Source of the DNA: Halobacteriales archaeon
GTDB taxonomy: Archaea > Halobacteriota > Halobacteria > Halorutilales > JAHENH01
Assembly (NCBI GenBank): GCA_018609935.1
Contig: JAHENH010000082.1
Coordinates: 1 to 61,229, forward strand
DNA length: 61,229 nt
Direction of reading: 5' to 3'
The notes under the pieces were generated by a model, which saw nothing but the letters and a program-made list of their open reading frames with translations, had not been told where the DNA came from and ran no database searches. Of this stretch, positions 1 through 61,229 are shown piece by piece. The position numbers and the translations under genes were made by a program. Position 1 is the first letter of the stretch; each line of letters starts with the position of its first letter.

Positions 1-288
1 ACCAGCCTTCAAAGCCCCAAACCAAGCAAACACATGATCCTCACAATTAGGCAACATCATAGTCACAACATCACCCTTCTCAACACCAATACCAATTAAC
101 GCATTAGCAAACTCATTCGCCTTCCGATTTACTTCACTAAATGTGTAGAGTTTGTTGTCTTCAAATTGGAAAAAGTCCTCGTCACCATTTTTGTTGGCTT
201 GTTCTTCTAGGACTTTCGGTAGTACCCACCCACCCATCTCTTTTTCTAGTTCTCGATAATCTATATCCCAATAGCTCTCCTCAACCAT
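1..288 (-). CDS. AMP-dependent acyl-CoA synthetase, N-terminal part (runs off window)
   Basis: The minus strand encodes 96 residues from an ATG at 286-288 to the window edge with no stop. The N-terminus (MVEESYWDIDYRELEKEMGG) followed by DFFQFEDNKLYTFSEVNRKA and GIGVEKGDVVTMMLPNCED matches the first domain of ANL-family acyl/acetyl-CoA synthetases, where the T(F/Y)xE(L/V)xxxxNxxAN motif opens the fold. Such enzymes activate a carboxylic acid with ATP and CoA in the cytoplasm. The AMP-binding and catalytic motifs lie outside the window, so substrate class cannot be judged. The acyl-CoA genes at 4.5-9 kb are plausible partners, which is inference. Confidence 0.85.
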   Translation of the reverse strand, partial: MVEESYWDIDYRELEKEMGGWVLPKVLEEQANKNGDEDFFQFEDNKLYTFSEVNRKANEFANALIGIGVEKGDVVTMMLPNCEDHVFAWFGALKAG

Positions 289-635
289 GAAGAAACTTCC
301 ATCAACTTTCCTAAAAAATCTTTCGTTATATACACTATTTCATAGAATATAGAGATTAAAATACCTATTATTATTTCTTAAATTTAAATTATTATTTAGT
401 AATATATATTAAATTCCTTATTTTTTCTAAAATAAATTAATATATTTACAGGTGAAAATATATAAGATAATGAGAGGATTCCATGTAAAGTACCTCGGGA
501 TCAACCCTCGACGCACTCACCCTGTTCTGCCTGTAGAAAAATCTATTATATTTTTCAACTATTTAGTCTATGCTTATCTAGTAAGAAGTCTAAAAATATA
601 TCTATTAGAAGATTCTTATTTTATTCGAGAGGAAG
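289..635. other. Intergenic region with possible IS200/IS605 end relic
   Basis: This is an AT-rich spacer between a divergent gene start and the end of the VWA gene. Positions about 476-540 are distinctly more GC-rich and contain a CTCGGGATCAACCCTCG-like stem followed by CACTCACCC. The order of short words (TCAA, CCC, CGA, CACT) resembles the TnpB-type end relic near 53915. The 76-codon ORF over this stretch starts with GTG and looks non-coding to me. The relic call is weak. Confidence 0.3.
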
Positions 636-2618
636 TTATGCTACTTCTAGTTGTCTTTTGTATACTTCAATTAGGTTTTTAGCTAGGTCGTCCATGTCGG
701 ACCTTATATATCCTTTTTTTCCGAATATCTTTTTCATATATGTGTTGTCTACTTCGCTTACTCCTAGACCTATTACTTTTATTCCTTTTTGTCTTGTTTT
801 TTTTGCTTCTTTTCTTGCGTCTTCTATTGGGCCTTTTGATTCTAGTCCTATGTTTGCTTTTCCGTCTGTGACTACTATCATTGTTTTTTCTCTTGCTGGT
901 TCTTTATCTATTAGTTCTCTTACATCATTTATTCCGTGCGCAGTTGGTGTTTTACCACTGGTTTTGATGTTATCTAGTATGTCCCAGTTAAAGTTTTCTC
1001 CTGGAGCCGTAATTAGGGGTGTTATTATTCCGTTTGTAACTATTGTTGGAGTTGTGGGTGCACTTATTTTTTTAAATCCGGAGGCTACTATTTTATCTCC
1101 GATAACTTCTGTTGCTTTTACTATTGATGTTATTCCTATTTTAGCTTCTAGTTCATTCATACTTCCTGATAGATCTAACGCTATACCTATTGCTCTATCC
1201 CCTATCTCTGCTCTTTGTCTTTTTAGGTAGAGTTTATCTTCACCGTAATCTCCAGATAGGTGTCTAACTGTTGCATCTAGGTTTAGTTTTTTCCCTTCTC
1301 TTGCTTGTACGTCTATGTCTCTTGTTTTAAATTCTCTAAATGCTTCTTCAATTTCTTTATCAAGCCCTCTTTTTTCCATTTCATCTTTTATTTTTTCTTT
1401 TCCAAAATGGGTTGATTCAGATCTTTCGTCTCGTCTCTTTTTTCTTCTCTCTATATTCTGTTTTTTTTCTTTTTCTTTTCTTTCTATTTGCTCATAGCGG
1501 CCCTCGAAAAATTCCCTGTCTATCTGTTCTTCCTCTTCTACTCCATACCATTCTTTACTTCCTTGTTCGTTCATCTCTTCCATCTCTGAAAGTTCTCCTT
1601 CAAGTAGTTCACCTTCTAGTCCTTTAGATCCTAATGGATCTTCTAGATCTGGCATTTCAGCTTCAACTCCTTCTGAATTATTACCAGCTCCCTTTTGTGC
1701 TTCCGTTTCTAGGTCTTCTTCAAATTCAAAATCTTGCTCTGAAAGTTCTTTTTCTATATCCGCTTCCCCGGGATTATCTGGTATATCTCCTTTAGGTGGG
1801 GTTCCATCTCCTTTGTCATTCCAGTCTATATCTTCTTGGTCAAGTTGTTCAGGATCCGTCTGTTGTTGGTTATCCTTATTATTTTCTCCATTTTTTTGGT
1901 TTTGTGTCTGTTCTTGGTCTATACTAGGTATATCATGGTCTAATGGATTCTCCCATTCGTTTAGAAGATTATCTTCGTCTACTATTTTGGAATGTTTTTC
2001 GAATAAATCATAGACATCAGATATTATTTTTAATCTGTTTTTCGGATTTCTTTCTTTTCTTGCTTTTTTAAGTAATGGTCTAATCGTAGATAGGAAGCTA
2101 CGAACTTCTTCGTCTGCCTGTTCTATCCCTTTCGCGTACCCAGCATATGATATTTGTGCTAGTCCTTCTAGAAGCGCATTATTCCTTTCCAGTTCATCTA
2201 TTTTAGGTCTTTTTTGGTTATTTTCCATCATACTATCAACAACAAATGATCTAGCTACTCTTAATCCTGGAAAACGTGAAAGTCTACTATGGTCTATATA
2301 ACAGTTTTCTATTATTTTTGTTATTGTTACAGCAGCCTGAGGTAGATTTTTTTGTTTTGCAAATTCATGTTTTTTTGAATAGTTTTCTCCTTCTCTTATA
2401 TGCTCCACTTCATATGATAGTGAATCAACTATAGCCATAAGTTCTTCTGGCTTTTCTAGTTCTTTACCTAGATATTCTTCCATGTTTGTTGATATTGTTA
2501 CTTTTTTGTCATCTACTGTTTCTGTTTCGTTTGTAAGTTCTACCTCCATTCTGTCTCCTTCATTATATACTAAAGACAGTTCTTCCAGGAGTTCTTTTAA
2601 TGAATCTGTTTTACGCAT
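636..2618 (-). CDS. VWA-domain protein, CoxE/CobT-like, with long acidic middle
   Basis: This 660-residue cytoplasmic protein has a helical N-terminal part (about 1-225), a very acidic low-complexity middle (about 225-375), a charged KEKE-type stretch (about 375-430), and a C-terminal von Willebrand factor A domain. The MIDAS motif is visible as DLSGSMNE near residue 480, followed by a threonine in GKTPTAHG and an aspartate in VVTDGKAN near 585. There is no signal peptide. It starts 20 bp after the upstream MoxR-type ATPase, a classic two-gene unit in which the AAA+ ATPase remodels or inserts metal into a client with the VWA protein. Which client is not visible. Cobalt-chelatase CobT is the closest architectural parallel but no CobN is in the window. 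Confidence 0.85.
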   Translation of the reverse strand: MRKTDSLKELLEELSLVYNEGDRMEVELTNETETVDDKKVTISTNMEEYLGKELEKPEELMAIVDSLSYEVEHIREGENYSKKHEFAKQKNLPQAAVTITKIIENCYIDHSRLSRFPGLRVARSFVVDSMMENNQKRPKIDELERNNALLEGLAQISYAGYAKGIEQADEEVRSFLSTIRPLLKKARKERNPKNRLKIISDVYDLFEKHSKIVDEDNLLNEWENPLDHDIPSIDQEQTQNQKNGENNKDNQQQTDPEQLDQEDIDWNDKGDGTPPKGDIPDNPGEADIEKELSEQDFEFEEDLETEAQKGAGNNSEGVEAEMPDLEDPLGSKGLEGELLEGELSEMEEMNEQGSKEWYGVEEEEQIDREFFEGRYEQIERKEKEKKQNIERRKKRRDERSESTHFGKEKIKDEMEKRGLDKEIEEAFREFKTRDIDVQAREGKKLNLDATVRHLSGDYGEDKLYLKRQRAEIGDRAIGIALDLSGSMNELEAKIGITSIVKATEVIGDKIVASGFKKISAPTTPTIVTNGIITPLITAPGENFNWDILDNIKTSGKTPTAHGINDVRELIDKEPAREKTMIVVTDGKANIGLESKGPIEDARKEAKKTRQKGIKVIGLGVSEVDNTYMKKIFGKKGYIRSDMDDLAKNLIEVYKRQLEVA

Positions 2619-2638
2619 TTTTTAAAGAAATATATTTT

Positions 2639-3649
2639 TTATTCTTCAGTTAGCCATTCTTCAAATTCTTTTTCCTCTGTAGGTGCTCCATTAAGATAAG
2701 ATTTAATGGCTTCTTTAACTACTTCTTCGGCATTTCCCTCATAGAATGGTTTAACTACTGAGCTTGTAGAAGCTGTTACAACAGAGTTTTCTATCCCTTT
2801 TTTAGAAAAAGAACGAGCTGTTTTAGCCCATTCTATTAAAGATCCTGTAGATATCCCCTGTTCTACAGGACTTTCTATATCTTCAGCTAGTTTACGTACA
2901 TCGTTTGCCGTTCTAACCATTAATACAGATAATTTTTCAGGTATATCTGCTCTATTGATCAATAATTCTACTTCTTTTTCTGGGTCGTTTTCACCCAGAT
3001 ATGTTGTATTCCATCTGTTACCTAATCTTCTCTTTTCTGCTTCATCAAGTTCTTCTGTAAAATGTCCACGCCCCTCGTTCATGGTTGCGAAACTAATCAA
3101 ATCTAAACTTTTTCCCTCTATTACTTCCCCACCTCTTGCATCAAGTTCAACTCTGCATCTATGATCAAGAGCACTATATAATACCGATTTAGCCTCTGGT
3201 CTAGCTCTGTTTACCTCATCTAGTAATAATACTGTAGGTCTTTGTTGAGAACATAATAATGCCTTAGTTAAAGGACCATCCTGCCATACAGTTTCACCTC
3301 TAACAATTATAGGCCTACCTAATAATGAAGATTCATCCAATGACCATTTACACTGTATTACAAACATTGGCATGTTGTATTTTTGGGCTATATACATTGC
3401 TAGATGAGTTTTGCCACTACCTGACGGTCCTCCTAAGAGAAATCTAGGAAGTTTTCCTGTTTTTTCCCTAGTTTCGACTAGGGCTTCTATTTCTTTTAGT
3501 TCATTCTGTGTTGAATAAAATTCTGGAATATCCTCAGGGATATATACTTGCCAATCATAATCCCTATGAGTTTTCATTTCTATTTTTTCGTTGCCTTCAG
3601 AAGATTTAATTTTTCCCTCTCCAGCCAAGTTAGGCATTCCTTCAGTCAT
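2639..3649 (-). CDS. MoxR/CbbQ-type AAA+ ATPase
   Basis: This 336-residue ATPase shows Walker A GGPSGSGKTH near residues 70-78, Walker B VLLLDEVNR near 143, sensor 1 in FATMNEGRG and an arginine-rich stretch (AEKRRLGNRW) in the position of the sensor/arginine-finger region. This is the layout of the MoxR/CbbQ/GvpN group. Members act as hexameric chaperones that activate metalloenzymes, usually with a VWA partner, and the VWA gene follows 20 bp downstream. The first 30 residues are variable and hydrophilic. The start is the first ATG after an AT-rich promoter-like gap. The client enzyme is unknown. Confidence 0.88.
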   Translation of the reverse strand: MTEGMPNLAGEGKIKSSEGNEKIEMKTHRDYDWQVYIPEDIPEFYSTQNELKEIEALVETREKTGKLPRFLLGGPSGSGKTHLAMYIAQKYNMPMFVIQCKWSLDESSLLGRPIIVRGETVWQDGPLTKALLCSQQRPTVLLLDEVNRARPEAKSVLYSALDHRCRVELDARGGEVIEGKSLDLISFATMNEGRGHFTEELDEAEKRRLGNRWNTTYLGENDPEKEVELLINRADIPEKLSVLMVRTANDVRKLAEDIESPVEQGISTGSLIEWAKTARSFSKKGIENSVVTASTSSVVKPFYEGNAEEVVKEAIKSYLNGAPTEEKEFEEWLTEE

Positions 3650-3862
3650 TCAATTTTTTTTGTAATATTTATTTATTTTTTAATTTTTATTTATTCAATA
3701 CTCTATTTTTTGCTATTGTATTTTTGATTATGAAACAAATAGCCATAAAGCTTTCGACGGGTATTCCTTTTATGTATATGGAATTAACACTAATATTTAG
3801 TTTTTAACAAACATATATTTTTACCCCAAATATTTAATATAATAACTATTTACCTTAATGAT

Positions 3863-4267
3863 ATGGATAAAGAAGCAGAACAAAAGAAAAATATAGCGTT
3901 AGAATATCTTCGACGTCTAGACCAGGGAAAAGATTTCTTTGATTTATTTTCAGATGATGCAGAAGTATGGGCACCATACGATACACCTGATGGAAAACGT
4001 AGTAAAGCTGTAGGAAAAGAAGAATACAAAGAGTTATTTGCTACTTTAGCTGAAATGGTAGAAGAAATCGAACATAATCATGCGTATTTCAATACAACAG
4101 TAGATGGCGATAAGGTAATAATAGAAGGTACTAGTAAAGGTAAATTAGCTTCGGATAAATGGGCTGAAAGATGGGAAGAAAGCAGGTTTGTAGATATATT
4201 TGAGATTAGAAATAATGAAATAAAGAGATTATACATATATTTGGATCCAGACTACAGCTCATATTAA
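3863..4267 (+). CDS. SnoaL/NTF2-like small protein
   Basis: This 134-residue single-domain protein has the order of a SnoaL-like cystatin-fold domain. An N-terminal helix (YLRRLDQGKDFFDLFSDDAE) leads into a first strand with VWAPYDTP, then a YKELFATLAEMV helix, then strands ending in VDIFEIRNNEIKRLYIYLDP. This fold forms a cone-shaped pocket and is used in isomerases, epoxide hydrolases and small-ligand binding proteins. Catalytic residues cannot be assigned by eye. It is monocistronic on the plus strand between minus-strand operons. An AT-rich, TATA-like stretch lies just upstream. Confidence 0.7.
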   Translation: MDKEAEQKKNIALEYLRRLDQGKDFFDLFSDDAEVWAPYDTPDGKRSKAVGKEEYKELFATLAEMVEEIEHNHAYFNTTVDGDKVIIEGTSKGKLASDKWAERWEESRFVDIFEIRNNEIKRLYIYLDPDYSSY

Positions 4268-4478
4268 CTAAACAAATATATTTTCTAGTTATATCTTTTT
4301 TATATTTTTAGACCTGTTATACTTCAAAATAATTCTATATATTTTTTTATAATATTAAGATGATCTATTCTATATTATAGTTTTTATGACAGAGTTAGGG
4401 ATAGATTTTTAAATTAGATTTTAATTTGTTAAAAGAAAATTAATTATTTAGTAAGATTTAAAAAATTTTTATTTATAA

Positions 4479-4880
4479 CTAGCTAGTTGGTTCGAATTTA
4501 GGTAAGGCGAGGTCATCATTTATGTCTTCGAAGGTAACTTCTACAGACATTCCTATTTCTACATCTTCTGGATCTATAGATACTATGTTTGTTAAAACTC
4601 TTGCTCCTTCTTTTAGATCAACAGATGCTACAGTATATGGAACATCATCTTCGAATCCCTCTGGTGCATTTTCAGTTATTGTGTATGAATATATTTCTCC
4701 TTCACCACTTACTTCTTTCCATTCCAGGTCATAGTTCATACAGTTTATACATACTCCTCGTGGATAGTATGTATATGTGTCACATTCGTTACAATATTGT
4801 AGCACCAACTTATGCTCGTTTGTTGCCTCCCAAAATTCTTCGGTTAGACTTGTAGGTTCAGGTATTGGTTTTTCAGACAT
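4479..4880 (-). CDS. DUF35 zinc-ribbon/OB-fold protein, partner of thiolase-like enzyme
   Basis: This 133-residue protein has a complete rubredoxin-like zinc ribbon (C30-x2-C33, C44-x2-C47) followed by an OB-fold (EVSGEGEIYSYT then VDLKEGARVLTNIV). That is the standard DUF35 arrangement. DUF35 proteins bind CoA and bridge acyl-CoA enzymes: in methanogens they join thiolase and HMG-CoA synthase, and in actinobacteria the DUF35 part of ChsH2 is required by the aldolase Ltp2. The gene begins 2 bp after the thiolase-like gene, so the two are co-translated partners. Its active partner is most likely that neighbour. Confidence 0.9.
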   Translation of the reverse strand: MSEKPIPEPTSLTEEFWEATNEHKLVLQYCNECDTYTYYPRGVCINCMNYDLEWKEVSGEGEIYSYTITENAPEGFEDDVPYTVASVDLKEGARVLTNIVSIDPEDVEIGMSVEVTFEDINDDLALPKFEPTS

Positions 4881-4882
4881 TT

Positions 4883-6040
4883 TTATACCTCTAGTATAGA
4901 TGTTATATTAGAATGCCAATTTCTTGCCATAAGGACTACTCCTATCCCAGTTATTAAAGCGTTTTCTACATTGTCTACTTGTCTTTTTCCTGCTTCCCCT
5001 CTAAGTTGTCGTAGGCTTTCAACTAGGTTTATCATACCACTAGACAGTCCTGGTTGTCCTGTAGATAGTTGTCCACCCCCTGTATTTAAAGGTAGGTCTC
5101 CGTTTATTGAGAAATCTGTTTCATCGATATATTCTGCTAGGTTTTCCCTTGTGGTGAAACCGTTATCGGCTAGTTGTAGTGCTACTGCTGATGTAAAGTC
5201 GTCATAGGGTTGGAATGAATCTATATCTTCAGGAGTTAATCCTGCCTCATTATATGCTTGTTTTGATGTTTTTTGAAAACCAGATTTTGTTACATCTGGT
5301 GTTGGATCGGATCCATTATGGTTGTGGTATTCTCCTGATCCTGAAAGATAAACAGGTGTGTCTGTTATGGTTTCAGCGTTTTCACCTGTTGTAACTATTA
5401 CAGCTGCTCCACCATCGCAGAACATTACACTATCAAGTAGTTTTACAGGATCTGAAACCATTGTGCTGTTTAGATAATCATCCATTTCCATGTCATCTGT
5501 CAATAGGGCTTTTGAGTTCATTTGGGCGTGTTTTCTTTGTGTCATTGCTAATTTCCCAAGGTGTTCATCAGTTATTCCAAGTTCTTCATCTATCTTATTT
5601 TGGAATAGTCCAAAAAGACCTGGTGGACCTTGAGGACCATACGGTTCTTCAAATTGATTTCTGTATCCTTTATATTCTGTGTTCCATTGTGTAGTTGGTG
5701 CGTCAGCACCCAATACCATAACTGTTTCAGCTCGTCCTGATTTTATAGCTTCTGCAGCTCTAAGTACTCCTCCTAGAGCTGAAGCCCCACCTATATCTAT
5801 CTGTGTAAGCCATTCTGGAGATAATGCTATTGATTCATTAACTCTTGGAGACCAGAACGGTTCATTTGCTCCTGAGAATGAACAGAGTACTGCTAGTCCA
5901 TCAATATCCTCTTTTTCTATTCCTGTTTCCTCTACGACCCCTGAAGCAGCTTCTCCTGCTATTTCATATACATCTCTCCCACTTCTCCTCTCTAGTTCGG
6001 TTTCATAATAACCAGCTATTGCTATTTCTTCATCTGCCAT
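4883..6040 (-). CDS. Thiolase-fold acyl-CoA enzyme lacking the nucleophilic cysteine
   Basis: This 385-residue protein has the two-half thiolase fold. Where canonical thiolases carry the nucleophilic Cys (about residue 85-90) this protein reads IDIGGASALGG. The GHPxG histidine motif is TGQPG near residue 330, inside NTGGGQLSTGQPG, and the C-terminal CxG loop reads ALITGIGVV. NTxGGxLS followed by an RQLRG segment is typical of the non-thiolytic Ltp/SCP2-type branch, which works with a DUF35 partner. In that branch Ltp2 performs retro-aldol cleavage of a beta-hydroxyacyl-CoA. A thiolase annotation by homology would therefore be misleading. The DUF35 gene follows 2 bp downstream and enoyl-CoA hydratase lies 83 bp upstream. 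The exact reaction is inferred. Confidence 0.85.
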   Translation of the reverse strand: MADEEIAIAGYYETELERRSGRDVYEIAGEAASGVVEETGIEKEDIDGLAVLCSFSGANEPFWSPRVNESIALSPEWLTQIDIGGASALGGVLRAAEAIKSGRAETVMVLGADAPTTQWNTEYKGYRNQFEEPYGPQGPPGLFGLFQNKIDEELGITDEHLGKLAMTQRKHAQMNSKALLTDDMEMDDYLNSTMVSDPVKLLDSVMFCDGGAAVIVTTGENAETITDTPVYLSGSGEYHNHNGSDPTPDVTKSGFQKTSKQAYNEAGLTPEDIDSFQPYDDFTSAVALQLADNGFTTRENLAEYIDETDFSINGDLPLNTGGGQLSTGQPGLSSGMINLVESLRQLRGEAGKRQVDNVENALITGIGVVLMARNWHSNITSILEV

Positions 6041-6123
6041 TTTGTCTCTCTATATTATTTTTCCCTGTTATTGAGAGTTCGGAAATCTTTCTATTTTTAT
6101 TTTTTTTTCTGATTTTGTACATC

Positions 6124-6921
6124 TTATTTACCTTTAAAGTCAGGTTCTCTGTCTTCTCTAAATGCTGAAAGTCCTTCTTCTCTATCTTCAGTGAAATATT
6201 GTAGGAAGCTTAGGTCATCTTCATATTCTAGTGCTTTCTCTATGCTTATGTCTTCTCCCCTATCTATTGCAAGTTTCGATGACATTACGCTTATTGGTGC
6301 ATTATTTGCTATTTGCTCTGCTAGTGATGTAGCTTCATCTATTAGTTCATCTGTGGCTACAAGCTTGTTTATTAGTCCATATTCACTCATTTCTTCTGCA
6401 CTATATCGGTTTCCTGTGAATATCATTTCTTTTGCCTTTCTTTTCGGTATAGATCTTGGTAATCTCTGGGTACCTCCTGCACCGGGGACTCCACCTAGAC
6501 CTGCTTCAGGAAATCCGAACTGCGCATCTTCAGATGCTACTATTAAGTCACATGCAAGTGCTAGTTCAAATCCTCCTCCTAGTGCGTATCCGTTGACTGC
6601 TGCTATTGTTGGTGTAAGTGTTTTTTCTACTTCTCTATCTATCTGGTATACTTCAAGTGTTCTTTTTCTCCTTCGCTGGAATTCAAATTCTTCTTCCATT
6701 AATTCTTCGAATTCTCCTACATCTATTCCTGCTGAGAACCCTTTTCCTTCTCCAGTGAATATCAATGCCCTAAGGTCATAGTCCTTGTTTACTTCATTTA
6801 TAACATCTAAAACTTCCTGGGCTGTAGTGTTTCGAATTGTGTTAGCCTTATCTGGTCTATCTATGGTAATTATTCCTATATCCCCACGTTCCTCAAATTG
6901 TATATCTTCGTAATCTGCCAT
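6124..6921 (-). CDS. Enoyl-CoA hydratase/isomerase family protein
   Basis: This 265-residue crotonase-fold protein has SAGIDVGEF (oxyanion-hole region), NGYALGGGFELALACD with the first catalytic Glu, and FPEAGLGGVPGAGGTQRLPR with the second catalytic Glu, so hydratase activity is plausible. The C-terminal helices end in FREDREPDFKGK, as usual for short-chain enoyl-CoA hydratases. It hydrates trans-2-enoyl-CoA to 3-hydroxyacyl-CoA. It is first in an apparent unit with the thiolase-like and DUF35 genes, with an 83 bp gap. The product is the expected substrate class for a retro-aldolase or for a dehydrogenase; no 3-hydroxyacyl-CoA dehydrogenase is visible in the window. Confidence 0.92.
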   Translation of the reverse strand: MADYEDIQFEERGDIGIITIDRPDKANTIRNTTAQEVLDVINEVNKDYDLRALIFTGEGKGFSAGIDVGEFEELMEEEFEFQRRRKRTLEVYQIDREVEKTLTPTIAAVNGYALGGGFELALACDLIVASEDAQFGFPEAGLGGVPGAGGTQRLPRSIPKRKAKEMIFTGNRYSAEEMSEYGLINKLVATDELIDEATSLAEQIANNAPISVMSSKLAIDRGEDISIEKALEYEDDLSFLQYFTEDREEGLSAFREDREPDFKGK

Positions 6922-7118
6922 AACTAATATTTTGTCCGAATTCTAACCTTTAAGTCTTTAAGTTTCTATTCTTATAACTATAAAATAAAATATTCTATAA
7001 AATATCTTAAAGTTTTATATTAGATTTTCTAATAATATATAGTATAATAAAAAATATACAATAAATTTATATTGTATATTTAAAAATTATAAATATTTAG
7101 AACTAAATATCTTATTTT

Positions 7119-7532
7119 TTATACAAATCCAACTCTTTGAGCGAAATCTACATATCCTTTTTCGGCCAATGTTTCTTCATCTGCGTATGGCTCTAATGTA
7201 ATGTCTTCGTTGCTAACCATTTCTTCATATATGTCTAGTAGTTCTTCTTCTGAGTCGGCTTTCTCAAATTCATCAACAACATTTTCATCATTATAATGAA
7301 GTTTAAAGTCTGCTGGAAGATCATCTGGTGCTTCACCTACTTTCGCATCCCAATCCCCAAGATCTTCTCTCATAAATGTAACAGTATCTAGATCCCCATG
7401 CACATCTCTATGTTGGTCTACCTCAAAACATGCATCTGGACCCCATTGATCTAAAATTCCAGCTCCAGGACCCGCTCCCCAAACATCTACAATTCTTTCA
7501 ATTAATTCTTCCTCGTCTGATACAGGAGACAT
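7119..7532 (-). CDS. Acidic protein of unknown function (137 aa)
   Basis: I do not recognise this protein. It is strongly acidic, starts with an amphipathic helix (EEELIERIVDVWGAGPGAG), has an unusual WGAGPGAGILDQWGPD stretch with two tryptophans flanking glycines, one cysteine (DACFEVDQH) and a predicted helical region (EELLDIYEEMVS). It has no signal peptide and no membrane segment. It stands alone between AT-rich gaps, with a TnpB-type relic on its upstream side. The amino-acid use is consistent with a real halophile-type gene rather than chance. Confidence 0.7.
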   Translation of the reverse strand: MSPVSDEEELIERIVDVWGAGPGAGILDQWGPDACFEVDQHRDVHGDLDTVTFMREDLGDWDAKVGEAPDDLPADFKLHYNDENVVDEFEKADSEEELLDIYEEMVSNEDITLEPYADEETLAEKGYVDFAQRVGFV

Positions 7533-7611
7533 AACACTTAAGTTTTTACAATCAGTTCAATATAAGAGTTTTGTTATAAAGAATAATAAAATATTTAATT
7601 ATTTTACCAAA

Positions 7612-7740
7612 TTAGTGACATCCTCCCCAACCTAAAGGACAGTGGTTTCCTTTCACATCCACTCAACTTAGAGAGATAGATTCCACAGAGGTCTTGGTTT
7701 CCGATTACTGCTCACGTACAAATCCAAAAAACTGGTCTAT
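7612..7740 (-). mobile_element. Decayed IS200/IS605-type right-end relic
   Basis: The plus strand reads GACATCCTCCCCAACCTAAA then GGACAGTGG and TTTCCTTTCACATCC. This is the recognisable but degenerate 3' end of IS1341/TnpB elements, usually seen as CCTCCCCNCCCTAAAGGNCGGGG. On the minus strand the last codons (CERKPLSFRLGRM) resemble the tail that follows the TnpB zinc finger. No transposase domain remains. In intact elements this end also encodes the 3' part of the omega-RNA. Confidence 0.6.
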
Positions 7741-7857
7741 ATAAACATATACCTTCTAAATAAAAGTTTCTTAATCAAGAAAAAAGAATAAAAATTAATT
7801 GGAAAATCAATTTTCTGTAACTTTAAAATTAAGATAAGGGAGAAGTAATTATTTATT

Positions 7858-9000
7858 ATGGATTTTGAGCTTTCGAGTGAGCAAAGACAAACTAAAGAGA
7901 TGATATCAGAGTTTGTTGATAATGAAATTGCTTCAAAGGCTAAAGAGATAGATGAAAAAGACATGTTTCCTACTGAATTAATTAGAAAAATGGGAGATCT
8001 GGGTTTGATGGGTATGCCATTTCCTGAAAAATATAATGGATCTGGGCTAGATTATCATTCATATATAATTGGGGTAGAAGAGATAAGTCGAGGTAGTGGA
8101 GGTGTAGGAACTATAGTAGCAGCTCATACTAGTCTTGCATCCAATATGGTTTTTAGATATGGAGATGAAAAACAAAAAAAGAAGTATTTAACATCATTAA
8201 GTACTGGAGAAGAGATAGGTGCTTTTGCTCTATCAGAGGAAGGTGCTGGAAGTGATGTATTATCTATGGGTACAACAGCAAAAAAGGATGGAAACGAATA
8301 TATTATAAATGGAGATAAATTATGGATTTCAAATGGAAATATAGCAGACACAATAATAGTATTTGCAAAGACAGATCCCGAAAAAAATAAAAAGGGTATA
8401 TCATCTTTTATAATAAGACCAGAAAAAGATAATGGGTTTAAAATAGAAGGAACAGAAGACAAATTGGGGGATAGAGGGTGTCCAACAGCTGAACTAACAT
8501 TCAAAAATGTAAAGATACCTGAAAAAAGAAGATTAGGAAAGGAAGGAGATGGGTTTATTCAAGCCCTAGAAACACTTAATACTGGACGAATAAGTATAGC
8601 AGCACGTAGTATAGGGATAGCAAAAGCAGCCCTACAAGACTCTATTAAATATGCTAAACAAAGAGAACAATTCGATAGACCTATATCAAAGTTTCAAGCT
8701 ATACAACATAAATTAGCGGACATGGATACAAAACTACAGGCAGCAAAGGCATTAACTCATAAAGCAGCAGATAAAAAAATAAATGGTGAAGGATTTAGGA
8801 AAGAATCGGCACAAGCTAAACTATATGCAAGTGAGATATCTCGGGAAGTCTCAAACCAAGCTATACAGATTCATGGAGGATATGGTTATGTTAAAGGTTT
8901 TAATGTAGAACGTTATTTTAGAGATTCAAAAATAAATGAAATTTATGAGGGGACAAGTGAAATAATGAGAAACACAATAGCAAAAAAAATATTAGAGTAA
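7858..9000 (+). CDS. Acyl-CoA dehydrogenase
   Basis: This 380-residue FAD enzyme has the family signature GAFALSEEGAGSD (FAD/substrate loop), YIINGDKLWISNG, and the C-terminal QIHGGYGYVKGFNVERYFRD. The catalytic Glu sits in IYEGTSEIMR near residue 367. It oxidises acyl-CoA to trans-2-enoyl-CoA and passes electrons to ETF, whose genes are not in the window. A purine-rich GGGAG lies about 14 bp before the ATG. It is monocistronic, plus strand, facing away from the enoyl-CoA hydratase unit but probably part of the same route. Short- to medium-chain or branched-chain substrates cannot be told apart. Confidence 0.95.
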   Translation: MDFELSSEQRQTKEMISEFVDNEIASKAKEIDEKDMFPTELIRKMGDLGLMGMPFPEKYNGSGLDYHSYIIGVEEISRGSGGVGTIVAAHTSLASNMVFRYGDEKQKKKYLTSLSTGEEIGAFALSEEGAGSDVLSMGTTAKKDGNEYIINGDKLWISNGNIADTIIVFAKTDPEKNKKGISSFIIRPEKDNGFKIEGTEDKLGDRGCPTAELTFKNVKIPEKRRLGKEGDGFIQALETLNTGRISIAARSIGIAKAALQDSIKYAKQREQFDRPISKFQAIQHKLADMDTKLQAAKALTHKAADKKINGEGFRKESAQAKLYASEISREVSNQAIQIHGGYGYVKGFNVERYFRDSKINEIYEGTSEIMRNTIAKKILE

Positions 9001-9060
9001 ACAAAGGAAATTAATTTTAATTTGTATAATTTATTAGTTTTTTAGAAAATAATTTTGTAG

Positions 9061-10077
9061 TTATAAAACAGAAATTTTTTCTTTTAGCATTGACTTTAGA
9101 TGTTTTTTTGATTGTTCTAGTTGAAGATTGAGGGCAGTGGTTTTAGTTAATTCCTCAACTAGATTAATACCTGACTCCGTGTTTGTGGTAATCCCTGTTA
9201 TAAGATCAATGTCAGTTTTTATAAGAGATTTAAACCCCAAAATTGCGTATGGATCAGAAGCTGTAATTACAGAAAAAACGACGTTATCTTTTAATTCTTC
9301 GATTGCTATTTCTCCATTATAAGGTTCAATTGGGGATGCTCCCAGCTCTACAACTAATATATCAGCTGAAGTCGGATCTATTTTAGATAATAAGTTACGT
9401 ATACCTGGACGGTATTTATCTGGAGGTAATACTGTAGTTGGAAATCCAGCATCTACAAAATCAAAGACATTTTTTGCACCTGCATCTTTCATGCTGAGAG
9501 CATCTTGATATCTCCCAGATCCTGTTAATTTACAAGCAATTGTATCTAAACCAAGTTCTGAAAGTGTTTGTACAATAACCCTTCCAGACATAGTCTTACC
9601 AGAGGACATAGAAGTACCTAGTATTTGTATAACAGGCAGGTCAAATGTAGTATCTTGTGTTTCTGTAACGTAATCTTCCATATTACGTTTTGAATTTTCT
9701 ATATGGACATGACCTTGGTATTTTAAAGGTATAGGAGAAGGCTTAAACGGTGATTTAGATGTTGAAAGCCCCATAACGCCACCTTCTCCAATCACCTCCA
9801 TCTTACCATCCTCGCTGTCTATATTTTTCCAATCTCCGACTATACCTCTAGTGGCTCTACGTATGCCAAAAGCACCGATTATATATTCTCCTTCAAGTGG
9901 CTCAATAGTTCTACCAGTTGGGGATTCAATTCTTGATTTTGGTGAGGGTCTAGAAGATACTTTTCCTATAACATAGTCACCTGTTTCCCATCTAGATTTC
10001 GGAATTGCCTCTATTTTAAAAGATTGTTTTTTTAGATCTGAAATACGGCAAAGAGAACTATATAGAATATTATTCAT
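9061..10077 (-). CDS. P-loop NTPase, dethiobiotin-synthetase/DUF1611-like
   Basis: This 338-residue protein has two parts. The first 140 residues form a probable beta-rich domain that I do not recognise. The rest is a P-loop domain with Walker A GTSMSSGKT near residue 155, and a second acidic motif in ADILVVELGASP. The layout resembles SIMIBI-class enzymes such as dethiobiotin synthetase, MobB, or the C-terminal domain of DUF1611/DgcN proteins, which acetylate D-glutamate. It precedes nothing on its strand but follows an M20 hydrolase and a flavin-binding protein, suggesting a small pathway on an amino acid or amide. The function is not assigned. Confidence 0.6.
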   Translation of the reverse strand: MNNILYSSLCRISDLKKQSFKIEAIPKSRWETGDYVIGKVSSRPSPKSRIESPTGRTIEPLEGEYIIGAFGIRRATRGIVGDWKNIDSEDGKMEVIGEGGVMGLSTSKSPFKPSPIPLKYQGHVHIENSKRNMEDYVTETQDTTFDLPVIQILGTSMSSGKTMSGRVIVQTLSELGLDTIACKLTGSGRYQDALSMKDAGAKNVFDFVDAGFPTTVLPPDKYRPGIRNLLSKIDPTSADILVVELGASPIEPYNGEIAIEELKDNVVFSVITASDPYAILGFKSLIKTDIDLITGITTNTESGINLVEELTKTTALNLQLEQSKKHLKSMLKEKISVL

Positions 10078-10117
10078 ACTCCATATTTTTATTTCTTTTT
10101 TATATTATTAGGGGGTA

Positions 10118-11284
10118 TTATTCGCTTATAAGGATCATAGATAATAGAGATGTCCTTTCAATTACTTTATCAATTATTATGTATTCATACGATTCATGTG
10201 CACCACCTCCTACCGCACCCAGACCATCAACTGTAGCCGTATGTTGACTTGTTATATTACCATCGGATCCTCCACCCGATCTTGTTTGTTCTAGGTCAAG
10301 TTCAAGTTTTTTTCCTATTTGTTTTATTTTTTTCCATAATTTTTTATTTTGGAGGGTTTTTTCCATTGGAGGTCTTCTAAATCCTCCTTTAATTGACAAT
10401 TTTGTATTTTTTTGTTCTGGTTCTAGTTTCCTTATGGTTTTATCTAATCTGTTAGCTTGTTCATTATTACGAACTCTTATATCAACTTCTGCTCTGCTAT
10501 TAGAGGCTATAACATTAGGGCGTGTTCCCCCTTCAATTACACCTACATTGACTGTAATACCCTCTTCAGGATTATTTAGAGAATTTAAATTTTGTATTAT
10601 ATTTGTTAATTCAGTTATTGCGCTAGATCCCTTTTCAGGTGATAAGCCAGCATGTGATGATTTACCTTCTATTTTTATTTCATAATGGCCGATTCCCTTT
10701 CTTGCTGTTTTTATTTTTCCGTTTTGGCCTTCTGCAGGCTCTAAAATAAATGCTCTTTCAGCTTTTTTTGAAAGACGTTTGATATGTTCAGATGATTCGA
10801 TACTACCTATCTCTTCATCTGAGTTAATGAGAACTATAGGGTTTAACTTTGGTATCTTTTGTATTTCTTTTATCATCTCTAAAGCTACTATAAGTTGCGC
10901 TATTCCACATTTCATATCGAAGATACCAGGACCCTCTGCACGATTGTTTTCCTTATCTATTATAAAGGGTTGGTTGTCAAGTGTTCCCTCAGGATGTACT
11001 GTATCAACATGACCTAAGAAAAGTTGATTTCCTTTATCTCTATAACAGTTCGTTGGGATAGCATAAAGGGAGCCAGCTGTTTTTTCACCTTCAAAGTGAT
11101 GGGTTTCAAATCCGAGATTGTTAAATTCTTTATCTAGTAAATCGAAAATCAGAGAAAATTTTTCTTCATTATTAGATGGAGTTTCTATTTCCACCAAAGA
11201 TCTGCAAAGATCCAGTATCCGCTGTCTTTTTGATTTAGCTTTTTGTTTTATAGTTTTAGAAACGGATTTATCTGCTATCTCCAT
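10118..11284 (-). CDS. M20-family metallopeptidase/deacylase
   Basis: This 388-residue hydrolase shows the di-zinc ligand series of M20: LGHVDTVHP (His, Asp), GPGIFDMKCGIA (bridging Asp), NSDEEIGS (Glu pair), and a C-terminal GGGAHESYEY (His). The lid domain (SSHAGLSPEKGSSAI) contains the dimerisation-domain His. Relatives include acetylornithine deacetylase, carboxypeptidase G2 and aminoacylases. The N-terminal 25 residues are Lys-rich and likely a tail. It begins 2 bp after the flavin-binding gene and ends 40 bp before the P-loop gene. Since LysK at 43.4 kb covers the LysW pathway, this one probably acts in another amide cleavage. Confidence 0.88.
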   Translation of the reverse strand: MEIADKSVSKTIKQKAKSKRQRILDLCRSLVEIETPSNNEEKFSLIFDLLDKEFNNLGFETHHFEGEKTAGSLYAIPTNCYRDKGNQLFLGHVDTVHPEGTLDNQPFIIDKENNRAEGPGIFDMKCGIAQLIVALEMIKEIQKIPKLNPIVLINSDEEIGSIESSEHIKRLSKKAERAFILEPAEGQNGKIKTARKGIGHYEIKIEGKSSHAGLSPEKGSSAITELTNIIQNLNSLNNPEEGITVNVGVIEGGTRPNVIASNSRAEVDIRVRNNEQANRLDKTIRKLEPEQKNTKLSIKGGFRRPPMEKTLQNKKLWKKIKQIGKKLELDLEQTRSGGGSDGNITSQHTATVDGLGAVGGGAHESYEYIIIDKVIERTSLLSMILISE

Positions 11285-11286
11285 TT

Positions 11287-11895
11287 TTATTTTTTAAAGT
11301 CTTTCGGGAAAGGAAACGCATTTGAACTATCAACTTTTGAGTATCTACCTGGATGAAGATAAGCTAGAATTGGATTATTAAAGATAAGTTCAGCATCGTC
11401 TTTGTCTGGAGTTCTAATAGCATTTTTATCAATATATTTACCAGTAATTTCACCGATTATGAAATTATTTTCACCTAGTTCATTAAAAATTTTCTTTAAT
11501 TCACACTCTAAATATATATATGAATTTTTTATAAATTCCGCATCAATTTTAGGAGATTCTATTGTTTCAAGTTGACTAAGGTCTGGTTTATGGCCTTTCT
11601 GATCTCTGGGTTCAGCGCTTAAACTAATTGAAACAATTTCATCAGGGTGAGGATAGCTTACAGTAAATTCTTCAGTTCTTTTTACATTCTTTGTTGTATG
11701 GTGTTCTGATGAACACGCAAACCCGAAATAACCACTCCAACCAACAGGAGTAACCATATGTTTTGGAGCTAGATTGTATACTCCATCTTCTTCCAACGTA
11801 CCTATTACAACTAATGAATAAGCAGCAAATACTTTTTCAAAAGGAGAACCATCTTCTAAACTAATAATTTCTTCTCCAAAAGAATCATTATCCAT
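11287..11895 (-). CDS. Flavin reductase-like FMN-binding split-barrel protein
   Basis: This 202-residue protein matches the flavin reductase/split-barrel family: YSLVVIGTLEEDGVYNLAPKH near the N-terminus, then GYFGFACSSEHHTTKNVKRT, then EFTVSYPHPDEIVSISLSAE, with NNFIIGEITGKYID near the end. The family binds FMN and includes NAD(P)H:FMN oxidoreductases and single-component enzymes. It starts its own small operon and is followed after 2 bp by the M20 hydrolase. No monooxygenase partner is nearby. Confidence 0.85.
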   Translation of the reverse strand: MDNDSFGEEIISLEDGSPFEKVFAAYSLVVIGTLEEDGVYNLAPKHMVTPVGWSGYFGFACSSEHHTTKNVKRTEEFTVSYPHPDEIVSISLSAEPRDQKGHKPDLSQLETIESPKIDAEFIKNSYIYLECELKKIFNELGENNFIIGEITGKYIDKNAIRTPDKDDAELIFNNPILAYLHPGRYSKVDSSNAFPFPKDFKK

Positions 11896-12032
11896 ATAAT
11901 TATCTTATGTTAAATAATAGAAAGTATCATCAATAAAAAATTAACTATTATAACATATTTCATATATTATAGTTAAATACCGTATATATAGCTATATTAG
12001 ATTAAAAAAATAAAAGAACCAAATATATTTTA

Positions 12033-13097
12033 TTAGTTAAATTTATTTATAACAGGTATCCCTATAGTTTTATAATCATCCATCTCTTTTAGTGTATCCG
12101 ACACCTGATCCAGAGCTATTTTTTCATTAACTAGTTTTGTAGGATCTAGTTTACCGTTATCTATCATATTTAGTAGTTCAGGATATCTTGAGGGTTGGAG
12201 ACCGAGGGATCCATAGAATTCTAGTTCTGTAGCAACAAATAAGTCAGAGGGTATAGATAGTTTCCCTTCATTTTCTTTACTTGTATACCCTACCTGTACA
12301 TGTCTCCCTCCTTTATCTAAAGACATAATGGAGTTTTGTAGTGTTTCTTGTTTAGCTACTGAATCAAGGGATACATCTGCGCCTCCATTTGTTATATCTT
12401 TTACTTTTTTTACTGGATCCTCAACTTCACGAGCGTTTACTGTATCGATAGCTCCAAGTTTCTCACCCTTTTTGAGTTTTTCCTCAGTTCTAGATACACC
12501 TACTACATTAGCTCCTAATGCATTTGCTATATGTACTGCGGACAAACCAATACCTCCAAGTCCATATATGACCACCCATTCACCGCCACTGACATCTGCT
12601 TGGTGGGCTAGTGCGTGGTAGGAAGTCATATATCTACATCCAAGTCCTGCAGAAGTCTCAGGATCTATATTGTTAGATAAAGGGACTGCGTTTATGTCTG
12701 CATTTGGAATATATATTTCTTCTGCAAAGGCTCCTGGTACTTCCTCCATAAACCCTGGATATAGGGCGTTTCTACATAGGTTTTCTCTTCCATTTCTACA
12801 TAGATCACAGTTCCCACATGCGAAATTAAAAGGAATAGCTATATGGTCACCTTCACTAACATTTTCTACATCTTCACCAGTTTCAATTACTGTTCCACAA
12901 GGTTCATGTCCAAGTATTTGAGGAGTTTCAGGTAGAAAACCAAGCCAATACCAATCTTTATTCCAAGCATGCCAATCACTTCTACATACACCACAACTAT
13001 CCACTTTTGCAACAATTCCGTTAGAATCAGTTTGGGGATTCTCCACTTCTTTTATCTCAAGAGGTTCTCTATATTCCTCCATTACAGCAGCCCGCAT
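12033..13097 (-). CDS. Zinc-dependent alcohol dehydrogenase (MDR family)
   Basis: This 354-residue medium-chain dehydrogenase has the catalytic zinc site (CGVCRSDWHAW, GHEPCGTV), the structural zinc loop with four cysteines (CGNCDLCRNGRENLC), and the dinucleotide motif YGLGGIGLSAVHIANALGA. The residue run VVGVSRTEEK after the glycine motif has no acidic residue at the end of beta-2, which hints at NADP use; that is inference. It oxidises alcohols or reduces aldehydes in the cytoplasm. It is monocistronic with 130 bp of AT-rich sequence before the start. Confidence 0.92.
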   Translation of the reverse strand: MRAAVMEEYREPLEIKEVENPQTDSNGIVAKVDSCGVCRSDWHAWNKDWYWLGFLPETPQILGHEPCGTVIETGEDVENVSEGDHIAIPFNFACGNCDLCRNGRENLCRNALYPGFMEEVPGAFAEEIYIPNADINAVPLSNNIDPETSAGLGCRYMTSYHALAHQADVSGGEWVVIYGLGGIGLSAVHIANALGANVVGVSRTEEKLKKGEKLGAIDTVNAREVEDPVKKVKDITNGGADVSLDSVAKQETLQNSIMSLDKGGRHVQVGYTSKENEGKLSIPSDLFVATELEFYGSLGLQPSRYPELLNMIDNGKLDPTKLVNEKIALDQVSDTLKEMDDYKTIGIPVINKFN

Positions 13098-13227
13098 ATA
13101 ACATTATATAGTCTAAAGACAGAAATAGTTTCTATTTTATGTAATTAATCAAAATTTTTTGATGTAGATAGTATATATTATATTTTTTATATATAATGTT
13201 GTATTTTATAGTATATAGCTATGTTTT

Positions 13228-14376
13228 ATGTCAAATAAAAATATTAGAGTTGGAGTGTCCATATCTCTAGATGGTGAATTCAGTCTTCAGGGAAAAAACT
13301 CTATAAAAGGAATTAAAAAATGGAGAGACTGGGTTAATAAAAATGGAGGTGTTGAGGTAAACGGAGAAAAACATCCAATCGATTTGATTGTATATAATGA
13401 TGAAAGTAAGGAAGAAAAAACTAAAAGATATACAGAGAAACTAATAGATCAAGACAATGTAGATATATTATTAGGGCCTTATTCAAGTAGTTTAACGTTG
13501 ACTGCATCTAAAATAGCAGAGAAAAAAAACACAGTTATCTGGAACCATGGTGGAGCTTCAGATAAAATATATAATAAAGGATATGAATGGATTATAGGTG
13601 TTCTTTCACCTTCGAGTAGCTATTTTAAAGGATTTCTAGATATGATAAAATCTCTTGAAATATCTCCATCTACTATTGGTATTTTATCAAAAGATACAGG
13701 GACTTTTTCACCTATGGTAGCAAGAGGTATTAAAGAACATTCGAAAACTATAGGATTTAATATTAAAGAAAAAAAATGGACACCTCCATTAGAAAATCCC
13801 AATAAAATAGTTGAATTAATCATAGAATCTAGTGATATAATTATCGGTATAGGGTCATTTAAAGAAGATATAAAATTAGCTAAAACCATAGTTGATATGG
13901 GAAAAATAAAAGTTAAAGCAATAGCATTAGTTGCAGCTGGAGTTGATGAATTCAATAAAAAAATAGGTACGAAAGGGGATGGATTTTTTGGCCCAAGTCA
14001 GTGGGAATATATAGAAAACTTAAACCCTGATTTTGGACCCACACCGAAAAAAATAAAATCAATCTTTAGGGCAAGTTTACCTATAGATTATACCACAGCT
14101 CAAGGATTTGCTACAGGCCTAATAATACAAAACTGTCTAGAAAAACTGGATATATCTCCAAATAAAAAAAAGAATATACAATATAGGTTAAGAGATAAAG
14201 CAAGAAAGCTAAACACGACTACATTCTATGGAAAATTTAAAATAGATCCAAAAACAGGAAAACAAATAGGTCACTCACCATTTACAGTACAATGGAAAAA
14301 AAATAAAAAACATACTGTATGGCCTAAAAGATTTCAAACAAAAAAACCAGAATATCCATTCATATATAATAATTAA
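13228..14376 (+). CDS. Type-1 periplasmic-binding-fold protein without signal peptide
   Basis: This 382-residue protein has the fold of branched-chain amino acid binding proteins. It opens with IRVGVSISLDGEFSLQGKNS, then WRDWVNKNGGVEVNGEKHP, and DNVDILLGPYSSSLTLTASKIAEK, the PBP1 signature. No lipobox, signal peptide or membrane anchor precedes the domain: the protein begins MSNKNIRVG. No permease or ATPase genes flank it. It is therefore either a cytoplasmic amino-acid sensor (AmiC/NspS-like) or a protein whose start is wrong; the upstream DNA is AT-rich and I see no in-frame signal. DGGGP synthase follows 52 bp downstream. Confidence 0.75.
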   Translation: MSNKNIRVGVSISLDGEFSLQGKNSIKGIKKWRDWVNKNGGVEVNGEKHPIDLIVYNDESKEEKTKRYTEKLIDQDNVDILLGPYSSSLTLTASKIAEKKNTVIWNHGGASDKIYNKGYEWIIGVLSPSSSYFKGFLDMIKSLEISPSTIGILSKDTGTFSPMVARGIKEHSKTIGFNIKEKKWTPPLENPNKIVELIIESSDIIIGIGSFKEDIKLAKTIVDMGKIKVKAIALVAAGVDEFNKKIGTKGDGFFGPSQWEYIENLNPDFGPTPKKIKSIFRASLPIDYTTAQGFATGLIIQNCLEKLDISPNKKKNIQYRLRDKARKLNTTTFYGKFKIDPKTGKQIGHSPFTVQWKKNKKHTVWPKRFQTKKPEYPFIYNN

Positions 14377-14427
14377 CTTTTATTCTAAGTTCATTAGTTT
14401 CAAGAATATGAAGATATACTAAGGTTA

Positions 14428-15261
14428 ATGGGCTACTATATATCTAATCTAGGAATAAAAAAGATAAAAGCACTGTTTCAAGTAACACGCCCTCTTAATG
14501 CTTTTTCCGCCGGAATTGCTACCTTTATAGGGGGCATGATAGGGGGTTTAGAGTTTGAAATAATAATAGCAGTTATAGCTACAATACTTGGTACAGGAGC
14601 AGGTAATTCAGTAAATGATTTTTTTGACGCCTCTATAGACGCTATAAACAATCCTGAACGCCCTATCCCCAGTGGAAGATTATCTAAAAGACAGGTTGCA
14701 TTTTTTTCAATGATTCTCTTCTCTCTTGCTGTTTTTATAACTTTATTTCTATCTATGTTAGCTATAATAATAGGTATAGTTAACCTAGTACTTTTAATTA
14801 TTTATTCATCTCATCTAAAAGGTGTTCCATTAATAGGGAATTTAGCTGTCGGATATCTAACTGGTAGTACTTTTCTATTTGGAGGAGTTTCAGTTGGAGG
14901 TGGAGAAAAAACACTTATATTGTTTTTATTAGCTGCACTAGTTACTGTATCTAGAGAAATAATAAAAGACATAGAAGACATTGAAGGGGATAAAAAACAA
15001 GGAACAAATACACTACCACAAATTATAGGAGAAAAAAAATCTCTATACATATCATCATTTTTTATGATATGTGGTATAATATTAAGCCCAATACCGATAG
15101 CTATAGGGTTCAACCTATTATATCTAGGTTTTATAATACCAACTAACATCCTAGGTGTTATATCATTATTTTATGCAATAAATTCACCATCAAAATCTCA
15201 AAAACTTCTAAAAATAGCTATGATAATAGCTATAATAGGATTTCTAGTCGGATCAATTTGA
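14428..15261 (+). CDS. (S)-2,3-di-O-geranylgeranylglyceryl phosphate synthase (UbiA family)
   Basis: This 277-residue membrane prenyltransferase has 8 or so hydrophobic segments and both Mg-diphosphate motifs, NDFFDASIDAINNPERPIPSG near residue 70 and DIEDIEGDKKQGTNTLP near residue 180. The opening ALFQVTRPLNAFSAGIATF is typical of archaeal DGGGP synthase. It adds the second geranylgeranyl chain to GGGP in archaeal ether-lipid synthesis, at the membrane. It is 52 bp after the binding-fold gene and may be co-transcribed. Other UbiA members (heme O, quinone) are less likely because of the archaeal N-terminal signature. Confidence 0.85.
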   Translation: MGYYISNLGIKKIKALFQVTRPLNAFSAGIATFIGGMIGGLEFEIIIAVIATILGTGAGNSVNDFFDASIDAINNPERPIPSGRLSKRQVAFFSMILFSLAVFITLFLSMLAIIIGIVNLVLLIIYSSHLKGVPLIGNLAVGYLTGSTFLFGGVSVGGGEKTLILFLLAALVTVSREIIKDIEDIEGDKKQGTNTLPQIIGEKKSLYISSFFMICGIILSPIPIAIGFNLLYLGFIIPTNILGVISLFYAINSPSKSQKLLKIAMIIAIIGFLVGSI

Positions 15262-15439
15262 CCCATACTTATTAGATATTTTTATTTTCAATATATCATC
15301 TTAATTATTTAAGAAATATATACACAAATCTATACCTGCCCCTCTCTTATCTACAAATAATTTAGTCTTTATTTTATTTATCTTTTAGCTGGTCTTATAC
15401 CTGTAAGTCTTTTTAGATAAGAAATATAAATAAGAATGC

Positions 15440-15718
15440 ATGGAGAAATATACAGTAGAATTTGATACAGGAGAGGAAATAGAAGTAGAAGAAAATCAGA
15501 CAATTTTAGATGCATGTATAGAACAAGGAATAAGCCATGAATGTTCCTGTCGAGTTGGTATGTGTCTTTCATGTATTGGTAAGATAGTAGAAGGGGAAGT
15601 TAGACAGCCAGGAGCTAGAGGATTAAATAATAAGGATAGAAATGAATACGTTCTTACTTGTATGGCTCGCCCTAAATCTGATCTAGTTATAGAGAAAGGG
15701 GAATATCCCATGGTATAG
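15440..15718 (+). CDS. [2Fe-2S] plant-type ferredoxin
   Basis: This 92-residue ferredoxin has the ligand pattern C-RVGM-C-LS-C with the last cysteine in VLTCMARPKS, so all four ligands are present. It is cytoplasmic. Unlike haloarchaeal ferredoxins it lacks the long N-terminal acidic insertion and is close to the minimal length. It probably serves as an electron carrier for reductases such as the flavoproteins encoded just downstream on the opposite strand, which is inference from position only. Confidence 0.9.
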   Translation: MEKYTVEFDTGEEIEVEENQTILDACIEQGISHECSCRVGMCLSCIGKIVEGEVRQPGARGLNNKDRNEYVLTCMARPKSDLVIEKGEYPMV

Positions 15719-15815
15719 ATTGTTAAACTGAATTAATATATCTTTTATCTGGTGTATACAGTCTAAATTTAGGAGGTTTGATGCTGGAGTAGTATTTTGT
15801 TTTTATTTGTTTTAG

Positions 15816-17171
15816 TTATATTTGATAGTCTTCTTCTTTTATTTGGGTATAATTTTTGAAGTTGTATTGAATTTTTAATAAGAAATATCTAAAAACTAGA
15901 CTTGAAATACCAAGTCCTGATAATATTTTTTTATGTCCCTTTGACTTTTGATAGGTTGTTAATCGAGTTAGTAATGAATCCCATTCTTGGGGTGATAGGT
16001 CTCCTACTAGTTTTGAGGCTCTTAGGTTCCTTGCTATTTCTTCCCCTGCAGCTTTTTTCCAAGTCTTATTGTATTGATGTAGTTTTTCTTTAGAGATTAA
16101 TCTTCCAGCTGTTTTTCCTGTACATAATGCAAGATGATATCCCCCTTCATGGAATGAAGACGTTGAACCCATAGCTCCACCTACAACTGCTATATTTGCT
16201 TTTATTGGTGAGTCTATTGGTTTTGTAGAAGATATTAGGTATCCTTCAGATCCGTTTGTTTTTCCTTTATTTTTTACGAGAGGGAAATCCTGTTCTATAT
16301 CATATTTATCTCCATATAATTTTTCTAGTAAACGGTTTATTAGGGAGGATCCTGAAGGAAGTGTGTTTTCATCTTTTTTAACAAGTTCATATTCTTGTTT
16401 TGAATCAATTTTTGTACCTACAGGTGCAGTAAGTCCTATTTTGGCTATTCCATTTTTACTTGGGAAACACCAAAGATATGCTGTTTCACCTGGGATGAAT
16501 CCCCACCAAAATTTTATTGCGTTAGAATCGTATTCCTTTTCTGGAAACCTGCGATATTCTTGATAAGCTATATGGTTAGCATTTTTAGGTCTTAGATTTG
16601 AAACTTTGTCAGGGTTTATAAACTGTTTTAGTACATCTAATGTAATATTACGTTGAGGTCCATCGGCTAATATTAAAAATTTTGACGTTATTTCATCTCC
16701 ATTTTCTGTCTCTATATAGTGTTTAAAGCTAGAATTAGAAGTAGAAGTTTCTACGTTTCTTACTTCATTTATTCGATAATCTACTCCTTGGTTTTTAGCT
16801 TTTTCAACTAGAATGTTATCCATTTTTACTCTATTAAAAGTGAAACCGAAGCTGTCATACCATGAATTCATTCCAGTGTCATCTAGTGTATATTTTGCGT
16901 TTGGTGAGAGGAATTCAGCCTTGTCAACTTTCTGTACGTCAGGAAAATAAAAATTTTCTTCATCTATATCAGCTATTTCAAGCCAATAATCTAAAAACCC
17001 TGCAGCATCTGTGGAATCAGGGCCTAGAGAGGTTCTATCTTCTCTTTCAACACCTCTTTCAAGTACAACTACATCAAGAGAGGTATTTGAAGCCGCTTCT
17101 CTAGCTGCAGACGATCCCCCAGGCCCCCCTCCAATAATAGCTATATCAAACTTCTCAGCTTGCTCGGTCAT
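15816..17171 (-). CDS. Divergent geranylgeranyl-reductase-family flavoprotein
   Basis: This 451-residue FAD protein has the Rossmann motif IAIIGGGPGGSSAA at residue 10 and the family YxWxFP motif as AYLWCFPSKNG. The usual GDAAGxxxP box near the FAD is replaced by VVGGAMGSTSSFHEGG, and the conserved CGD cysteine seen in its neighbour is missing (the segment reads TSLGPDSTDAAGF). The C-terminus is positively charged and may bind membrane. It directly abuts the GGR gene upstream (17171/17172). It may reduce a different isoprenoid (for example a menaquinone side chain or carotenoid), or have lost activity. Confidence 0.75.
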   Translation of the reverse strand: MTEQAEKFDIAIIGGGPGGSSAAREAASNTSLDVVVLERGVEREDRTSLGPDSTDAAGFLDYWLEIADIDEENFYFPDVQKVDKAEFLSPNAKYTLDDTGMNSWYDSFGFTFNRVKMDNILVEKAKNQGVDYRINEVRNVETSTSNSSFKHYIETENGDEITSKFLILADGPQRNITLDVLKQFINPDKVSNLRPKNANHIAYQEYRRFPEKEYDSNAIKFWWGFIPGETAYLWCFPSKNGIAKIGLTAPVGTKIDSKQEYELVKKDENTLPSGSSLINRLLEKLYGDKYDIEQDFPLVKNKGKTNGSEGYLISSTKPIDSPIKANIAVVGGAMGSTSSFHEGGYHLALCTGKTAGRLISKEKLHQYNKTWKKAAGEEIARNLRASKLVGDLSPQEWDSLLTRLTTYQKSKGHKKILSGLGISSLVFRYFLLKIQYNFKNYTQIKEEDYQI

Positions 17172-18518
17172 CTATCTATATTTAGGTTCAGCTCCAGATA
17201 TATTATATACTTCTTGTATTATTGAATCTCTTTGTTTTTTCCATTCAGTAAAGTCTTCTGGCCTATCAGGATAGTTATCATATTGTTCTTTTAGTTTAGA
17301 GGCTCTTTTATTAACTCTGTAAAACTCTAAAAGCATTCCCCAATGTCCGAAACTCTTTATTAATGTTTCTATGGCTAAAGTTAGAGGCATAGAAGTTGTT
17401 CCACCCCCAAGGGTATCTAGTATTTTTTCTCCAGGCAAGGCTGTTACAACATCAGATATTTCATTTATGTTATGTGCAGTACCTACAATGTTATATAGGT
17501 CTAGTGCAGCGTGTTTTTTACCAAAACCGGACATAACTTTTTTATTATAATTCCATAGTGCTTTTTCACTTGTATCTCCATTGGATATAGCATCTACAGC
17601 TGTTTTTCCAGCCCAATATCCTGCCTTTGCAGCTCCACCAATTCCTCCACCTGTTGTGGGATTAACATGGCCCGCAGCGTCTCCTGCAGCCATAAATCCA
17701 CTAGCTACAGCAGAGTCATAAGGCCGTCTTGTTGGTAAAGCAGCTCCTAAAGAATTTATGTGTTTATATCCTTGGAATTCTTCTCTTTGATCTAGGTCTT
17801 CTTTAAGTACATCTTTCATATTCATTGGTTCTTCACACATTTGGAATCCAAGTCCCGCATTTATGACTGTAGGAGACCGTGGGAAATACCAGAGATATCC
17901 TAGTTCTCTAGTAGGCTTAAACACTAACGCATCTCCCCATTCGACAGGTTCTTCTACCTCAACTATTTCTCTATAAGCTGAACAATATTGTTTATAGTTT
18001 ACACTATTCTCAAAGTTTGATTTACTAAAATCGGTTTTTTCTTGAACTATAGATAAAGATCCAGAACAATCTATAACAATTTCAGACTCTATTTTTTTTC
18101 CTTCAGCAATTTTAACTCCATCTACTGATCCATTATCCTGTATCGTATCTTTTACCTGTGAATTATATCTAACATCTACTCCGTTTCTTTCTGTTTCTTC
18201 TAATAGAACTTCACCATATCTTTTTCTATCCAACATAGCTCCACTTTTAGGTAGATTAACTTCCAGCCTTGTTTCCTCATTTTCAAAAATCCCTCTTTTT
18301 ATTTCATTGGTGAAAGATTCTTCCCGGAGATAATCCCTGTCTATGACATCAGGAAAATTTCCAGCACCTTTGATAGCGTCACCACAGGCTATATTACCGC
18401 CTTCTTCTCTGGTTTTTCTCTCTAATAAAACTGTATCAAGTCCTTCACGGGCTGTTGTAGATGCCGCGAAACATCCTGCTGTACCTCCACCAACTACAAC
18501 TATATCGTAGGAACTCAC
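17172..18518 (-). CDS. Geranylgeranyl reductase (digeranylgeranylglycerophospholipid reductase)
   Basis: This 448-residue flavoprotein has the N-terminal FAD motif IVVVGGGTAGCFAA, the CGD motif (NIACGDAIKG) whose cysteine matters in characterised archaeal GGRs, YLWYFP, and GDAAGHVNPTTGGGI. It saturates the double bonds of geranylgeranyl chains in archaeal lipids. It overlaps HMG-CoA synthase by 4 bp, so the lipid pathway genes are translationally coupled. The reductant may be ferredoxin; a [2Fe-2S] ferredoxin gene is 1.5 kb away on the plus strand. Confidence 0.88.
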   Translation of the reverse strand: MSSYDIVVVGGGTAGCFAASTTAREGLDTVLLERKTREEGGNIACGDAIKGAGNFPDVIDRDYLREESFTNEIKRGIFENEETRLEVNLPKSGAMLDRKRYGEVLLEETERNGVDVRYNSQVKDTIQDNGSVDGVKIAEGKKIESEIVIDCSGSLSIVQEKTDFSKSNFENSVNYKQYCSAYREIVEVEEPVEWGDALVFKPTRELGYLWYFPRSPTVINAGLGFQMCEEPMNMKDVLKEDLDQREEFQGYKHINSLGAALPTRRPYDSAVASGFMAAGDAAGHVNPTTGGGIGGAAKAGYWAGKTAVDAISNGDTSEKALWNYNKKVMSGFGKKHAALDLYNIVGTAHNINEISDVVTALPGEKILDTLGGGTTSMPLTLAIETLIKSFGHWGMLLEFYRVNKRASKLKEQYDNYPDRPEDFTEWKKQRDSIIQEVYNISGAEPKYR

Positions 18519-19849
18519 GCGAACTCGTAGACTCTCTCTCCCATACTACCATGTCCCGCAAAGACAAACTCATCATTGGGTTCTGTTAGAGATTCTACAT
18601 CCGCTTCTTCAGAATAATTATGGACCTTACGTACTTCCTTATATTCATCAAAATCAAGGTCGTATCTGTTATCTAGCATTTCCTCTATATTCAGTTCTTC
18701 CATTTCATTTTTCCATTTTTTACATATTCTTTCTGAATGAATCTCTGCTTGTGCCCCACTTCCATAGGATCCTACCAATAAGCTTTTATCCTCCATTTCT
18801 TTACCATTTTTTTGAGCTTCTAGAAGTGCACTGACTCTCGCTATATGTACAGATCCTGTATACCAGTTACCTGTCAGAGCTGCAAGCTGAATAGTAGGTT
18901 CTACAACTTGCTCATACCAGTCTCTAAAGATTTCAGTTTCTCCTAGATTATTTGTATATTCTTCAAGTTCCTCCTCAAATTGTTTATAATTTTCATAGTC
19001 ATCTTCTCTAGGGATTTTTCCTATCTGCCCTGCAAGTTCTTCTTCTATTTCAGTGTCTTTAATTGTATGTCTGAACCCCAAAACTGCAGCTTTCCTTGAC
19101 ATTTTTGGGAAAGGTGTATGAAATGTAGCTCTGGCAAAACCGTCTTTTGTGACCCTACCAGCTTTTCTTTCATAATCTTCTAGAGCCTCCCTCATTCTAT
19201 CAAGATATACCTCGATTGATCTTTTACCATCTACACTTGGGAAATAACTATAAGGCTTTAAGAAATCTGTTTCATCAGCAGCTCCATACCCTTGTTCTTT
19301 TTCTATTTCAACCACATTAGGATCTTTTGATATTAAAAGAGCTACTGCACCTGCTCCCTGTGTAGGTTCTCCTGGGTCCCCACGTTCATATAGGGCTACA
19401 TCACTTGATATTACAAGTGCTTTTTTCCCGTTGTTCACCCCAGCTCGTATCCAATTACATGCATCTTCTATAGCCTGTGTAGCTGATATACATGCAAACT
19501 TTCTTTCTCCTTGGTTTGCGTTTTTAAATCTACCTCTACCATATACTTTTTCTAAACACCCAGTAATATAGGTAGAGACAGGTTTTGAATTATCAAACGA
19601 AGTTTCAGTAGCTACATCTATTCTACTTATATCTTCCGGTTCTAGATCTTTACGTTTCATAAGTCGTAGGGCAGCGTTTGCCCCCATTGTGACTATGTCT
19701 TCATGAGCATCTGGTAGAGAACTTTCTTTCACTCCTAATCCTTTTGTGTATTTTTCAGGATCCTCACCTCTTTCCGGCGCTAACGTTCCAGGTAGATCTA
19801 ATTTAAGTTTTCCACTCCATACTTCTATTCCGTCTATTCCAACTTCCAT
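18515..19849 (-). CDS. Hydroxymethylglutaryl-CoA synthase
   Basis: This 444-residue enzyme condenses acetyl-CoA with acetoacetyl-CoA, the first committed step of the mevalonate route. The catalytic Glu is in DVATETSFDNSKP (about E82), the nucleophilic Cys in RKFACISATQA (C120), and a histidine in ATFHTPFPKMS near residue 240. The length and sequence fit the bacterial/haloarchaeal-type enzyme rather than the 350-residue methanogen type that needs DUF35. It heads the unit with the two GGR-family genes. About 530 bp of non-coding sequence lies upstream. Confidence 0.9.
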   Translation of the reverse strand: MEVGIDGIEVWSGKLKLDLPGTLAPERGEDPEKYTKGLGVKESSLPDAHEDIVTMGANAALRLMKRKDLEPEDISRIDVATETSFDNSKPVSTYITGCLEKVYGRGRFKNANQGERKFACISATQAIEDACNWIRAGVNNGKKALVISSDVALYERGDPGEPTQGAGAVALLISKDPNVVEIEKEQGYGAADETDFLKPYSYFPSVDGKRSIEVYLDRMREALEDYERKAGRVTKDGFARATFHTPFPKMSRKAAVLGFRHTIKDTEIEEELAGQIGKIPREDDYENYKQFEEELEEYTNNLGETEIFRDWYEQVVEPTIQLAALTGNWYTGSVHIARVSALLEAQKNGKEMEDKSLLVGSYGSGAQAEIHSERICKKWKNEMEELNIEEMLDNRYDLDFDEYKEVRKVHNYSEEADVESLTEPNDEFVFAGHGSMGERVYEFA

Positions 19850-20379
19850 GATGAAATCTATTTTTACAAGGAGACTTTTATAGTTAACGTTTACCCTTTA
19901 AATATCCTGTCTGACAACATAATATCTAACCCATATTTCAAACCTCTTAAATTAATTTTTATCAAACTCCGGGTCTGTGGATCGCCTACACTGTTGAGTT
20001 CGCAATACATTTTATCCAGAATCACTATAGAAGGCATACATCTGTCTAACGTAAGAAAATAAAATTATCCTAAAAGTTTTGTTATGGTACTTATTGAGAG
20101 AGCTGATATCTTAAGTAAGTATCGTTGATAATATCCATGTATATTATAGTAATATGGTAGAAGGGGGTACTGGTATTTAGATTTTAGTTTCCTATATCTT
20201 TAATTTTCTATCTTTATCATCGTATCCTTTGGGATTAACTGGCTTCAGGGTGTGAGAATGTCAATCTATATTTACTATGATAAACTAGGATATATTTAAA
20301 CAGAAAATATGAAATAAGACCACGTTTTTAGTATTGTTAGGTATCTAGTTTGGTAGGTTAATAGCAAAAATATCTAACA
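19850..20379. other. 530-bp gap between HMG-CoA synthase and polyprenyl synthase
   Basis: The two flanking genes diverge. I see promoter-like AT blocks near both ends and no ORF of note. The stretch 19975-20045 is more GC-rich and non-uniform, possibly a decayed gene or element, but I recognise nothing in it. Confidence 0.4.
20288..20301 (+). promoter_or_regulatory. TATA-box-like element before polyprenyl synthase
   Basis: The sequence GGATATATTTAAAC fits an archaeal TATA box. It lies about 80 bp before the ATG at 20380, implying a leader of about 50 bases if used. Confidence 0.4.
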
Positions 20380-21315
20380 ATGGCGAAAATATCTAAACCG
20401 GTATTTCAATGGCTTCAGGAAGAAGTAAAACCGTGGGTTGATCATAGGATAAAGGAAAAACTTAAGAACCATGAATACCCAGACAGAATTTGGTATCCAA
20501 TAAGTACGGGTGGAAAAAGGTGGAGGCCAGGTCTTGCGCTTCTTACAGGTAGGTTATGTGGTCTCGATAAAGATGATGATAGGCTTGCAAATATTGCAGC
20601 TGGAATTGAACTTCTGCATAACTTTACATTAGTGCATGATGATGTCATGGATGGTGATGAATATAGAAGAGGGCAACCATCTGCATGGCGTAAATATGGT
20701 GAAGCTAGTGCAATAAATCTTGGAGATATGATGTTTGCAAAGGCAATAACATTGTTTCCAGAAAGATCAAAAGAAAGAGCACTAGATACAGTTGTTGAGA
20801 TAACCATAGGTCAACAAATAGATCTCGATTCAGAAGGTCAGAAAGATATATCTATTGAGGAGTATATGAGGATGATAAAGAAAAAAACTGGTTCCTTGCT
20901 TGATTTATCTTTGGAGGCTCCCCAATTAATATCTGATAAAAATATAAAACTAGAAAAGTACTCATTGTTAGGCCCCGCTTTTCAGATTAGAGACGATCTT
21001 TTGGATTTTGAAGAAGGTAAAGGAAGAGAAAAAATAGGAAATGACGTCAGAGCAGGTAAAAGAACTCTAATGATTATACATGCAGATGATCAAAGAGTCT
21101 ATGATATATTGGATAAACCATTTGAGGAAACTACGAAAGAAGATATAGAAAAAGTGAAAAAAATACTTGAAGATAAAGGAAGTATAGAATTCGCTAGAAA
21201 TAAAATGGAAGAACTAGCCAATGAGGCATTAGGTTCACTTTCAAGTCTGCCAGATACAGAAGAAAAAAAGAAATTAGAAGAATTAGGTGAATTCCTCATA
21301 AAAAGACAAAAATAA
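20380..21315 (+). CDS. Polyprenyl diphosphate synthase, probably geranylgeranyl diphosphate synthase
   Basis: This 311-residue trans-prenyltransferase has the first Asp-rich motif LVHDDVMDGDEYRRGQPS (about residue 87) and the second FQIRDDLLDFEEG near 205. The fifth residue before the first DD is phenylalanine (NFTLVHDD), as in archaeal C20 synthases. GGPP is the likelier product than C25. It joins IPP and DMAPP units for lipid synthesis. It is encoded alone on the plus strand; a TnpB relic lies between it and the convergent isopentenyl phosphate kinase gene. Confidence 0.9.
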   Translation: MAKISKPVFQWLQEEVKPWVDHRIKEKLKNHEYPDRIWYPISTGGKRWRPGLALLTGRLCGLDKDDDRLANIAAGIELLHNFTLVHDDVMDGDEYRRGQPSAWRKYGEASAINLGDMMFAKAITLFPERSKERALDTVVEITIGQQIDLDSEGQKDISIEEYMRMIKKKTGSLLDLSLEAPQLISDKNIKLEKYSLLGPAFQIRDDLLDFEEGKGREKIGNDVRAGKRTLMIIHADDQRVYDILDKPFEETTKEDIEKVKKILEDKGSIEFARNKMEELANEALGSLSSLPDTEEKKKLEELGEFLIKRQK

Positions 21316-21344
21316 ATTTTATTTATATATTAAGTTAATTTACA

Positions 21345-21560
21345 CTAGTTGGCTGAGAAAGCTCATGGCTTTAGCCGTGGGATGAATCAGCTCTCCTTGC
21401 AATGTTTATAAAGGCGTTAATATCTCTATCCTTTTCAAGACCACACGAATCACATCTGAAAACCCTGTTTGACAACTTGCCCTTCTCACCACATTTGAAA
21501 CAAGTTCTTGAAGTGTTTCGGGGAACGCACAGAAACCAGTTTCATGGAGAAGATATGGAA
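21345..21560 (-). pseudogene. TnpB (IS200/IS605 OrfB) C-terminal remnant
   Basis: Minus-strand translation from about 21520 to the stop at 21371-21373 contains the TnpB zinc finger, C-F-K-C-G followed by RVFRCDSCGLEKDRDINAF and INIARRADSSHG. This is the hallmark CxxC...CxxC and DRDxNA block with the third RuvC aspartate. The N-terminal RuvC parts are gone or unreadable upstream. The 3' flank has the inverted GGCTAAAGCC hairpin and ends near 21345. RNase J and the GGPP synthase gene normally sit on this side of ipk in haloarchaea, so the insertion marks a rearrangement point. Confidence 0.85.
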
Positions 21561-21733
21561 GGTCTATTCAGCCACTGAACAGTAGATGGACAGGAAATAA
21601 GGATATACAGATAAAGAACGACCGTTGAATCTGTCACTTGACACAATATCTACATAGTCAAGATTGTCGAGATAGACGGAAACATATTTGAAAGTTGCTA
21701 ACGCTAAAAAAATTGTGTTAAAGAAGCTCACAT

Positions 21734-22429
21734 CTAGGGGTTAGAGGATGTTACTTGTGTTCCAACTTTTTTCCCATCCAAGAAATCATCTAGATCTTCA
21801 AGTCCAAAAATATAACCAGGTCTATCCAACTCTAAAATAGTCTTTATTTTTCCTGCCATACTTCCTGTAACATCCTCAAACTGTGATTCTATAGGGCTGA
21901 ATTGCTCTAGAGATGAAATGTTTTCTATTATTTGGTTATTTGTATCTAACACGCCACCTGTAGAAGTACAAAAACCGACTTTTTTTTCTGTATATCTTGA
22001 GAGGTCAGCTGCTATTTTATCTCCTGATAAGATAGATATATCTCCATTTGGATCTATTTTTATATCTCCATGTATTACTGGTAGAAAACTAGCTTTAATT
22101 GTTTTATCGACTATTTCCGATATATTAGAAGAGCAAGATAAAGGATGTATTGGAAGAGAGTCTGCACCGTAACTCCAAAGCTTTTCTACTACTTTCTGAT
22201 TTAGCCTGCAAACAGCTTTATGTGTTTCATATATCCCTATTTTATCAGGATTTTTATGTTTTATATTGTAGGTTTCTGCGTGGGGGTGTCCAAAGGATCC
22301 TGCACCATGAACTAAAACTGTTGGTTTGTTGTTAGAAACTATCTTTAATGCTTTTTCGAAAGAATCTAGATCTATAGTTTCTTTTTTATTTTTGTCAGTA
22401 AGTATGCTACCTCCTAATTTCAGTATCAT
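21734..22429 (-). CDS. Isopentenyl phosphate kinase
   Basis: This 231-residue amino-acid-kinase-fold enzyme opens with LKLGGSILTDK and carries the catalytic His in GAGSFGHPHAETY (about residue 47), which identifies IPK among relatives. STGGVLD and DVTGSMAGKI form the nucleotide-binding end. It makes IPP from isopentenyl phosphate in the archaeal alternative mevalonate pathway. It overlaps mevalonate kinase by 4 bp (ATGA), so both are coupled. Confidence 0.92.
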   Translation of the reverse strand: MILKLGGSILTDKNKKETIDLDSFEKALKIVSNNKPTVLVHGAGSFGHPHAETYNIKHKNPDKIGIYETHKAVCRLNQKVVEKLWSYGADSLPIHPLSCSSNISEIVDKTIKASFLPVIHGDIKIDPNGDISILSGDKIAADLSRYTEKKVGFCTSTGGVLDTNNQIIENISSLEQFSPIESQFEDVTGSMAGKIKTILELDRPGYIFGLEDLDDFLDGKKVGTQVTSSNP

Positions 22430-23322
22430 TTCAGTCTTTTTAGTCCTTCAGACATCTTTCCTCTAAATACTTCATCAGCTTTCTCATCTAGAGCTCTTTC
22501 TATGTTTTCACAGTTATCTTTACATAAAGCTACAATGCATCCGCTCCCTCCTGCACCAGTAAGCTTAGCTCCTAGTGCCTCTGAGTCTCTAGCTGTCCAT
22601 ATGAGGTCATCTAGAGAACTAGATGATACACCTATGGCATCCAATAAGCCATGGTTTATATTCATAAGTCTACCAACTCTCTTAAGTTCACCTTTCTCTA
22701 TAGATTTAACTCCTTCTAAGCATATATCACCTATTGAATCTATGATTTTATCTAACTGATTAATATTATTTTTTAGTTCAGCTACATCTGCAACCATTTT
22801 CCCTGTAGGGGAATTTCCTCCGTCATATCCAACAACTATTTCTGGATTTTTTTGTAGGGTAACATGTTTTATTTCATCATCTTTTATCCTAACTGCTCCC
22901 CCTATAGAGCTTGTGAAAGTTTGGGATCTAGAAGCATCTTCCTGTATATCTTTTTCTACTTGGTAAGCCAGTTCTGCAACCTGTTTTTTTTCTAATTTTT
23001 CTCCAAGTACACGAGATACGGAATCTATAGTTGCTACTGTAACAGCTGCACTAGACCCAAGACCTGCACCTACAGGTATTTCAGATTCTACGTTTAGGGA
23101 AACAGTTTTTTCGGTGTTGATCTTTTCTTTTGTTTTTTCTATAGATTTTTCTACATAGGATAGATCTTTGACATTAGATTTTATAGAATGTTCTTCAGAG
23201 ATTCTGGCTTCAACTTTAGTTCTTTTTTCTATAGCACATAAAAGGCCTGGTTCACCATAGACAACTGCATGTTCACCAAAAAGAAATAACACAGCAGGAG
23301 CACTAGAAACAGCTCCATTCAT
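22426..23322 (-). CDS. Mevalonate kinase (GHMP family)
   Basis: This 298-residue GHMP kinase has FLFGEHAVVYGEPG (motif 1), PVGAGLGSSAAV (ATP loop) and KLTGAGGSGCIVAL (motif 3), the standard MVK set. It phosphorylates mevalonate. It begins 15 bp after uS2 and overlaps ipk by 4 bp. The placement at the end of the eL18-to-uS2 operon is the same as in haloarchaea. No phosphomevalonate decarboxylase or HMG-CoA reductase is in the window. Confidence 0.92.
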   Translation of the reverse strand: MNGAVSSAPAVLFLFGEHAVVYGEPGLLCAIEKRTKVEARISEEHSIKSNVKDLSYVEKSIEKTKEKINTEKTVSLNVESEIPVGAGLGSSAAVTVATIDSVSRVLGEKLEKKQVAELAYQVEKDIQEDASRSQTFTSSIGGAVRIKDDEIKHVTLQKNPEIVVGYDGGNSPTGKMVADVAELKNNINQLDKIIDSIGDICLEGVKSIEKGELKRVGRLMNINHGLLDAIGVSSSSLDDLIWTARDSEALGAKLTGAGGSGCIVALCKDNCENIERALDEKADEVFRGKMSEGLKRLK

Positions 23323-23337
23323 CTAGAATTCTGTTAT

Positions 23338-24045
23338 CTATATCGGCTCGAAGTCTTCTAGTTCGTAGTCTGTCTCGTCACCTCTTCTATCTATAAGTTC
23401 ACGAGTTAAAAGATAATAGACCAAAGAAAGTGATTTCCTACCTTTATTGTTAGCGGGTATGGCTATATCGACATTTTGCAGAGTGTTGTTTGTATCACAT
23501 ATAGCTACTACTGGAATGCCTGATGTAACTGCTTCTTCTACAGCCTGAGAGTCAGCCGCAGGATCTGTTGCTAGTAGGACGTCAGGCTCTATAAAATCAG
23601 GATTTTGGGGATTTGTTAACGCTCCAGGTGAGAATCTCCCTTCTATTACTGCAGCCCCTGTTGCTTCTGCAAAGGCTTCAGCAGGTCTTTTTCCATATTG
23701 TCTAGAAGATACGATAAGTATATTTGGAGCACTATAACGTTCAAGGAAGTCTGCAGCTATACTTATTCTTTTATCTGTAGCTTCCACATCTAATATATAG
23801 AGCCCATCTTCTCTGACTTCATGTATAAACCTCTCCATTGGTTTTGTTTTTTGTTGTGTACCTATATGTACTCCTGCTGCAAGATAATCATCTACAGAAA
23901 TCAAAAGATCTTCATCCTCTAGTTCTTCTTCTAATGTATCTTCCCTTACCGGTTCTTCTTCTAATGTGTCTTCTTCTACTGGTTCTTCTTTTATAGCATC
24001 TTCCTCTGCCATTGTATCTTCTTCCATAGCTTTTTCTCCTTCCAT
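23338..24045 (-). CDS. rps2: Small ribosomal subunit protein uS2
   Basis: This 235-residue protein starts with an acidic tail of about 45 residues made of imperfect repeats ([32 protein letters not shown]), then the conserved core from [20 protein letters not shown]. It belongs to the archaeal uS2 family. The repeat unit is also seen in DNA around 23925-24025. The tail with GTQQKT is typical of haloarchaeal proteins and supports a salt-adapted host. It shares one base with eno (TAATG). Confidence 0.93.
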
Positions 24046-25223
24046 TATAATCTTTCAATCCTCATTAGTTCATTTAATTTAGCTGTTCTCTCTCCCCCTA
24101 CTACGCCCGTCTTAACAAAAGAAGCTTGGAAAGCTACTGAAATATGTGCCAGCGCTGGATCCTCTGTTTCTCCACTTCTATGTGAAACAGCTACTGATAT
24201 ATTGTTTTCTTTTGCTTTATTAACTGCTTTCTTAGCTCCTGTAAGTGTTCCAATCTGGTTAGGTTTTATAATAGCGCAATCGGCGGAATCTCCACTGTTT
24301 TTTATTTTTTCAGGATTAGTTACAAAAAGATCATCTCCACAGATTAATGTGTCTTCAAGTTTATTTGTAAGTTCTTTGAAACCGTCAAAATCATTTTCTT
24401 CAAGAGGGTCTTCTATATATATTAAATTATATTCTTTTGCTAGTTCTTCCACTCTATTTATTTGTTCCTTTCTTGTTAGCTTTGTATCTTTGTACCTATA
24501 TCTTTCTGAGGTGGGATTCCATAGTTCACTTGCTGCCATATCAAGACCTATACCTATTTCTACATTGGATGATGATTCTATTTTTTCAATTGCTTTTTGT
24601 ATTGAATTAAATGCTTGTTTTTCATCTTCCACTATCCATGCTCCTTCATCGCCTTTTCCCAATGTTCCTTTTTTGTTTTGTAAAATTTCTCCAACGTGTT
24701 TATGTATTTTTGCATTTAGAAAAGCTGCTTTTTCAAAGGTTGGAGTGTTTAGAGGAGCTACCAAAAATTCTTGTATATCAGTTGCCCCATACGCATGTAC
24801 TCCACCTCCAACTATATTCCCTAGGGGCACGGGTGTGTTTTTGAATGCTCCTCCCAGATATTGATATAGAGGTATTTCTAATGCATTTGAAACAGCTTTA
24901 GCTGATGCTATAGAAATAGCAACAGATGTATTAGCCCCTATCCTTGAAAAATTATCTGTTCCATCTATATCTCTAAGTAAATCATCTATGTCAGTTTGAT
25001 TTTTTATGTCTATCCCAGTTAATTTTTCATTTATTTCTTCCTCTAAGTTAAGTGCTTTATTTACAGGTATCTGTATTGCTTCATATTCACCAGTTGATGC
25101 TCCAGATGGAGCTATTGCTCTTGCCTTTCTTCTATTTTTTCCCTCTACTTCGACTTCAGCCTCTATCGTCGAATCACCCCTCGAATTCAAAACTCTATCC
25201 AACCCTACACTTTCTACTATCAT
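24045..25223 (-). CDS. eno: Enolase
   Basis: This 392-residue enzyme has the N-terminal [17 protein letters not shown], the lid region [13 protein letters not shown], catalytic GKGDEGAW, metal ligands in [17 protein letters not shown] and [11 protein letters not shown], and SHRSGETED at the active site. It interconverts 2-phosphoglycerate and PEP. It follows a 35-codon ORF with a 4-bp overlap and overlaps uS2 by 1 bp, so the group reads as one translationally coupled operon. Confidence 0.96.
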
Positions 25224-25327
25224 TCAGATTTATAAGAGCGCGTAATTTTAGAATTCCTACTTTGTACAGCCAGATCCCCTGACATAAATGGAAAATCAAG
25301 GCCGTCTAAATCTTCCATTTCTTTCAT
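25220..25327 (-). CDS. Tiny ORF (35 aa) between rpoK and eno, function unknown
   Basis: On the minus strand ATG (25325-25327) overlaps the RpoK stop in an ATGA, and the ORF ends in TGA (25220-25222) overlapping the enolase ATG in another ATGA. It encodes [20 protein letters not shown] and continues through a basic, Arg/Lys/Ser-rich end closing in YKSE. An acidic, hydrophobic first half and a basic second half are unlike random translation. Tight coupling on both sides suggests real translation, but 35 codons could also be a coupling device only. I do not recognise it. Confidence 0.55.
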
Positions 25328-25548
25328 ATAGATCTCCTAACAGTTATTGGAAGTAAGTCTCGTTCTAGCTCTTCTTGAGCTATAAAGACTGGATCTTCCT
25401 CATCAGTTTCTATCAATGGAGGAGCCCCCATTGATATCTGTAGGGCCCTAGCTCCTACGGTACGCGCTCTTTCATAACGTGTATATCTCACCGCTTCAAG
25501 ATGTTTTTCCAAAGAAAAATATTTTGTTTTTTCATGGCTACTACTCAT
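25324..25548 (-). CDS. rpoK: RNA polymerase subunit K (Rpb6-like)
   Basis: This 74-residue subunit has the Rpb6/omega signature [20 protein letters not shown] followed by GAPPLIE and the C-terminal PITVRRS. It clamps the C-terminal end of the largest RNAP subunit. It overlaps rpoN by 8 bp and the tiny downstream ORF by 4 bp. Confidence 0.95.
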
Positions 25549-25732
25549 ATCTTGCTACTTCATCTAACAAGTCCTTATGTGACACGAACATTCTTCGACA
25601 ACAATAACGATCTATACCTAGCTCGTCTAAGATATTACCTGCATTTTCCCCACTTTCCACTCTCTCCGTGTATTCTTCATAGTCTTCTCCAATCACCCTC
25701 CCACAAGTGAAACATCTTACAGGTATTATCAT
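25541..25732 (-). CDS. rpoN: RNA polymerase subunit N (Rpb10-like)
   Basis: This 63-residue subunit begins [20 protein letters not shown] and contains the C-terminal zinc ligands in [10 protein letters not shown], the Rpb10 CxxC...CC zinc site. It is an assembly platform in archaeal RNAP. It lies 93 bp after uS9 and overlaps rpoK by 8 bp. Confidence 0.96.
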
Positions 25733-25825
25733 ATATAGTTAAGCCCTATATCTATCCTATTTAACATATATCTATAATTAACATTTACCAAGATAAGTTT
25801 TAAAATAAAGGTTTATATTCATATT

Positions 25826-26221
25826 TTATCTATAGGATTTTTGTCTACGTGCTCTAGCTCCTTTTCCACCAGCTTTTTTTTCTTCCTTCCTACGTGGGTC
25901 ATTTAACAACAAGGATCTATCAAATTCTTCAAATTTTTCTCTAAGCTCAGCATCTTTAGTCCACTCAACCAGACCTCTAGCTATGGCGGTTCTGACTGCA
26001 TCTGCTTGACCCATAACTCCTCCACCATCTACATCAACTTCAATGTCAATTTCTTCAGTTACTTCATCTGCGAGTTTTAATGGTTCCTTAATTTTCATCC
26101 GAACTTCCTCAGGGTCAATAACATCTATCGGTTTAGAGTTAACACTAATATTTCCCTCCCCTTCCTTCACAGCTGCCCTAGCGATTGATTCTTTTCTTTT
26201 TCCAGAAGTATTAACTACCAT
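25826..26221 (-). CDS. rps9: Small ribosomal subunit protein uS9
   Basis: This 131-residue protein starts [19 protein letters not shown] and ends with the conserved [12 protein letters not shown] tail that reaches the P-site tRNA. The middle [20 protein letters not shown] is a family motif. It overlaps uL13 by 7 bp in the eL18-uL13-uS9 group. Confidence 0.96.
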
Positions 26222-26643
26222 TTTATATCAATTCCAAGTTCTTTACTTATTTCACCAAGTTTTATTCCGTGTCTTACATCATTTTCCAAGGTTTCTAACT
26301 CTTCCCCTTTATATTCAGAGGGGATATTAACATAGAACTTTATCCTCTTTTCAGCTTTTCTCCCTCTTTTACCATCAGGAAGCATACCTCTAACACTTTC
26401 TTTAGCGATACCTTCAGGCCTCCTAGAACGGTTAGGACCACTTTCACTTCTTAGCTCTCTTCTCTCTTTGTATTTGTCCACTATTTTGTTTTTGTTACCA
26501 GACACAACTATATCTTGAGAATTAACTATAGCTATATTTTCACCATCTAAAGCTCGAGAAGCTACTTCGCTAGCTAACCTACCTAGTACTGTGTCACTCC
26601 CATCTATTATACTATCAGGTTCAACATCTCCTGTAGCTTTCAT
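26215..26643 (-). CDS. rpl13: Large ribosomal subunit protein uL13
   Basis: This 142-residue protein has the archaeal uL13 core: [20 protein letters not shown], then [15 protein letters not shown] and the [20 protein letters not shown] segment. It overlaps eL18 by 4 bp and uS9 by 7 bp, indicating coupled translation. Confidence 0.95.
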
Positions 26644-27002
26644 CTTATCACTCTTGTTTTACTTCCTTCAGGATTCTTTTCCATATAGTTCTCTAATAAA
26701 AAAGCATTCCCACCATTTTCCTCTATTTTTTTCTTAGCAGAAGAAGAAAAATCAAACGCAACTACATTTCTCTTATCGATACGGCCTCCACCCAAAACTT
26801 TACCAGGCACTAACGCGTCTTCATCCTCATCTACATATCTATCTATCTCACCAACATTTACTTCACTATGTTCTTGCCTAGGAGACTCTAAACGTTCAGC
26901 TATCTCTAACCAAATAGATGCTTCTTCCTCATTTCCCTTCTTTTTTAATTCCTTAATTAAATTCTTCAACCTAGGATTTTCTTTATCCATATAAAATAAC
27001 AT
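26640..27002 (-). CDS. rpl18e: Large ribosomal subunit protein eL18
   Basis: This 120-residue protein matches archaeal L18e: NPRLKNLIKELKKKGNEEEA, ASIWLEIAERLE, VNVGEIDRY, and VPGKVLGGGRIDKRNVVAFD. It heads the operon through uS2, mvk and ipk. In many archaea this protein follows RpoD, but here the rpoD group is separate at 29.5 kb, with a ferredoxin, an epimerase-like gene and a tRNA between. Confidence 0.95.
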   Translation of the reverse strand: MLFYMDKENPRLKNLIKELKKKGNEEEASIWLEIAERLESPRQEHSEVNVGEIDRYVDEDEDALVPGKVLGGGRIDKRNVVAFDFSSSAKKKIEENGGNAFLLENYMEKNPEGSKTRVIR

Positions 27003-27425
27003 ATGAAGTCAATATTTTTGTCTTTTCTTCTTTTAATCAAATAATAAATCATCTAGAACCTAAAAACAAAAACCAATATATACCGTATTATTCTATCTCT
27101 ATATGGCTTTTTTATAGAAAAATAAATAGTTAAAATACACTCAATATATGAAATTACGATCAACTACAAGGATTATTTCATTTCCAAGGGCTGATAGAAT
27201 GTCGATTAAGATTAAAAACCAAGTTAAAATAGAACAATTCTTACGGTCTCTATAGCGGGTGGAACACTCATCTTGAAGGGGTTACTGTGTCGGTTAGCTA
27301 TTATTCATAACTCGATAAATTTAATCTCTTATAGGAGGGTGATCTCTAATCTATAAACGGTTCACTTGCTACTTTCTTTAGAAAGAAGAAGATGACTTGA
27401 TCTATAACCGTATTTTATATACTTT
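27003..27425. other. Intergenic region between eL18 and the SDR gene
   Basis: Apart from the TATA box the gap contains a GC-richer block around 27240-27300 (CGGGTGGAACACTC, then TGAAGGGGTTACTGTG) that has no ORF and no tRNA or C/D-box pattern that I can find. It could be a decayed element or an unrecognised RNA. Confidence 0.3.
27075..27086 (-). promoter_or_regulatory. TATA box of the eL18-to-ipk operon
   Basis: On the minus strand the sequence reads GGTATATATTGG, a strong archaeal TATA match, about 75 bp before the eL18 start. It would start transcription near 27050, giving a leader of roughly 50 bases. No other good box is closer. Confidence 0.5.
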
Positions 27426-28211
27426 ATGACCAGTTCTTTAATAGTTGGTTGTGGGTTTACAGGTAGTAAACTCGCGGAGTTATTGGTAGAGGAAGGGCAT
27501 AAGGTATATGGTGTCACCAAGCAAGGTAGCGTTTCAGCTGATAATGTTATAGGTCTAAAAAAAGACGTAAGGAACAAGAATTTAGATCTTCCCAGTTGTG
27601 ATTATATCTTTTATTTAATTAGTGCTCCATATAGAGATCTTGAGACATATAAAGAAATTTTTGTAGATGGTCTAAAAAATACCTTAAAATCAACTTCAGG
27701 AGATCTTATCTACTCCTCTAGTACTGGAGTATATGAGCAAAAAGATGGATCTTGGGTAGATGAAAAAACAGATATAGATCCTATATCTGAAAGAGTGAAG
27801 ATACTCAGAAAAGCTGAAAAGATAGCTCTCAAACATGGTAAAATAGCAAGACTTTCAGGACTTTATGGCCCAAATAGATATGGATTTGATAGATACCTGA
27901 ATAATAAAGTAAAATCAGGATATGTCAACCTTATACATCGAGATGACGCAGCAAGTGGGTTAAAACACATAGCTCTAGAGGGTGAACATGATACGTATAT
28001 TGTAGTTGATGATAAACCTATAAATACACACAAATTAGCTAGCTGGTTATCAGAAAAAACAGGCAAAAAAACGGAGTTAATAGATCAACCTAAAAATTCA
28101 AGTAAAAGATGTTCTAATTCACGTTTAAAAAGAGAAGGGTGGTCGCCAAAATATCCCACATTTAAAGAAGGATATAAAGAACCATTAAAAAGAGAGATAT
28201 ATAAAAATTAA
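27426..28211 (+). CDS. NAD(P)-binding SDR/epimerase-family protein (YeeZ-like)
   Basis: This 261-residue protein has a Rossmann start LIVGCGFTGSKLAELLVEEG, an extended-SDR-like YSSSTGVYEQ strand, and the binding loop ARLSGLYGPNRYG. The active-site Tyr-x3-Lys motif is not in its normal form, which is typical of the atypical YeeZ/YbjT-like epimerases. It may bind NADP without being a true sugar epimerase. It is isolated on the plus strand, 428 bp before the ferredoxin gene. Confidence 0.75.
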   Translation: MTSSLIVGCGFTGSKLAELLVEEGHKVYGVTKQGSVSADNVIGLKKDVRNKNLDLPSCDYIFYLISAPYRDLETYKEIFVDGLKNTLKSTSGDLIYSSSTGVYEQKDGSWVDEKTDIDPISERVKILRKAEKIALKHGKIARLSGLYGPNRYGFDRYLNNKVKSGYVNLIHRDDAASGLKHIALEGEHDTYIVVDDKPINTHKLASWLSEKTGKKTELIDQPKNSSKRCSNSRLKREGWSPKYPTFKEGYKEPLKREIYKN

Positions 28212-28639
28212 ATTCCTAAAACGAAAAGAAATTTTAGATTTCTAACCTTCAAAATCTATAGACGATCTTTTAAGATTTTCTAACAAATTATAAATAGATT
28301 TCGTGTAGTTGATGAGAATTTTCTTGTATAAAGATAAAAATCAAGATAATATATATCTAAACTTTATTTTTTTCTTATTGTCAAGAAGAACAATACAAAA
28401 TAAAAATTCTATTAGAATATATCTCTATAGGAGATGGATGAAATCTTTAAAAATATAGTTTAAAATATGTATCTGAAATGATTTCTAGGGAAATAAAAAC
28501 GAATGAAAAAGGAATTAAACTCAATTTTTTAAAATAGTAAAAGCTAAAAGTGAATTTTTAAGAATATATCTAGATTTTTATGTGATCTATGTTCAAAGAA
28601 CCGTGAAGTTAATTACTTGGATATTTATATTTATCTTGT
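28212..28639. other. AT-rich intergenic region
   Basis: This 428-bp gap is almost uniformly AT-rich. I see no ORF, RNA or repeat. The end nearest 28640 must hold the ferredoxin promoter. Confidence 0.5.
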
Positions 28640-29104
28640 ATGTCGGAAGATCTACCATTCAAGGTTATTGGAAGAAGAGACGACGTAGATTTAGATAAAT
28701 ACAAAGATGAAGACGGAAATCCTGAAAATAAGCTATACGAAGGAGGTATAGACCAAGATTTCAGAGATAACAGAGAAGCAATTGAAACATATGAATATCC
28801 AAACGGTAACAAAATAGATGTCTGGGGACCTATAACTGAGACAGGAGAGGACGTCGACCCACCAGAAAGAGCAGGCATATACGCAGACAGCCCAGAAGCT
28901 GTAGTCGCTGTAGACTTCGATAGCTGTACAGCAGACACAAGCTGTGTAACAGAATGCCCAACAGACGTCTTCGATTGGATAGAAATGGAAGGAAACCCAG
29001 TATCAAAAGGAAAACCAATCACAGCACGCATCGAAGACTGCATAGAATGCTACATATGCGAAGATGTCTGCCCAGAAGACGCAATAAAAGTCTCACCCTA
29101 CTAA
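28640..29104 (+). CDS. Zinc-type dicluster ferredoxin
   Basis: This 154-residue ferredoxin matches the family found in Sulfolobus and Thermoplasma. An extended N-terminal part (1-80) with NPENKLYEGGIDQDFRDNRE precedes a first cluster with C-x5-C-x3-C-P (DSCTADTSCVTECPTD), which lacks the fourth usual ligand and so probably binds [3Fe-4S]. The second site is canonical C-x2-C-x2-C-x3-CP (DCIECYICEDVCPED). It carries electrons for 2-oxoacid oxidoreductases in the cytoplasm. The last 250 bases are visibly more GC-rich than the surroundings, consistent with high expression. Confidence 0.88.
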   Translation: MSEDLPFKVIGRRDDVDLDKYKDEDGNPENKLYEGGIDQDFRDNREAIETYEYPNGNKIDVWGPITETGEDVDPPERAGIYADSPEAVVAVDFDSCTADTSCVTECPTDVFDWIEMEGNPVSKGKPITARIEDCIECYICEDVCPEDAIKVSPY

Positions 29105-29186
29105 AAACCAAGCCCAGTAATTCTCTTATAAAATAGGTAATTCTCTTATATTTTTTTAAAAGATAAATAATAGTTAGTATACCGTA

Positions 29187-29269
29187 TGCGTGGGACCGGA
29201 TTCGAACCGGCGAACCTCTACAGGACAGCGCCCTCAACGCTGCGCCGTTGACCGCTTGGCTACCCACGC
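29187..29269 (-). tRNA. tRNA-Leu (GAG)
   Basis: The minus strand folds into a class II tRNA with acceptor GCGTGGG/CCCACGC, discriminator A, a long variable arm and T loop TTCGAAT. The anticodon loop TTGAGGG gives GAG, reading CUC/CUU leucine codons. There is no intron, and no CCA is encoded. Confidence 0.92.
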
Positions 29270-29300
29270 ACAAATTATTAATTTTAAACCAGTATCAAGC

Positions 29301-29313
29301 CATATATAACTTT
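29301..29313 (-). promoter_or_regulatory. Possible TATA box of tRNA-Leu
   Basis: The minus strand reads AAGTTATATATGG about 35 bases before the tRNA 5' end, a normal place for the TATA box of a tRNA transcribed with a short leader. Confidence 0.4.
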
Positions 29314-29545
29314 ATCAGCCATGTTTTTAATTAGTTATCTTTTCTCCGCCATTATTTCATATCAAAATAGCGGAACTACAATTAACTACGATATTGTTTC
29401 GGATATAATAAATTTTTATATTAGATAATTAATTCTGCCAAGATTAAACAATTCTATATTTTTAAGTTTTCCGAGCCTCTCAAAAAATAGGTCCATATAC
29501 TATCTCATATAAACTTGACTTTGATTATTTATTAATCTAAAATTT

Positions 29546-30271
29546 CTATATTTCGATGTTTTGTTTAAGTTCTTCTGCCCTATCGGACAGAGAATCTGCC
29601 GCATTTTGTATTAGTCTTTCTATAGGTATTGAGCCATCAGTTTCAACGTTAAATACAAAAGAATCTTTTATTTCTTTTATTTCTCCATTTTCCGTTACTT
29701 CACTTAGTTTATTGTTGTAGTCCTCCATATTTATTAGTCCGTCTTCTGTTTCAACTACTCCCCGCACAATTTTATCATCATCTAGTTTACCGTTATCTGT
29801 TTTTTCTATTTTTTGTAGATGACCATATCCTACAGAAACCGCTCCTTGGTTTTTTGCGTGTTCTCTTCCTTTCTTCAGTCTTGCAGTACATTGAGCAGCC
29901 AATGACTGTGAAGGTTTTAGTCTTACTATTGGTATATCTTCATCTACTGGTGCAACATCAGGGTTCTCAGGTTCCAAATCAGACGAATGTACTGTTTTTT
30001 CTTCCTGTTCGGCTTCTATATCTATAACAAGTGAAGCTTCATCCCCTACCTCATAATCTTGGGGAGTGGATAGAGGTATAAGCCCTAACCGTAGTGTTAA
30101 TACTTCATCATATAGTACGGAAAAATTTTCATATATTTCTACACTATCTATTGAGAAAGTTGGAACATCTGTTAGGATAGCTCGTCTTAGAGAATTAGCA
30201 AAAGCAGGTGTAGTATCACGGACTACAAATTTAGCTCTTCTTTTTTTCCATTCTACCGGTTCAACATTCAT
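29546..30271 (-). CDS. rpoD: RNA polymerase subunit D (Rpb3-like)
   Basis: This 241-residue subunit has the alpha-motif [20 protein letters not shown] and [11 protein letters not shown]. The insert between about residues 80 and 130, which holds a [4Fe-4S] cluster in some archaea, carries only one cysteine ([13 protein letters not shown]), so no cluster. It pairs with RpoL for assembly. It overlaps uS11 by 4 bp as the last gene of the uS13-uS4-uS11-rpoD operon. Confidence 0.95.
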
Positions 30272-30630
30272 CCTTTTGTATTAGGTATAGGGGTTACATC
30301 TTCTACTCTACCTACTTCTAGGCCAGCACGTGAAAGACCCCTTACTGCAGCTTGCGCTCCTGGACCTGGGCTTTTGCTTTCAATCCCTCCGGGCCCTCTT
30401 ACTTTAACATGTACTCCTTCTATATCAGCTTCTTTTGCTGCTTCAGCTATTTCTTCAGCTATCTGCATTGCTGCATAAGGTGTGCCTTGATTTCTATCTT
30501 GTTTTACTACTTGTCCCCCACTTTTTCTATCAATAGTTTGAGCTCCAGATATATCGGTGAGGGTTACTATAGTATTATTAACACTAGCATGTACGTGAAC
30601 TAGCCCCCAGTGCTTTCCTTCACTACTCAT
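30268..30630 (-). CDS. rps11: Small ribosomal subunit protein uS11
   Basis: This 120-residue protein carries the conserved [20 protein letters not shown] and the [20 protein letters not shown] core and ends [10 protein letters not shown]. It lacks the long C-terminal basic tail of some archaea. It overlaps its neighbours by 4 bp on both sides. Confidence 0.96.
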
Positions 30631-31118
30631 GATTCCTCAGCCCTTTCAGGATGTAGTTCATCGGAAAGTGAAGAAGAGTCATGAAAATCTATTTTTTCTT
30701 CTTCTGATCTTTTAACAGTATAGCTGGGAACTGTAACTCGTCTATCACCTATAGATATGTGTCCATGTACAACAAATTGTCTAGCTTGATCTATAGATCT
30801 AGCTAATCCTTTTCTATATACTAATGTCTGCAGTCTTCTTTCCAATATATCTTCGACATCCAATGAAAGAATATCATTAAGTTCTGTATTTTCTTCCAAT
30901 ATACCAAATCTTTGTAGTTTTTCAACTATCTGTTCACCACTTTCCTGTTCAGCTAGCAATCTTCTAGTTTCTCTTCTATGTCTTCGCAGCTCAGACTCGG
31001 CTTTCCATAGTTCTTTTTTATTCTTAAGCCCATACTCCTCCAACAATTCAGTTTCCTCTTGTATAGCTTCATGGGGTCTACTTGGTGTCTCATATGTTTT
31101 TGAACCTCCTCCAACCAT
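30627..31118 (-). CDS. rps4: Small ribosomal subunit protein uS4
   Basis: This 163-residue protein has the S4 RNA-binding domain from residue ~100 ([38 protein letters not shown]). The N-terminal [20 protein letters not shown] matches archaeal members. It lies 31 bp after uS13 and overlaps uS11 by 4 bp. Confidence 0.95.
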
Positions 31119-31149
31119 TCGTTATATATCTTTTAGTTTTATCCTTTAA

Positions 31150-31647
31150 TTATTCTTCTTCTTCTTGTTCTTCTTCTTTTCTTAACTCTTCTATTTCTAC
31201 AGCAACTTCTGTATCTTCCCTACCAGTAGATCGGGTCTTCTGCCCTCTAACCTTCTTACCTTGCTGGTGTCTAATTCCTTTATAGCTACTAATTTCTTTC
31301 ATTCTTTCTATATCTCTTTCTTCTGTTCTTTCTACATCTACTCCAACTAAATGTCTGTCTTCTCCAGTGTACATATCTTTTCTTCTGTTCAACATCCAAG
31401 ATGGAGCCATTTCTTGAAATTCTTCTATTGTTTGTTTTATTTTATCTATTTTAGTATCATTTAAGCTACCAAGAACCTGGCCTGGCTCAGCGTTTATTTT
31501 ATTAATTGTAGCTTTTGCAACTCTTCTACCTACTCCATCAGCTTCTAAAAGAGCTGTTTCTATAGATTCCGTCCCATCTAGGTCTGTATTCCCTATCCTA
31601 ACAAAATAGGTGAAATCCTCATCTTCTTGTTCTTCAGCCATATACAT
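31150..31647 (-). CDS. rps13: Small ribosomal subunit protein uS13
   Basis: This 165-residue protein shows FTYFVRIGNTDLDGTESIET, a helix-two-turn region with GRRVAKATINK, and the terminal YKGIRHQQGKKVRGQKTRST. The C-terminus is a run of acidic residues (EEEQEEEE), again halophile-like. A start at the third residue (MAEEQED) may be truer than the first ATG, since the family begins there. It is first in the operon. Confidence 0.94.
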   Translation of the reverse strand: MYMAEEQEDEDFTYFVRIGNTDLDGTESIETALLEADGVGRRVAKATINKINAEPGQVLGSLNDTKIDKIKQTIEEFQEMAPSWMLNRRKDMYTGEDRHLVGVDVERTEERDIERMKEISSYKGIRHQQGKKVRGQKTRSTGREDTEVAVEIEELRKEEEQEEEE

Positions 31648-31821
31648 ATGAATAGATCAATGTATCCGCAAATAATTGTCGATTCACCCTTTTTCATTTT
31701 ATTTCTATTAAAAATATAGAAAAATTTTAATAAAATATATTCTATCAACTCAAATATTACTAAAAATAACCTGTCTTTTAGATAAAAATAAGACAAAAAA
31801 CAAAAATTAAACCTATGACAA

Positions 31822-31903
31822 CGTCGGGGGAGGGATTCGAACCCTCGAGGCTAACGCCACACGCTTAGCAAGCGTGCGCCTTAGACCACTCGGCCACCCC
31901 GAC
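31822..31903 (-). tRNA. tRNA-Ser (GCT)
   Basis: This class II tRNA has acceptor GTCGGGG/CCCCGAC, discriminator G, a long variable arm and T loop TTCGAAT. The anticodon loop TTGCTAA gives GCT, reading AGC/AGU serine codons. There is no intron. Confidence 0.93.
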
Positions 31904-32188
31904 ACTAAATAACTTTACCAACCAACTGAATAAGATTGGTAAGCCACCCTTTATAGTTTATGAAGGGATTACTTACCCCACCATTGTCCTCATATATAGA
32001 GAGAACATTACAACAATTTAACGATATAGTTTCAAATCTTCAGAGGGGATTATTATATATCTTCTCATCTTATTTTAGTTTATTTGTTTTAATGTCTAGT
32101 AGAGATCTATTTTAAGAATATAAGTGTCTTACGTCTATGGTTCTATTGGTCTGCTTATTTATATTAATATTATTTTGATTAGGGGAAT

Positions 32189-32896
32189 TTAAAGGTCACC
32201 TTCTTCGACTATTGTAGTTTCACCATTTCCTTCAGTTATTTCATTTACCAATTCATAAAATTCGTTTTTCATTCCTGCAGGAAATTCAGCTATTGCTATC
32301 CATGAACCATCATCTTGCCACTCTTCATCTACTACTTCAAATCTTCTCAGCTCTGATTGCGCTCTACCAGAATACTCTGCAGGTATCTTGGTAGCAACCT
32401 TCAATTTTTCAAAATGTATTGGTATGATAGGGCGTAAAACCTTAACTGCATCATCAACTTGTTCTTCTACAGTCTTCATAGGGTCTACTTCAAAATCTGC
32501 TTCCTCTAATGCTCGTTCAATTCTATCAGGAGGATGAGGAGTGTTTTTTTGAGGGTCTATAGCATTTTTAGATATTTCGTTAATTATTTGCTTCCTTTTT
32601 TCTTCCTGCATCTCTCTTCTCTGTTCAGCTGTTATCTGTATTTCCCCTTTCTTAACTACTTCAGGTATTATTTCTAATGGATCAGTAGTCCCAAATACTT
32701 CCTCTAAAGCATCTTCAGGTGGTCTATCTCCCCTAGATGCATCCTCAAACACATCTTCCACCGCTATAACATCTTCAAGTTTACCTTCGAACTCATCTCT
32801 TTTTATGGATAAAGCTGCATCAGGATCTATCAAAACTTCAAATCTCTCTCCATGTGATTCTAAACGAGCAACAACAGCCTCATCTAAAGATATCAT
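32189..32896 (-). CDS. Ribosome maturation factor SBDS (Sdo1)
   Basis: This 235-residue protein shows the FYSH domain ([20 protein letters not shown]), a middle helical domain ([20 protein letters not shown]) and a C-terminal ferredoxin-like part starting [20 protein letters not shown]. It releases the anti-association factor aIF6 from the large subunit. In most archaea the proteasome alpha gene and exosome genes flank it; here neither is adjacent. Confidence 0.93.
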
Positions 32897-33024
32897 AATT
32901 CATCTAAACGACACATAACCTTAAAACCATATAGAGACTAGTTATATATCTAAATTAAAGGAATAAGTTTATTAAGAGAATAAGTTTACACAATACTTAT
33001 TTATAAGGTAAGTCTATTTGTAAG

Positions 33025-33372
33025 TTATTCTATAAATTTTTTCTTTCCTGATTTTATTGTTCCACTAACACCTAAAACCCATATTCCAACTTTATCTTTT
33101 TTTACTTTATGTATACATGCGAGAACAGCTCTTGCTTTTTTAACATTATCATGGGAACATTTTAATATCCCTGTACCCCTTCCATTTTGCATATTAAGCT
33201 CAATTAAATCCATCCAAGCCTCACCTGAAAAAACATCACCTAATAGATTTTGTGACTCAAACCAGATCTGGTGTTGTAATTGTTTTTCTCCAAAACTATG
33301 ATCTGATAATGTTTCTATTTTGAAAAAAATATAGCGATGTCGTTGACGTAGAGATTTTAATAGAGGTTTCAT
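33025..33372 (-). CDS. rnp2: RNase P protein component 2 (Pop5)
   Basis: This 115-residue protein matches archaeal Pop5: LRQRHRYIFFKIETLSD at the start, then GEAWMDLIELNMQNGRGTGI and LKCSHDNVKKARAVLACIHK. It forms a heterotetramer with Rpp30 and activates the catalytic domain of RNase P RNA, which is also in this window. It begins 2 bp after Rpp30. Confidence 0.9.
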   Translation of the reverse strand: MKPLLKSLRQRHRYIFFKIETLSDHSFGEKQLQHQIWFESQNLLGDVFSGEAWMDLIELNMQNGRGTGILKCSHDNVKKARAVLACIHKVKKDKVGIWVLGVSGTIKSGKKKFIE

Positions 33373-33374
33373 TT

Positions 33375-34028
33375 TTATTTTACATCTATATTTTTCCCTT
33401 TCTCTAAGATTTTCTCTGGATTAATTTTCATACCTATATCAACATCTGCTTTTTTAATTCCTAAAATATCACATATAGATTTTATTTCTCTAGGTGTTCG
33501 AATATGTAAGCGCGAAAAAGGATCTGAAGAAATAACAAATCTTGTGTTATATTTCTGTATAAGTTTTAATAGAATTTTTATATCTCTAATAGTTTGTACT
33601 CTAATACCTCCTGAAGCCCTTAAAATATTTGATAGATTTATTTCTATAGCTACATTGGTCTCCGAAGCTTCCCTGATTAAAGCATGGTTGAAGCTTCTTT
33701 TATTACTACGTTCAGGATGGCATAAAATGTCAACATGTCTGGAATTCACAGCGGCTTTATTTATTTTAGGGGTTCCACCATGTACACATATAAAATCAAG
33801 ATTTTGATTTTGAAATATTAATTCATTCATCTTTTCAATGTCTTTTGTTTTTATTTCGATGCCTGAATATAGATCTATTTCATCATTATTGAATGGTATA
33901 TCCGTATCAACTGATTTGTTATGGTTTCTTGTAACTAATGAAGAATATCCAGCTTTTTTCGCAGTTGAAGCTATATCAGTAAGATCTGATGATCCATCAG
34001 GAGATGTATGGACGAATTCAAACATCAA
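33375..34028 (-). CDS. rnp3: RNase P protein component 3 (Rpp30)
   Basis: This 217-residue TIM-barrel-like PHP-fold protein has EFVHTSPDGSSDLTDIASTA, YSSLVTRNH, VHGGTPKINKAAVN, VDILCHPE, and VAIEINLSNIL followed by RFVISSDPFS. It partners Pop5 in RNase P. It precedes rnp2 by 2 bp and follows the acyltransferase gene by 31 bp. Confidence 0.9.
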   Translation of the reverse strand: MMFEFVHTSPDGSSDLTDIASTAKKAGYSSLVTRNHNKSVDTDIPFNNDEIDLYSGIEIKTKDIEKMNELIFQNQNLDFICVHGGTPKINKAAVNSRHVDILCHPERSNKRSFNHALIREASETNVAIEINLSNILRASGGIRVQTIRDIKILLKLIQKYNTRFVISSDPFSRLHIRTPREIKSICDILGIKKADVDIGMKINPEKILEKGKNIDVK

Positions 34029-34059
34029 GGTTTTAAGGTAATATGAATAAAAAAATCTT

Positions 34060-34539
34060 TTATTCTATTTTTTTTATTGGTACACCACCTACTTTTTCAC
34101 CTGGCTTTACATCTCTATTTACTAGGCTATTTGCAGATATTATTGCTTCTTCGCCAATTTTTACACCAGGTAAAACAATAGTTTGAGCACCAATAGTTAC
34201 ACTATCACCTATCTTAACGGATCCTTTACGCCATTCATTTTGTAAAAATTCATGACATAAAATAGTTGAATCATATCCGATTATTACTTCATCTCCTATC
34301 TCTATTAGTTCAGGGAAAAAAATATCTGGTGTGGCCTCCAATCCCCACGTAACTCCCTGACCCTGTTTTATCCCAATAATTCTATAAAGAATATTTTTCA
34401 AACGCATACTAGGAATGTGTCGAGCAATCAAAATTATCATATAGTTGAAAGATACCTTAATAGGATTTTTAACCTCTGTCCAATATAGAAGGGAGTTACC
34501 ATCAGTGCTATATCGTTTAGTCTCTCTTTTCCTTCCCAT
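34060..34539 (-). CDS. Left-handed beta-helix acyltransferase
   Basis: This 159-residue hexapeptide-repeat protein has the typical pattern GDEVIIGYDSTILCHEF and VKIGDSVTIGAQTIVLPGVK then IGEEAIISANSLVNRDV. The catalytic His may be in the CHEF loop. It is a WbbJ/maltose-acetyltransferase-like trimer. The substrate is unknown; sugar or cell-surface substrates are likely. It sits 31 bp before rnp3 and 59 bp after GAPDH. Confidence 0.82.
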   Translation of the reverse strand: MGRKRETKRYSTDGNSLLYWTEVKNPIKVSFNYMIILIARHIPSMRLKNILYRIIGIKQGQGVTWGLEATPDIFFPELIEIGDEVIIGYDSTILCHEFLQNEWRKGSVKIGDSVTIGAQTIVLPGVKIGEEAIISANSLVNRDVKPGEKVGGVPIKKIE

Positions 34540-34598
34540 ATATTATAAAATTTTTAATAAACCAAGAGAAACTCATTTAATATTTTATATCAAATGTT

Positions 34599-35588
34599 TT
34601 ATATATTTAGGGATGTATCAGTTTTTTTCATGCTTTTTTCTCTATCTTTAAATCCTGTTATGGCTCGTATAGCATCAATATTTTCTGGTATTACATTACT
34701 TTCCTGATGTATAGCCTGAAAAGCGAAAAGTTCTCCATTTTTAACTTCTATTGATTCCTTCCAAACTGCGTTTTCAAGAACGTCACCTCTATTTCTTCCT
34801 AGATCTAAAGCCCATTCTTTTATCTCTGCAGTGCTTGATATATATTCATCTTTTCTAACTAAACGAATTCTGTTTTGTCTCTCTAATATATTGATAACTT
34901 CCCTTTTATCTGCATCTATTTCAGCATTTATTGAATGAAGATGCATCAATGTAGATGGAACCTTAACAGCCGTAGTAAGTATATTGATATCTGGCCTTAC
35001 AGACTTTACATCAGGGCCATGGTGTGAAGGTAAAGAAATAGGATCTGGAAGTATATCATTTATAGGTCCTCTATTATATTGTGTAGGATCCCCTCCACGT
35101 CTAACAAGAGTGGCTCTTACCTGTTCAAGATTTAATTCCTCATTTAGTGGGGTTAAAAACCTTAGTAAGCCTGTAGTGTTACACGATACAACTCGTACAG
35201 AATCTATATCTATACATTCTCTATAGTTAGATACAGCATTAAAGCTATTTTCTGCCACATTTTCATCTTCACCGCCCTGAAAAATAGTTTTTATATCAAA
35301 ATCTGTATATATTTCTTTATTTTCTTCTCCAGTCCCAGAAGGAGTGGCATCTACTACGACATCTGCTTTTTCTAACATTTCATCTAAATAACCAGTTACT
35401 GCCACATCATCACTATATAGTTTTTCTGAGGCAGCATAGAGATCATATCCTTTCTCTACTGCATGTCTAGCTTCAAAGTTAGGTGTGTTCTTAGCTACTC
35501 CAACTATATCCATATCGTCCTGTCTTGAGACAGCATCTGCTACTCTCTTTCCAATTGTTCCATATCCATTAACAGCTACTTTTACCAT
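34599..35588 (-). CDS. gap: Archaeal (type II) glyceraldehyde-3-phosphate dehydrogenase
   Basis: This 329-residue enzyme begins VKVAVNGYGTIGKRVADAVS and has the catalytic Cys in VVSCNTTGLLR (about 140) and the archaeal GAPDH pattern HHGPDV. It oxidises G3P with phosphate and NAD(P) in glycolysis and gluconeogenesis. Together with enolase it shows a core sugar route in the host. Confidence 0.94.
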   Translation of the reverse strand: MVKVAVNGYGTIGKRVADAVSRQDDMDIVGVAKNTPNFEARHAVEKGYDLYAASEKLYSDDVAVTGYLDEMLEKADVVVDATPSGTGEENKEIYTDFDIKTIFQGGEDENVAENSFNAVSNYRECIDIDSVRVVSCNTTGLLRFLTPLNEELNLEQVRATLVRRGGDPTQYNRGPINDILPDPISLPSHHGPDVKSVRPDINILTTAVKVPSTLMHLHSINAEIDADKREVINILERQNRIRLVRKDEYISSTAEIKEWALDLGRNRGDVLENAVWKESIEVKNGELFAFQAIHQESNVIPENIDAIRAITGFKDREKSMKKTDTSLNI

Positions 35589-35684
35589 GTTCTTCCTTTC
35601 TTATCTTATATTAAATTCTTCTTTCTTGTATTTTAACCCATATAATTCAAAAAATATATAGGTTTGATGTCTAAGACCTAAAAA

Positions 35685-36692
35685 TTATATTTTCCCCAAA
35701 ACATCTTTCAGGGGGGGAACATCAAAGAGAGGTTTTTGGGTGTATAGATTTGAAGCAGCTTTATATATATTACTTGCAGTTCGTCTAACATTTTTAGGTA
35801 AAGAGGGGGGGGAATTACACAGTGAACGCCAGTCTTTAACTTCTTTTTTCGCTTGTTTTTGTTTAGCATGTATTAGTTGATTAAACCAATCTGTATGATT
35901 ATTCCTATAAAAAGATCGAAGATATTCCTTACTTATTTCTTTATTATCATAGAGAAATCTATTTTCATCCAATGTTCCTACAACATCAGCTACTAATATT
36001 TCCCCATTATTGTATATACATTCTATTTTCCCATCTTCATGTATCATTCCAACATCATCAGCTCGTCTAGTTACTATATCATTAACCTCTCTTGCTATTT
36101 TTTCTAGTTTCTCTATGTCAGCATTTCCAGCTATTCTATCAGCACTTTCTTTATCTAGATATCTATCCTTCTCTTCAAACTTTGTAGAGAATTCAACAAT
36201 AGGTTTATCCAATTTAATTAGTTCTTGAGGCCATCCATCATAGCTTAATCCTACTTCACTTGGAGTTTTTCTATCTCTTAGTGAAGACTCAATAGGTATA
36301 AAATTTCTAAAAATAATTTCCAGAGGGATGACGAAAATTTTCTCCGCGTTTCTATGAAAAACATCATAGTTATATTTTCCATCTTTATAGGGTAGATCCG
36401 GAACATTAGCTAGATCTATCTCCATTATCCGCGGAGGTGATTTAATACTACTTAATTTATTTACTGATTCATTTTTAATAACTCCTCTATAATGTGTTTT
36501 TATCCCTTTTTTTTCTAAAAGTTCAAAGCTGCAAGCACCCATAGAACACAGAGACTGTCCTTTCCCATCAATCTTATCGGGCATCCTTCCCCAATCAAAC
36601 ACCGAATAATTATCTGTAAATTCAAATCTACCAATCCCTAAAGATTCTAACGAAGTCTCCTCAACAACTTTTAGATTTTTTACACTACCCAT
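35685..36692 (-). CDS. purC: SAICAR synthase (PurC)
   Basis: This 335-residue enzyme contains FEFTDNYSVFDWGRMPDKID (nucleotide binding), a central EIIFRNFIP strand, and DVVGTLDENRF near the active site. It makes SAICAR from CAIR and aspartate in purine synthesis. The larger size and the C-terminal extension fit the archaeal 330-340 residue type. It is monocistronic, with an AT-rich gap upstream. Confidence 0.88.
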   Translation of the reverse strand: MGSVKNLKVVEETSLESLGIGRFEFTDNYSVFDWGRMPDKIDGKGQSLCSMGACSFELLEKKGIKTHYRGVIKNESVNKLSSIKSPPRIMEIDLANVPDLPYKDGKYNYDVFHRNAEKIFVIPLEIIFRNFIPIESSLRDRKTPSEVGLSYDGWPQELIKLDKPIVEFSTKFEEKDRYLDKESADRIAGNADIEKLEKIAREVNDIVTRRADDVGMIHEDGKIECIYNNGEILVADVVGTLDENRFLYDNKEISKEYLRSFYRNNHTDWFNQLIHAKQKQAKKEVKDWRSLCNSPPSLPKNVRRTASNIYKAASNLYTQKPLFDVPPLKDVLGKI

Positions 36693-36831
36693 AAAGTATT
36701 AGCTATAACAATTAGTGGAGTTCTTTAGACTAAAAATAGAATGATTTGTATCTGTTTAACTATTTATACCAAACTTGGAAATCCAATGTTTCTATTGAGT
36801 TTATATATAGATTATATGTATTTAGTGGTTT

Positions 36832-37755
36832 TTATGGTCTCCATCTTTCTATTTGTATATATTTTATGTCATCCTCAGAATTCTTTTTTATGAATGCTAA
36901 TATTGATTTCTTTTTAACTGAATGAGCTAGTCTGGTTTTACCTGCTAAATCTTTAGCTTCAATATTTTTAGATTGTATTTCAACAAGATAATCTGAATGT
37001 TTTTCGTTTATAGATTTATAAATTCTAAAACTGGATCCAAATTTAAAACCTGTCTTAGGGCATAGTTTGCTATCTCTAAGATCTGAATAAATAGTATACA
37101 TTTTGTTATCTATCCCATTGATATTTTGAACAGTAAGTAATTTTTTCGACTTAAGATATTTTGCTTCTAACAGAGAAAGTAACGTATAGTTTTTCTTTTT
37201 TTTTCCAAATCCTCCTTTTATTTTATCTTTAACAACAACCTTGTTTCCCATTTTTTTTCCTTTAATTTCTTTTTGTGGCATAGAAGCTTCACCAGTTTTA
37301 TTCCAAATTTTAGTTTTTAAATATGTTATATCGCCATCAGAATCTATAACTCCTAGATTTCTTTTTAATCTTTTTTCTCCTATTTTTTCCCTTTCTCTTA
37401 GGACCTGAACCTCATTTTTAGGTGAAGATTCAGAAGGTTTTTCGCCTCTTTCATAAAGATAAATAAATCTCTTATTTGGAAGATGTTGGAGATAATATCC
37501 TCTTTCTCTTAGATCAGAATAAACACATAAAATATCATATAAAAAGCTGTTTATATTCGATATATATGAAATAAACTCATTATACCCCATACCATCTATA
37601 GATTCTATCTCATTCTTTTTAAGAAGATATGCAGATTCAACAAATGAAAACTCCATATAGTCATTATTTAGTCTTCCATATCCCCTCTGATAATATAGAT
37701 TAGGTTGAGGGTCCGTCTTTACTTTTCTTTTTTCAAGCTGTAGTTTTCCCTGCAT
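36832..37755 (-). CDS. endA: tRNA-splicing endonuclease EndA (alpha2 type, duplicated domain)
   Basis: This 307-residue protein is two repeats of the endonuclease fold. The C-terminal copy holds the triad: Tyr in FGSSFRIYKS, His in EKHSDYLVEI and Lys in LAHSVKKKSI. The N-terminal copy (about 1-140) has YSDLRERGYYL but no triad. This is the alpha2 architecture seen in Archaeoglobus and haloarchaea. It cuts bulge-helix-bulge introns. The annotated start overlaps the upstream gene by 37 bp, so a later start is possible but would shorten the N-terminal repeat. Confidence 0.85.
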   Translation of the reverse strand: MQGKLQLEKRKVKTDPQPNLYYQRGYGRLNNDYMEFSFVESAYLLKKNEIESIDGMGYNEFISYISNINSFLYDILCVYSDLRERGYYLQHLPNKRFIYLYERGEKPSESSPKNEVQVLREREKIGEKRLKRNLGVIDSDGDITYLKTKIWNKTGEASMPQKEIKGKKMGNKVVVKDKIKGGFGKKKKNYTLLSLLEAKYLKSKKLLTVQNINGIDNKMYTIYSDLRDSKLCPKTGFKFGSSFRIYKSINEKHSDYLVEIQSKNIEAKDLAGKTRLAHSVKKKSILAFIKKNSEDDIKYIQIERWRP

Positions 37756-38378
37756 TTGTTTGTGATAGATTTGAAATTCTTCAATGTTTTTGTAGCATTA
37801 GAATTTTCGAAAGACAGTTTATTTTCTTCCCATCCTTTACCTAAATGTTTTATTTTTGGAGTGAATTCCGGATGGAATTGGACAGTCCACATTGGAGCCT
37901 CTTTATGTCGGGTGGCAAATATAGAATAATAGTCAGCAGTAGCTATTATATCCATAGATTCTCCTTTAGAAACTACAAAATCATTATGTAAAACTGGTAC
38001 AACTTCTTTAACTCCTTTAAATAATGGGTCTTCACTTAGTTCTATCTTTACTAAATTAGCTTGTCTATTTTGGCCTTCTATTACTTCACCTCCAAATGCT
38101 GAATTTATAATTTGATGTCCGAAACAAATACCTAATGTAGGAATTTGTTTATCAGCTAGCTCTCTAATAAATTGCTTTTCTTTTTCTATCCAATCCTTTT
38201 CTTCGTATACACCTGAAGTACTTCCAGTTAGAACAACACCTCCAGCTTTTTTTACATCATCCCAGGTTGGAAGTTCTTTTTTACGTACAAAATCATAAAC
38301 CTCACCATTTATATAGAAAGCGATTTCCTCCGCCAATCCTCTCCTCTTATCATCCATCTCGTTCTCCAATACGATCAT
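37719..38378 (-). CDS. Class I glutamine amidotransferase domain protein
   Basis: This 219-residue domain has the catalytic Cys in LGICFGHQIINSAFGG and His-x-Glu in VQFHPEFTP, preceded by GVVLTGSTSGVYEE. It is a GuaA-N-like glutaminase domain standing alone. It could supply ammonia to a synthetase such as GMP synthetase, or be a gamma-glutamyl hydrolase-like protein. The 37-bp overlap with EndA implies co-transcription. Confidence 0.88.
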   Translation of the reverse strand: MIVLENEMDDKRRGLAEEIAFYINGEVYDFVRKKELPTWDDVKKAGGVVLTGSTSGVYEEKDWIEKEKQFIRELADKQIPTLGICFGHQIINSAFGGEVIEGQNRQANLVKIELSEDPLFKGVKEVVPVLHNDFVVSKGESMDIIATADYYSIFATRHKEAPMWTVQFHPEFTPKIKHLGKGWEENKLSFENSNATKTLKNFKSITNKCRENYSLKKEK

Positions 38379-38769
38379 ATATAATATAATACAGCAACAG
38401 ATAAATTAGTGTTTACGAAGTCATCGATAAATAGATTCGTTTAAAAATAACAAAATTAACCAACTAAAAAACTATATAAATAAAGTCAATAACTTTCTAT
38501 CTAATAGATTGTAAGGTTTACTTAGATATATGATGTCTTTTCCCTTATTCATTAAGGAACTTATACCGGAGAGATACAGGCTTGCTTTATTAAGGTCTAA
38601 TTTCCACCAGCTACCTGGGACAAAATAATTTATTTCTTTTAGAAAGCCCATACTTTACTTAGATTAGTATCAGATAATACAAAATACAATCCCCTAAAAA
38701 TAAAAAATATAAGGAAGTTAGTGTTTCTTTACTATCTCACAAACTTACAATGAATAAATTTTCTATATT
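38379..38769. other. Intergenic region, nothing recognised
   Basis: The gap between the amidotransferase and the EMC6-like gene is AT-rich, with a mixed-composition block at about 38560-38640. I find no ORF, tRNA or repeat in it. Confidence 0.4.
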
Positions 38770-39051
38770 TTATGCTGTTAATAAAATTGTCCAAGAAACA
38801 AACCAAAAACACGCTGTCATAAATGCTATATAAAGCCAATCTTTGATTCCTACTTCCTTTTTTCCTAAGTATGGTAGAATAGGTCCTTGGATAGCAATGG
38901 TTAAAACAAGTAAATAAGCACCATAGATTTGTCCAAAACCGCCAAGCTCTGTTAGAATCCAAGAAACTGATCCAACTACTATTCCAAGAAAGGAAGAAAG
39001 ACTAGTTACCTTCACTCCCCGTATATGTTTTTCTTTTTTTTCTGTAGACAT
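38770..39051 (-). CDS. EMC6-like small membrane protein
   Basis: This 93-residue protein has three hydrophobic segments (about 18-37, 42-62, 71-92), a cytoplasmic start (TEKKEKHIRGVKVTSLSS) and the motif KDWLYIAFMTACFWFVSW, as in the archaeal EMC6-like family. EMC6 relatives are part of membrane protein insertion complexes in eukaryotes; the archaeal role is not established. A TATA-like stretch lies upstream. tRNA-Asn is 130 bp away. Confidence 0.75.
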   Translation of the reverse strand: MSTEKKEKHIRGVKVTSLSSFLGIVVGSVSWILTELGGFGQIYGAYLLVLTIAIQGPILPYLGKKEVGIKDWLYIAFMTACFWFVSWTILLTA

Positions 39052-39182
39052 TTAATATCGGTTTTAATACCTCTTTTTTTGTTTCCACTTTCCTTCTTTT
39101 TAAGGAGATCGATTCTATCCTTTATCTTTGAGCTATCAATTTTTTAGTATGGATTTTCTCCTATATTAGGTATAAGTTTGAT

Positions 39183-39255
39183 CGCCGCCTCCAGGATTCG
39201 AACCTAGGACAGCCACGTTAACAGCGTGGTGCTCTACCAGCTGAGCTAAGGCGGC
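39183..39255 (-). tRNA. tRNA-Asn (GTT)
   Basis: This standard 73-nt tRNA on the minus strand has acceptor GCCGCCT/AGGCGGC, discriminator G, D loop with AGCTGGTAGAGC, and anticodon loop CTGTTAA. The anticodon GTT reads asparagine codons. There is no intron and no encoded CCA. Confidence 0.94.
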
Positions 39256-39561
39256 ATTCATTATGTTGTATAAGGAGATGTGTCTTAAGTTTTTTCTTCC
39301 ATAAAAAAAATAATTGTAATAAATATTATGTATATAAATCTTCAATTTAACTTTTATAAGTTTTTAGGAATATATCTCCACCCATAACAAATAAATAAAA
39401 ACAGAGATTGGGATAGAGTTGTTTATTGATAGATATCTTTATAATAAACTATTTCAATATTGGACTGAGTGAAAGGTTTTTGTTTTCTTCTATGACGAAA
39501 CCAAAGTATTTGTGCAGTAAGGGAATATAAAATATTATATCTATCTTAGGATTAATATAAA
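39256..39561. other. Intergenic region between tRNA-Asn and CCA-adding enzyme
   Basis: This 306-bp AT-rich spacer separates divergent transcription units. It contains several TATA-like stretches. No ORF or RNA is recognised. Confidence 0.4.
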
Positions 39562-40914
39562 ATGAAGTTTGATGATATCTTAAACGAAATAAAACCTAGC
39601 CAAAAAGAAAGAAAACAGCTTCAGGAAACTTATAAAGAGATAAGGAAAAAAGCCGAAGAAATATCCCAAAAAAAACAAACTGAAACAAAAATAGAACTTG
39701 TAGGAAGCACAGATAGAGATACTTGGCTTTCAGGAGAGCGGGACATAGACATATTTTTATTACTTCCAGAGAATTTAGATAGGGAAACATTCGAAAAAAT
39801 AGGGCTTGAAATAGGTAAGAAAATATTTCCAAATGGAACAGTAGAATATGCTGAACATCCGTATGTTAAAGGACATAAAAATGGATTCGAAGTAGATATA
39901 GTTCCTTGTTATAATGTAAAATCACCTAGTCAAGCTAAAAGTAGTGTGGATAGAACTCCATTTCATAATAGATATATAAAAAATAAAGAGATAAATGGAG
40001 ACCAAGTACGGCTTTTGAAATCCTTCACAAAAGGAGGGGATATATATGGTAGTAGACTAAAGATACAAGGATTTAGTGGATATCTGTGTGAACTTCTAAT
40101 CTTACACTATGGAAGCTTTAACGATGTAATACAAGAAGCGATAAAATGGAAACCTAAGATATATATAGACATAAAAAATCATGGAAATAAAAAATTTGAT
40201 GATCCATTAGTTATAGTTGATCCCACTGATCCTTCCAGAAATGTAGCAGCAGTAGTCAATGAAGAAAGTTTAGCTAGATTTATAGACTGGTGTAATAGAT
40301 TTGATAAAAATCCTGAAAAAAAACTATTCTTTCCATTTACACCGAATCCAAAACCTATAACAAAAGACGAATTTAATGAAAAACTTGAAGAAAGAAACAC
40401 AAATATACTTTGTATAAATTTTAAAGCACCAGATATAGTTGAAGATCAGCTTTATCCACAACTAAGAAAAACTGAAAAATCATTAGTCCAAGAACTTCAA
40501 AATAGAGGATTTGATATACTAAGATCCGAAGTAATGGCTGAAGATACATGTACCATTCTATTAGAACTAAATATAGGAAAACAATCCAAAGTTAAAAAAC
40601 ATATAGGGCCCCCAGTATATATACGAGACCACGCTGAAAAATTTAAATCTAAATGGGAAAAAAAAGATATAGATAAAAAAACAGGAATATATATAGAAAA
40701 CAATAGATATATAGTAGAAAAAGAAAGGAAATATACAACTGCAAAAGAATTTATTCAAGAAAAAATTTTAAATATAGGTCTGGGAAAAAACATAGAAGAA
40801 AAGCTAAAACAAAATTTTACAATATTAGAAAACCAAGAATCATCTAAACTATTAGAAGAATTTGGAGAACAATTCTCAAACTATTTTAACCCATTAACAT
40901 CAAGAATGACTTAA
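39562..40914 (+). CDS. cca: Archaeal CCA-adding enzyme
   Basis: This 450-residue class I nucleotidyltransferase has VGSTDRDTWLSGERDIDIFL, the Gly-Ser and D-x-D metal motif, and a third carboxylate in FEVDIVPCY. The middle YGSRLKIQGFSGYLCELLIL matches the family neck. It adds CCA to tRNA 3' ends, consistent with the tRNAs here lacking an encoded CCA. It is monocistronic, and RNase P RNA follows about 280 bp downstream on the same strand. Confidence 0.94.
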   Translation: MKFDDILNEIKPSQKERKQLQETYKEIRKKAEEISQKKQTETKIELVGSTDRDTWLSGERDIDIFLLLPENLDRETFEKIGLEIGKKIFPNGTVEYAEHPYVKGHKNGFEVDIVPCYNVKSPSQAKSSVDRTPFHNRYIKNKEINGDQVRLLKSFTKGGDIYGSRLKIQGFSGYLCELLILHYGSFNDVIQEAIKWKPKIYIDIKNHGNKKFDDPLVIVDPTDPSRNVAAVVNEESLARFIDWCNRFDKNPEKKLFFPFTPNPKPITKDEFNEKLEERNTNILCINFKAPDIVEDQLYPQLRKTEKSLVQELQNRGFDILRSEVMAEDTCTILLELNIGKQSKVKKHIGPPVYIRDHAEKFKSKWEKKDIDKKTGIYIENNRYIVEKERKYTTAKEFIQEKILNIGLGKNIEEKLKQNFTILENQESSKLLEEFGEQFSNYFNPLTSRMT

Positions 40915-41195
40915 CCCCACCTAAAAATAAATGGGAACAGAAAGGTTTCCACGGTTTCTAATAGGGTAAAAGTCTCTTGTTAGAAGGATAATCTGACAGC
41001 CTTACCCATACTACAGGAACCAATGATCTGATCTCTGTTGGAAGTTAATCTCCCCTAAAAACCGTCAAAGTCTACTAGAAAGATCCTTTCCTGTCGAAAA
41101 AAGGTAACATGGTATAGGTGCCTAGTTCAAGATATGATTACTTACCGAAACAGTTTTAATCAAATATATATTTCTAACGAACTTATTAATCTATA
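40915..41195 (+). other. Spacer between CCA-adding enzyme and RNase P RNA
   Basis: The spacer contains a GC-richer block at 40930-41110 with small self-complementary pieces and no ORF. I could not assign it to a known RNA or element. The last 35 bases hold the RNase P promoter. Confidence 0.3.
41161..41172 (+). promoter_or_regulatory. TATA box of RNase P RNA
   Basis: CAAATATATATT lies about 30 bases before the predicted RNA 5' end at 41196, the usual archaeal spacing. Confidence 0.55.
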
Positions 41196-41522
41196 GGTGG
41201 GGGTGAAGATTGGCTTCCCCCATTGAGGGAGGAAAGTCCCTCCACCCGTGGGGCAAACGGCTCAGGTGATCTGAGACGCTTAAAGGCGTGGCAATGGAAC
41301 AGAAACGACACGTCTCCTAGTAAAACCTGACCTATGATATAGCATTATAGACACTTTCCCGTAAGGGAAAGCTAGATAACCTATTGAGGGATGATCTGGG
41401 AGGATCGGTGGAACGGCCAATCCCCGTTGGTGAAAGCCGGCACATAGGTAGCCCCACTATGTCTGTGTCGGTGCTTAGCTAAATGCTAATTGAAACAGAA
41501 GAGGGCTTACTATCACCACCAC
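41196..41522 (+). ncRNA. rnpB: RNase P RNA
   Basis: The RNA has the universal RNase P landmarks: GAGGAAAGTCC in the 5' core, AGAAACGACACGTC, and GAAACAGAAGAGGGCTTAC near the 3' end, with the P1 helix between GTGGGGGTGA at the start and TCACCACCAC at the end. The size (about 327 nt) and layout fit archaeal type A. It processes pre-tRNA 5' ends with Pop5 and Rpp30, both encoded at 33-34 kb. A T6 run follows directly. Confidence 0.95.
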
Positions 41523-41528
41523 TTTTTT
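41523..41528 (+). terminator. Poly-T terminator of RNase P RNA
   Basis: Six Ts directly follow the P1 helix, a standard archaeal oligo-T termination signal. Confidence 0.6.
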
Positions 41529-41569
41529 AAAAAATAATAAAGATATAGAATAACGTTTAATATACTTAT

Positions 41570-41992
41570 ATGGAACTATATATACTGTTTGAGATTATAT
41601 CTGACACTTCGTTAGGTGTCTGGCTAGGGTCTATTGTTTTCTTTTCATTTATCGGAGCACCTAAGATATTTCATGTTTTAGAGGAAGAAAAAGCTGGAGA
41701 AGTAGTCAATAATATATTTCCAAACTATTATTTTTTAGGTATTATAGCGGGCACAATAGCAGCTATAGCATCTTTAGCTAGAATATATCTTGAGTTTAGA
41801 ATATATACATTAATTACATTTATAGGATGTATAATCAGTATTATACTATTTATATATTCAAGACAAAATTTAATACCAAAGATGGAAAAATTCAAAGAAA
41901 AAAGATTTGAGAAAATACATAAATTATCAGTAAGAATAAACAGTATAGCTTTGGTGTCAGTTATAATTTCAATTATATCATCACAAATTTAA
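41570..41992 (+). CDS. DUF4149-type membrane protein
   Basis: This 140-residue protein has four hydrophobic segments and the DUF4149 pattern: a first helix with DTSLGVWLGSIVFFSFIGAP, FPNYYFLGIIAGTIAAIASL, and a conserved basic loop (FEKIHKLSVRIN). Family members are small membrane proteins of unknown role, related to the copper-resistance CopD group by fold. It follows RNase P RNA by 47 bp. Confidence 0.7.
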   Translation: MELYILFEIISDTSLGVWLGSIVFFSFIGAPKIFHVLEEEKAGEVVNNIFPNYYFLGIIAGTIAAIASLARIYLEFRIYTLITFIGCIISIILFIYSRQNLIPKMEKFKEKRFEKIHKLSVRINSIALVSVIISIISSQI

Positions 41993-42109
41993 GCATCTAT
42001 TTTATCAATCAATATATCTGATGATAAAACCCAATTCAATCTAGTCTTAATTTTTATGAAGAATTTTATATTTAGTGTTTATAACTCAAAAAATATATCT
42101 AGTATAGGA

Positions 42110-42275
42110 TTCTATCTCACTTCGTGAACTACCACGCCCTAAAGGATGTGGATTCCCTGTTCAACCACGGAACTTGATATACAGAGGTTCTCATGTCCAA
42201 GGGCTTAACTTCGGCCTGTCCCTTGCCTATATACTTTGACTTTGTATATCCGATAAGCCTATGATGCTTCTTTCG
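42110..42275 (-). pseudogene. TnpB C-terminal tail and right-end relic
   Basis: On the minus strand the codons from about 42227 to a stop at 42129-42131 read GKGQAEVKPLDMRTS then VYQVPWLNRESTSFRAW. This matches the variable tail after the zinc finger of IS1341-type TnpB proteins (xAEVxPxEMRPL...). Directly beyond the stop the right end reads TTCACGAAGTGAG with the CCTTTAGGGCGTGG motif. The catalytic domain is absent. The relic lies 150 bp before TyrRS. Confidence 0.65.
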
Positions 42276-42424
42276 GACAATTAAATGTTAGAACTCATGA
42301 GTTATATAGGTTTATATATAAGGAAGTCCATGTATCAATCCCGTAAACGAGGGAGTCTTATTGCTTCCTTATGAACCAACAATTAGATAAAGATAAAAAA
42401 CAAATCTATCGATCCTAGATACAG

Positions 42425-43363
42425 ATGGACAATCATGAACTCATAATGAGAAATGTAGAGGAAGTTGTTACTAAGGAGGAAATAAGGAATATAATTGAAA
42501 ATCCTAAAGAAAAGCTTGCCTATGTTGGATATGAGCCTAGTGGTTCTTTACATCTAGGTCATATGTTAACTGCGAATAAGTTAATAGATCTTCAGAATAT
42601 AGGTTTAGATGTTACAATCCTTCTAGCTGATCTTCATGCATATCTTAATGGAAAAGGAGAGTTAGAAAAAATAAAAGAAATAGCTGAGGAGATGAAAAAT
42701 GAATTTATAAGATTTGGTCTAGATAGAGAAAAAACAAAGTTTGTTTTAGGAAGCGAATTTCAGCTAGAGAAGGATTATATAATGGATCTTCATTCTCTTT
42801 CTATAGATACTACTATAAATAGAGCTAAAAGAAGTGTTGCAGAAGTAGCTAGAGAAGGCACAAAAGTAGGGGAGATTATTTATCCACTAATGCAAGCGCT
42901 TGATATAGCATACCTTGATGTTGACTTAGCAGTAGGAGGGACAGATCAACGTAAAATTCATATGTTGGCCCGTGAAGAACTTCCTAAGATAGGATATAAA
43001 GCACCCACTTCACTACATACACCTATCATGACGGGACTAAATGGGGAAGGTAAAATGTCATCGAGTGAAGGTAACCTAATAGCTACAAATGATTCTAAAA
43101 AACAAATAAAAGAAAAAATAACAAATGCATACTGTCCACCAAAAACCGAAAAAAATCCTATAGCAGAAATATACAAATACCATATATTCCCTAGATTTGA
43201 AAAGATAAGAATAGAAAGAGAAAAAAAATATGGAGGAGATATAGAATACAAAAATTTCGAAGAATTTTCTTCCGATGTAGACTCAGGTAAACTACATCCA
43301 CAAGACATGAAGCAAACACTTACAGAATATCTACATAGGTTAATTACAACTCCACCATCTTAA
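42425..43363 (+). CDS. tyrS: Tyrosyl-tRNA synthetase, archaeal type
   Basis: This 312-residue class I enzyme has the HIGH-like motif SGSLHLGHML, DLHAYLNGKGELEKI, and KMSSSEGN, the KMSKS motif near residue 210. The short C-terminal anticodon domain is normal for archaeal/eukaryal TyrRS. It follows the relic and is monocistronic. Confidence 0.94.
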   Translation: MDNHELIMRNVEEVVTKEEIRNIIENPKEKLAYVGYEPSGSLHLGHMLTANKLIDLQNIGLDVTILLADLHAYLNGKGELEKIKEIAEEMKNEFIRFGLDREKTKFVLGSEFQLEKDYIMDLHSLSIDTTINRAKRSVAEVAREGTKVGEIIYPLMQALDIAYLDVDLAVGGTDQRKIHMLAREELPKIGYKAPTSLHTPIMTGLNGEGKMSSSEGNLIATNDSKKQIKEKITNAYCPPKTEKNPIAEIYKYHIFPRFEKIRIEREKKYGGDIEYKNFEEFSSDVDSGKLHPQDMKQTLTEYLHRLITTPPS

Positions 43364-43400
43364 AAAATAAACTCTACGGAGGGAAAATAAGTATTTTTTC

Positions 43401-44405
43401 TTACCCTATATCTTCTATCACTCCTTTTAAAACATCTACAGATTTTAGAAATTCATCTATTTTAATATGTTCATTAGGAGAATGATCTAGCTTCGAATCT
43501 CCTGGTCCATATGTAACCATAGGGCAACCCCAAAATTCTGCGAAAACATTCATATCACTTGTCCCTGTTTTAACAGAAAAACTGGGTTCACCATCACAGT
43601 CACGTATAGACTTAAGAAAAGATCTAACTACCTGACTTCTTTGATCTACTATAACTGGTTCTGTAGCTTCTTCCCAGCTTAAACTTCCCTTTTCAACTTT
43701 TCCCTCTATCTTACCCATCATTTCTTCAACGGAATATCCAGGAGGTATCCTTAAAGTTCCATGTAGTTCAGTAGAAAACTCAAACCCATCTGTGTTAGAT
43801 TCAATATATGTAGGTCTTGTTCCAATAGAATCAAATCCATCCCCATCCTCCATATCTTGTAAGGACCTCCAAAACCTCATAGTTTCCTCTATCGGATTTT
43901 TTTCAGGTCTAGCAGAATGTACTACTTCACTTGTTGATTCATACCGAAACTTCAATATTCCACGATATCCAAGGGTTATTGATTCCCATCCAGAAGGCTC
44001 CCCATTAATTAAAAATTCAGGAGAAGTCCTATTTTCGACTAAATATCTTGCCCCCCTTCCAGTATTTTCTTCTTCTACCACCGCAATTACCTCAGCATCC
44101 CGTTCAGCCTTAGAGGCAGCTAGAAACATAGCTGCAAGAGGGCCTTTAGCATCTACTGACCCTCTTCCATATAAAGATCCAGACTCAATACGTACTGGTA
44201 TTTCACCTTTAACTGTATCCATATGGCTTGTAAGTAACAATCTAGGAGATGGTCCAGTCCTTGCTATAACATTTCCTACTTCATCTATATTTACTTCAAA
44301 ACCCATATTTGGAAGCTGAGAAACTAGATAGTCTCTTATTTCATCTTCTTTCCCAGATGGGCTGTAACACTTTACTAAACTACGTAGAAATTCTTCATCT
44401 TTCAT
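43401..44405 (-). CDS. lysK: LysK-like [LysW]-lysine/ornithine hydrolase
   Basis: This 334-residue M20 hydrolase has TSHMDTVKGEIP, GSVDAKGPLAAM (metal Asp), VEEENTGRGARY (Glu pair) and SPNEHIKID (His). The short form is that of LysK, which releases lysine or ornithine from the LysW carrier. It overlaps lysJ by 4 bp and is the last gene of the lysW-X-Z-J-K unit. It is separate from the longer M20 protein at 10.1 kb. Confidence 0.85.
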   Translation of the reverse strand: MKDEEFLRSLVKCYSPSGKEDEIRDYLVSQLPNMGFEVNIDEVGNVIARTGPSPRLLLTSHMDTVKGEIPVRIESGSLYGRGSVDAKGPLAAMFLAASKAERDAEVIAVVEEENTGRGARYLVENRTSPEFLINGEPSGWESITLGYRGILKFRYESTSEVVHSARPEKNPIEETMRFWRSLQDMEDGDGFDSIGTRPTYIESNTDGFEFSTELHGTLRIPPGYSVEEMMGKIEGKVEKGSLSWEEATEPVIVDQRSQVVRSFLKSIRDCDGEPSFSVKTGTSDMNVFAEFWGCPMVTYGPGDSKLDHSPNEHIKIDEFLKSVDVLKGVIEDIG

Positions 44406-45529
44406 ACTACTTCTTCAATTTTTTCAACTGCTTTTTCTATATGTTTTTCCTCTACAACTAAAGGAGGTAAGAAGCGCATTACATTAATACCAGATGTGAG
44501 AGCTAAAACACCCTTTTCCGCAAGCTGATACAATAATGGAGGGCTTTTATGCCTAACTTGTACCCCTACTATTAACCCTCTACCCCGTATATCTACTATT
44601 TCGTCCGAATCGATATTCTTAAGTTTGTTAATAAATATTTCTCCCATTTCAGCAGCGTTTCTTTGAAGTTCATTTTTTAGTATATAGTCCAAAGTAGCTT
44701 TTGAACTAGCTGAAACTACAGGATTACCAGAATATGTTCCACCATGTTCGGCACCTGACATCTCTTCTCCACAAATTAAAGCACTTGCTGGAAGACCTCC
44801 CCCAAGAGCCTTTGCTGAAGTTAAAGCATCTGGTTTAATCCCATAGTGTTCAAAACTCCATATATTACCTGTTCTACCTAAACCGGTTTGAATTTCATCA
44901 AAAACTAGAAAAGCACCAAAATCACTGCATAGATCTCTAGCAGTTTTTAGAAATTCTTTTTCAGCTGGATAGATACCCCCTTCACCCTGTATAGGTTCTA
45001 TTAATACACAAGCTGTGTCGTTATCTACTGTTTCTTTTAGGTCCTCTGAATCATTATAACCTACAAAGTTAAACCCTGGAACCAAAGGCTCGAACGGTTT
45101 TCTATATTTAGGTTTCCATGTAGCAGATGTAGACCCCATAGTTCTACCATGAAAACCTCTTTTTGCTGCAATTATTTTTGAACTACCAGATGAAGCTCTA
45201 GAAAATTTTATTGCAGCTTCTACAGCTTCGGTTCCAGAATTAGCCAGAAATACTTTATTTAGTTTCTCCGGGGTTATTTCTATCAATCTATTCATCAATT
45301 TTTCTCGAGTGGAATTCGGATGAGATCCATGTACAAATGAAAGCTTTTTAAATTGTTTTTCTATGGCTTTTAGAATAAAATCATTTGAGTGTCCAACAGC
45401 TGCAACACCATATGAAGCTCCAAAATCTAGATATTCATTATCTTCAGAATCATAAAGATAAACACCTTTACCTTTTTCAATATCTATAGGTTTTTTAGAG
45501 AAAACCGGATCAATTTCCTTTTCTTTCAT
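44402..45529 (-). CDS. lysJ: LysJ-like aminotransferase
   Basis: This 375-residue class III aminotransferase has the PLP lysine in LTSAKALGGGLPASALI (about residue 240), the phosphate-binding FVFDEIQTGLGRTG block as LVFDEIQTGLGRTG, and NSGTEAVEAAIKFSR. It aminates the LysW-bound semialdehyde. It is 5 bp after lysZ and overlaps lysK by 4 bp. Confidence 0.9.
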   Translation of the reverse strand: MKEKEIDPVFSKKPIDIEKGKGVYLYDSEDNEYLDFGASYGVAAVGHSNDFILKAIEKQFKKLSFVHGSHPNSTREKLMNRLIEITPEKLNKVFLANSGTEAVEAAIKFSRASSGSSKIIAAKRGFHGRTMGSTSATWKPKYRKPFEPLVPGFNFVGYNDSEDLKETVDNDTACVLIEPIQGEGGIYPAEKEFLKTARDLCSDFGAFLVFDEIQTGLGRTGNIWSFEHYGIKPDALTSAKALGGGLPASALICGEEMSGAEHGGTYSGNPVVSASSKATLDYILKNELQRNAAEMGEIFINKLKNIDSDEIVDIRGRGLIVGVQVRHKSPPLLYQLAEKGVLALTSGINVMRFLPPLVVEEKHIEKAVEKIEEVV

Positions 45530-45534
45530 AATAT

Positions 45535-46332
45535 TTAGTCTTTAAATACAGTTCCTTCCCCGCCTAAAGCTTTAGATATAGGATTGTTTTTATTAGCAGA
45601 ACTAATTATAACTCTATTAGTCCCTTTTTCCAGGGCTTCCTTAGCAGCCATTACCTTTCTTTTCATTCTACCCTCTGCTATATTCAATGCTTCTTCAAGT
45701 TCTTTTTCTCCTTTAACTTCTTGTATCAGGCTATCTGGATCTTCAACATCTTTTAAAAGTCCTTCTACATCTGTAAGTAATAAAAGATCAGTAGAAAATT
45801 CACTTGATATAGCTGATGTTAATCTATCAGCGTCAGTATTTACAGCGGTACCTTCATAGGAAAGCATTGGGAGACCCACAACTGGAATATATCCAGATTC
45901 CAATAGTTTAGATAAAAGATCAGAATTTACATCACTTGGTTTTCCTGAATAATCTCCTCTAAGAACTTTTTTCTTTCCTTCCTTTTTAATTATTATAGTA
46001 TCTTTACGTTCTCCTTTTATTAGCCCACCAGATATACCTGAAAGCCCTACGGCGTCGACATCTCTCTTTTGTAATTCTTCTACAATATTTTGTCTAACTA
46101 ACCCCATACTCATCTTTATGATATCCATCGTTTCTTCGTCTGTATACCTACCTGAAACTCCAGAAACACTCTCAACGTATTTCTGTTCTTTTCCTACTTT
46201 CTCACTGATTTCTTCGACAACTGCACTTCCACCATGTGTTATTACAAAATTCCTCTCTTGGGTTGAAAGATCATCAAGTATCTTTTTTCTCTCAGCTCCT
46301 TCAGTACCACCTATCTTTACAACAAACCTCAT
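45535..46332 (-). CDS. lysZ: LysZ-like [LysW]-aminoadipate/glutamate kinase
   Basis: This 265-residue amino-acid kinase begins FVVKIGGTEGAERKKILDDL and has FVITHGGSAVVEEIS, VGLSGISGGLIKGERKD and AVNTDADRLTSAISSE, as in LysZ/ArgB. It phosphorylates the LysW-linked substrate. The usual partner reductase gene lysY is not between it and lysX, where only 69 bp lie. Confidence 0.88.
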   Translation of the reverse strand: MRFVVKIGGTEGAERKKILDDLSTQERNFVITHGGSAVVEEISEKVGKEQKYVESVSGVSGRYTDEETMDIIKMSMGLVRQNIVEELQKRDVDAVGLSGISGGLIKGERKDTIIIKKEGKKKVLRGDYSGKPSDVNSDLLSKLLESGYIPVVGLPMLSYEGTAVNTDADRLTSAISSEFSTDLLLLTDVEGLLKDVEDPDSLIQEVKGEKELEEALNIAEGRMKRKVMAAKEALEKGTNRVIISSANKNNPISKALGGEGTVFKD

Positions 46333-46401
46333 TATTTCTGTTTAGTTAATAAATAGAATCTATTGTTCCTATAGGTCATTTTTATCTAAGTTTTGTATAG
46401 A

Positions 46402-47280
46402 TCATTGATTACTAGCTTTATCTTCTATATAATCAACAAACTCCGAAGATATATCTATACCTGTAGTTTCTTCTAATGCCTTAAATTCAAGCGAATGATT
46501 TACTTCTACTACTGTATATTTTCCCCCTATTTCTATTATATCAACTCCAACAAACCCTCCTCCAACAGCTTCAGCTGCTTTTATTGATATTTCTCTAATT
46601 TTTTCGTTTATTTCACATTCCCTAGTTTCAGCTCCTCTAGCTACATTTGTAACCCAATGCTTGTTTTCTCTATACATCGCTGCTAAAGCTTTATCTTCCG
46701 TAACAGCTACTCGTATATCTCTACCAGGTTTTTCAACATACTCCTGAAGATAGAAGACTGAATGCTCATAGTGTCCAAGCTGTTCTTTATGTTCAAATAC
46801 TGCTTCAGCTGCTTCTCTATCATTTGCTTTAGCTAGTAAACGAGCCCAAGAACCTACTAGTGGCTTAATAACTATAGGGTATCCAAGTTTTTCCGCAGTT
46901 TGAAGTGCTGATTTTTTTGTAAAAGCTACTTTAGTCTTAGGTGTCTGTATTCCTTTCTCCTCTAATGCTAGGGTGGTTTCAACTTTGTTACCACAAATAT
47001 TAGCTGTGCTATAACTATTAATAGCAGGTATTCCGTGTGATTCAAAGAAACGTACTGAATATATTCCTCTAGAATAACTTCCAGCTCTATTTACAACTAC
47101 ATCAAATGTTTCTATATCTAATCTTTCTGATTTTTCGTTTGAGAATACTTCTATCTCATCTGGAGATAAAGATATATCTCTAGTATCAATTTTTACTAAG
47201 TTATGGTTTCTATTACGGATTTCTTCTAATAACAGTTTTTCGTCTTTGCGTATTCTTGAATGTAGAAACCCTATCTTCAT
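46402..47280 (-). CDS. lysX: LysX-type LysW ligase (RimK family)
   Basis: This 292-residue ATP-grasp ligase has YPIVIKPLVGSWARLLAKAN (ATP site), FYLQEYVEKPGRDIRVAV, and FVGVDIIEIGGKYTVVEVNH with the metal Asn/Glu. It attaches alpha-aminoadipate or glutamate to the C-terminal Glu of LysW. The specificity between lysine (LysX) and arginine (ArgX) routes cannot be settled by eye. It lies 43 bp after lysW. Confidence 0.85.
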   Translation of the reverse strand: MKIGFLHSRIRKDEKLLLEEIRNRNHNLVKIDTRDISLSPDEIEVFSNEKSERLDIETFDVVVNRAGSYSRGIYSVRFFESHGIPAINSYSTANICGNKVETTLALEEKGIQTPKTKVAFTKKSALQTAEKLGYPIVIKPLVGSWARLLAKANDREAAEAVFEHKEQLGHYEHSVFYLQEYVEKPGRDIRVAVTEDKALAAMYRENKHWVTNVARGAETRECEINEKIREISIKAAEAVGGGFVGVDIIEIGGKYTVVEVNHSLEFKALEETTGIDISSEFVDYIEDKASNQ

Positions 47281-47323
47281 TTAGATTTTTTATCTCTTTT
47301 TAGCTCACGCCTACAAGTATTTT

Positions 47324-47488
47324 TTATTCTCCCCAGTCTTCCTCTATATCAGGAGCTTCATCTAGTTCTAACGGACCTGTTCCTACTACTTCAAGTTCTG
47401 CTCCACAACTTACACAATCAACTATTTCCCCTCGTTCAACCTCCCAGTCTATTTCGACCGTTGCTCCACAAATAGGACAATCTGTCAT
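47324..47488 (-). CDS. lysW: Amino-group carrier protein LysW
   Basis: This 54-residue protein, too short for many gene finders, reads TDCPICGATVEIDWEVERGE then CVSCGAEL and ends EEDWGE. The CPICG and CVSCG pairs bind zinc, and the C-terminal EDWGE tail with its final Glu is the amino-acid attachment site that defines LysW. The acidic rest is typical. It follows the Lrp-family gene by 10 bp and precedes lysX by 43 bp. Confidence 0.95.
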   Translation of the reverse strand: MTDCPICGATVEIDWEVERGEIVDCVSCGAELEVVGTGPLELDEAPDIEEDWGE

Positions 47489-47498
47489 TTTTTCACTT

Positions 47499-47906
47499 CT
47501 ATATTTTTTTATTTAATATAAGTTGAGTACTTATAGATTGAGTATGGTCTAGGTTACGGATTTTTGTTACTATTTTATTTAGTTCTTGAGTGTTTCGAGT
47601 GTCAGTAGCAGCTATTATGTCTTTTTTCCCTCCTACTTCCCAGACAAAATCTATTTGGTTCCAATTAGAAATTTTTTCGCTTATTTCAGGTATCTTCGAT
47701 TCTGGATTTATCTCTAGTTTTACCATGGATTTTATTCTTTCCGTGTCTGTAGAAAGAGTAAAATTTATGACCCCATCTTTCAACATTTTCTCTACTCTAT
47801 TCCTAACAGTTCCTTCACTTGTTCCTATTTCTTCAGCTATTTCGGTATATGGTTTTCTTGCATTTTGTTTTAGTGAGTTAATTATTTCTGCGTCAGTTTC
47901 ATCCAT
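47499..47906 (-). CDS. Lrp/AsnC-family regulator (LysM-like)
   Basis: This 135-residue protein has an N-terminal winged helix (INSLKQNARKPYTEIAEEIG, then TSEGTVRNRVEKMLKDGV) and a C-terminal RAM ligand-binding domain. It is 10 bp before lysW, so it is probably in the same transcript and may control the operon in response to lysine, like LysM of Sulfolobus. Its target site would be in the AT-rich region near 47907-48000, but no palindrome is obvious there. Confidence 0.85.
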   Translation of the reverse strand: MDETDAEIINSLKQNARKPYTEIAEEIGTSEGTVRNRVEKMLKDGVINFTLSTDTERIKSMVKLEINPESKIPEISEKISNWNQIDFVWEVGGKKDIIAATDTRNTQELNKIVTKIRNLDHTQSISTQLILNKKI

Positions 47907-48142
47907 TATTTATTGTTTTTACTAATGGTTACTTAGAATATTAACAATATTAACTTTACGAAAAATAAGTTTTTATCTACGAATTTCTATATATAATAAA
48001 ACTTATTTATCGGGACTAAAACACAGAAAATGAATTATATAGTTCATAAAGATTGATATATTTCAAAAAGAAATAAAAAAAACATATTTCCCTACGAATT
48101 TCGAAAGAACAGAATATTATTCCTTGGATCCGTTTAATAAAT

Positions 48143-49420
48143 GTGGATTGGACAGAAAAATATCGGCCGAAATCTCTCTCAGAAGTCAGGGGAAACAATA
48201 AATCAGTAGAAAACCTAAAAAAATGGGCAGAAAACTGGGAAAAAAACAAAAAACCTGCATTAATACATGGAAGGCCAGGAATAGGGAAGACAAGTTCACT
48301 TTATGCCCTCGCAAATGACAAAGAATGGGATATAGTAGAGCTAAACGCAAGTGATAAAAGAACATCTAAATCAATTAAAGAAATAACAGAAGCATCTAAA
48401 TCTACTGCATTGACAGGAAAAAAAAGATTGATAATACTCGATGAAGCCGATAATCTACATGGTAATGCTGACAGAGGAGGGGCAAAAGCAGTATCAGATC
48501 TATTAAAAAAGTCAGAACAACCTATAGCTTTAATAGCGAATCAGCCTCATGAAATACCCAGAGGTATAAGAAATAAATGTGAAGAGATAAAATTCAGAAA
48601 TGTAGGAAAACGATCAATAATACCTGTTCTACGTGACATAATAGAAAATGAAAATATAGAAATAAAAAAAGAAACTCTCGAAGAGATAGCTGAAAGGAAC
48701 TCAGGAGATCTTAGAAGTGCAATAAAAGACCTACAAGCTATACTGAGTGGAAGTAGTATAGAAGATCATACCATCACAACATCTCAAAGAGACAGAGAAG
48801 AAGATATATTTAATTTTTTAAATACAATTCTAAAAAATGATTTTGACCTAGAAAATGTATTAAGAAAATCCAGAGAACTAGATAAAAGCCCTAAAGAACT
48901 ATTCAAATGGATAGATGAAAATATATCAAAAGTATATTCACAAGAGGAGTTAGAAGAAGCATACAGTCTTTTATCACGTGCTTCAATATATCTTAACAGA
49001 ACCCAAGAAACACAGGACTATTCTTTTTGGAGATATGCCGGAGCTATGTTGATAGGTGTAGGAACAGCAAAAAAAGAATCAAAAGGAGGATGGACCCGTT
49101 ATTCACCACCAAGATGGGAGAGTAAAAGTAAAACTAAAGCAGAGAGAAAAATAGCAAAAAAAGAAATAACAAGTATAGATTCAACTAGAGAGCTTCTACC
49201 CTATATAGAGTTAATACTTGAAGAAGGTCAAACGATAAACCATATTTCCTGGTTAGGTCTTTCAACAGAGGAAATAAAAGAACTTACAGGATGGAACGAA
49301 GAAAAAATAGAAGAAAAGACAACTAAAAACAAATCTGAAAAAACCAAAAAAGAAAAGAAAACTCAAGAAAAAGGAAAAGAAGAAGACAAAGGAGGGCAGA
49401 GTAGTCTTTCCCAATTCTAA
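48143..49420 (+). CDS. rfcL: Replication factor C large subunit
   Basis: This 425-residue AAA+ clamp-loader subunit has WTEKYRPKSLSEVRGN, Walker A HGRPGIGKTSS, Walker B LIILDEADNLHG and a long collar domain. The last residues include QSSLSQF, a PIP-box that binds PCNA. The start codon is GTG at 48143: an ATG two bases earlier is in the wrong frame. The C-terminal 60 residues are a lysine/glutamate-rich linker. The gene is alone on the plus strand. Confidence 0.93.
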   Translation: MDWTEKYRPKSLSEVRGNNKSVENLKKWAENWEKNKKPALIHGRPGIGKTSSLYALANDKEWDIVELNASDKRTSKSIKEITEASKSTALTGKKRLIILDEADNLHGNADRGGAKAVSDLLKKSEQPIALIANQPHEIPRGIRNKCEEIKFRNVGKRSIIPVLRDIIENENIEIKKETLEEIAERNSGDLRSAIKDLQAILSGSSIEDHTITTSQRDREEDIFNFLNTILKNDFDLENVLRKSRELDKSPKELFKWIDENISKVYSQEELEEAYSLLSRASIYLNRTQETQDYSFWRYAGAMLIGVGTAKKESKGGWTRYSPPRWESKSKTKAERKIAKKEITSIDSTRELLPYIELILEEGQTINHISWLGLSTEEIKELTGWNEEKIEEKTTKNKSEKTKKEKKTQEKGKEEDKGGQSSLSQF

Positions 49421-49433
49421 TACTTACTATATG

Positions 49434-49455
49434 TTATATTATATTATATTATATA
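49434..49455. repeat. Short TTATA tandem repeat
   Basis: Four consecutive TTATA units followed by TA lie between the rfcL stop and the convergent sdhA stop. It probably forms simple AT-rich DNA rather than a terminator. Confidence 0.7.
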
Positions 49456-49489
49456 AAATATAGAGTATATTTCTAGGTCTAAGAGAAAC

Positions 49490-51169
49490 TCAATAGCTCC
49501 TTTCTTTTGGTTCATATCCAGACATAGATACTTCTTTATATTCTACTATAGGTTTATTATCCTCTCTGTATACAAGAGTATGTTTTAGCCAGTTTTCGTC
49601 ATCTCTTTCTTTATAGTCATGTCTCCAATGAGCTCCTCTAGACTCTTTTCTCTCAAAGGCCCCTTTAACTATAACTTCTGCTACATCTATTATTGATCTA
49701 AGCTCTAATGTATGTTGTAGATCTGTATTAAATGTAGAAGAGGAGTCATGTACTGTTACATCCTTATATTTATCTTTTGCTTCATTTATTTTTTCCATGG
49801 CTTTCTTTAGTCCTTCCTCTTTTCTAAATACACCAACATGTTCCCCCATTACTTTCTGAACTTCCTCCCTAAGATCGGATTGATGTGTGCCTACGCCACT
49901 TCTATCCAGAAGTTTTTCTATCTTTTCTCTTTCTTCATTTGTTGCTTTTTCTACTGCTTTTTCAGATATATTTTGAAGATTTTTAGCTGCATGTTCTCCA
50001 GCTCTTTTTCCAAATACAGCTAACTCCAATAAAGCATTACCTCCAAGACGATTTGCTCCGTGTACTGAAACACATGCACATTCTCCTGCTGCATAAAACC
50101 CTGGAAGTTCAGTAGCCCCATTAGGATCTGTAGAAATACCCCCCATTATATAGTGTTGCCCAGGCTTTACAGGTATTGGTTCTACTACGGGATCAACATC
50201 TTCAAAGTCTTCTGCTAATTCTTTTATTTGGGCTAATCTTTCCTCTATTTTTTCTCTACCAAGATGAGTTATGTCTAGATGTACTGTTTCATCTTCAAAT
50301 CCTCTCCCCTCCCTAACTTCTATAAGTTCCGCCCTTGATACTACATCTCTGGAAGCCAGTTCACCAGTGTGTGTAGCATACCCACGTTCATATAGAAAAC
50401 GTTCTCCTTTATTATTATAAAGAATACCTCCTTCACCCCTACATCCTTCAGTTATCAATATTCCAGTACTTGGAAGTGTTGTAGGATGGAATTGAACAAA
50501 CTCCATATCCTCAAGTGGAACCCCCGCTCTATATGCCATACTCATACCATCACCAGTACACGAGACAGCATTTGTTGTATGATCATATACTTCTCCAACC
50601 CCTCCTGTAGCGAAAATAGTAGCACCTCCAACAAAACCTTCTACTTCACCGGTTTGAAGATCTATAGCTACCACTCCATGAGCTTTACCATTTTTTCTAA
50701 CTAGTTTTGTAACAAACCATTCATCATATACCTCCACACCCCGTTTCAGAGACTGCTCAAATAAAGTATGTAAGAACATATGTCCAGTCTTATCACTAGC
50801 ATAAGTAGTCCTATTAACATCATGTCCACCAAAAGCCCTCTGAGCTACTGTCCCTTCTTCTTCTCTTGAAAATGCCATCCCCATGTTTTCTAGAGCAATC
50901 ACTTCATCAGGAGCTTCTTCCGCCATCGCCTCTATAGCCTCCTGATCTCCAATATAATCACTACCTTTTATTGTATCATACGCATGGTCCTCAATACTAT
51001 CTTCCTCAGAAAGTGCTGCATTTATCCCTCCTTCGGCAGCTCCAGTATGAGATCTTACTGGATGTAATTTTGATATAACACCTACATCTGCACCGGCTTC
51101 ATGTGCAGCTATTGCTGCCCTTAAACCTGCACCTCCACCTCCTACCACAAGTACTTCATGTTTTCTCAT
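49490..51169 (-). CDS. sdhA: Succinate dehydrogenase flavoprotein subunit
   Basis: This 559-residue subunit has the FAD motif VLVVGGGGAGLRAAIAAHEA and the flavin-attaching His in VRSHTGAAEGGINAAL. The active-site Arg/His region is visible in MEFVQFHPTTLP and VHGANRLGGNALLELAVFGK. It oxidises succinate at the membrane complex. It has a 174-bp gap after sdhB, so it may have an additional promoter. It is the last gene of the sdhC-D-B-A unit. Confidence 0.96.
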   Translation of the reverse strand: MRKHEVLVVGGGGAGLRAAIAAHEAGADVGVISKLHPVRSHTGAAEGGINAALSEEDSIEDHAYDTIKGSDYIGDQEAIEAMAEEAPDEVIALENMGMAFSREEEGTVAQRAFGGHDVNRTTYASDKTGHMFLHTLFEQSLKRGVEVYDEWFVTKLVRKNGKAHGVVAIDLQTGEVEGFVGGATIFATGGVGEVYDHTTNAVSCTGDGMSMAYRAGVPLEDMEFVQFHPTTLPSTGILITEGCRGEGGILYNNKGERFLYERGYATHTGELASRDVVSRAELIEVREGRGFEDETVHLDITHLGREKIEERLAQIKELAEDFEDVDPVVEPIPVKPGQHYIMGGISTDPNGATELPGFYAAGECACVSVHGANRLGGNALLELAVFGKRAGEHAAKNLQNISEKAVEKATNEEREKIEKLLDRSGVGTHQSDLREEVQKVMGEHVGVFRKEEGLKKAMEKINEAKDKYKDVTVHDSSSTFNTDLQHTLELRSIIDVAEVIVKGAFERKESRGAHWRHDYKERDDENWLKHTLVYREDNKPIVEYKEVSMSGYEPKERSY

Positions 51170-51343
51170 AAAAACTGGTTGGATGTCTTAAACTTAAGGC
51201 GTTCTGATTATCTTTCAAAAATTATAACCTTAAGTAATGTTAATAGCTGTAAAGAACTCCATCTTATGTGGAGTATATAATTTAGATAACTATTGAATAA
51301 TTTATTAGTATATTTTAGTTATATCAAACTTTTAATTTTATAG

Positions 51344-52138
51344 TTACTTTCTCCAGAAGGCTAGTTTCCTCTTAGCAATATCTTTTGACATTTCCTTTAT
51401 TGCTTTTGTAGGAGATATACCTTTTGGACATACTTCTGTACAGTTAAACTGTGAATGACATCTCCATAACCCATGTGGGGTGTCTAATAACTCAAGTCGT
51501 TGCTTTGTTTTTCCTCCTCCTTCTCTTTCATCTTTATAAAATCTATATGCTTTAGCTAATGCCGCTGGACCTGGATATTCTCCGTCAGATTTTGCTGGAG
51601 TACATGATGATGTACATGCTCCACACCATATACAGTCTAAGACTGTATCTATATTTTTTCTGTTTTCTGGTGTTTGTAAATATTCCCTACCTCCTTCTGG
51701 TTTATCTGTTGGATCAAACCAAGGCTCTACAGACTCCATTCTATCATAGAATCCTTCCATTTCAACTACAAGGTCTCTTATAACCTCAAATCCTGGTAGA
51801 GGTTCTATCTGTATAGGTTGATCTAGATTTTTTATCTGTGTATTACAAGCTAGTCTCTGATTACCATTTATATATAATGCATCGCTCCCACATCTTGCCA
51901 TTCTACACGAATGGCGTACTGTTAAAGTAGGATCCTGTTCGTTTCTTACCTGTATTAATGCATCTAATACAGTCATTCCTTCTTCTCTTTGAACCTCATA
52001 TGTTTCAAAATGCGGTTCATCATCTTCTTCAGGTATATATCTAAATATATTTAGTTCAATATTAGTAGATTCTACCTCATCTTTCTCTCTTTTTTCTCCT
52101 TTATCCCATTCAATTTCAGATTGTTTTTCTACAGCCAT
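51344..52138 (-). CDS. sdhB: Succinate dehydrogenase iron-sulfur subunit
   Basis: This 264-residue protein carries a [2Fe-2S] site CRMARCGSDALYINGN with Asp at the third ligand (as in E. coli SdhB), a [4Fe-4S] motif CIWCGACTSSC, and CHSQFNCTEVCPKG for the [3Fe-4S]/[4Fe-4S] end. It passes electrons from SdhA to quinone. It starts 2 bp after sdhD. Confidence 0.96.
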   Translation of the reverse strand: MAVEKQSEIEWDKGEKREKDEVESTNIELNIFRYIPEEDDEPHFETYEVQREEGMTVLDALIQVRNEQDPTLTVRHSCRMARCGSDALYINGNQRLACNTQIKNLDQPIQIEPLPGFEVIRDLVVEMEGFYDRMESVEPWFDPTDKPEGGREYLQTPENRKNIDTVLDCIWCGACTSSCTPAKSDGEYPGPAALAKAYRFYKDEREGGGKTKQRLELLDTPHGLWRCHSQFNCTEVCPKGISPTKAIKEMSKDIAKRKLAFWRK

Positions 52139-52140
52139 TG

Positions 52141-52554
52141 TTATACCATCCCTGTGAAAGCATAAAAGATTAAAATACCTTGTATAAAAAGAGCTACACT
52201 AAAAACTACAAAAAAATATTTTAAAGCTTTCTGTGTTTTATGGCTAAATCCTTGCTCTAATAATACACCATAAAGCCCATACATACCATGATATATCGAA
52301 AAGCCAAGGAGTAAGATAGCTATGGACTGATATAATATAGCAGGTATATCTAAAGTAGTAGATAAAGTTATACCTAAAAAGTCTCTATTTGCTTCTATTA
52401 TACCCTGAGACATTCTTTCTACAGTATTAGAAGCATCTATTTTGTTGGCCCCTACTAAGAAATGCTCAATACCAAAATGAAGCCCTAAAAGAATCACTAG
52501 GCCTACACCTGTAACTCTCTGTAGTAACCATGCATTACTTGATTTTAAGCTCAT
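52141..52554 (-). CDS. sdhD: Succinate dehydrogenase membrane subunit D
   Basis: This 137-residue anchor has three transmembrane segments (about 11-32, 71-90, 108-133). LLGLHFGIEHFLV gives heme- or quinone-binding His candidates and IYHGMYGLYG another. It overlaps sdhC by 4 bp and precedes sdhB by 2 bp. The assignment rests mainly on operon position. Confidence 0.85.
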   Translation of the reverse strand: MSLKSSNAWLLQRVTGVGLVILLGLHFGIEHFLVGANKIDASNTVERMSQGIIEANRDFLGITLSTTLDIPAILYQSIAILLLGFSIYHGMYGLYGVLLEQGFSHKTQKALKYFFVVFSVALFIQGILIFYAFTGMV

Positions 52555-52946
52555 AGTAGAAAGAAAGGCACCCCTATTATAACTATAGCAAAACTTAAAG
52601 CTACACTAAGATAGAAAAGCTGTTCTTGTGTGTCCAGCGCTATAGACATATCGAAAAGAACCACACGTAATCCATTAAGAGCATGAAATACAAATGCTGC
52701 AAACAACCCTACCTCAAGAACACGAACTATCGGTTGAGTCTCTAACAAATGTATTACTGAAGTAAATGTTTCATGCCCTATCCAGAAAGCAGTCCCCAAT
52801 ACAGCCAGATGTAAAATCAAATATAAAGAAAGTACAATACCCGTAAATCTATGTAGATAAAAACCTACTGAACCTGGTAGCTGCTTTTTCCATCTTCCAA
52901 CATCTTCAACACGCCCCCTATCATAGCCCTCTGTACCCCCACTCAT
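52551..52946 (-). CDS. sdhC: Succinate dehydrogenase cytochrome b subunit C
   Basis: This 131-residue anchor has the family start GSVGFYLHRFTGIVLSLYLI, a heme His in LHLAVLG, and FHALNGLRVVL, plus three membrane segments. It overlaps the upstream 105-residue gene by 4 bp and sdhD by 4 bp. Confidence 0.92.
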   Translation of the reverse strand: MSGGTEGYDRGRVEDVGRWKKQLPGSVGFYLHRFTGIVLSLYLILHLAVLGTAFWIGHETFTSVIHLLETQPIVRVLEVGLFAAFVFHALNGLRVVLFDMSIALDTQEQLFYLSVALSFAIVIIGVPFFLL

Positions 52947-53260
52947 CCCACTTTCACCCTAGATTCCTCTATATCCTCCTCAAGTTCTTCCACTCTATTT
53001 CGCAATATTTCTTTCAAATAAGCTTCAACCTCCATATCCTCTGGCACCTCTAAAGGCCTATATTTTATTCCATTTTTCTCTTCTATATTTTTGTGTTTTT
53101 TGGAATAAATTGTAGATTCAACCACCCTATTCATCCAATCCCGTATATCTAGGCGCCATATATCTTTTTTATCAGTAAAATAAACACCTGCCAAATAGTT
53201 ATCAACACTCTGACGCTCTAAAGGTTTATCAATTCCAGGTAGGTCCTCCTCTTTAACCAT
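52943..53260 (-). CDS. Unknown 105-aa protein heading the sdh operon
   Basis: I do not recognise this protein. It is soluble, mixed-charge, with VDNYLAGVYFTDKKDIWRLD and IRDWMNRVVESTIYSKK, then an acidic predicted coiled coil (EILRNRVEELEEDIEESRVK). It overlaps sdhC by 4 bp (ATGA), so it is translationally coupled to the complex. It could be an assembly factor in the position where SdhE-type flavinylation factors occur in bacteria, but no SdhE RGxxE motif is visible. Confidence 0.7.
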   Translation of the reverse strand: MVKEEDLPGIDKPLERQSVDNYLAGVYFTDKKDIWRLDIRDWMNRVVESTIYSKKHKNIEEKNGIKYRPLEVPEDMEVEAYLKEILRNRVEELEEDIEESRVKVG

Positions 53261-53417
53261 ACTGAAAATTTAGCAGGAAAGAATATTAAGGTGACGAAGG
53301 AAAACCCAAACTCCAATCAACTATACTTATAGTATATAGATATCCTAAACATCAACTTCACAAAAAAGATCTTAAATCTTTGATTTTTACGTAAAACTAG
53401 GTATGCTATCCTTTATT

Positions 53418-53792
53418 TTATTTCCTTCTTTTTATAACGAAAAATAAAGAAACTATAAAGGCAGTTATTGTTAAAATAGGTGTAAATCCAGGTTGTTCAT
53501 TTTGATTATTTTGACTTAAATTTTGAGCTCTCTGCTCCAATTCGCCTAGTCTCTCTTCTAGTTTAGAATTGTTTTCCTCCAAGTTATTAATTACTTCTTG
53601 GTTTTGTTTTATTTCCTCTTCAAGGTCGTTTATCTGAGTATTCTTCTGCTGTATCTGTTGTTGTAGACGTTGTCTTAATTCACTATTATTTCCATCTGTA
53701 TCTTCCTGTGCAACACTTACTCCTGCTGAAGCCATTCCCATACCAAAGACAATACTAAAGATAAGAACTCCTAACCAGATCTTCCTAACCAT
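53418..53792 (-). CDS. Exported coiled-coil protein with PGF-CTERM-like anchor
   Basis: This 124-residue protein has a signal peptide (1-28, hydrophobic core LGVLIFSIVFGMGMASAGV), a Gln/Glu/Asn-rich coiled coil (about 38-95), and a C-terminal PGF (101-103), hydrophobic segment TPILTITAFIVSLFFV and RRK tail. This tripartite end matches PGF-CTERM proteins, processed by archaeosortase A and lipid-anchored in haloarchaea. The rest of the protein is just a coil, so it may be a short surface spacer or scaffold. Confidence 0.75.
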   Translation of the reverse strand: MVRKIWLGVLIFSIVFGMGMASAGVSVAQEDTDGNNSELRQRLQQQIQQKNTQINDLEEEIKQNQEVINNLEENNSKLEERLGELEQRAQNLSQNNQNEQPGFTPILTITAFIVSLFFVIKRRK

Positions 53793-53899
53793 ACTTTATA
53801 TATTTATATGTTTAATAATAAAGTTTCAGTAATCTTTGTCATACACTAGCCCTATATATACCATGTATAAACAACAAGATATAATTTTTTTATCTTTCA

Positions 53900-53955
53900 T
53901 ATGGTGAACCGGCTTGAAGTCAAGCCCCGAGACACTTGACTCACTCATCTGTAGA
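53900..53955 (-). mobile_element. Possible IS200/IS605 right-end relic
   Basis: The plus strand has GTGAACCGGCTTGAAGTCAA followed by GCCCCGAGACACTTGACTC. The pairing of GGCTTGA with TCAAGCC and the preceding GGTTCACC is the layout of haloarchaeal IS1341-type ends. No coding remnant is attached. It is 40 bp before the aconitase start. Confidence 0.45.
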
Positions 53956-53987
53956 TATAACGGAATATTGAAGAGTTAACCCATTAT

Positions 53988-56771
53988 ATGACGATTATGG
54001 GAGAATATAATCCTTCAGAAGCTATACGCCAGATTGAGGCGAACGAGAATACGTACAAAATGGCGGACCTCACCATACTAGAGGAGCAGGGTCTATGTGA
54101 TCTAGACAGTCTCCCAGTAAGTATTAGAGTACTTCTTGAGTCTGTACTAAGAAACATGGACGGAGATGAGATAACTGAAGAAGATGTAGTAAATACTGCA
54201 TCATGGAGTCCTGACGTTCCAGACGTCGAAGTTCCATTCACACCTTCTCGGGTAGTTCTTCAGGATCTTACTGGAGTTCCAGCAGTTGTAGATCTAGCAG
54301 CTTTAAGATCAACTGTTGATAGATATGATAAAGATCCTTCACTTGTTGAGCCAGAAGTTCCCTGTGATTTAGTTATAGATCATAGTGTACAAGTCGATTT
54401 CTATGGATCTGAAGATGCATTTGAACGGAACGTTGAAATGGAATATAAAAGAAACGGTGAAAGATACAAGGCACTAAAATGGGCTCAAAATGCCTTTGAT
54501 AATTTTAGAGTGGTTCCACCCGGAACAGGAATTGTACATCAAGTTAACCTTGAATACCTAGGCAGAGTAGTGCATTCACGTAAACAGAATGGTGATAATT
54601 GGCTTTTACCAGATACACTAGTTGGTACAGATAGTCATACACCAATGATTGGTGGTATAGGAGTTGTTGGTTGGGGAGTTGGAGGTATAGAAGCAGAAGC
54701 AGCTATGTTAGGACAACCAATAACAATGAAGCTTCCAGAAGTAGTAGGTGTTAAACTTACCGGTGAGCTACCTCAAGGAGCTACAGCTACTGATCTAGTA
54801 TTACATGTAACAGAGCTTCTACGTGATGTTGGTGTAGTAGATAAATTTGTAGAATTCTTCGGACCAGCAGTAAAGACATTAACAGTACCAGATAGAGCAA
54901 CCATATCAAATATGGCACCAGAGCAGGGATCAACTATTAGTTTATTCCCAGTTGATGAAGCTACCCTAGACTATTTAGAGCTCACTGGAAGAGATCCTGA
55001 ACATATAGAGATAGTACGTGAATACCTTGAAGCTCAAGGTCTTTTTGGAGAACAAGAACCAGAATATACCGAAGTAGTGGAACTTGATCTATCAACAGTA
55101 GAACCAAGCCTTGCAGGGCCTAAGCAACCCGAACAACGAGTGGAGCTTAATAATATGAAAACCCACTTCAGAGAACTTCTACATGACGAATTCAAAGACA
55201 ACCTACAAAACATAGATGAAAATGAAATTGAAAGATGGATAGGAGAAGGAGGATACGACAATGGACAAACATCTAGTAGTAAAAAGCCGGAGATAGGTGA
55301 GCTTTCAAAGAAAGTACCAATAGAGATGAATGGAGAGCAAACAGAAATTGGGCATGGAAGCGTAGTTGTAAGCGCGATAACAAGCTGTACAAATACATCA
55401 AATCCATCAGTAATGCTTGCTGCAGGATTGCTAGCTAAAAATGCAGTAGAAAAAGGACTAGATGTACCAGAATATGTAAAAACCAGTCTTGCACCAGGTA
55501 GTAGAGTAGTTACAGAATACCTAGAAAAATCAGGTCTCCTTCCATATCTAGAAGAACTTGGATATAATGTTGTAGGATATGGTTGTACAACATGTATTGG
55601 TAATTCGGGACCACTACCAGACCCTGTAGAGAAAGCCATAGAAGAAAATGATCTCTGGACAGCAAGTGTCCTAAGCGGTAATAGAAACTTCGAAGCTAGA
55701 ATACATCCAAAAATACGTACAAATTATCTAGCAAGTCCCCCACTAGTAGTAGCATATGGTCTAGCAGGTAGGATGGATATAGATCTTAGAGAAGATCCAA
55801 TTGATACAGATAAAGAAGGTGAACCTGTCTATCTAGAAGATATATGGCCAGACCCTGATGAGATACATGAATCTATACACAATGATGTGGATCCATCAAT
55901 GTTTGAAGAAAAATACTCTAATATATTCGAAGGAGATGAACGTTGGGAAAACTTAGAGGCTCCAACTGGAGATGTATATGAATGGGACAAAGAATCAACA
56001 TATATACGTGAACCCCCTTTCTTCAAAGATTTCCCAATAGAAAAGCCTGGAGTGGACAATATAGACAAAGCACGATGTTTAATGTTACTAGGAGATACAG
56101 TAACTACAGACCATATAAGCCCTGCGGGACCATTTAGTGGAGATCTACCTGCAGGACAATGGCTTAAAGAACAAGGAGTTGAACCTAAAGACTTTAACAC
56201 ATATGGATCAAGAAGAGGGAACCATGAAGTAATGATGAGAGGTACATTTGCTAACGTAAGAATAGAAAATGAAATGCTAGATGATGTCGAAGGAGGATAC
56301 ACTATATATCAACCAACGGGAGAAGAAACAACAGTTTTTGAAGCCAGTGAAAGATACCGTGAAGAAGGAATACCACTAGTAGTATTAGCAGGAAAGGAAT
56401 TTGGAACCGGATCAAGTAGGGACTGGGCAGCAAAAGGAACAGATCTCCTAGGAGTTAAAGCAACTATAGCAGAAAGCTATGAAAGAATATACAGAGACAA
56501 CCTAATTGGAATGGGAGTATTACCATTAAAATTCCAAGAAGGAGACTCATGGGAATCACTAGGACTAGAAGGATCAGAAAAATACAGAATACAAGGACTT
56601 GAAGATGGTCTTGAAACAAATGCTGAATTAAATGTAATAGCAGAAAAAGAAAACGGATCCAAAGTTGAATTCCCAGTAACTGCACAGGTAGGAACACCAG
56701 CCGGAGTAAAATATGTTGAAAACGACGGTATCTTACACTATGTCCTAAGAAAACTACTAAAAAATAACTAA
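53988..56771 (+). CDS. Aconitate hydratase, AcnA type
   Basis: This 927-residue enzyme has the [4Fe-4S] ligands in SAITSCTNTSNPS and GYGCTTCIGNSGPL, the swivel-domain active Ser/Arg in GTGSSRDWAAKGT, and GTDSHTPMIGG. It isomerises citrate in the TCA cycle. The alternative start at the fourth codon (MGEYNPSEA) is equally possible. The acidic linker near residue 430-450 is longer than in bacterial AcnA. With SDH nearby it indicates an oxidative TCA cycle. Confidence 0.96.
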   Translation: MTIMGEYNPSEAIRQIEANENTYKMADLTILEEQGLCDLDSLPVSIRVLLESVLRNMDGDEITEEDVVNTASWSPDVPDVEVPFTPSRVVLQDLTGVPAVVDLAALRSTVDRYDKDPSLVEPEVPCDLVIDHSVQVDFYGSEDAFERNVEMEYKRNGERYKALKWAQNAFDNFRVVPPGTGIVHQVNLEYLGRVVHSRKQNGDNWLLPDTLVGTDSHTPMIGGIGVVGWGVGGIEAEAAMLGQPITMKLPEVVGVKLTGELPQGATATDLVLHVTELLRDVGVVDKFVEFFGPAVKTLTVPDRATISNMAPEQGSTISLFPVDEATLDYLELTGRDPEHIEIVREYLEAQGLFGEQEPEYTEVVELDLSTVEPSLAGPKQPEQRVELNNMKTHFRELLHDEFKDNLQNIDENEIERWIGEGGYDNGQTSSSKKPEIGELSKKVPIEMNGEQTEIGHGSVVVSAITSCTNTSNPSVMLAAGLLAKNAVEKGLDVPEYVKTSLAPGSRVVTEYLEKSGLLPYLEELGYNVVGYGCTTCIGNSGPLPDPVEKAIEENDLWTASVLSGNRNFEARIHPKIRTNYLASPPLVVAYGLAGRMDIDLREDPIDTDKEGEPVYLEDIWPDPDEIHESIHNDVDPSMFEEKYSNIFEGDERWENLEAPTGDVYEWDKESTYIREPPFFKDFPIEKPGVDNIDKARCLMLLGDTVTTDHISPAGPFSGDLPAGQWLKEQGVEPKDFNTYGSRRGNHEVMMRGTFANVRIENEMLDDVEGGYTIYQPTGEETTVFEASERYREEGIPLVVLAGKEFGTGSSRDWAAKGTDLLGVKATIAESYERIYRDNLIGMGVLPLKFQEGDSWESLGLEGSEKYRIQGLEDGLETNAELNVIAEKENGSKVEFPVTAQVGTPAGVKYVENDGILHYVLRKLLKNN

Positions 56772-57276
56772 ATTAGTATTATCCTGTAAAACATCTCTAT
56801 AACTTATTTTACTAGCTAGGAGGAGAGTTCTCTGTTCTACTACCCATTTTAGATAAACGGGCTCACAGGGTCTACATTCTCTTAAGACTCTATTTTAGAC
56901 AACCTTTAACCCTACACAATCTATTCCTAATCCTCACTATAGAACATTTTATAGATTGGTTCTGTATTTCTACAATTTTTGAAACCTATATATCAGAATT
57001 ACAGAATTATTTTTTTGTCTACATTGCTTTACTATAACAAGTTTTCTGGGTATTTTAAAATTTTTTCTAGGATGTTGTAGACCCTCTTCCGTACTGACAT
57101 ATATATCTATTAGTGTCTGTAGCTGTTCACTTTACTGTAGCACTTTACGTGTATCTATTCAGTATCAGGATGTTCTAGGATGCTGTAAGGAAGAATAATA
57201 CCACCTATCTTGTTAACACTATTCACTAATAAAAGAAACATAACATCATCTACCTTAAAATTTAAAAAAGTTAGAT
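56772..57276. other. 505-bp gap with a short direct repeat
   Basis: This non-coding gap carries TTCTAGGATGTTGTA at about 57065 and TTCTAGGATGCTGTA at about 57172, 15 bases with one difference. No ORF, tRNA or known RNA is evident. It may hold a degraded element. Confidence 0.4.
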
Positions 57277-58350
57277 CTATTTAATATATCGTTCAGGATT
57301 AACTTTAAGTATTTTATCATCATTTTCAGCAGGTAATCCTCTTCCATCTCTGTTGCTTGTAGATATATAAAGAAATCCGTCAGCACCTTTCTTTACAGCC
57401 CTCAATCTTCCATAATCAGTTAAATGTTTAGTCAGATTTTGAACTTCTCCATTTTCTATTTGTGCTTTATAAAGTCCGTTTCCCCTAAGTCCGGCAAAGA
57501 AAATACTTCCTTTATAGTAAGTAGCTCCAGCTGGTGCCCAAGTTGTTCCTTCAGCATATATTTCCGGTGTCCTCATATCTTCTCTATTTTGGTCTGCCTC
57601 AATTATTGGCCAACCATAATTTTCTCCTGCAAAGATTTTATTTAATTCGTCATTTTGACTATCACCATGTTCAGTTGCCCAAAGTTGCTCATCTATCCAT
57701 ACTAGTCCTTGAGGATTTCGGTGACCATAACTATAAACAGAATTATTCCAAGGATTACTTTCAGGGATTTCTCCATCAGGATTTAACCGTAGAATTTTAC
57801 CTGCAAGATTATTTTTATTTTGCGCCCAACCTGGCTCACCTGCATCTCCAACAGTAATATAAAGCTTCTCATCAGGTCCAAAGTCTATCCTTCCACCATC
57901 ATGGTAAGAAGCCCCAGGTATATCATTAATTAAAACAGTACTATTAGAAAGTTGATTTCCTCTAAGAGTATATCGAACTACTTTATTCTGCAACATATCA
58001 TCTTTTTCAGTTGTCATATATAGATATATCCAGTTGTTCTCCTCAAAACTCGGATGTTTCGTAACACCTAATAGTCCACCTTCACCACGATTTTCAACTT
58101 CTTTAATCTGATACGAATTCTGAAAACCGTTATCATTTGATTTAATCCTCAACAGGGTTCCAGGCCTTTCAGTAACTAGCATATCTCCACTGGGTAAAAA
58201 CTCGATTGCCCAGGGAATTTCTAAATTTTCTGAAACAACAGAAATATTAGCCTCTCCAGAAGATTGTGGCTGAATGAATTGGTAGATTAAACCACCAGAA
58301 ATCAAAATAAAAACTGAAAAAATAATTATATATATCTTTTTACTTTTCAT
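57277..58350 (-). CDS. PQQ-type sugar dehydrogenase (GSDH family), membrane-anchored
   Basis: This 357-residue beta-propeller protein starts with an uncleaved-looking N-terminal membrane segment (about 6-26, IYIIIFSVFILISGGLIYQF), then the family motif NLEIPWAIEFLPSGDMLVTE, YHDGGRIDFGPDEKLYITVG (metal/catalytic loop), and SYGHRNPQGLVW. Relatives oxidise aldoses outside the cell with PQQ or act as sorbosone dehydrogenases. Whether this host makes PQQ is not visible here. Confidence 0.9.
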   Translation of the reverse strand: MKSKKIYIIIFSVFILISGGLIYQFIQPQSSGEANISVVSENLEIPWAIEFLPSGDMLVTERPGTLLRIKSNDNGFQNSYQIKEVENRGEGGLLGVTKHPSFEENNWIYLYMTTEKDDMLQNKVVRYTLRGNQLSNSTVLINDIPGASYHDGGRIDFGPDEKLYITVGDAGEPGWAQNKNNLAGKILRLNPDGEIPESNPWNNSVYSYGHRNPQGLVWIDEQLWATEHGDSQNDELNKIFAGENYGWPIIEADQNREDMRTPEIYAEGTTWAPAGATYYKGSIFFAGLRGNGLYKAQIENGEVQNLTKHLTDYGRLRAVKKGADGFLYISTSNRDGRGLPAENDDKILKVNPERYIK

Positions 58351-58467
58351 TAATTACCATTGAATTTTATATCATCTAAAACTTAATACTATATATGAAT
58401 ATACACAAAAAACTATAAAAATGATATTAGATTATTTAATTAAAAATTTAATATTCTTTTATGTATT

Positions 58468-59742
58468 TCAAAGTTTCTCGCCAAATATAAGAAAATAACT
58501 TGTTCCAATAATACCTATTATAGAAGCTACGGTAAATGACAGGTTTGGACTGAAACTATATATCCAGCCACCAAAAAATCCGCTTGGAATACCGATAGTG
58601 TTTCTTATAAAATAATATGTACCTGTAACCCTACCTTCAGTGTTTTCCTCTGCGGCCCCAACAATTAGAGCCTTATGAGATGGGAGACCAGCGAATCTTA
58701 GACCTGAAAAAGCAAAAAGTAATATAAGTACCCACTGGTTTCTGGGTGAGTTAATCAACAATATAGGAAATAAACTATATACTATAAAGCTAAAAGCTAC
58801 CACTTTTCTTAAACCAACCTTTTCTGCAAGCCTAGATACAGGCAACATAGTCAATAAAGCAATAGACATTTCTACAACAATTAATAACCCAAAAAAAGCA
58901 TCAGGATTTAAATTTAAGCCCAAACCTGTAAATCTTATTTCCATCACCTCAGTAACAACAATAATAAAAAATACATATGCCATACCATTAGCAAACCTTA
59001 TAATAATATCAGCAAAAAGCAAAGGTCTAACATTTTTAGGTATATTTCCTAGATCCTTCAAAATCTGATATACTCCCTCAAATTTTTCCCCAATTGGTCC
59101 GTGGTCTGATCCATATAAAAAGTATTGTAGAACAGTTCCGATAATAGAAAATATAAGGCCAATGGCAAGAATAACCTGAAATCCAGTTTCAAATTCCGTC
59201 GCTAATACAAGTATAAACGCAGCAATTAGAGGACCTAAAAGAAAACCAATTCTTCGGAAGGTCTCCGTACTTGCAAACCCAGACGTTAAATTAGAGTTAG
59301 ATACACTCTGTTTAACTATAGCAAATGTTGCTCCAAGGCCCAATGAACTCCAAGCCTGAGATAAAAAAAGACCTGCAAAGACCCATATCCAGACTGGTAT
59401 AGTAAAACTAGAAAATGATATATCACCTATTTCAGGGGTTATTAACCAAACAAAAAAGCCAAGAGAAGTTGTAGCCCCAAAAAATGTTAGTGATTTCCTA
59501 GAACCTATCTTATCTGATATTTTACCTCCAAGATATGGATAGAATGCAGATATAATCTGTCCAAAGCTTCCGAAAGCACCAATAACAATAGCACCTGCAC
59601 CCAATACACTAAGATATCGAGACATATATCGAGATGTCATTTGAAACCCTAGACTAAAAGCAAACATAGCAATAGAAAGAACTAAAACGTCCTTCTCTAG
59701 ATTTAAAAACTGTTTAAAAACATCTAAAACACTATTAGACAT
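58468..59742 (-). CDS. MFS transporter
   Basis: This 424-residue protein has about 12 transmembrane segments and the MFS loop 2-3 motif GGKISDKIGSRKSLTF, with a related motif in SRLAEKVGLRKVVAF in the second half. The substrate cannot be told. It lies 117 bp upstream of the sugar dehydrogenase in the same orientation. A link between sugar oxidation and export/import is possible but unproven. Confidence 0.88.
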   Translation of the reverse strand: MSNSVLDVFKQFLNLEKDVLVLSIAMFAFSLGFQMTSRYMSRYLSVLGAGAIVIGAFGSFGQIISAFYPYLGGKISDKIGSRKSLTFFGATTSLGFFVWLITPEIGDISFSSFTIPVWIWVFAGLFLSQAWSSLGLGATFAIVKQSVSNSNLTSGFASTETFRRIGFLLGPLIAAFILVLATEFETGFQVILAIGLIFSIIGTVLQYFLYGSDHGPIGEKFEGVYQILKDLGNIPKNVRPLLFADIIIRFANGMAYVFFIIVVTEVMEIRFTGLGLNLNPDAFFGLLIVVEMSIALLTMLPVSRLAEKVGLRKVVAFSFIVYSLFPILLINSPRNQWVLILLFAFSGLRFAGLPSHKALIVGAAEENTEGRVTGTYYFIRNTIGIPSGFFGGWIYSFSPNLSFTVASIIGIIGTSYFLIFGEKL

Positions 59743-59896
59743 CTACTATCTAATTAAGAGAAATAAAATAGTAAAAACTTACTTACAATACAAAAAATTT
59801 AGTAAAATCTCCTCAAACCTAATCGAGAAACATATATAAATATAAAATATGTAATTTATCTTCCAGGCCTAAAATTATATAGTTATATGTATTGAC

Positions 59897-60469
59897 TTGG
59901 ATATGGAGTTTCAAAAGACATTCAAAGATGAATTAAAAAAAGTTCCGTCTCAATTCTACAAAGAGGACTTATTTGTACCTGCTATAGGAAACTTAGATGC
60001 TGAGGTTATGTTAGTAGGAGAAGCCCCTGGAAAACAAGAAGTTAAACAAGGTAAACCGTTCGTAGGAAGAGCAGGAAAAGTACTTAATAATATACTAGAA
60101 GAACTAGATGTGAAAAGAAAGAATCTCTATATAACAAATATAGTTAAGATTCGACCACCTAACAACCGAAACCCTACTAAAGAAGAAAAAGAAGCATGGA
60201 AGTCAGTATTAGAAGCCGAAATCAAAAAAGTAAACCCCAAAACATTGGTTACACTCGGAAATGTTGCAACTAAAGAACTACTTAAAACAACAAAAGGCAT
60301 CTCCAAAATACATGGTAAAATTTTCCAACAAAATGGATGGCAAATCATACCCACATTCCATCCAGCAGCTACACTTTATAACCCTGAAACTAGACCATTA
60401 CTAAAAAAAGATTTAATGAACGTATTCAAAAATAAAGAAAAAAATCAGACTACATTAGACGATTTATGA
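59897..60469 (+). CDS. Family-4 uracil-DNA glycosylase without iron-sulfur cysteines
   Basis: This 190-residue protein has motif A GEAPGKQE (41-48), KPFVGRAGKVLNNILEEL, NIVKIRPPNNRNPTKEE, and motif B TFHPAATLYNPETRP near residue 150, the signature of UDG family 4/5-type enzymes. Family-4 enzymes hold a [4Fe-4S] cluster with four cysteines, one at the position of the Ile in NIVKIRPP and another at the Trp of EEKEAWKS. This protein contains no cysteine. It probably excises uracil from DNA without a cluster. A start at the third codon is also possible. Confidence 0.85.
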   Translation: MDMEFQKTFKDELKKVPSQFYKEDLFVPAIGNLDAEVMLVGEAPGKQEVKQGKPFVGRAGKVLNNILEELDVKRKNLYITNIVKIRPPNNRNPTKEEKEAWKSVLEAEIKKVNPKTLVTLGNVATKELLKTTKGISKIHGKIFQQNGWQIIPTFHPAATLYNPETRPLLKKDLMNVFKNKEKNQTTLDDL

Positions 60470-61002
60470 CTTAGAAAATTAAACCATTAGAATATAAAAT
60501 TTTCCTTTCCATAAAATAAGGGTTAATAATACATAATTCACTAATCTACAAAAGATTATATTCCGTACATCTCCAATATACAAGACAAAATTCTCTAATC
60601 TGAAACCCTACTAAACCACAAGAAGAAAGTCTAACGGAGGGCCGGAACCGAGAATCGAACCCGGGTCTTGGCCTCCACAGGCTCTTTCTTTGTTTACCGA
60701 AAATCGAGGTACAGAGACCAATTTTTGACCTTATTTCAAGGTTTGCTAAAACCATATTCAAAGTTAGAATGATTTTCTTTAAAAATCCCCACTTTGATGA
60801 GCGTTATAATTAACTAAGTAAAAATGACAATATAACCGGTTAGAAAAACTTGATAAATACAATATTCAGCTCTTAAAGTTCTATAAACATAGCTGAGACA
60901 ACAATCTCAGGAAACCAATATGCAACTATGATAAAGTACTTATAGAAGACCGTAGAGAACCCCTAGTCAAAATAGGGTGAGTAAGACAGTAATTTTTTTG
61001 AT
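60470..61002. other. Intergenic region carrying a tRNA-His fragment
   Basis: This 533-bp gap holds the tRNA-His 3' fragment (60640-60680) and otherwise AT-rich DNA with a GC-richer piece at 60940-60990 of unknown nature. The 71-codon ORF covering the fragment is a by-product. Confidence 0.5.
60640..60680 (-). tRNA. tRNA-His (GTG) 3' fragment
   Basis: Minus-strand bases from the anticodon loop onward match tRNA-His: loop CTGTGGA with anticodon GTG, GGCCA 3' anticodon strand, T arm CCGGG-TTCGATT-CTCGG, acceptor 3' strand TTCCGGC and discriminator C, a histidine-tRNA trait. Upstream of position 32 the expected partner strands are absent: the bases read AGAGC instead of a TGGCC-type strand, and no GCCGGAA 5' acceptor is found within 500 bp. 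It is a truncated copy, an integration scar, or a split-tRNA half. Confidence 0.75.
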
Positions 61003-61229
61003 TTATGCTTCTGTTTTGACTGCTTTTTTTGTTTCTTCTACCGTCTCAACCGTTTGGTTCTCTACTTCATCTAGACCTTGGAGTAATGGATCTACTTGTT
61101 CGTCGAAGATTTCTATGTTTTCCTCTATTGTTTCAACGTAAGCTTCTAATGTGTTTTCTAGGTTTTGTTCAAATACTTCTATTGCTTCTTCGTTTGACTG
61201 TTGAAATGCTTTATATGCTTCATTGTATA
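61003..61229 (-). CDS. C-terminal part of an acidic helical protein (runs off window)
   Basis: The minus strand encodes 75 residues ending in TETKKAVKTEA-like Lys/Glu-rich sequence with a TAA at 61003-61005; the start is beyond the window. The visible part (AFQQSNEEAIEVFEQNLENT, then EAYVETIEENIEIFDEQ) is acidic and heptad-like. It could be a phasin-like or scaffold coiled coil. I do not recognise a family. Confidence 0.55.
   Translation of the reverse strand, partial: YNEAYKAFQQSNEEAIEVFEQNLENTLEAYVETIEENIEIFDEQVDPLLQGLDEVENQTVETVEETKKAVKTEA

Follow-up and report, generated by a model that had tools for sequence, protein, structure and literature searches.

Ltp2, Sal and IpfD are three DUF35-paired, Cys-less proteins with a YDxF motif whose role in aldol cleavage is backed by enzymatic or genetic work. 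Ltp2 is the steroid aldolase of Thermomonospora curvata (TcLtp2; 6OK1), which acts with the DUF35 domain of ChsH2, and Sal is the bile-acid side-chain aldolase of Comamonas testosteroni (CtSal; 9MYR), which acts with Shy, a single DUF35-MaoC fusion with a Cys3His zinc site. IpfD and IpfE take part in ibuprofen degradation, and their step is described as that of a retro-aldolase, with release of propionyl-CoA (PMC11321319, PMC9195938 and PMC11892951). In pIBU218, a Cys-less Thiolase_C_1 protein with the motif YDAF adjoins OB-fold, AMP-binding and ring-dioxygenase genes, and by this gene order it was taken to be IpfD.

We analysed a window of 61,229 nucleotides, the whole stretch of contig JAHENH010000082.1 from a Halobacteriales archaeon, in which three genes form a cassette on the minus strand. 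In order of transcription these are an enoyl-CoA hydratase gene (ECH; 6124..6921), a thiolase-like gene (4883..6040; 385 aa) and a DUF35 gene (4479..4880), separated by gaps of 83 and 2 bp. The initial annotation had described this arrangement, and both the open reading frames and the Pfam matches agree with it. The hydratase, of the crotonase fold, matched ECH_1 (5.6e-62), the DUF35 protein matched zf-ChsH2 and OB_ChsH2_C (zinc ribbon and OB fold), and the thiolase-like protein matched the Thiolase_C_1 superfamily (PF22691) with 135.1 bits against a cut-off of 28 (1.9e-39); no NCBIfam model reached its cut-off for this last protein among the 25 matches listed of 26. An acyl-CoA dehydrogenase gene, which could provide an upstream step, was found nearby as annotated, but on the opposite, plus strand (7858..9000). 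The synthetase said to be close by does have an AMP-binding match (5.5e-16), but it is a truncated N-terminus of 96 residues at the left edge of the contig (1..288, minus strand), about 4.2 kb from the cassette, with a VWA-domain gene and an AAA-ATPase gene in between. Unlike in Ltp2-ChsH2, no MaoC-family gene was found among the scanned open reading frames that flank the cassette. Upstream of the hydratase lies a gene for a 137-aa acidic protein without a Pfam or NCBIfam match (7119..7532). Elsewhere, the contig carries an Rpb3-type RNA polymerase subunit, archaeal-type CCA enzyme domains, mevalonate-pathway genes and an enolase, which we take to be archaeal signs. Among the 120 matches listed for the enolase, the closest belonged to MAGs labelled 'Halobacteria archaeon' (at most 55%); Halorutilales and Archaeoglobus followed at about 51%. 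The contig thus seems to come from a deep branch close to the Halobacteria.

By analogy with the described systems, we propose, with a probability of roughly 0.7, that the three genes make up a hydratase and DUF35-aldolase unit which converts a 3-hydroxyacyl-CoA into an acyl-CoA and an aldehyde or ketone. Alignment of the thiolase-like protein with thiolase 7YVY of P. furiosus confirmed two substitutions that had been pointed out before: Gly85 (codon 5786..5788, minus strand; Gly89 in CtSal) stands in place of the nucleophilic Cys, and Gln329 (codon 5054..5056, minus strand) in place of the His of the GHP motif. The His of the thiolase HDxF motif is replaced as well, by Tyr279, and the stretch Y279-D280-D281-F282 (codons 5195..5206, minus strand) aligns with Y294DHF of TcLtp2, Y302DCY of CtSal and HDAF of 7YVY; the initial annotation had not noted this motif, and its equivalents were mutated in the work reported in PMC12329534. 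The only Cys residues of the protein are C53 and C208, the latter in a CDG stretch common to 7YVY; both lie off the nucleophile site, the alignment placed no intact Cys in the active site, and another catalytic Cys is ruled out. As for the reported loss of the C-terminal CxG Cys, the residue is indeed missing, but CxG is not diagnostic in the SCP2-type family, in which the second catalytic Cys is located in HDCF, the site of Asp281 here (PMC12329534).

Among solved structures, the best fold match of the protein was Sal, with which it shares about 28% identity. All four residues of the Sal-type set, namely the Gly at the Cys site, Tyr302, Gln347 and Gln352, are matched (G85, Y279, Q324 with codon 5069..5071 on the minus strand, and Q329), and both systems pair a DUF35 partner with a hydratase for the preceding step. 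They differ in that the essential Cys304 of CtSal is Asp281 here, and in that the window encodes a stand-alone DUF35 protein with a C4 zinc site and a crotonase-fold hydratase instead of a DUF35-MaoC fusion. Ltp2 (about 29% identity) is alike in fold, in the Tyr of YDxF (the catalytic base in Ltp2), in the Gly at the Cys site and in the C4 zinc ribbon of its DUF35 partner, but its YDHF has His where YDDF has Asp. Its second catalytic Tyr (Tyr344) is missing: Gln329 takes that place, as traced through Gln352 of CtSal (PMC12329534), and the loop differs in length too. The residues as a whole resemble those of Sal, with Asp for Cys304, and the idea of a close Ltp2 equivalent found no support. Orthology to Ltp2 is ruled out, and judged by its residues Sal is the better template.

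IpfD is likewise a Cys-less Thiolase_C_1 protein with a YDxF motif and an OB-fold partner, but it carries YDAF, lacks the GQ loop, is 30% identical and acts after a ring dioxygenase rather than a hydratase. The putative thiolase 4U4E of Sphaerobacter thermophilus and its relatives are also Cys-less and bear YDxF, but in the form YDSF, with Gly for Gln324 and His (Gln in one, L111) for Gln329. Solved DUF35-partnered proteins that are named thiolases share the fold and scored 63 and 84 bits, as against 134-173 for 6OK1, 9MYR and 4U4E. Some structural observations count against the aldolase reading. True thiolases are nearly equal to Sal in fold score, the Gln329 loop was predicted with low confidence (pLDDT 47), and further residues of CtSal are changed: Q161 of the oxyanion hole is P139, Y165 is F143, the CoA-contacting R216 is T193, and G391, also of the oxyanion hole, aligns with V368, which a Gly adjoins.

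A family search scored 7998 proteins, of which 2344 had E<=0.001, and the best 120 of these (381 to 391 aa, identity down to 46%) were aligned. G84, G85, Y279-D-D-F282, Q324 and Q329 were invariant in 120/120 listed rows, the window protein being one of them, and the pattern is thus not a product of chance. The loss of the thiolase catalytic residues could also mark a dead thiolase-fold scaffold or a lipid-binding partner of the hydratase, but we regard this as very improbable, given that the new polar set (Y279, D280, D281, Q324 and Q329) is kept in every listed row, unlike in a decaying site. Immediately after the nucleophile site, residue 86 is Cys (GGC) in 67 of the 120 listed rows and Ala in the window protein; this Cys86 is a further point against an aldolase.

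The gene neighbourhoods of relatives were surveyed on genome contigs, a scan of which gave 327 stretches with a relative. The best 80 of these 327 loci were studied, and held 81 proteins with the full signature, at least one per locus, along with five more distant open reading frames without it. Neighbours were counted by tblastn, as open reading frame calling overlooked genes at loci rich in G+C (it labelled the query in 78/80). A DUF35 match lay within 600 nt in 80/80 loci, and an ECH match in 43/80, with none at that range in the other 37, which speaks against the proposed unit. Within 4 kb we counted AMP-ligase in 58 loci, ACAD in 36, ABC permease in 31, UbiD in 15, ALDH in 14 and SDR in 12.

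These neighbourhoods bear on an alternative identity of the protein, a thiolase or Claisen-type acyltransferase able to dispense with the usual Cys, using Asp281 as base for a direct attack of CoA on a 3-ketoacyl-CoA. A screen with 13 HADH-only pieces of the 3HCDH family detected a 3-hydroxyacyl-CoA dehydrogenase (HADH) within 4 kb of 0/80 loci by tblastn, and within 6 kb of 0/59 loci that have at least 6 kb on each side; within 9.5 kb there were two. As a control, HADH lay within 4.5 kb of 20/59 strong Thiolase_C matches in eight of the relatives' genomes, where the loci are not independent, weak matches were dropped (59/89 Thiolase_C and 48/81 HADH matches kept) and distances run from start to start rather than as the gaps of the 80-locus count. 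The scarcity of HADH near YDDF genes fits a route of hydration followed by cleavage without oxidation. Together with the replacement of both the HDxF and the GHP His, and with the lack of any Cys at or beside the site in the window protein, it makes a Cys-independent thiolase quite unlikely. The counterpoint is that SDRs, found within 9.5 kb of 26/80 loci and here not separable from unrelated SDRs, could stand in for HADH at some loci as 3-hydroxyacyl dehydrogenases. An aldolase rather than a thiolase, as first suggested, is thus favoured by four features that match proven retro-aldolases (the YDxF Tyr, Gly in place of Cys, a DUF35 partner and a hydratase), and by the lack of a 3HCDH-type match within 4 kb of the 80 loci.

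ALDH, screened with two queries, occurred within 9.5 kb of just 22/80 loci, and tblastn with three ALDH queries detected none in the window; both observations weigh against the aldolase. In a Ferroglobus MAG, genes for ALDH, ECH, the YDDF protein and DUF35 follow one another on one strand, and the ALDH retains a Cys aligned with that of a solved ALDH, presumably the catalytic one. An ALDH gene also stands just upstream, but on the other strand, at two loci from Chloroflexi and one from Myxococcales. A locus in genome G278 holds a thioesterase, a DUF35-like gene (identified by reading), a YDDY protein, an AMP-ligase and an ALDH.

The DUF35 protein, whose best solved relatives are Shy and the DUF35 of ChsH2, is the predicted and expectedly stable partner of the thiolase-like protein. 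Its zinc-site pattern C30-x2-C33-x10-C44-x2-C47 (4740..4793, minus strand) is complete, as it is in only five of 81 DUF35 rows: those of the window, the Ferroglobus MAG (L001) and three bacterial loci (L002, L003 and L005), one from Myxococcales and two from Chloroflexi. Between two and four of these Cys are gone from the remaining 76. Across 44 sets, distances of YDDF proteins correlated at 0.90 with those of DUF35 and at 0.53 with those of ECH; of the two partners, DUF35 is thus the faithful one and ECH the more exchangeable. The window hydratase has E119 and E139, which we take to be the catalytic Glu pair of its family; the two Glu are retained in 40 and 41 of the 44 adjacent ECHs.

Under the aldolase reading, the hydratase, judging from its family and conserved Glu, would add water to a 2-enoyl-CoA. 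The resulting 3-hydroxyacyl-CoA would be bound by a thiolase-fold dimer flanked by two DUF35 chains, as in the CtSal and TcLtp2 complexes. Tyr279 would take the proton of the 3-hydroxyl, the C2-C3 bond would break, and Asp281, kept in place by Gln324 and Gln329, would protonate the enolate to give acetyl- or propionyl-CoA and an aldehyde or ketone. Tyr279 and Asp281 are probably the catalytic pair, and such a route would dispense with a 3-hydroxyacyl-CoA dehydrogenase, with a nucleophilic Cys and with attack by CoASH. We know of no YDDF protein that has been assayed. Full-text searches, covering mainly papers free of subscription, listed no published YDDF enzyme, and no mention of YDDF together with thiolase.

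Asp is an unusual third residue of the motif. Replacement of Cys304 in CtSal by Ala, Ser or His led to loss of activity (PMC12329534), so Asp at that site may mean other chemistry. Malonyl-type decarboxylation, retro-Claisen hydrolysis or a biosynthetic aldol condensation would be such Cys-independent reactions of CoA esters. According to PMC12329534, TbSLP (YDCF) shows slow malonyl-CoA decarboxylase activity, but CtSal shows none. Aldol reactions are reversible, and the varied genes beside some relatives (UbiD-family, TPP-enzyme, Rieske oxygenase, NMT1-type transporters) point to varied chemistry. The set of ligase, ACAD and hydratase is nevertheless catabolic in look and ends at a 3-hydroxyacyl-CoA, and we consider a reaction of this other kind unlikely.

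In a quick maximum-likelihood tree built from 80 rows, with uncertainty at the root and in the long branches (CtSal, TcLtp2 and others), 17 rows stood apart from 63 Cys-less YDxF rows (SH-aLRT 99). The 17 comprise 13 rows with HD and four Cys-less rows with Tyr (YDPF, YAPF twice and YGPF). Loss of Cys and His alone is therefore not diagnostic of the YDDF group, and these four rows on the HD side also count against the aldolase reading. Among the 63, a YDD(F/Y) clade of 48 was recovered (SH-aLRT 99), with CtSal outside the clade of YDDF rows, subject to its long branch. The window protein falls in a clade of six (SH-aLRT 99) with the Ferroglobus MAG protein, P0004 (labelled Nitrososphaeria archaeon) and three metagenome proteins.

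The YDDF clade is mainly proteobacterial, and archaeal members are rare and scattered: 79/80 loci (best 80 of 327) are bacterial by label, which rules out an archaeal-specific family. Of 392 genomes sampled from the phylum of the Ferroglobus MAG, 25 matched at E<=1e-40, a close copy (67%) occurred in that MAG alone, and three hold YDDY relatives at 35-37%. The suggestion of an archaeal pathway in particular is consequently not supported; the window unit is one member of a large bacterial clade.

We tentatively put forward, with slightly more doubt than confidence, that among thiolase-fold acyl-CoA aldolases the YDDF clade forms a chemotype of its own, with a Tyr-Asp pair. With crotonase-type hydratase, acyl-CoA dehydrogenases, ligase and at times ALDH, it would constitute an 'aldolytic beta-oxidation' of non-steroid acids that is widespread, in Proteobacteria, Chloroflexota, Myxococcota and a few archaea, but masked by annotation as 'thiolase'. 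If so, YDDF proteins named thiolase or acetyl-CoA acetyltransferase would release aldehydes or ketones, not acyl-CoA by thiolysis, and the 'thiolase' label of these relatives in databases may be a misnomer. Pathway reconstructions would change for acid-degrading bacteria and archaea, and the Ltp2/Sal chemistry, assayed on steroids, would extend to further substrates.

Near the cassette of the Ferroglobus MAG (L001, 7208-9635) lie ParA-type ATPase and Cdc6-type genes; because of these the contig looks truly archaeal, and it may be a plasmid-like or integrated element. On the same contig, two DUF35 genes and an acyl-CoA dehydrogenase gene adjoin that of a further thiolase-like protein without Cys (GGG, YDPF; 10157-13678). 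Nine Cys-less YDSF relatives of 4U4E occur in seven sampled genomes of this MAG's phylum (L105-L108, L111, L112, L116, L126 and L127). On the 2,4-D plasmids pJP4 and that of C. oxalaticus X32, a set of AMP-ligase/acyl-CoA synthetase, YDDF and OB-fold genes directly follows tfdA (L131, 10454-13604; L134, 6454-9607).
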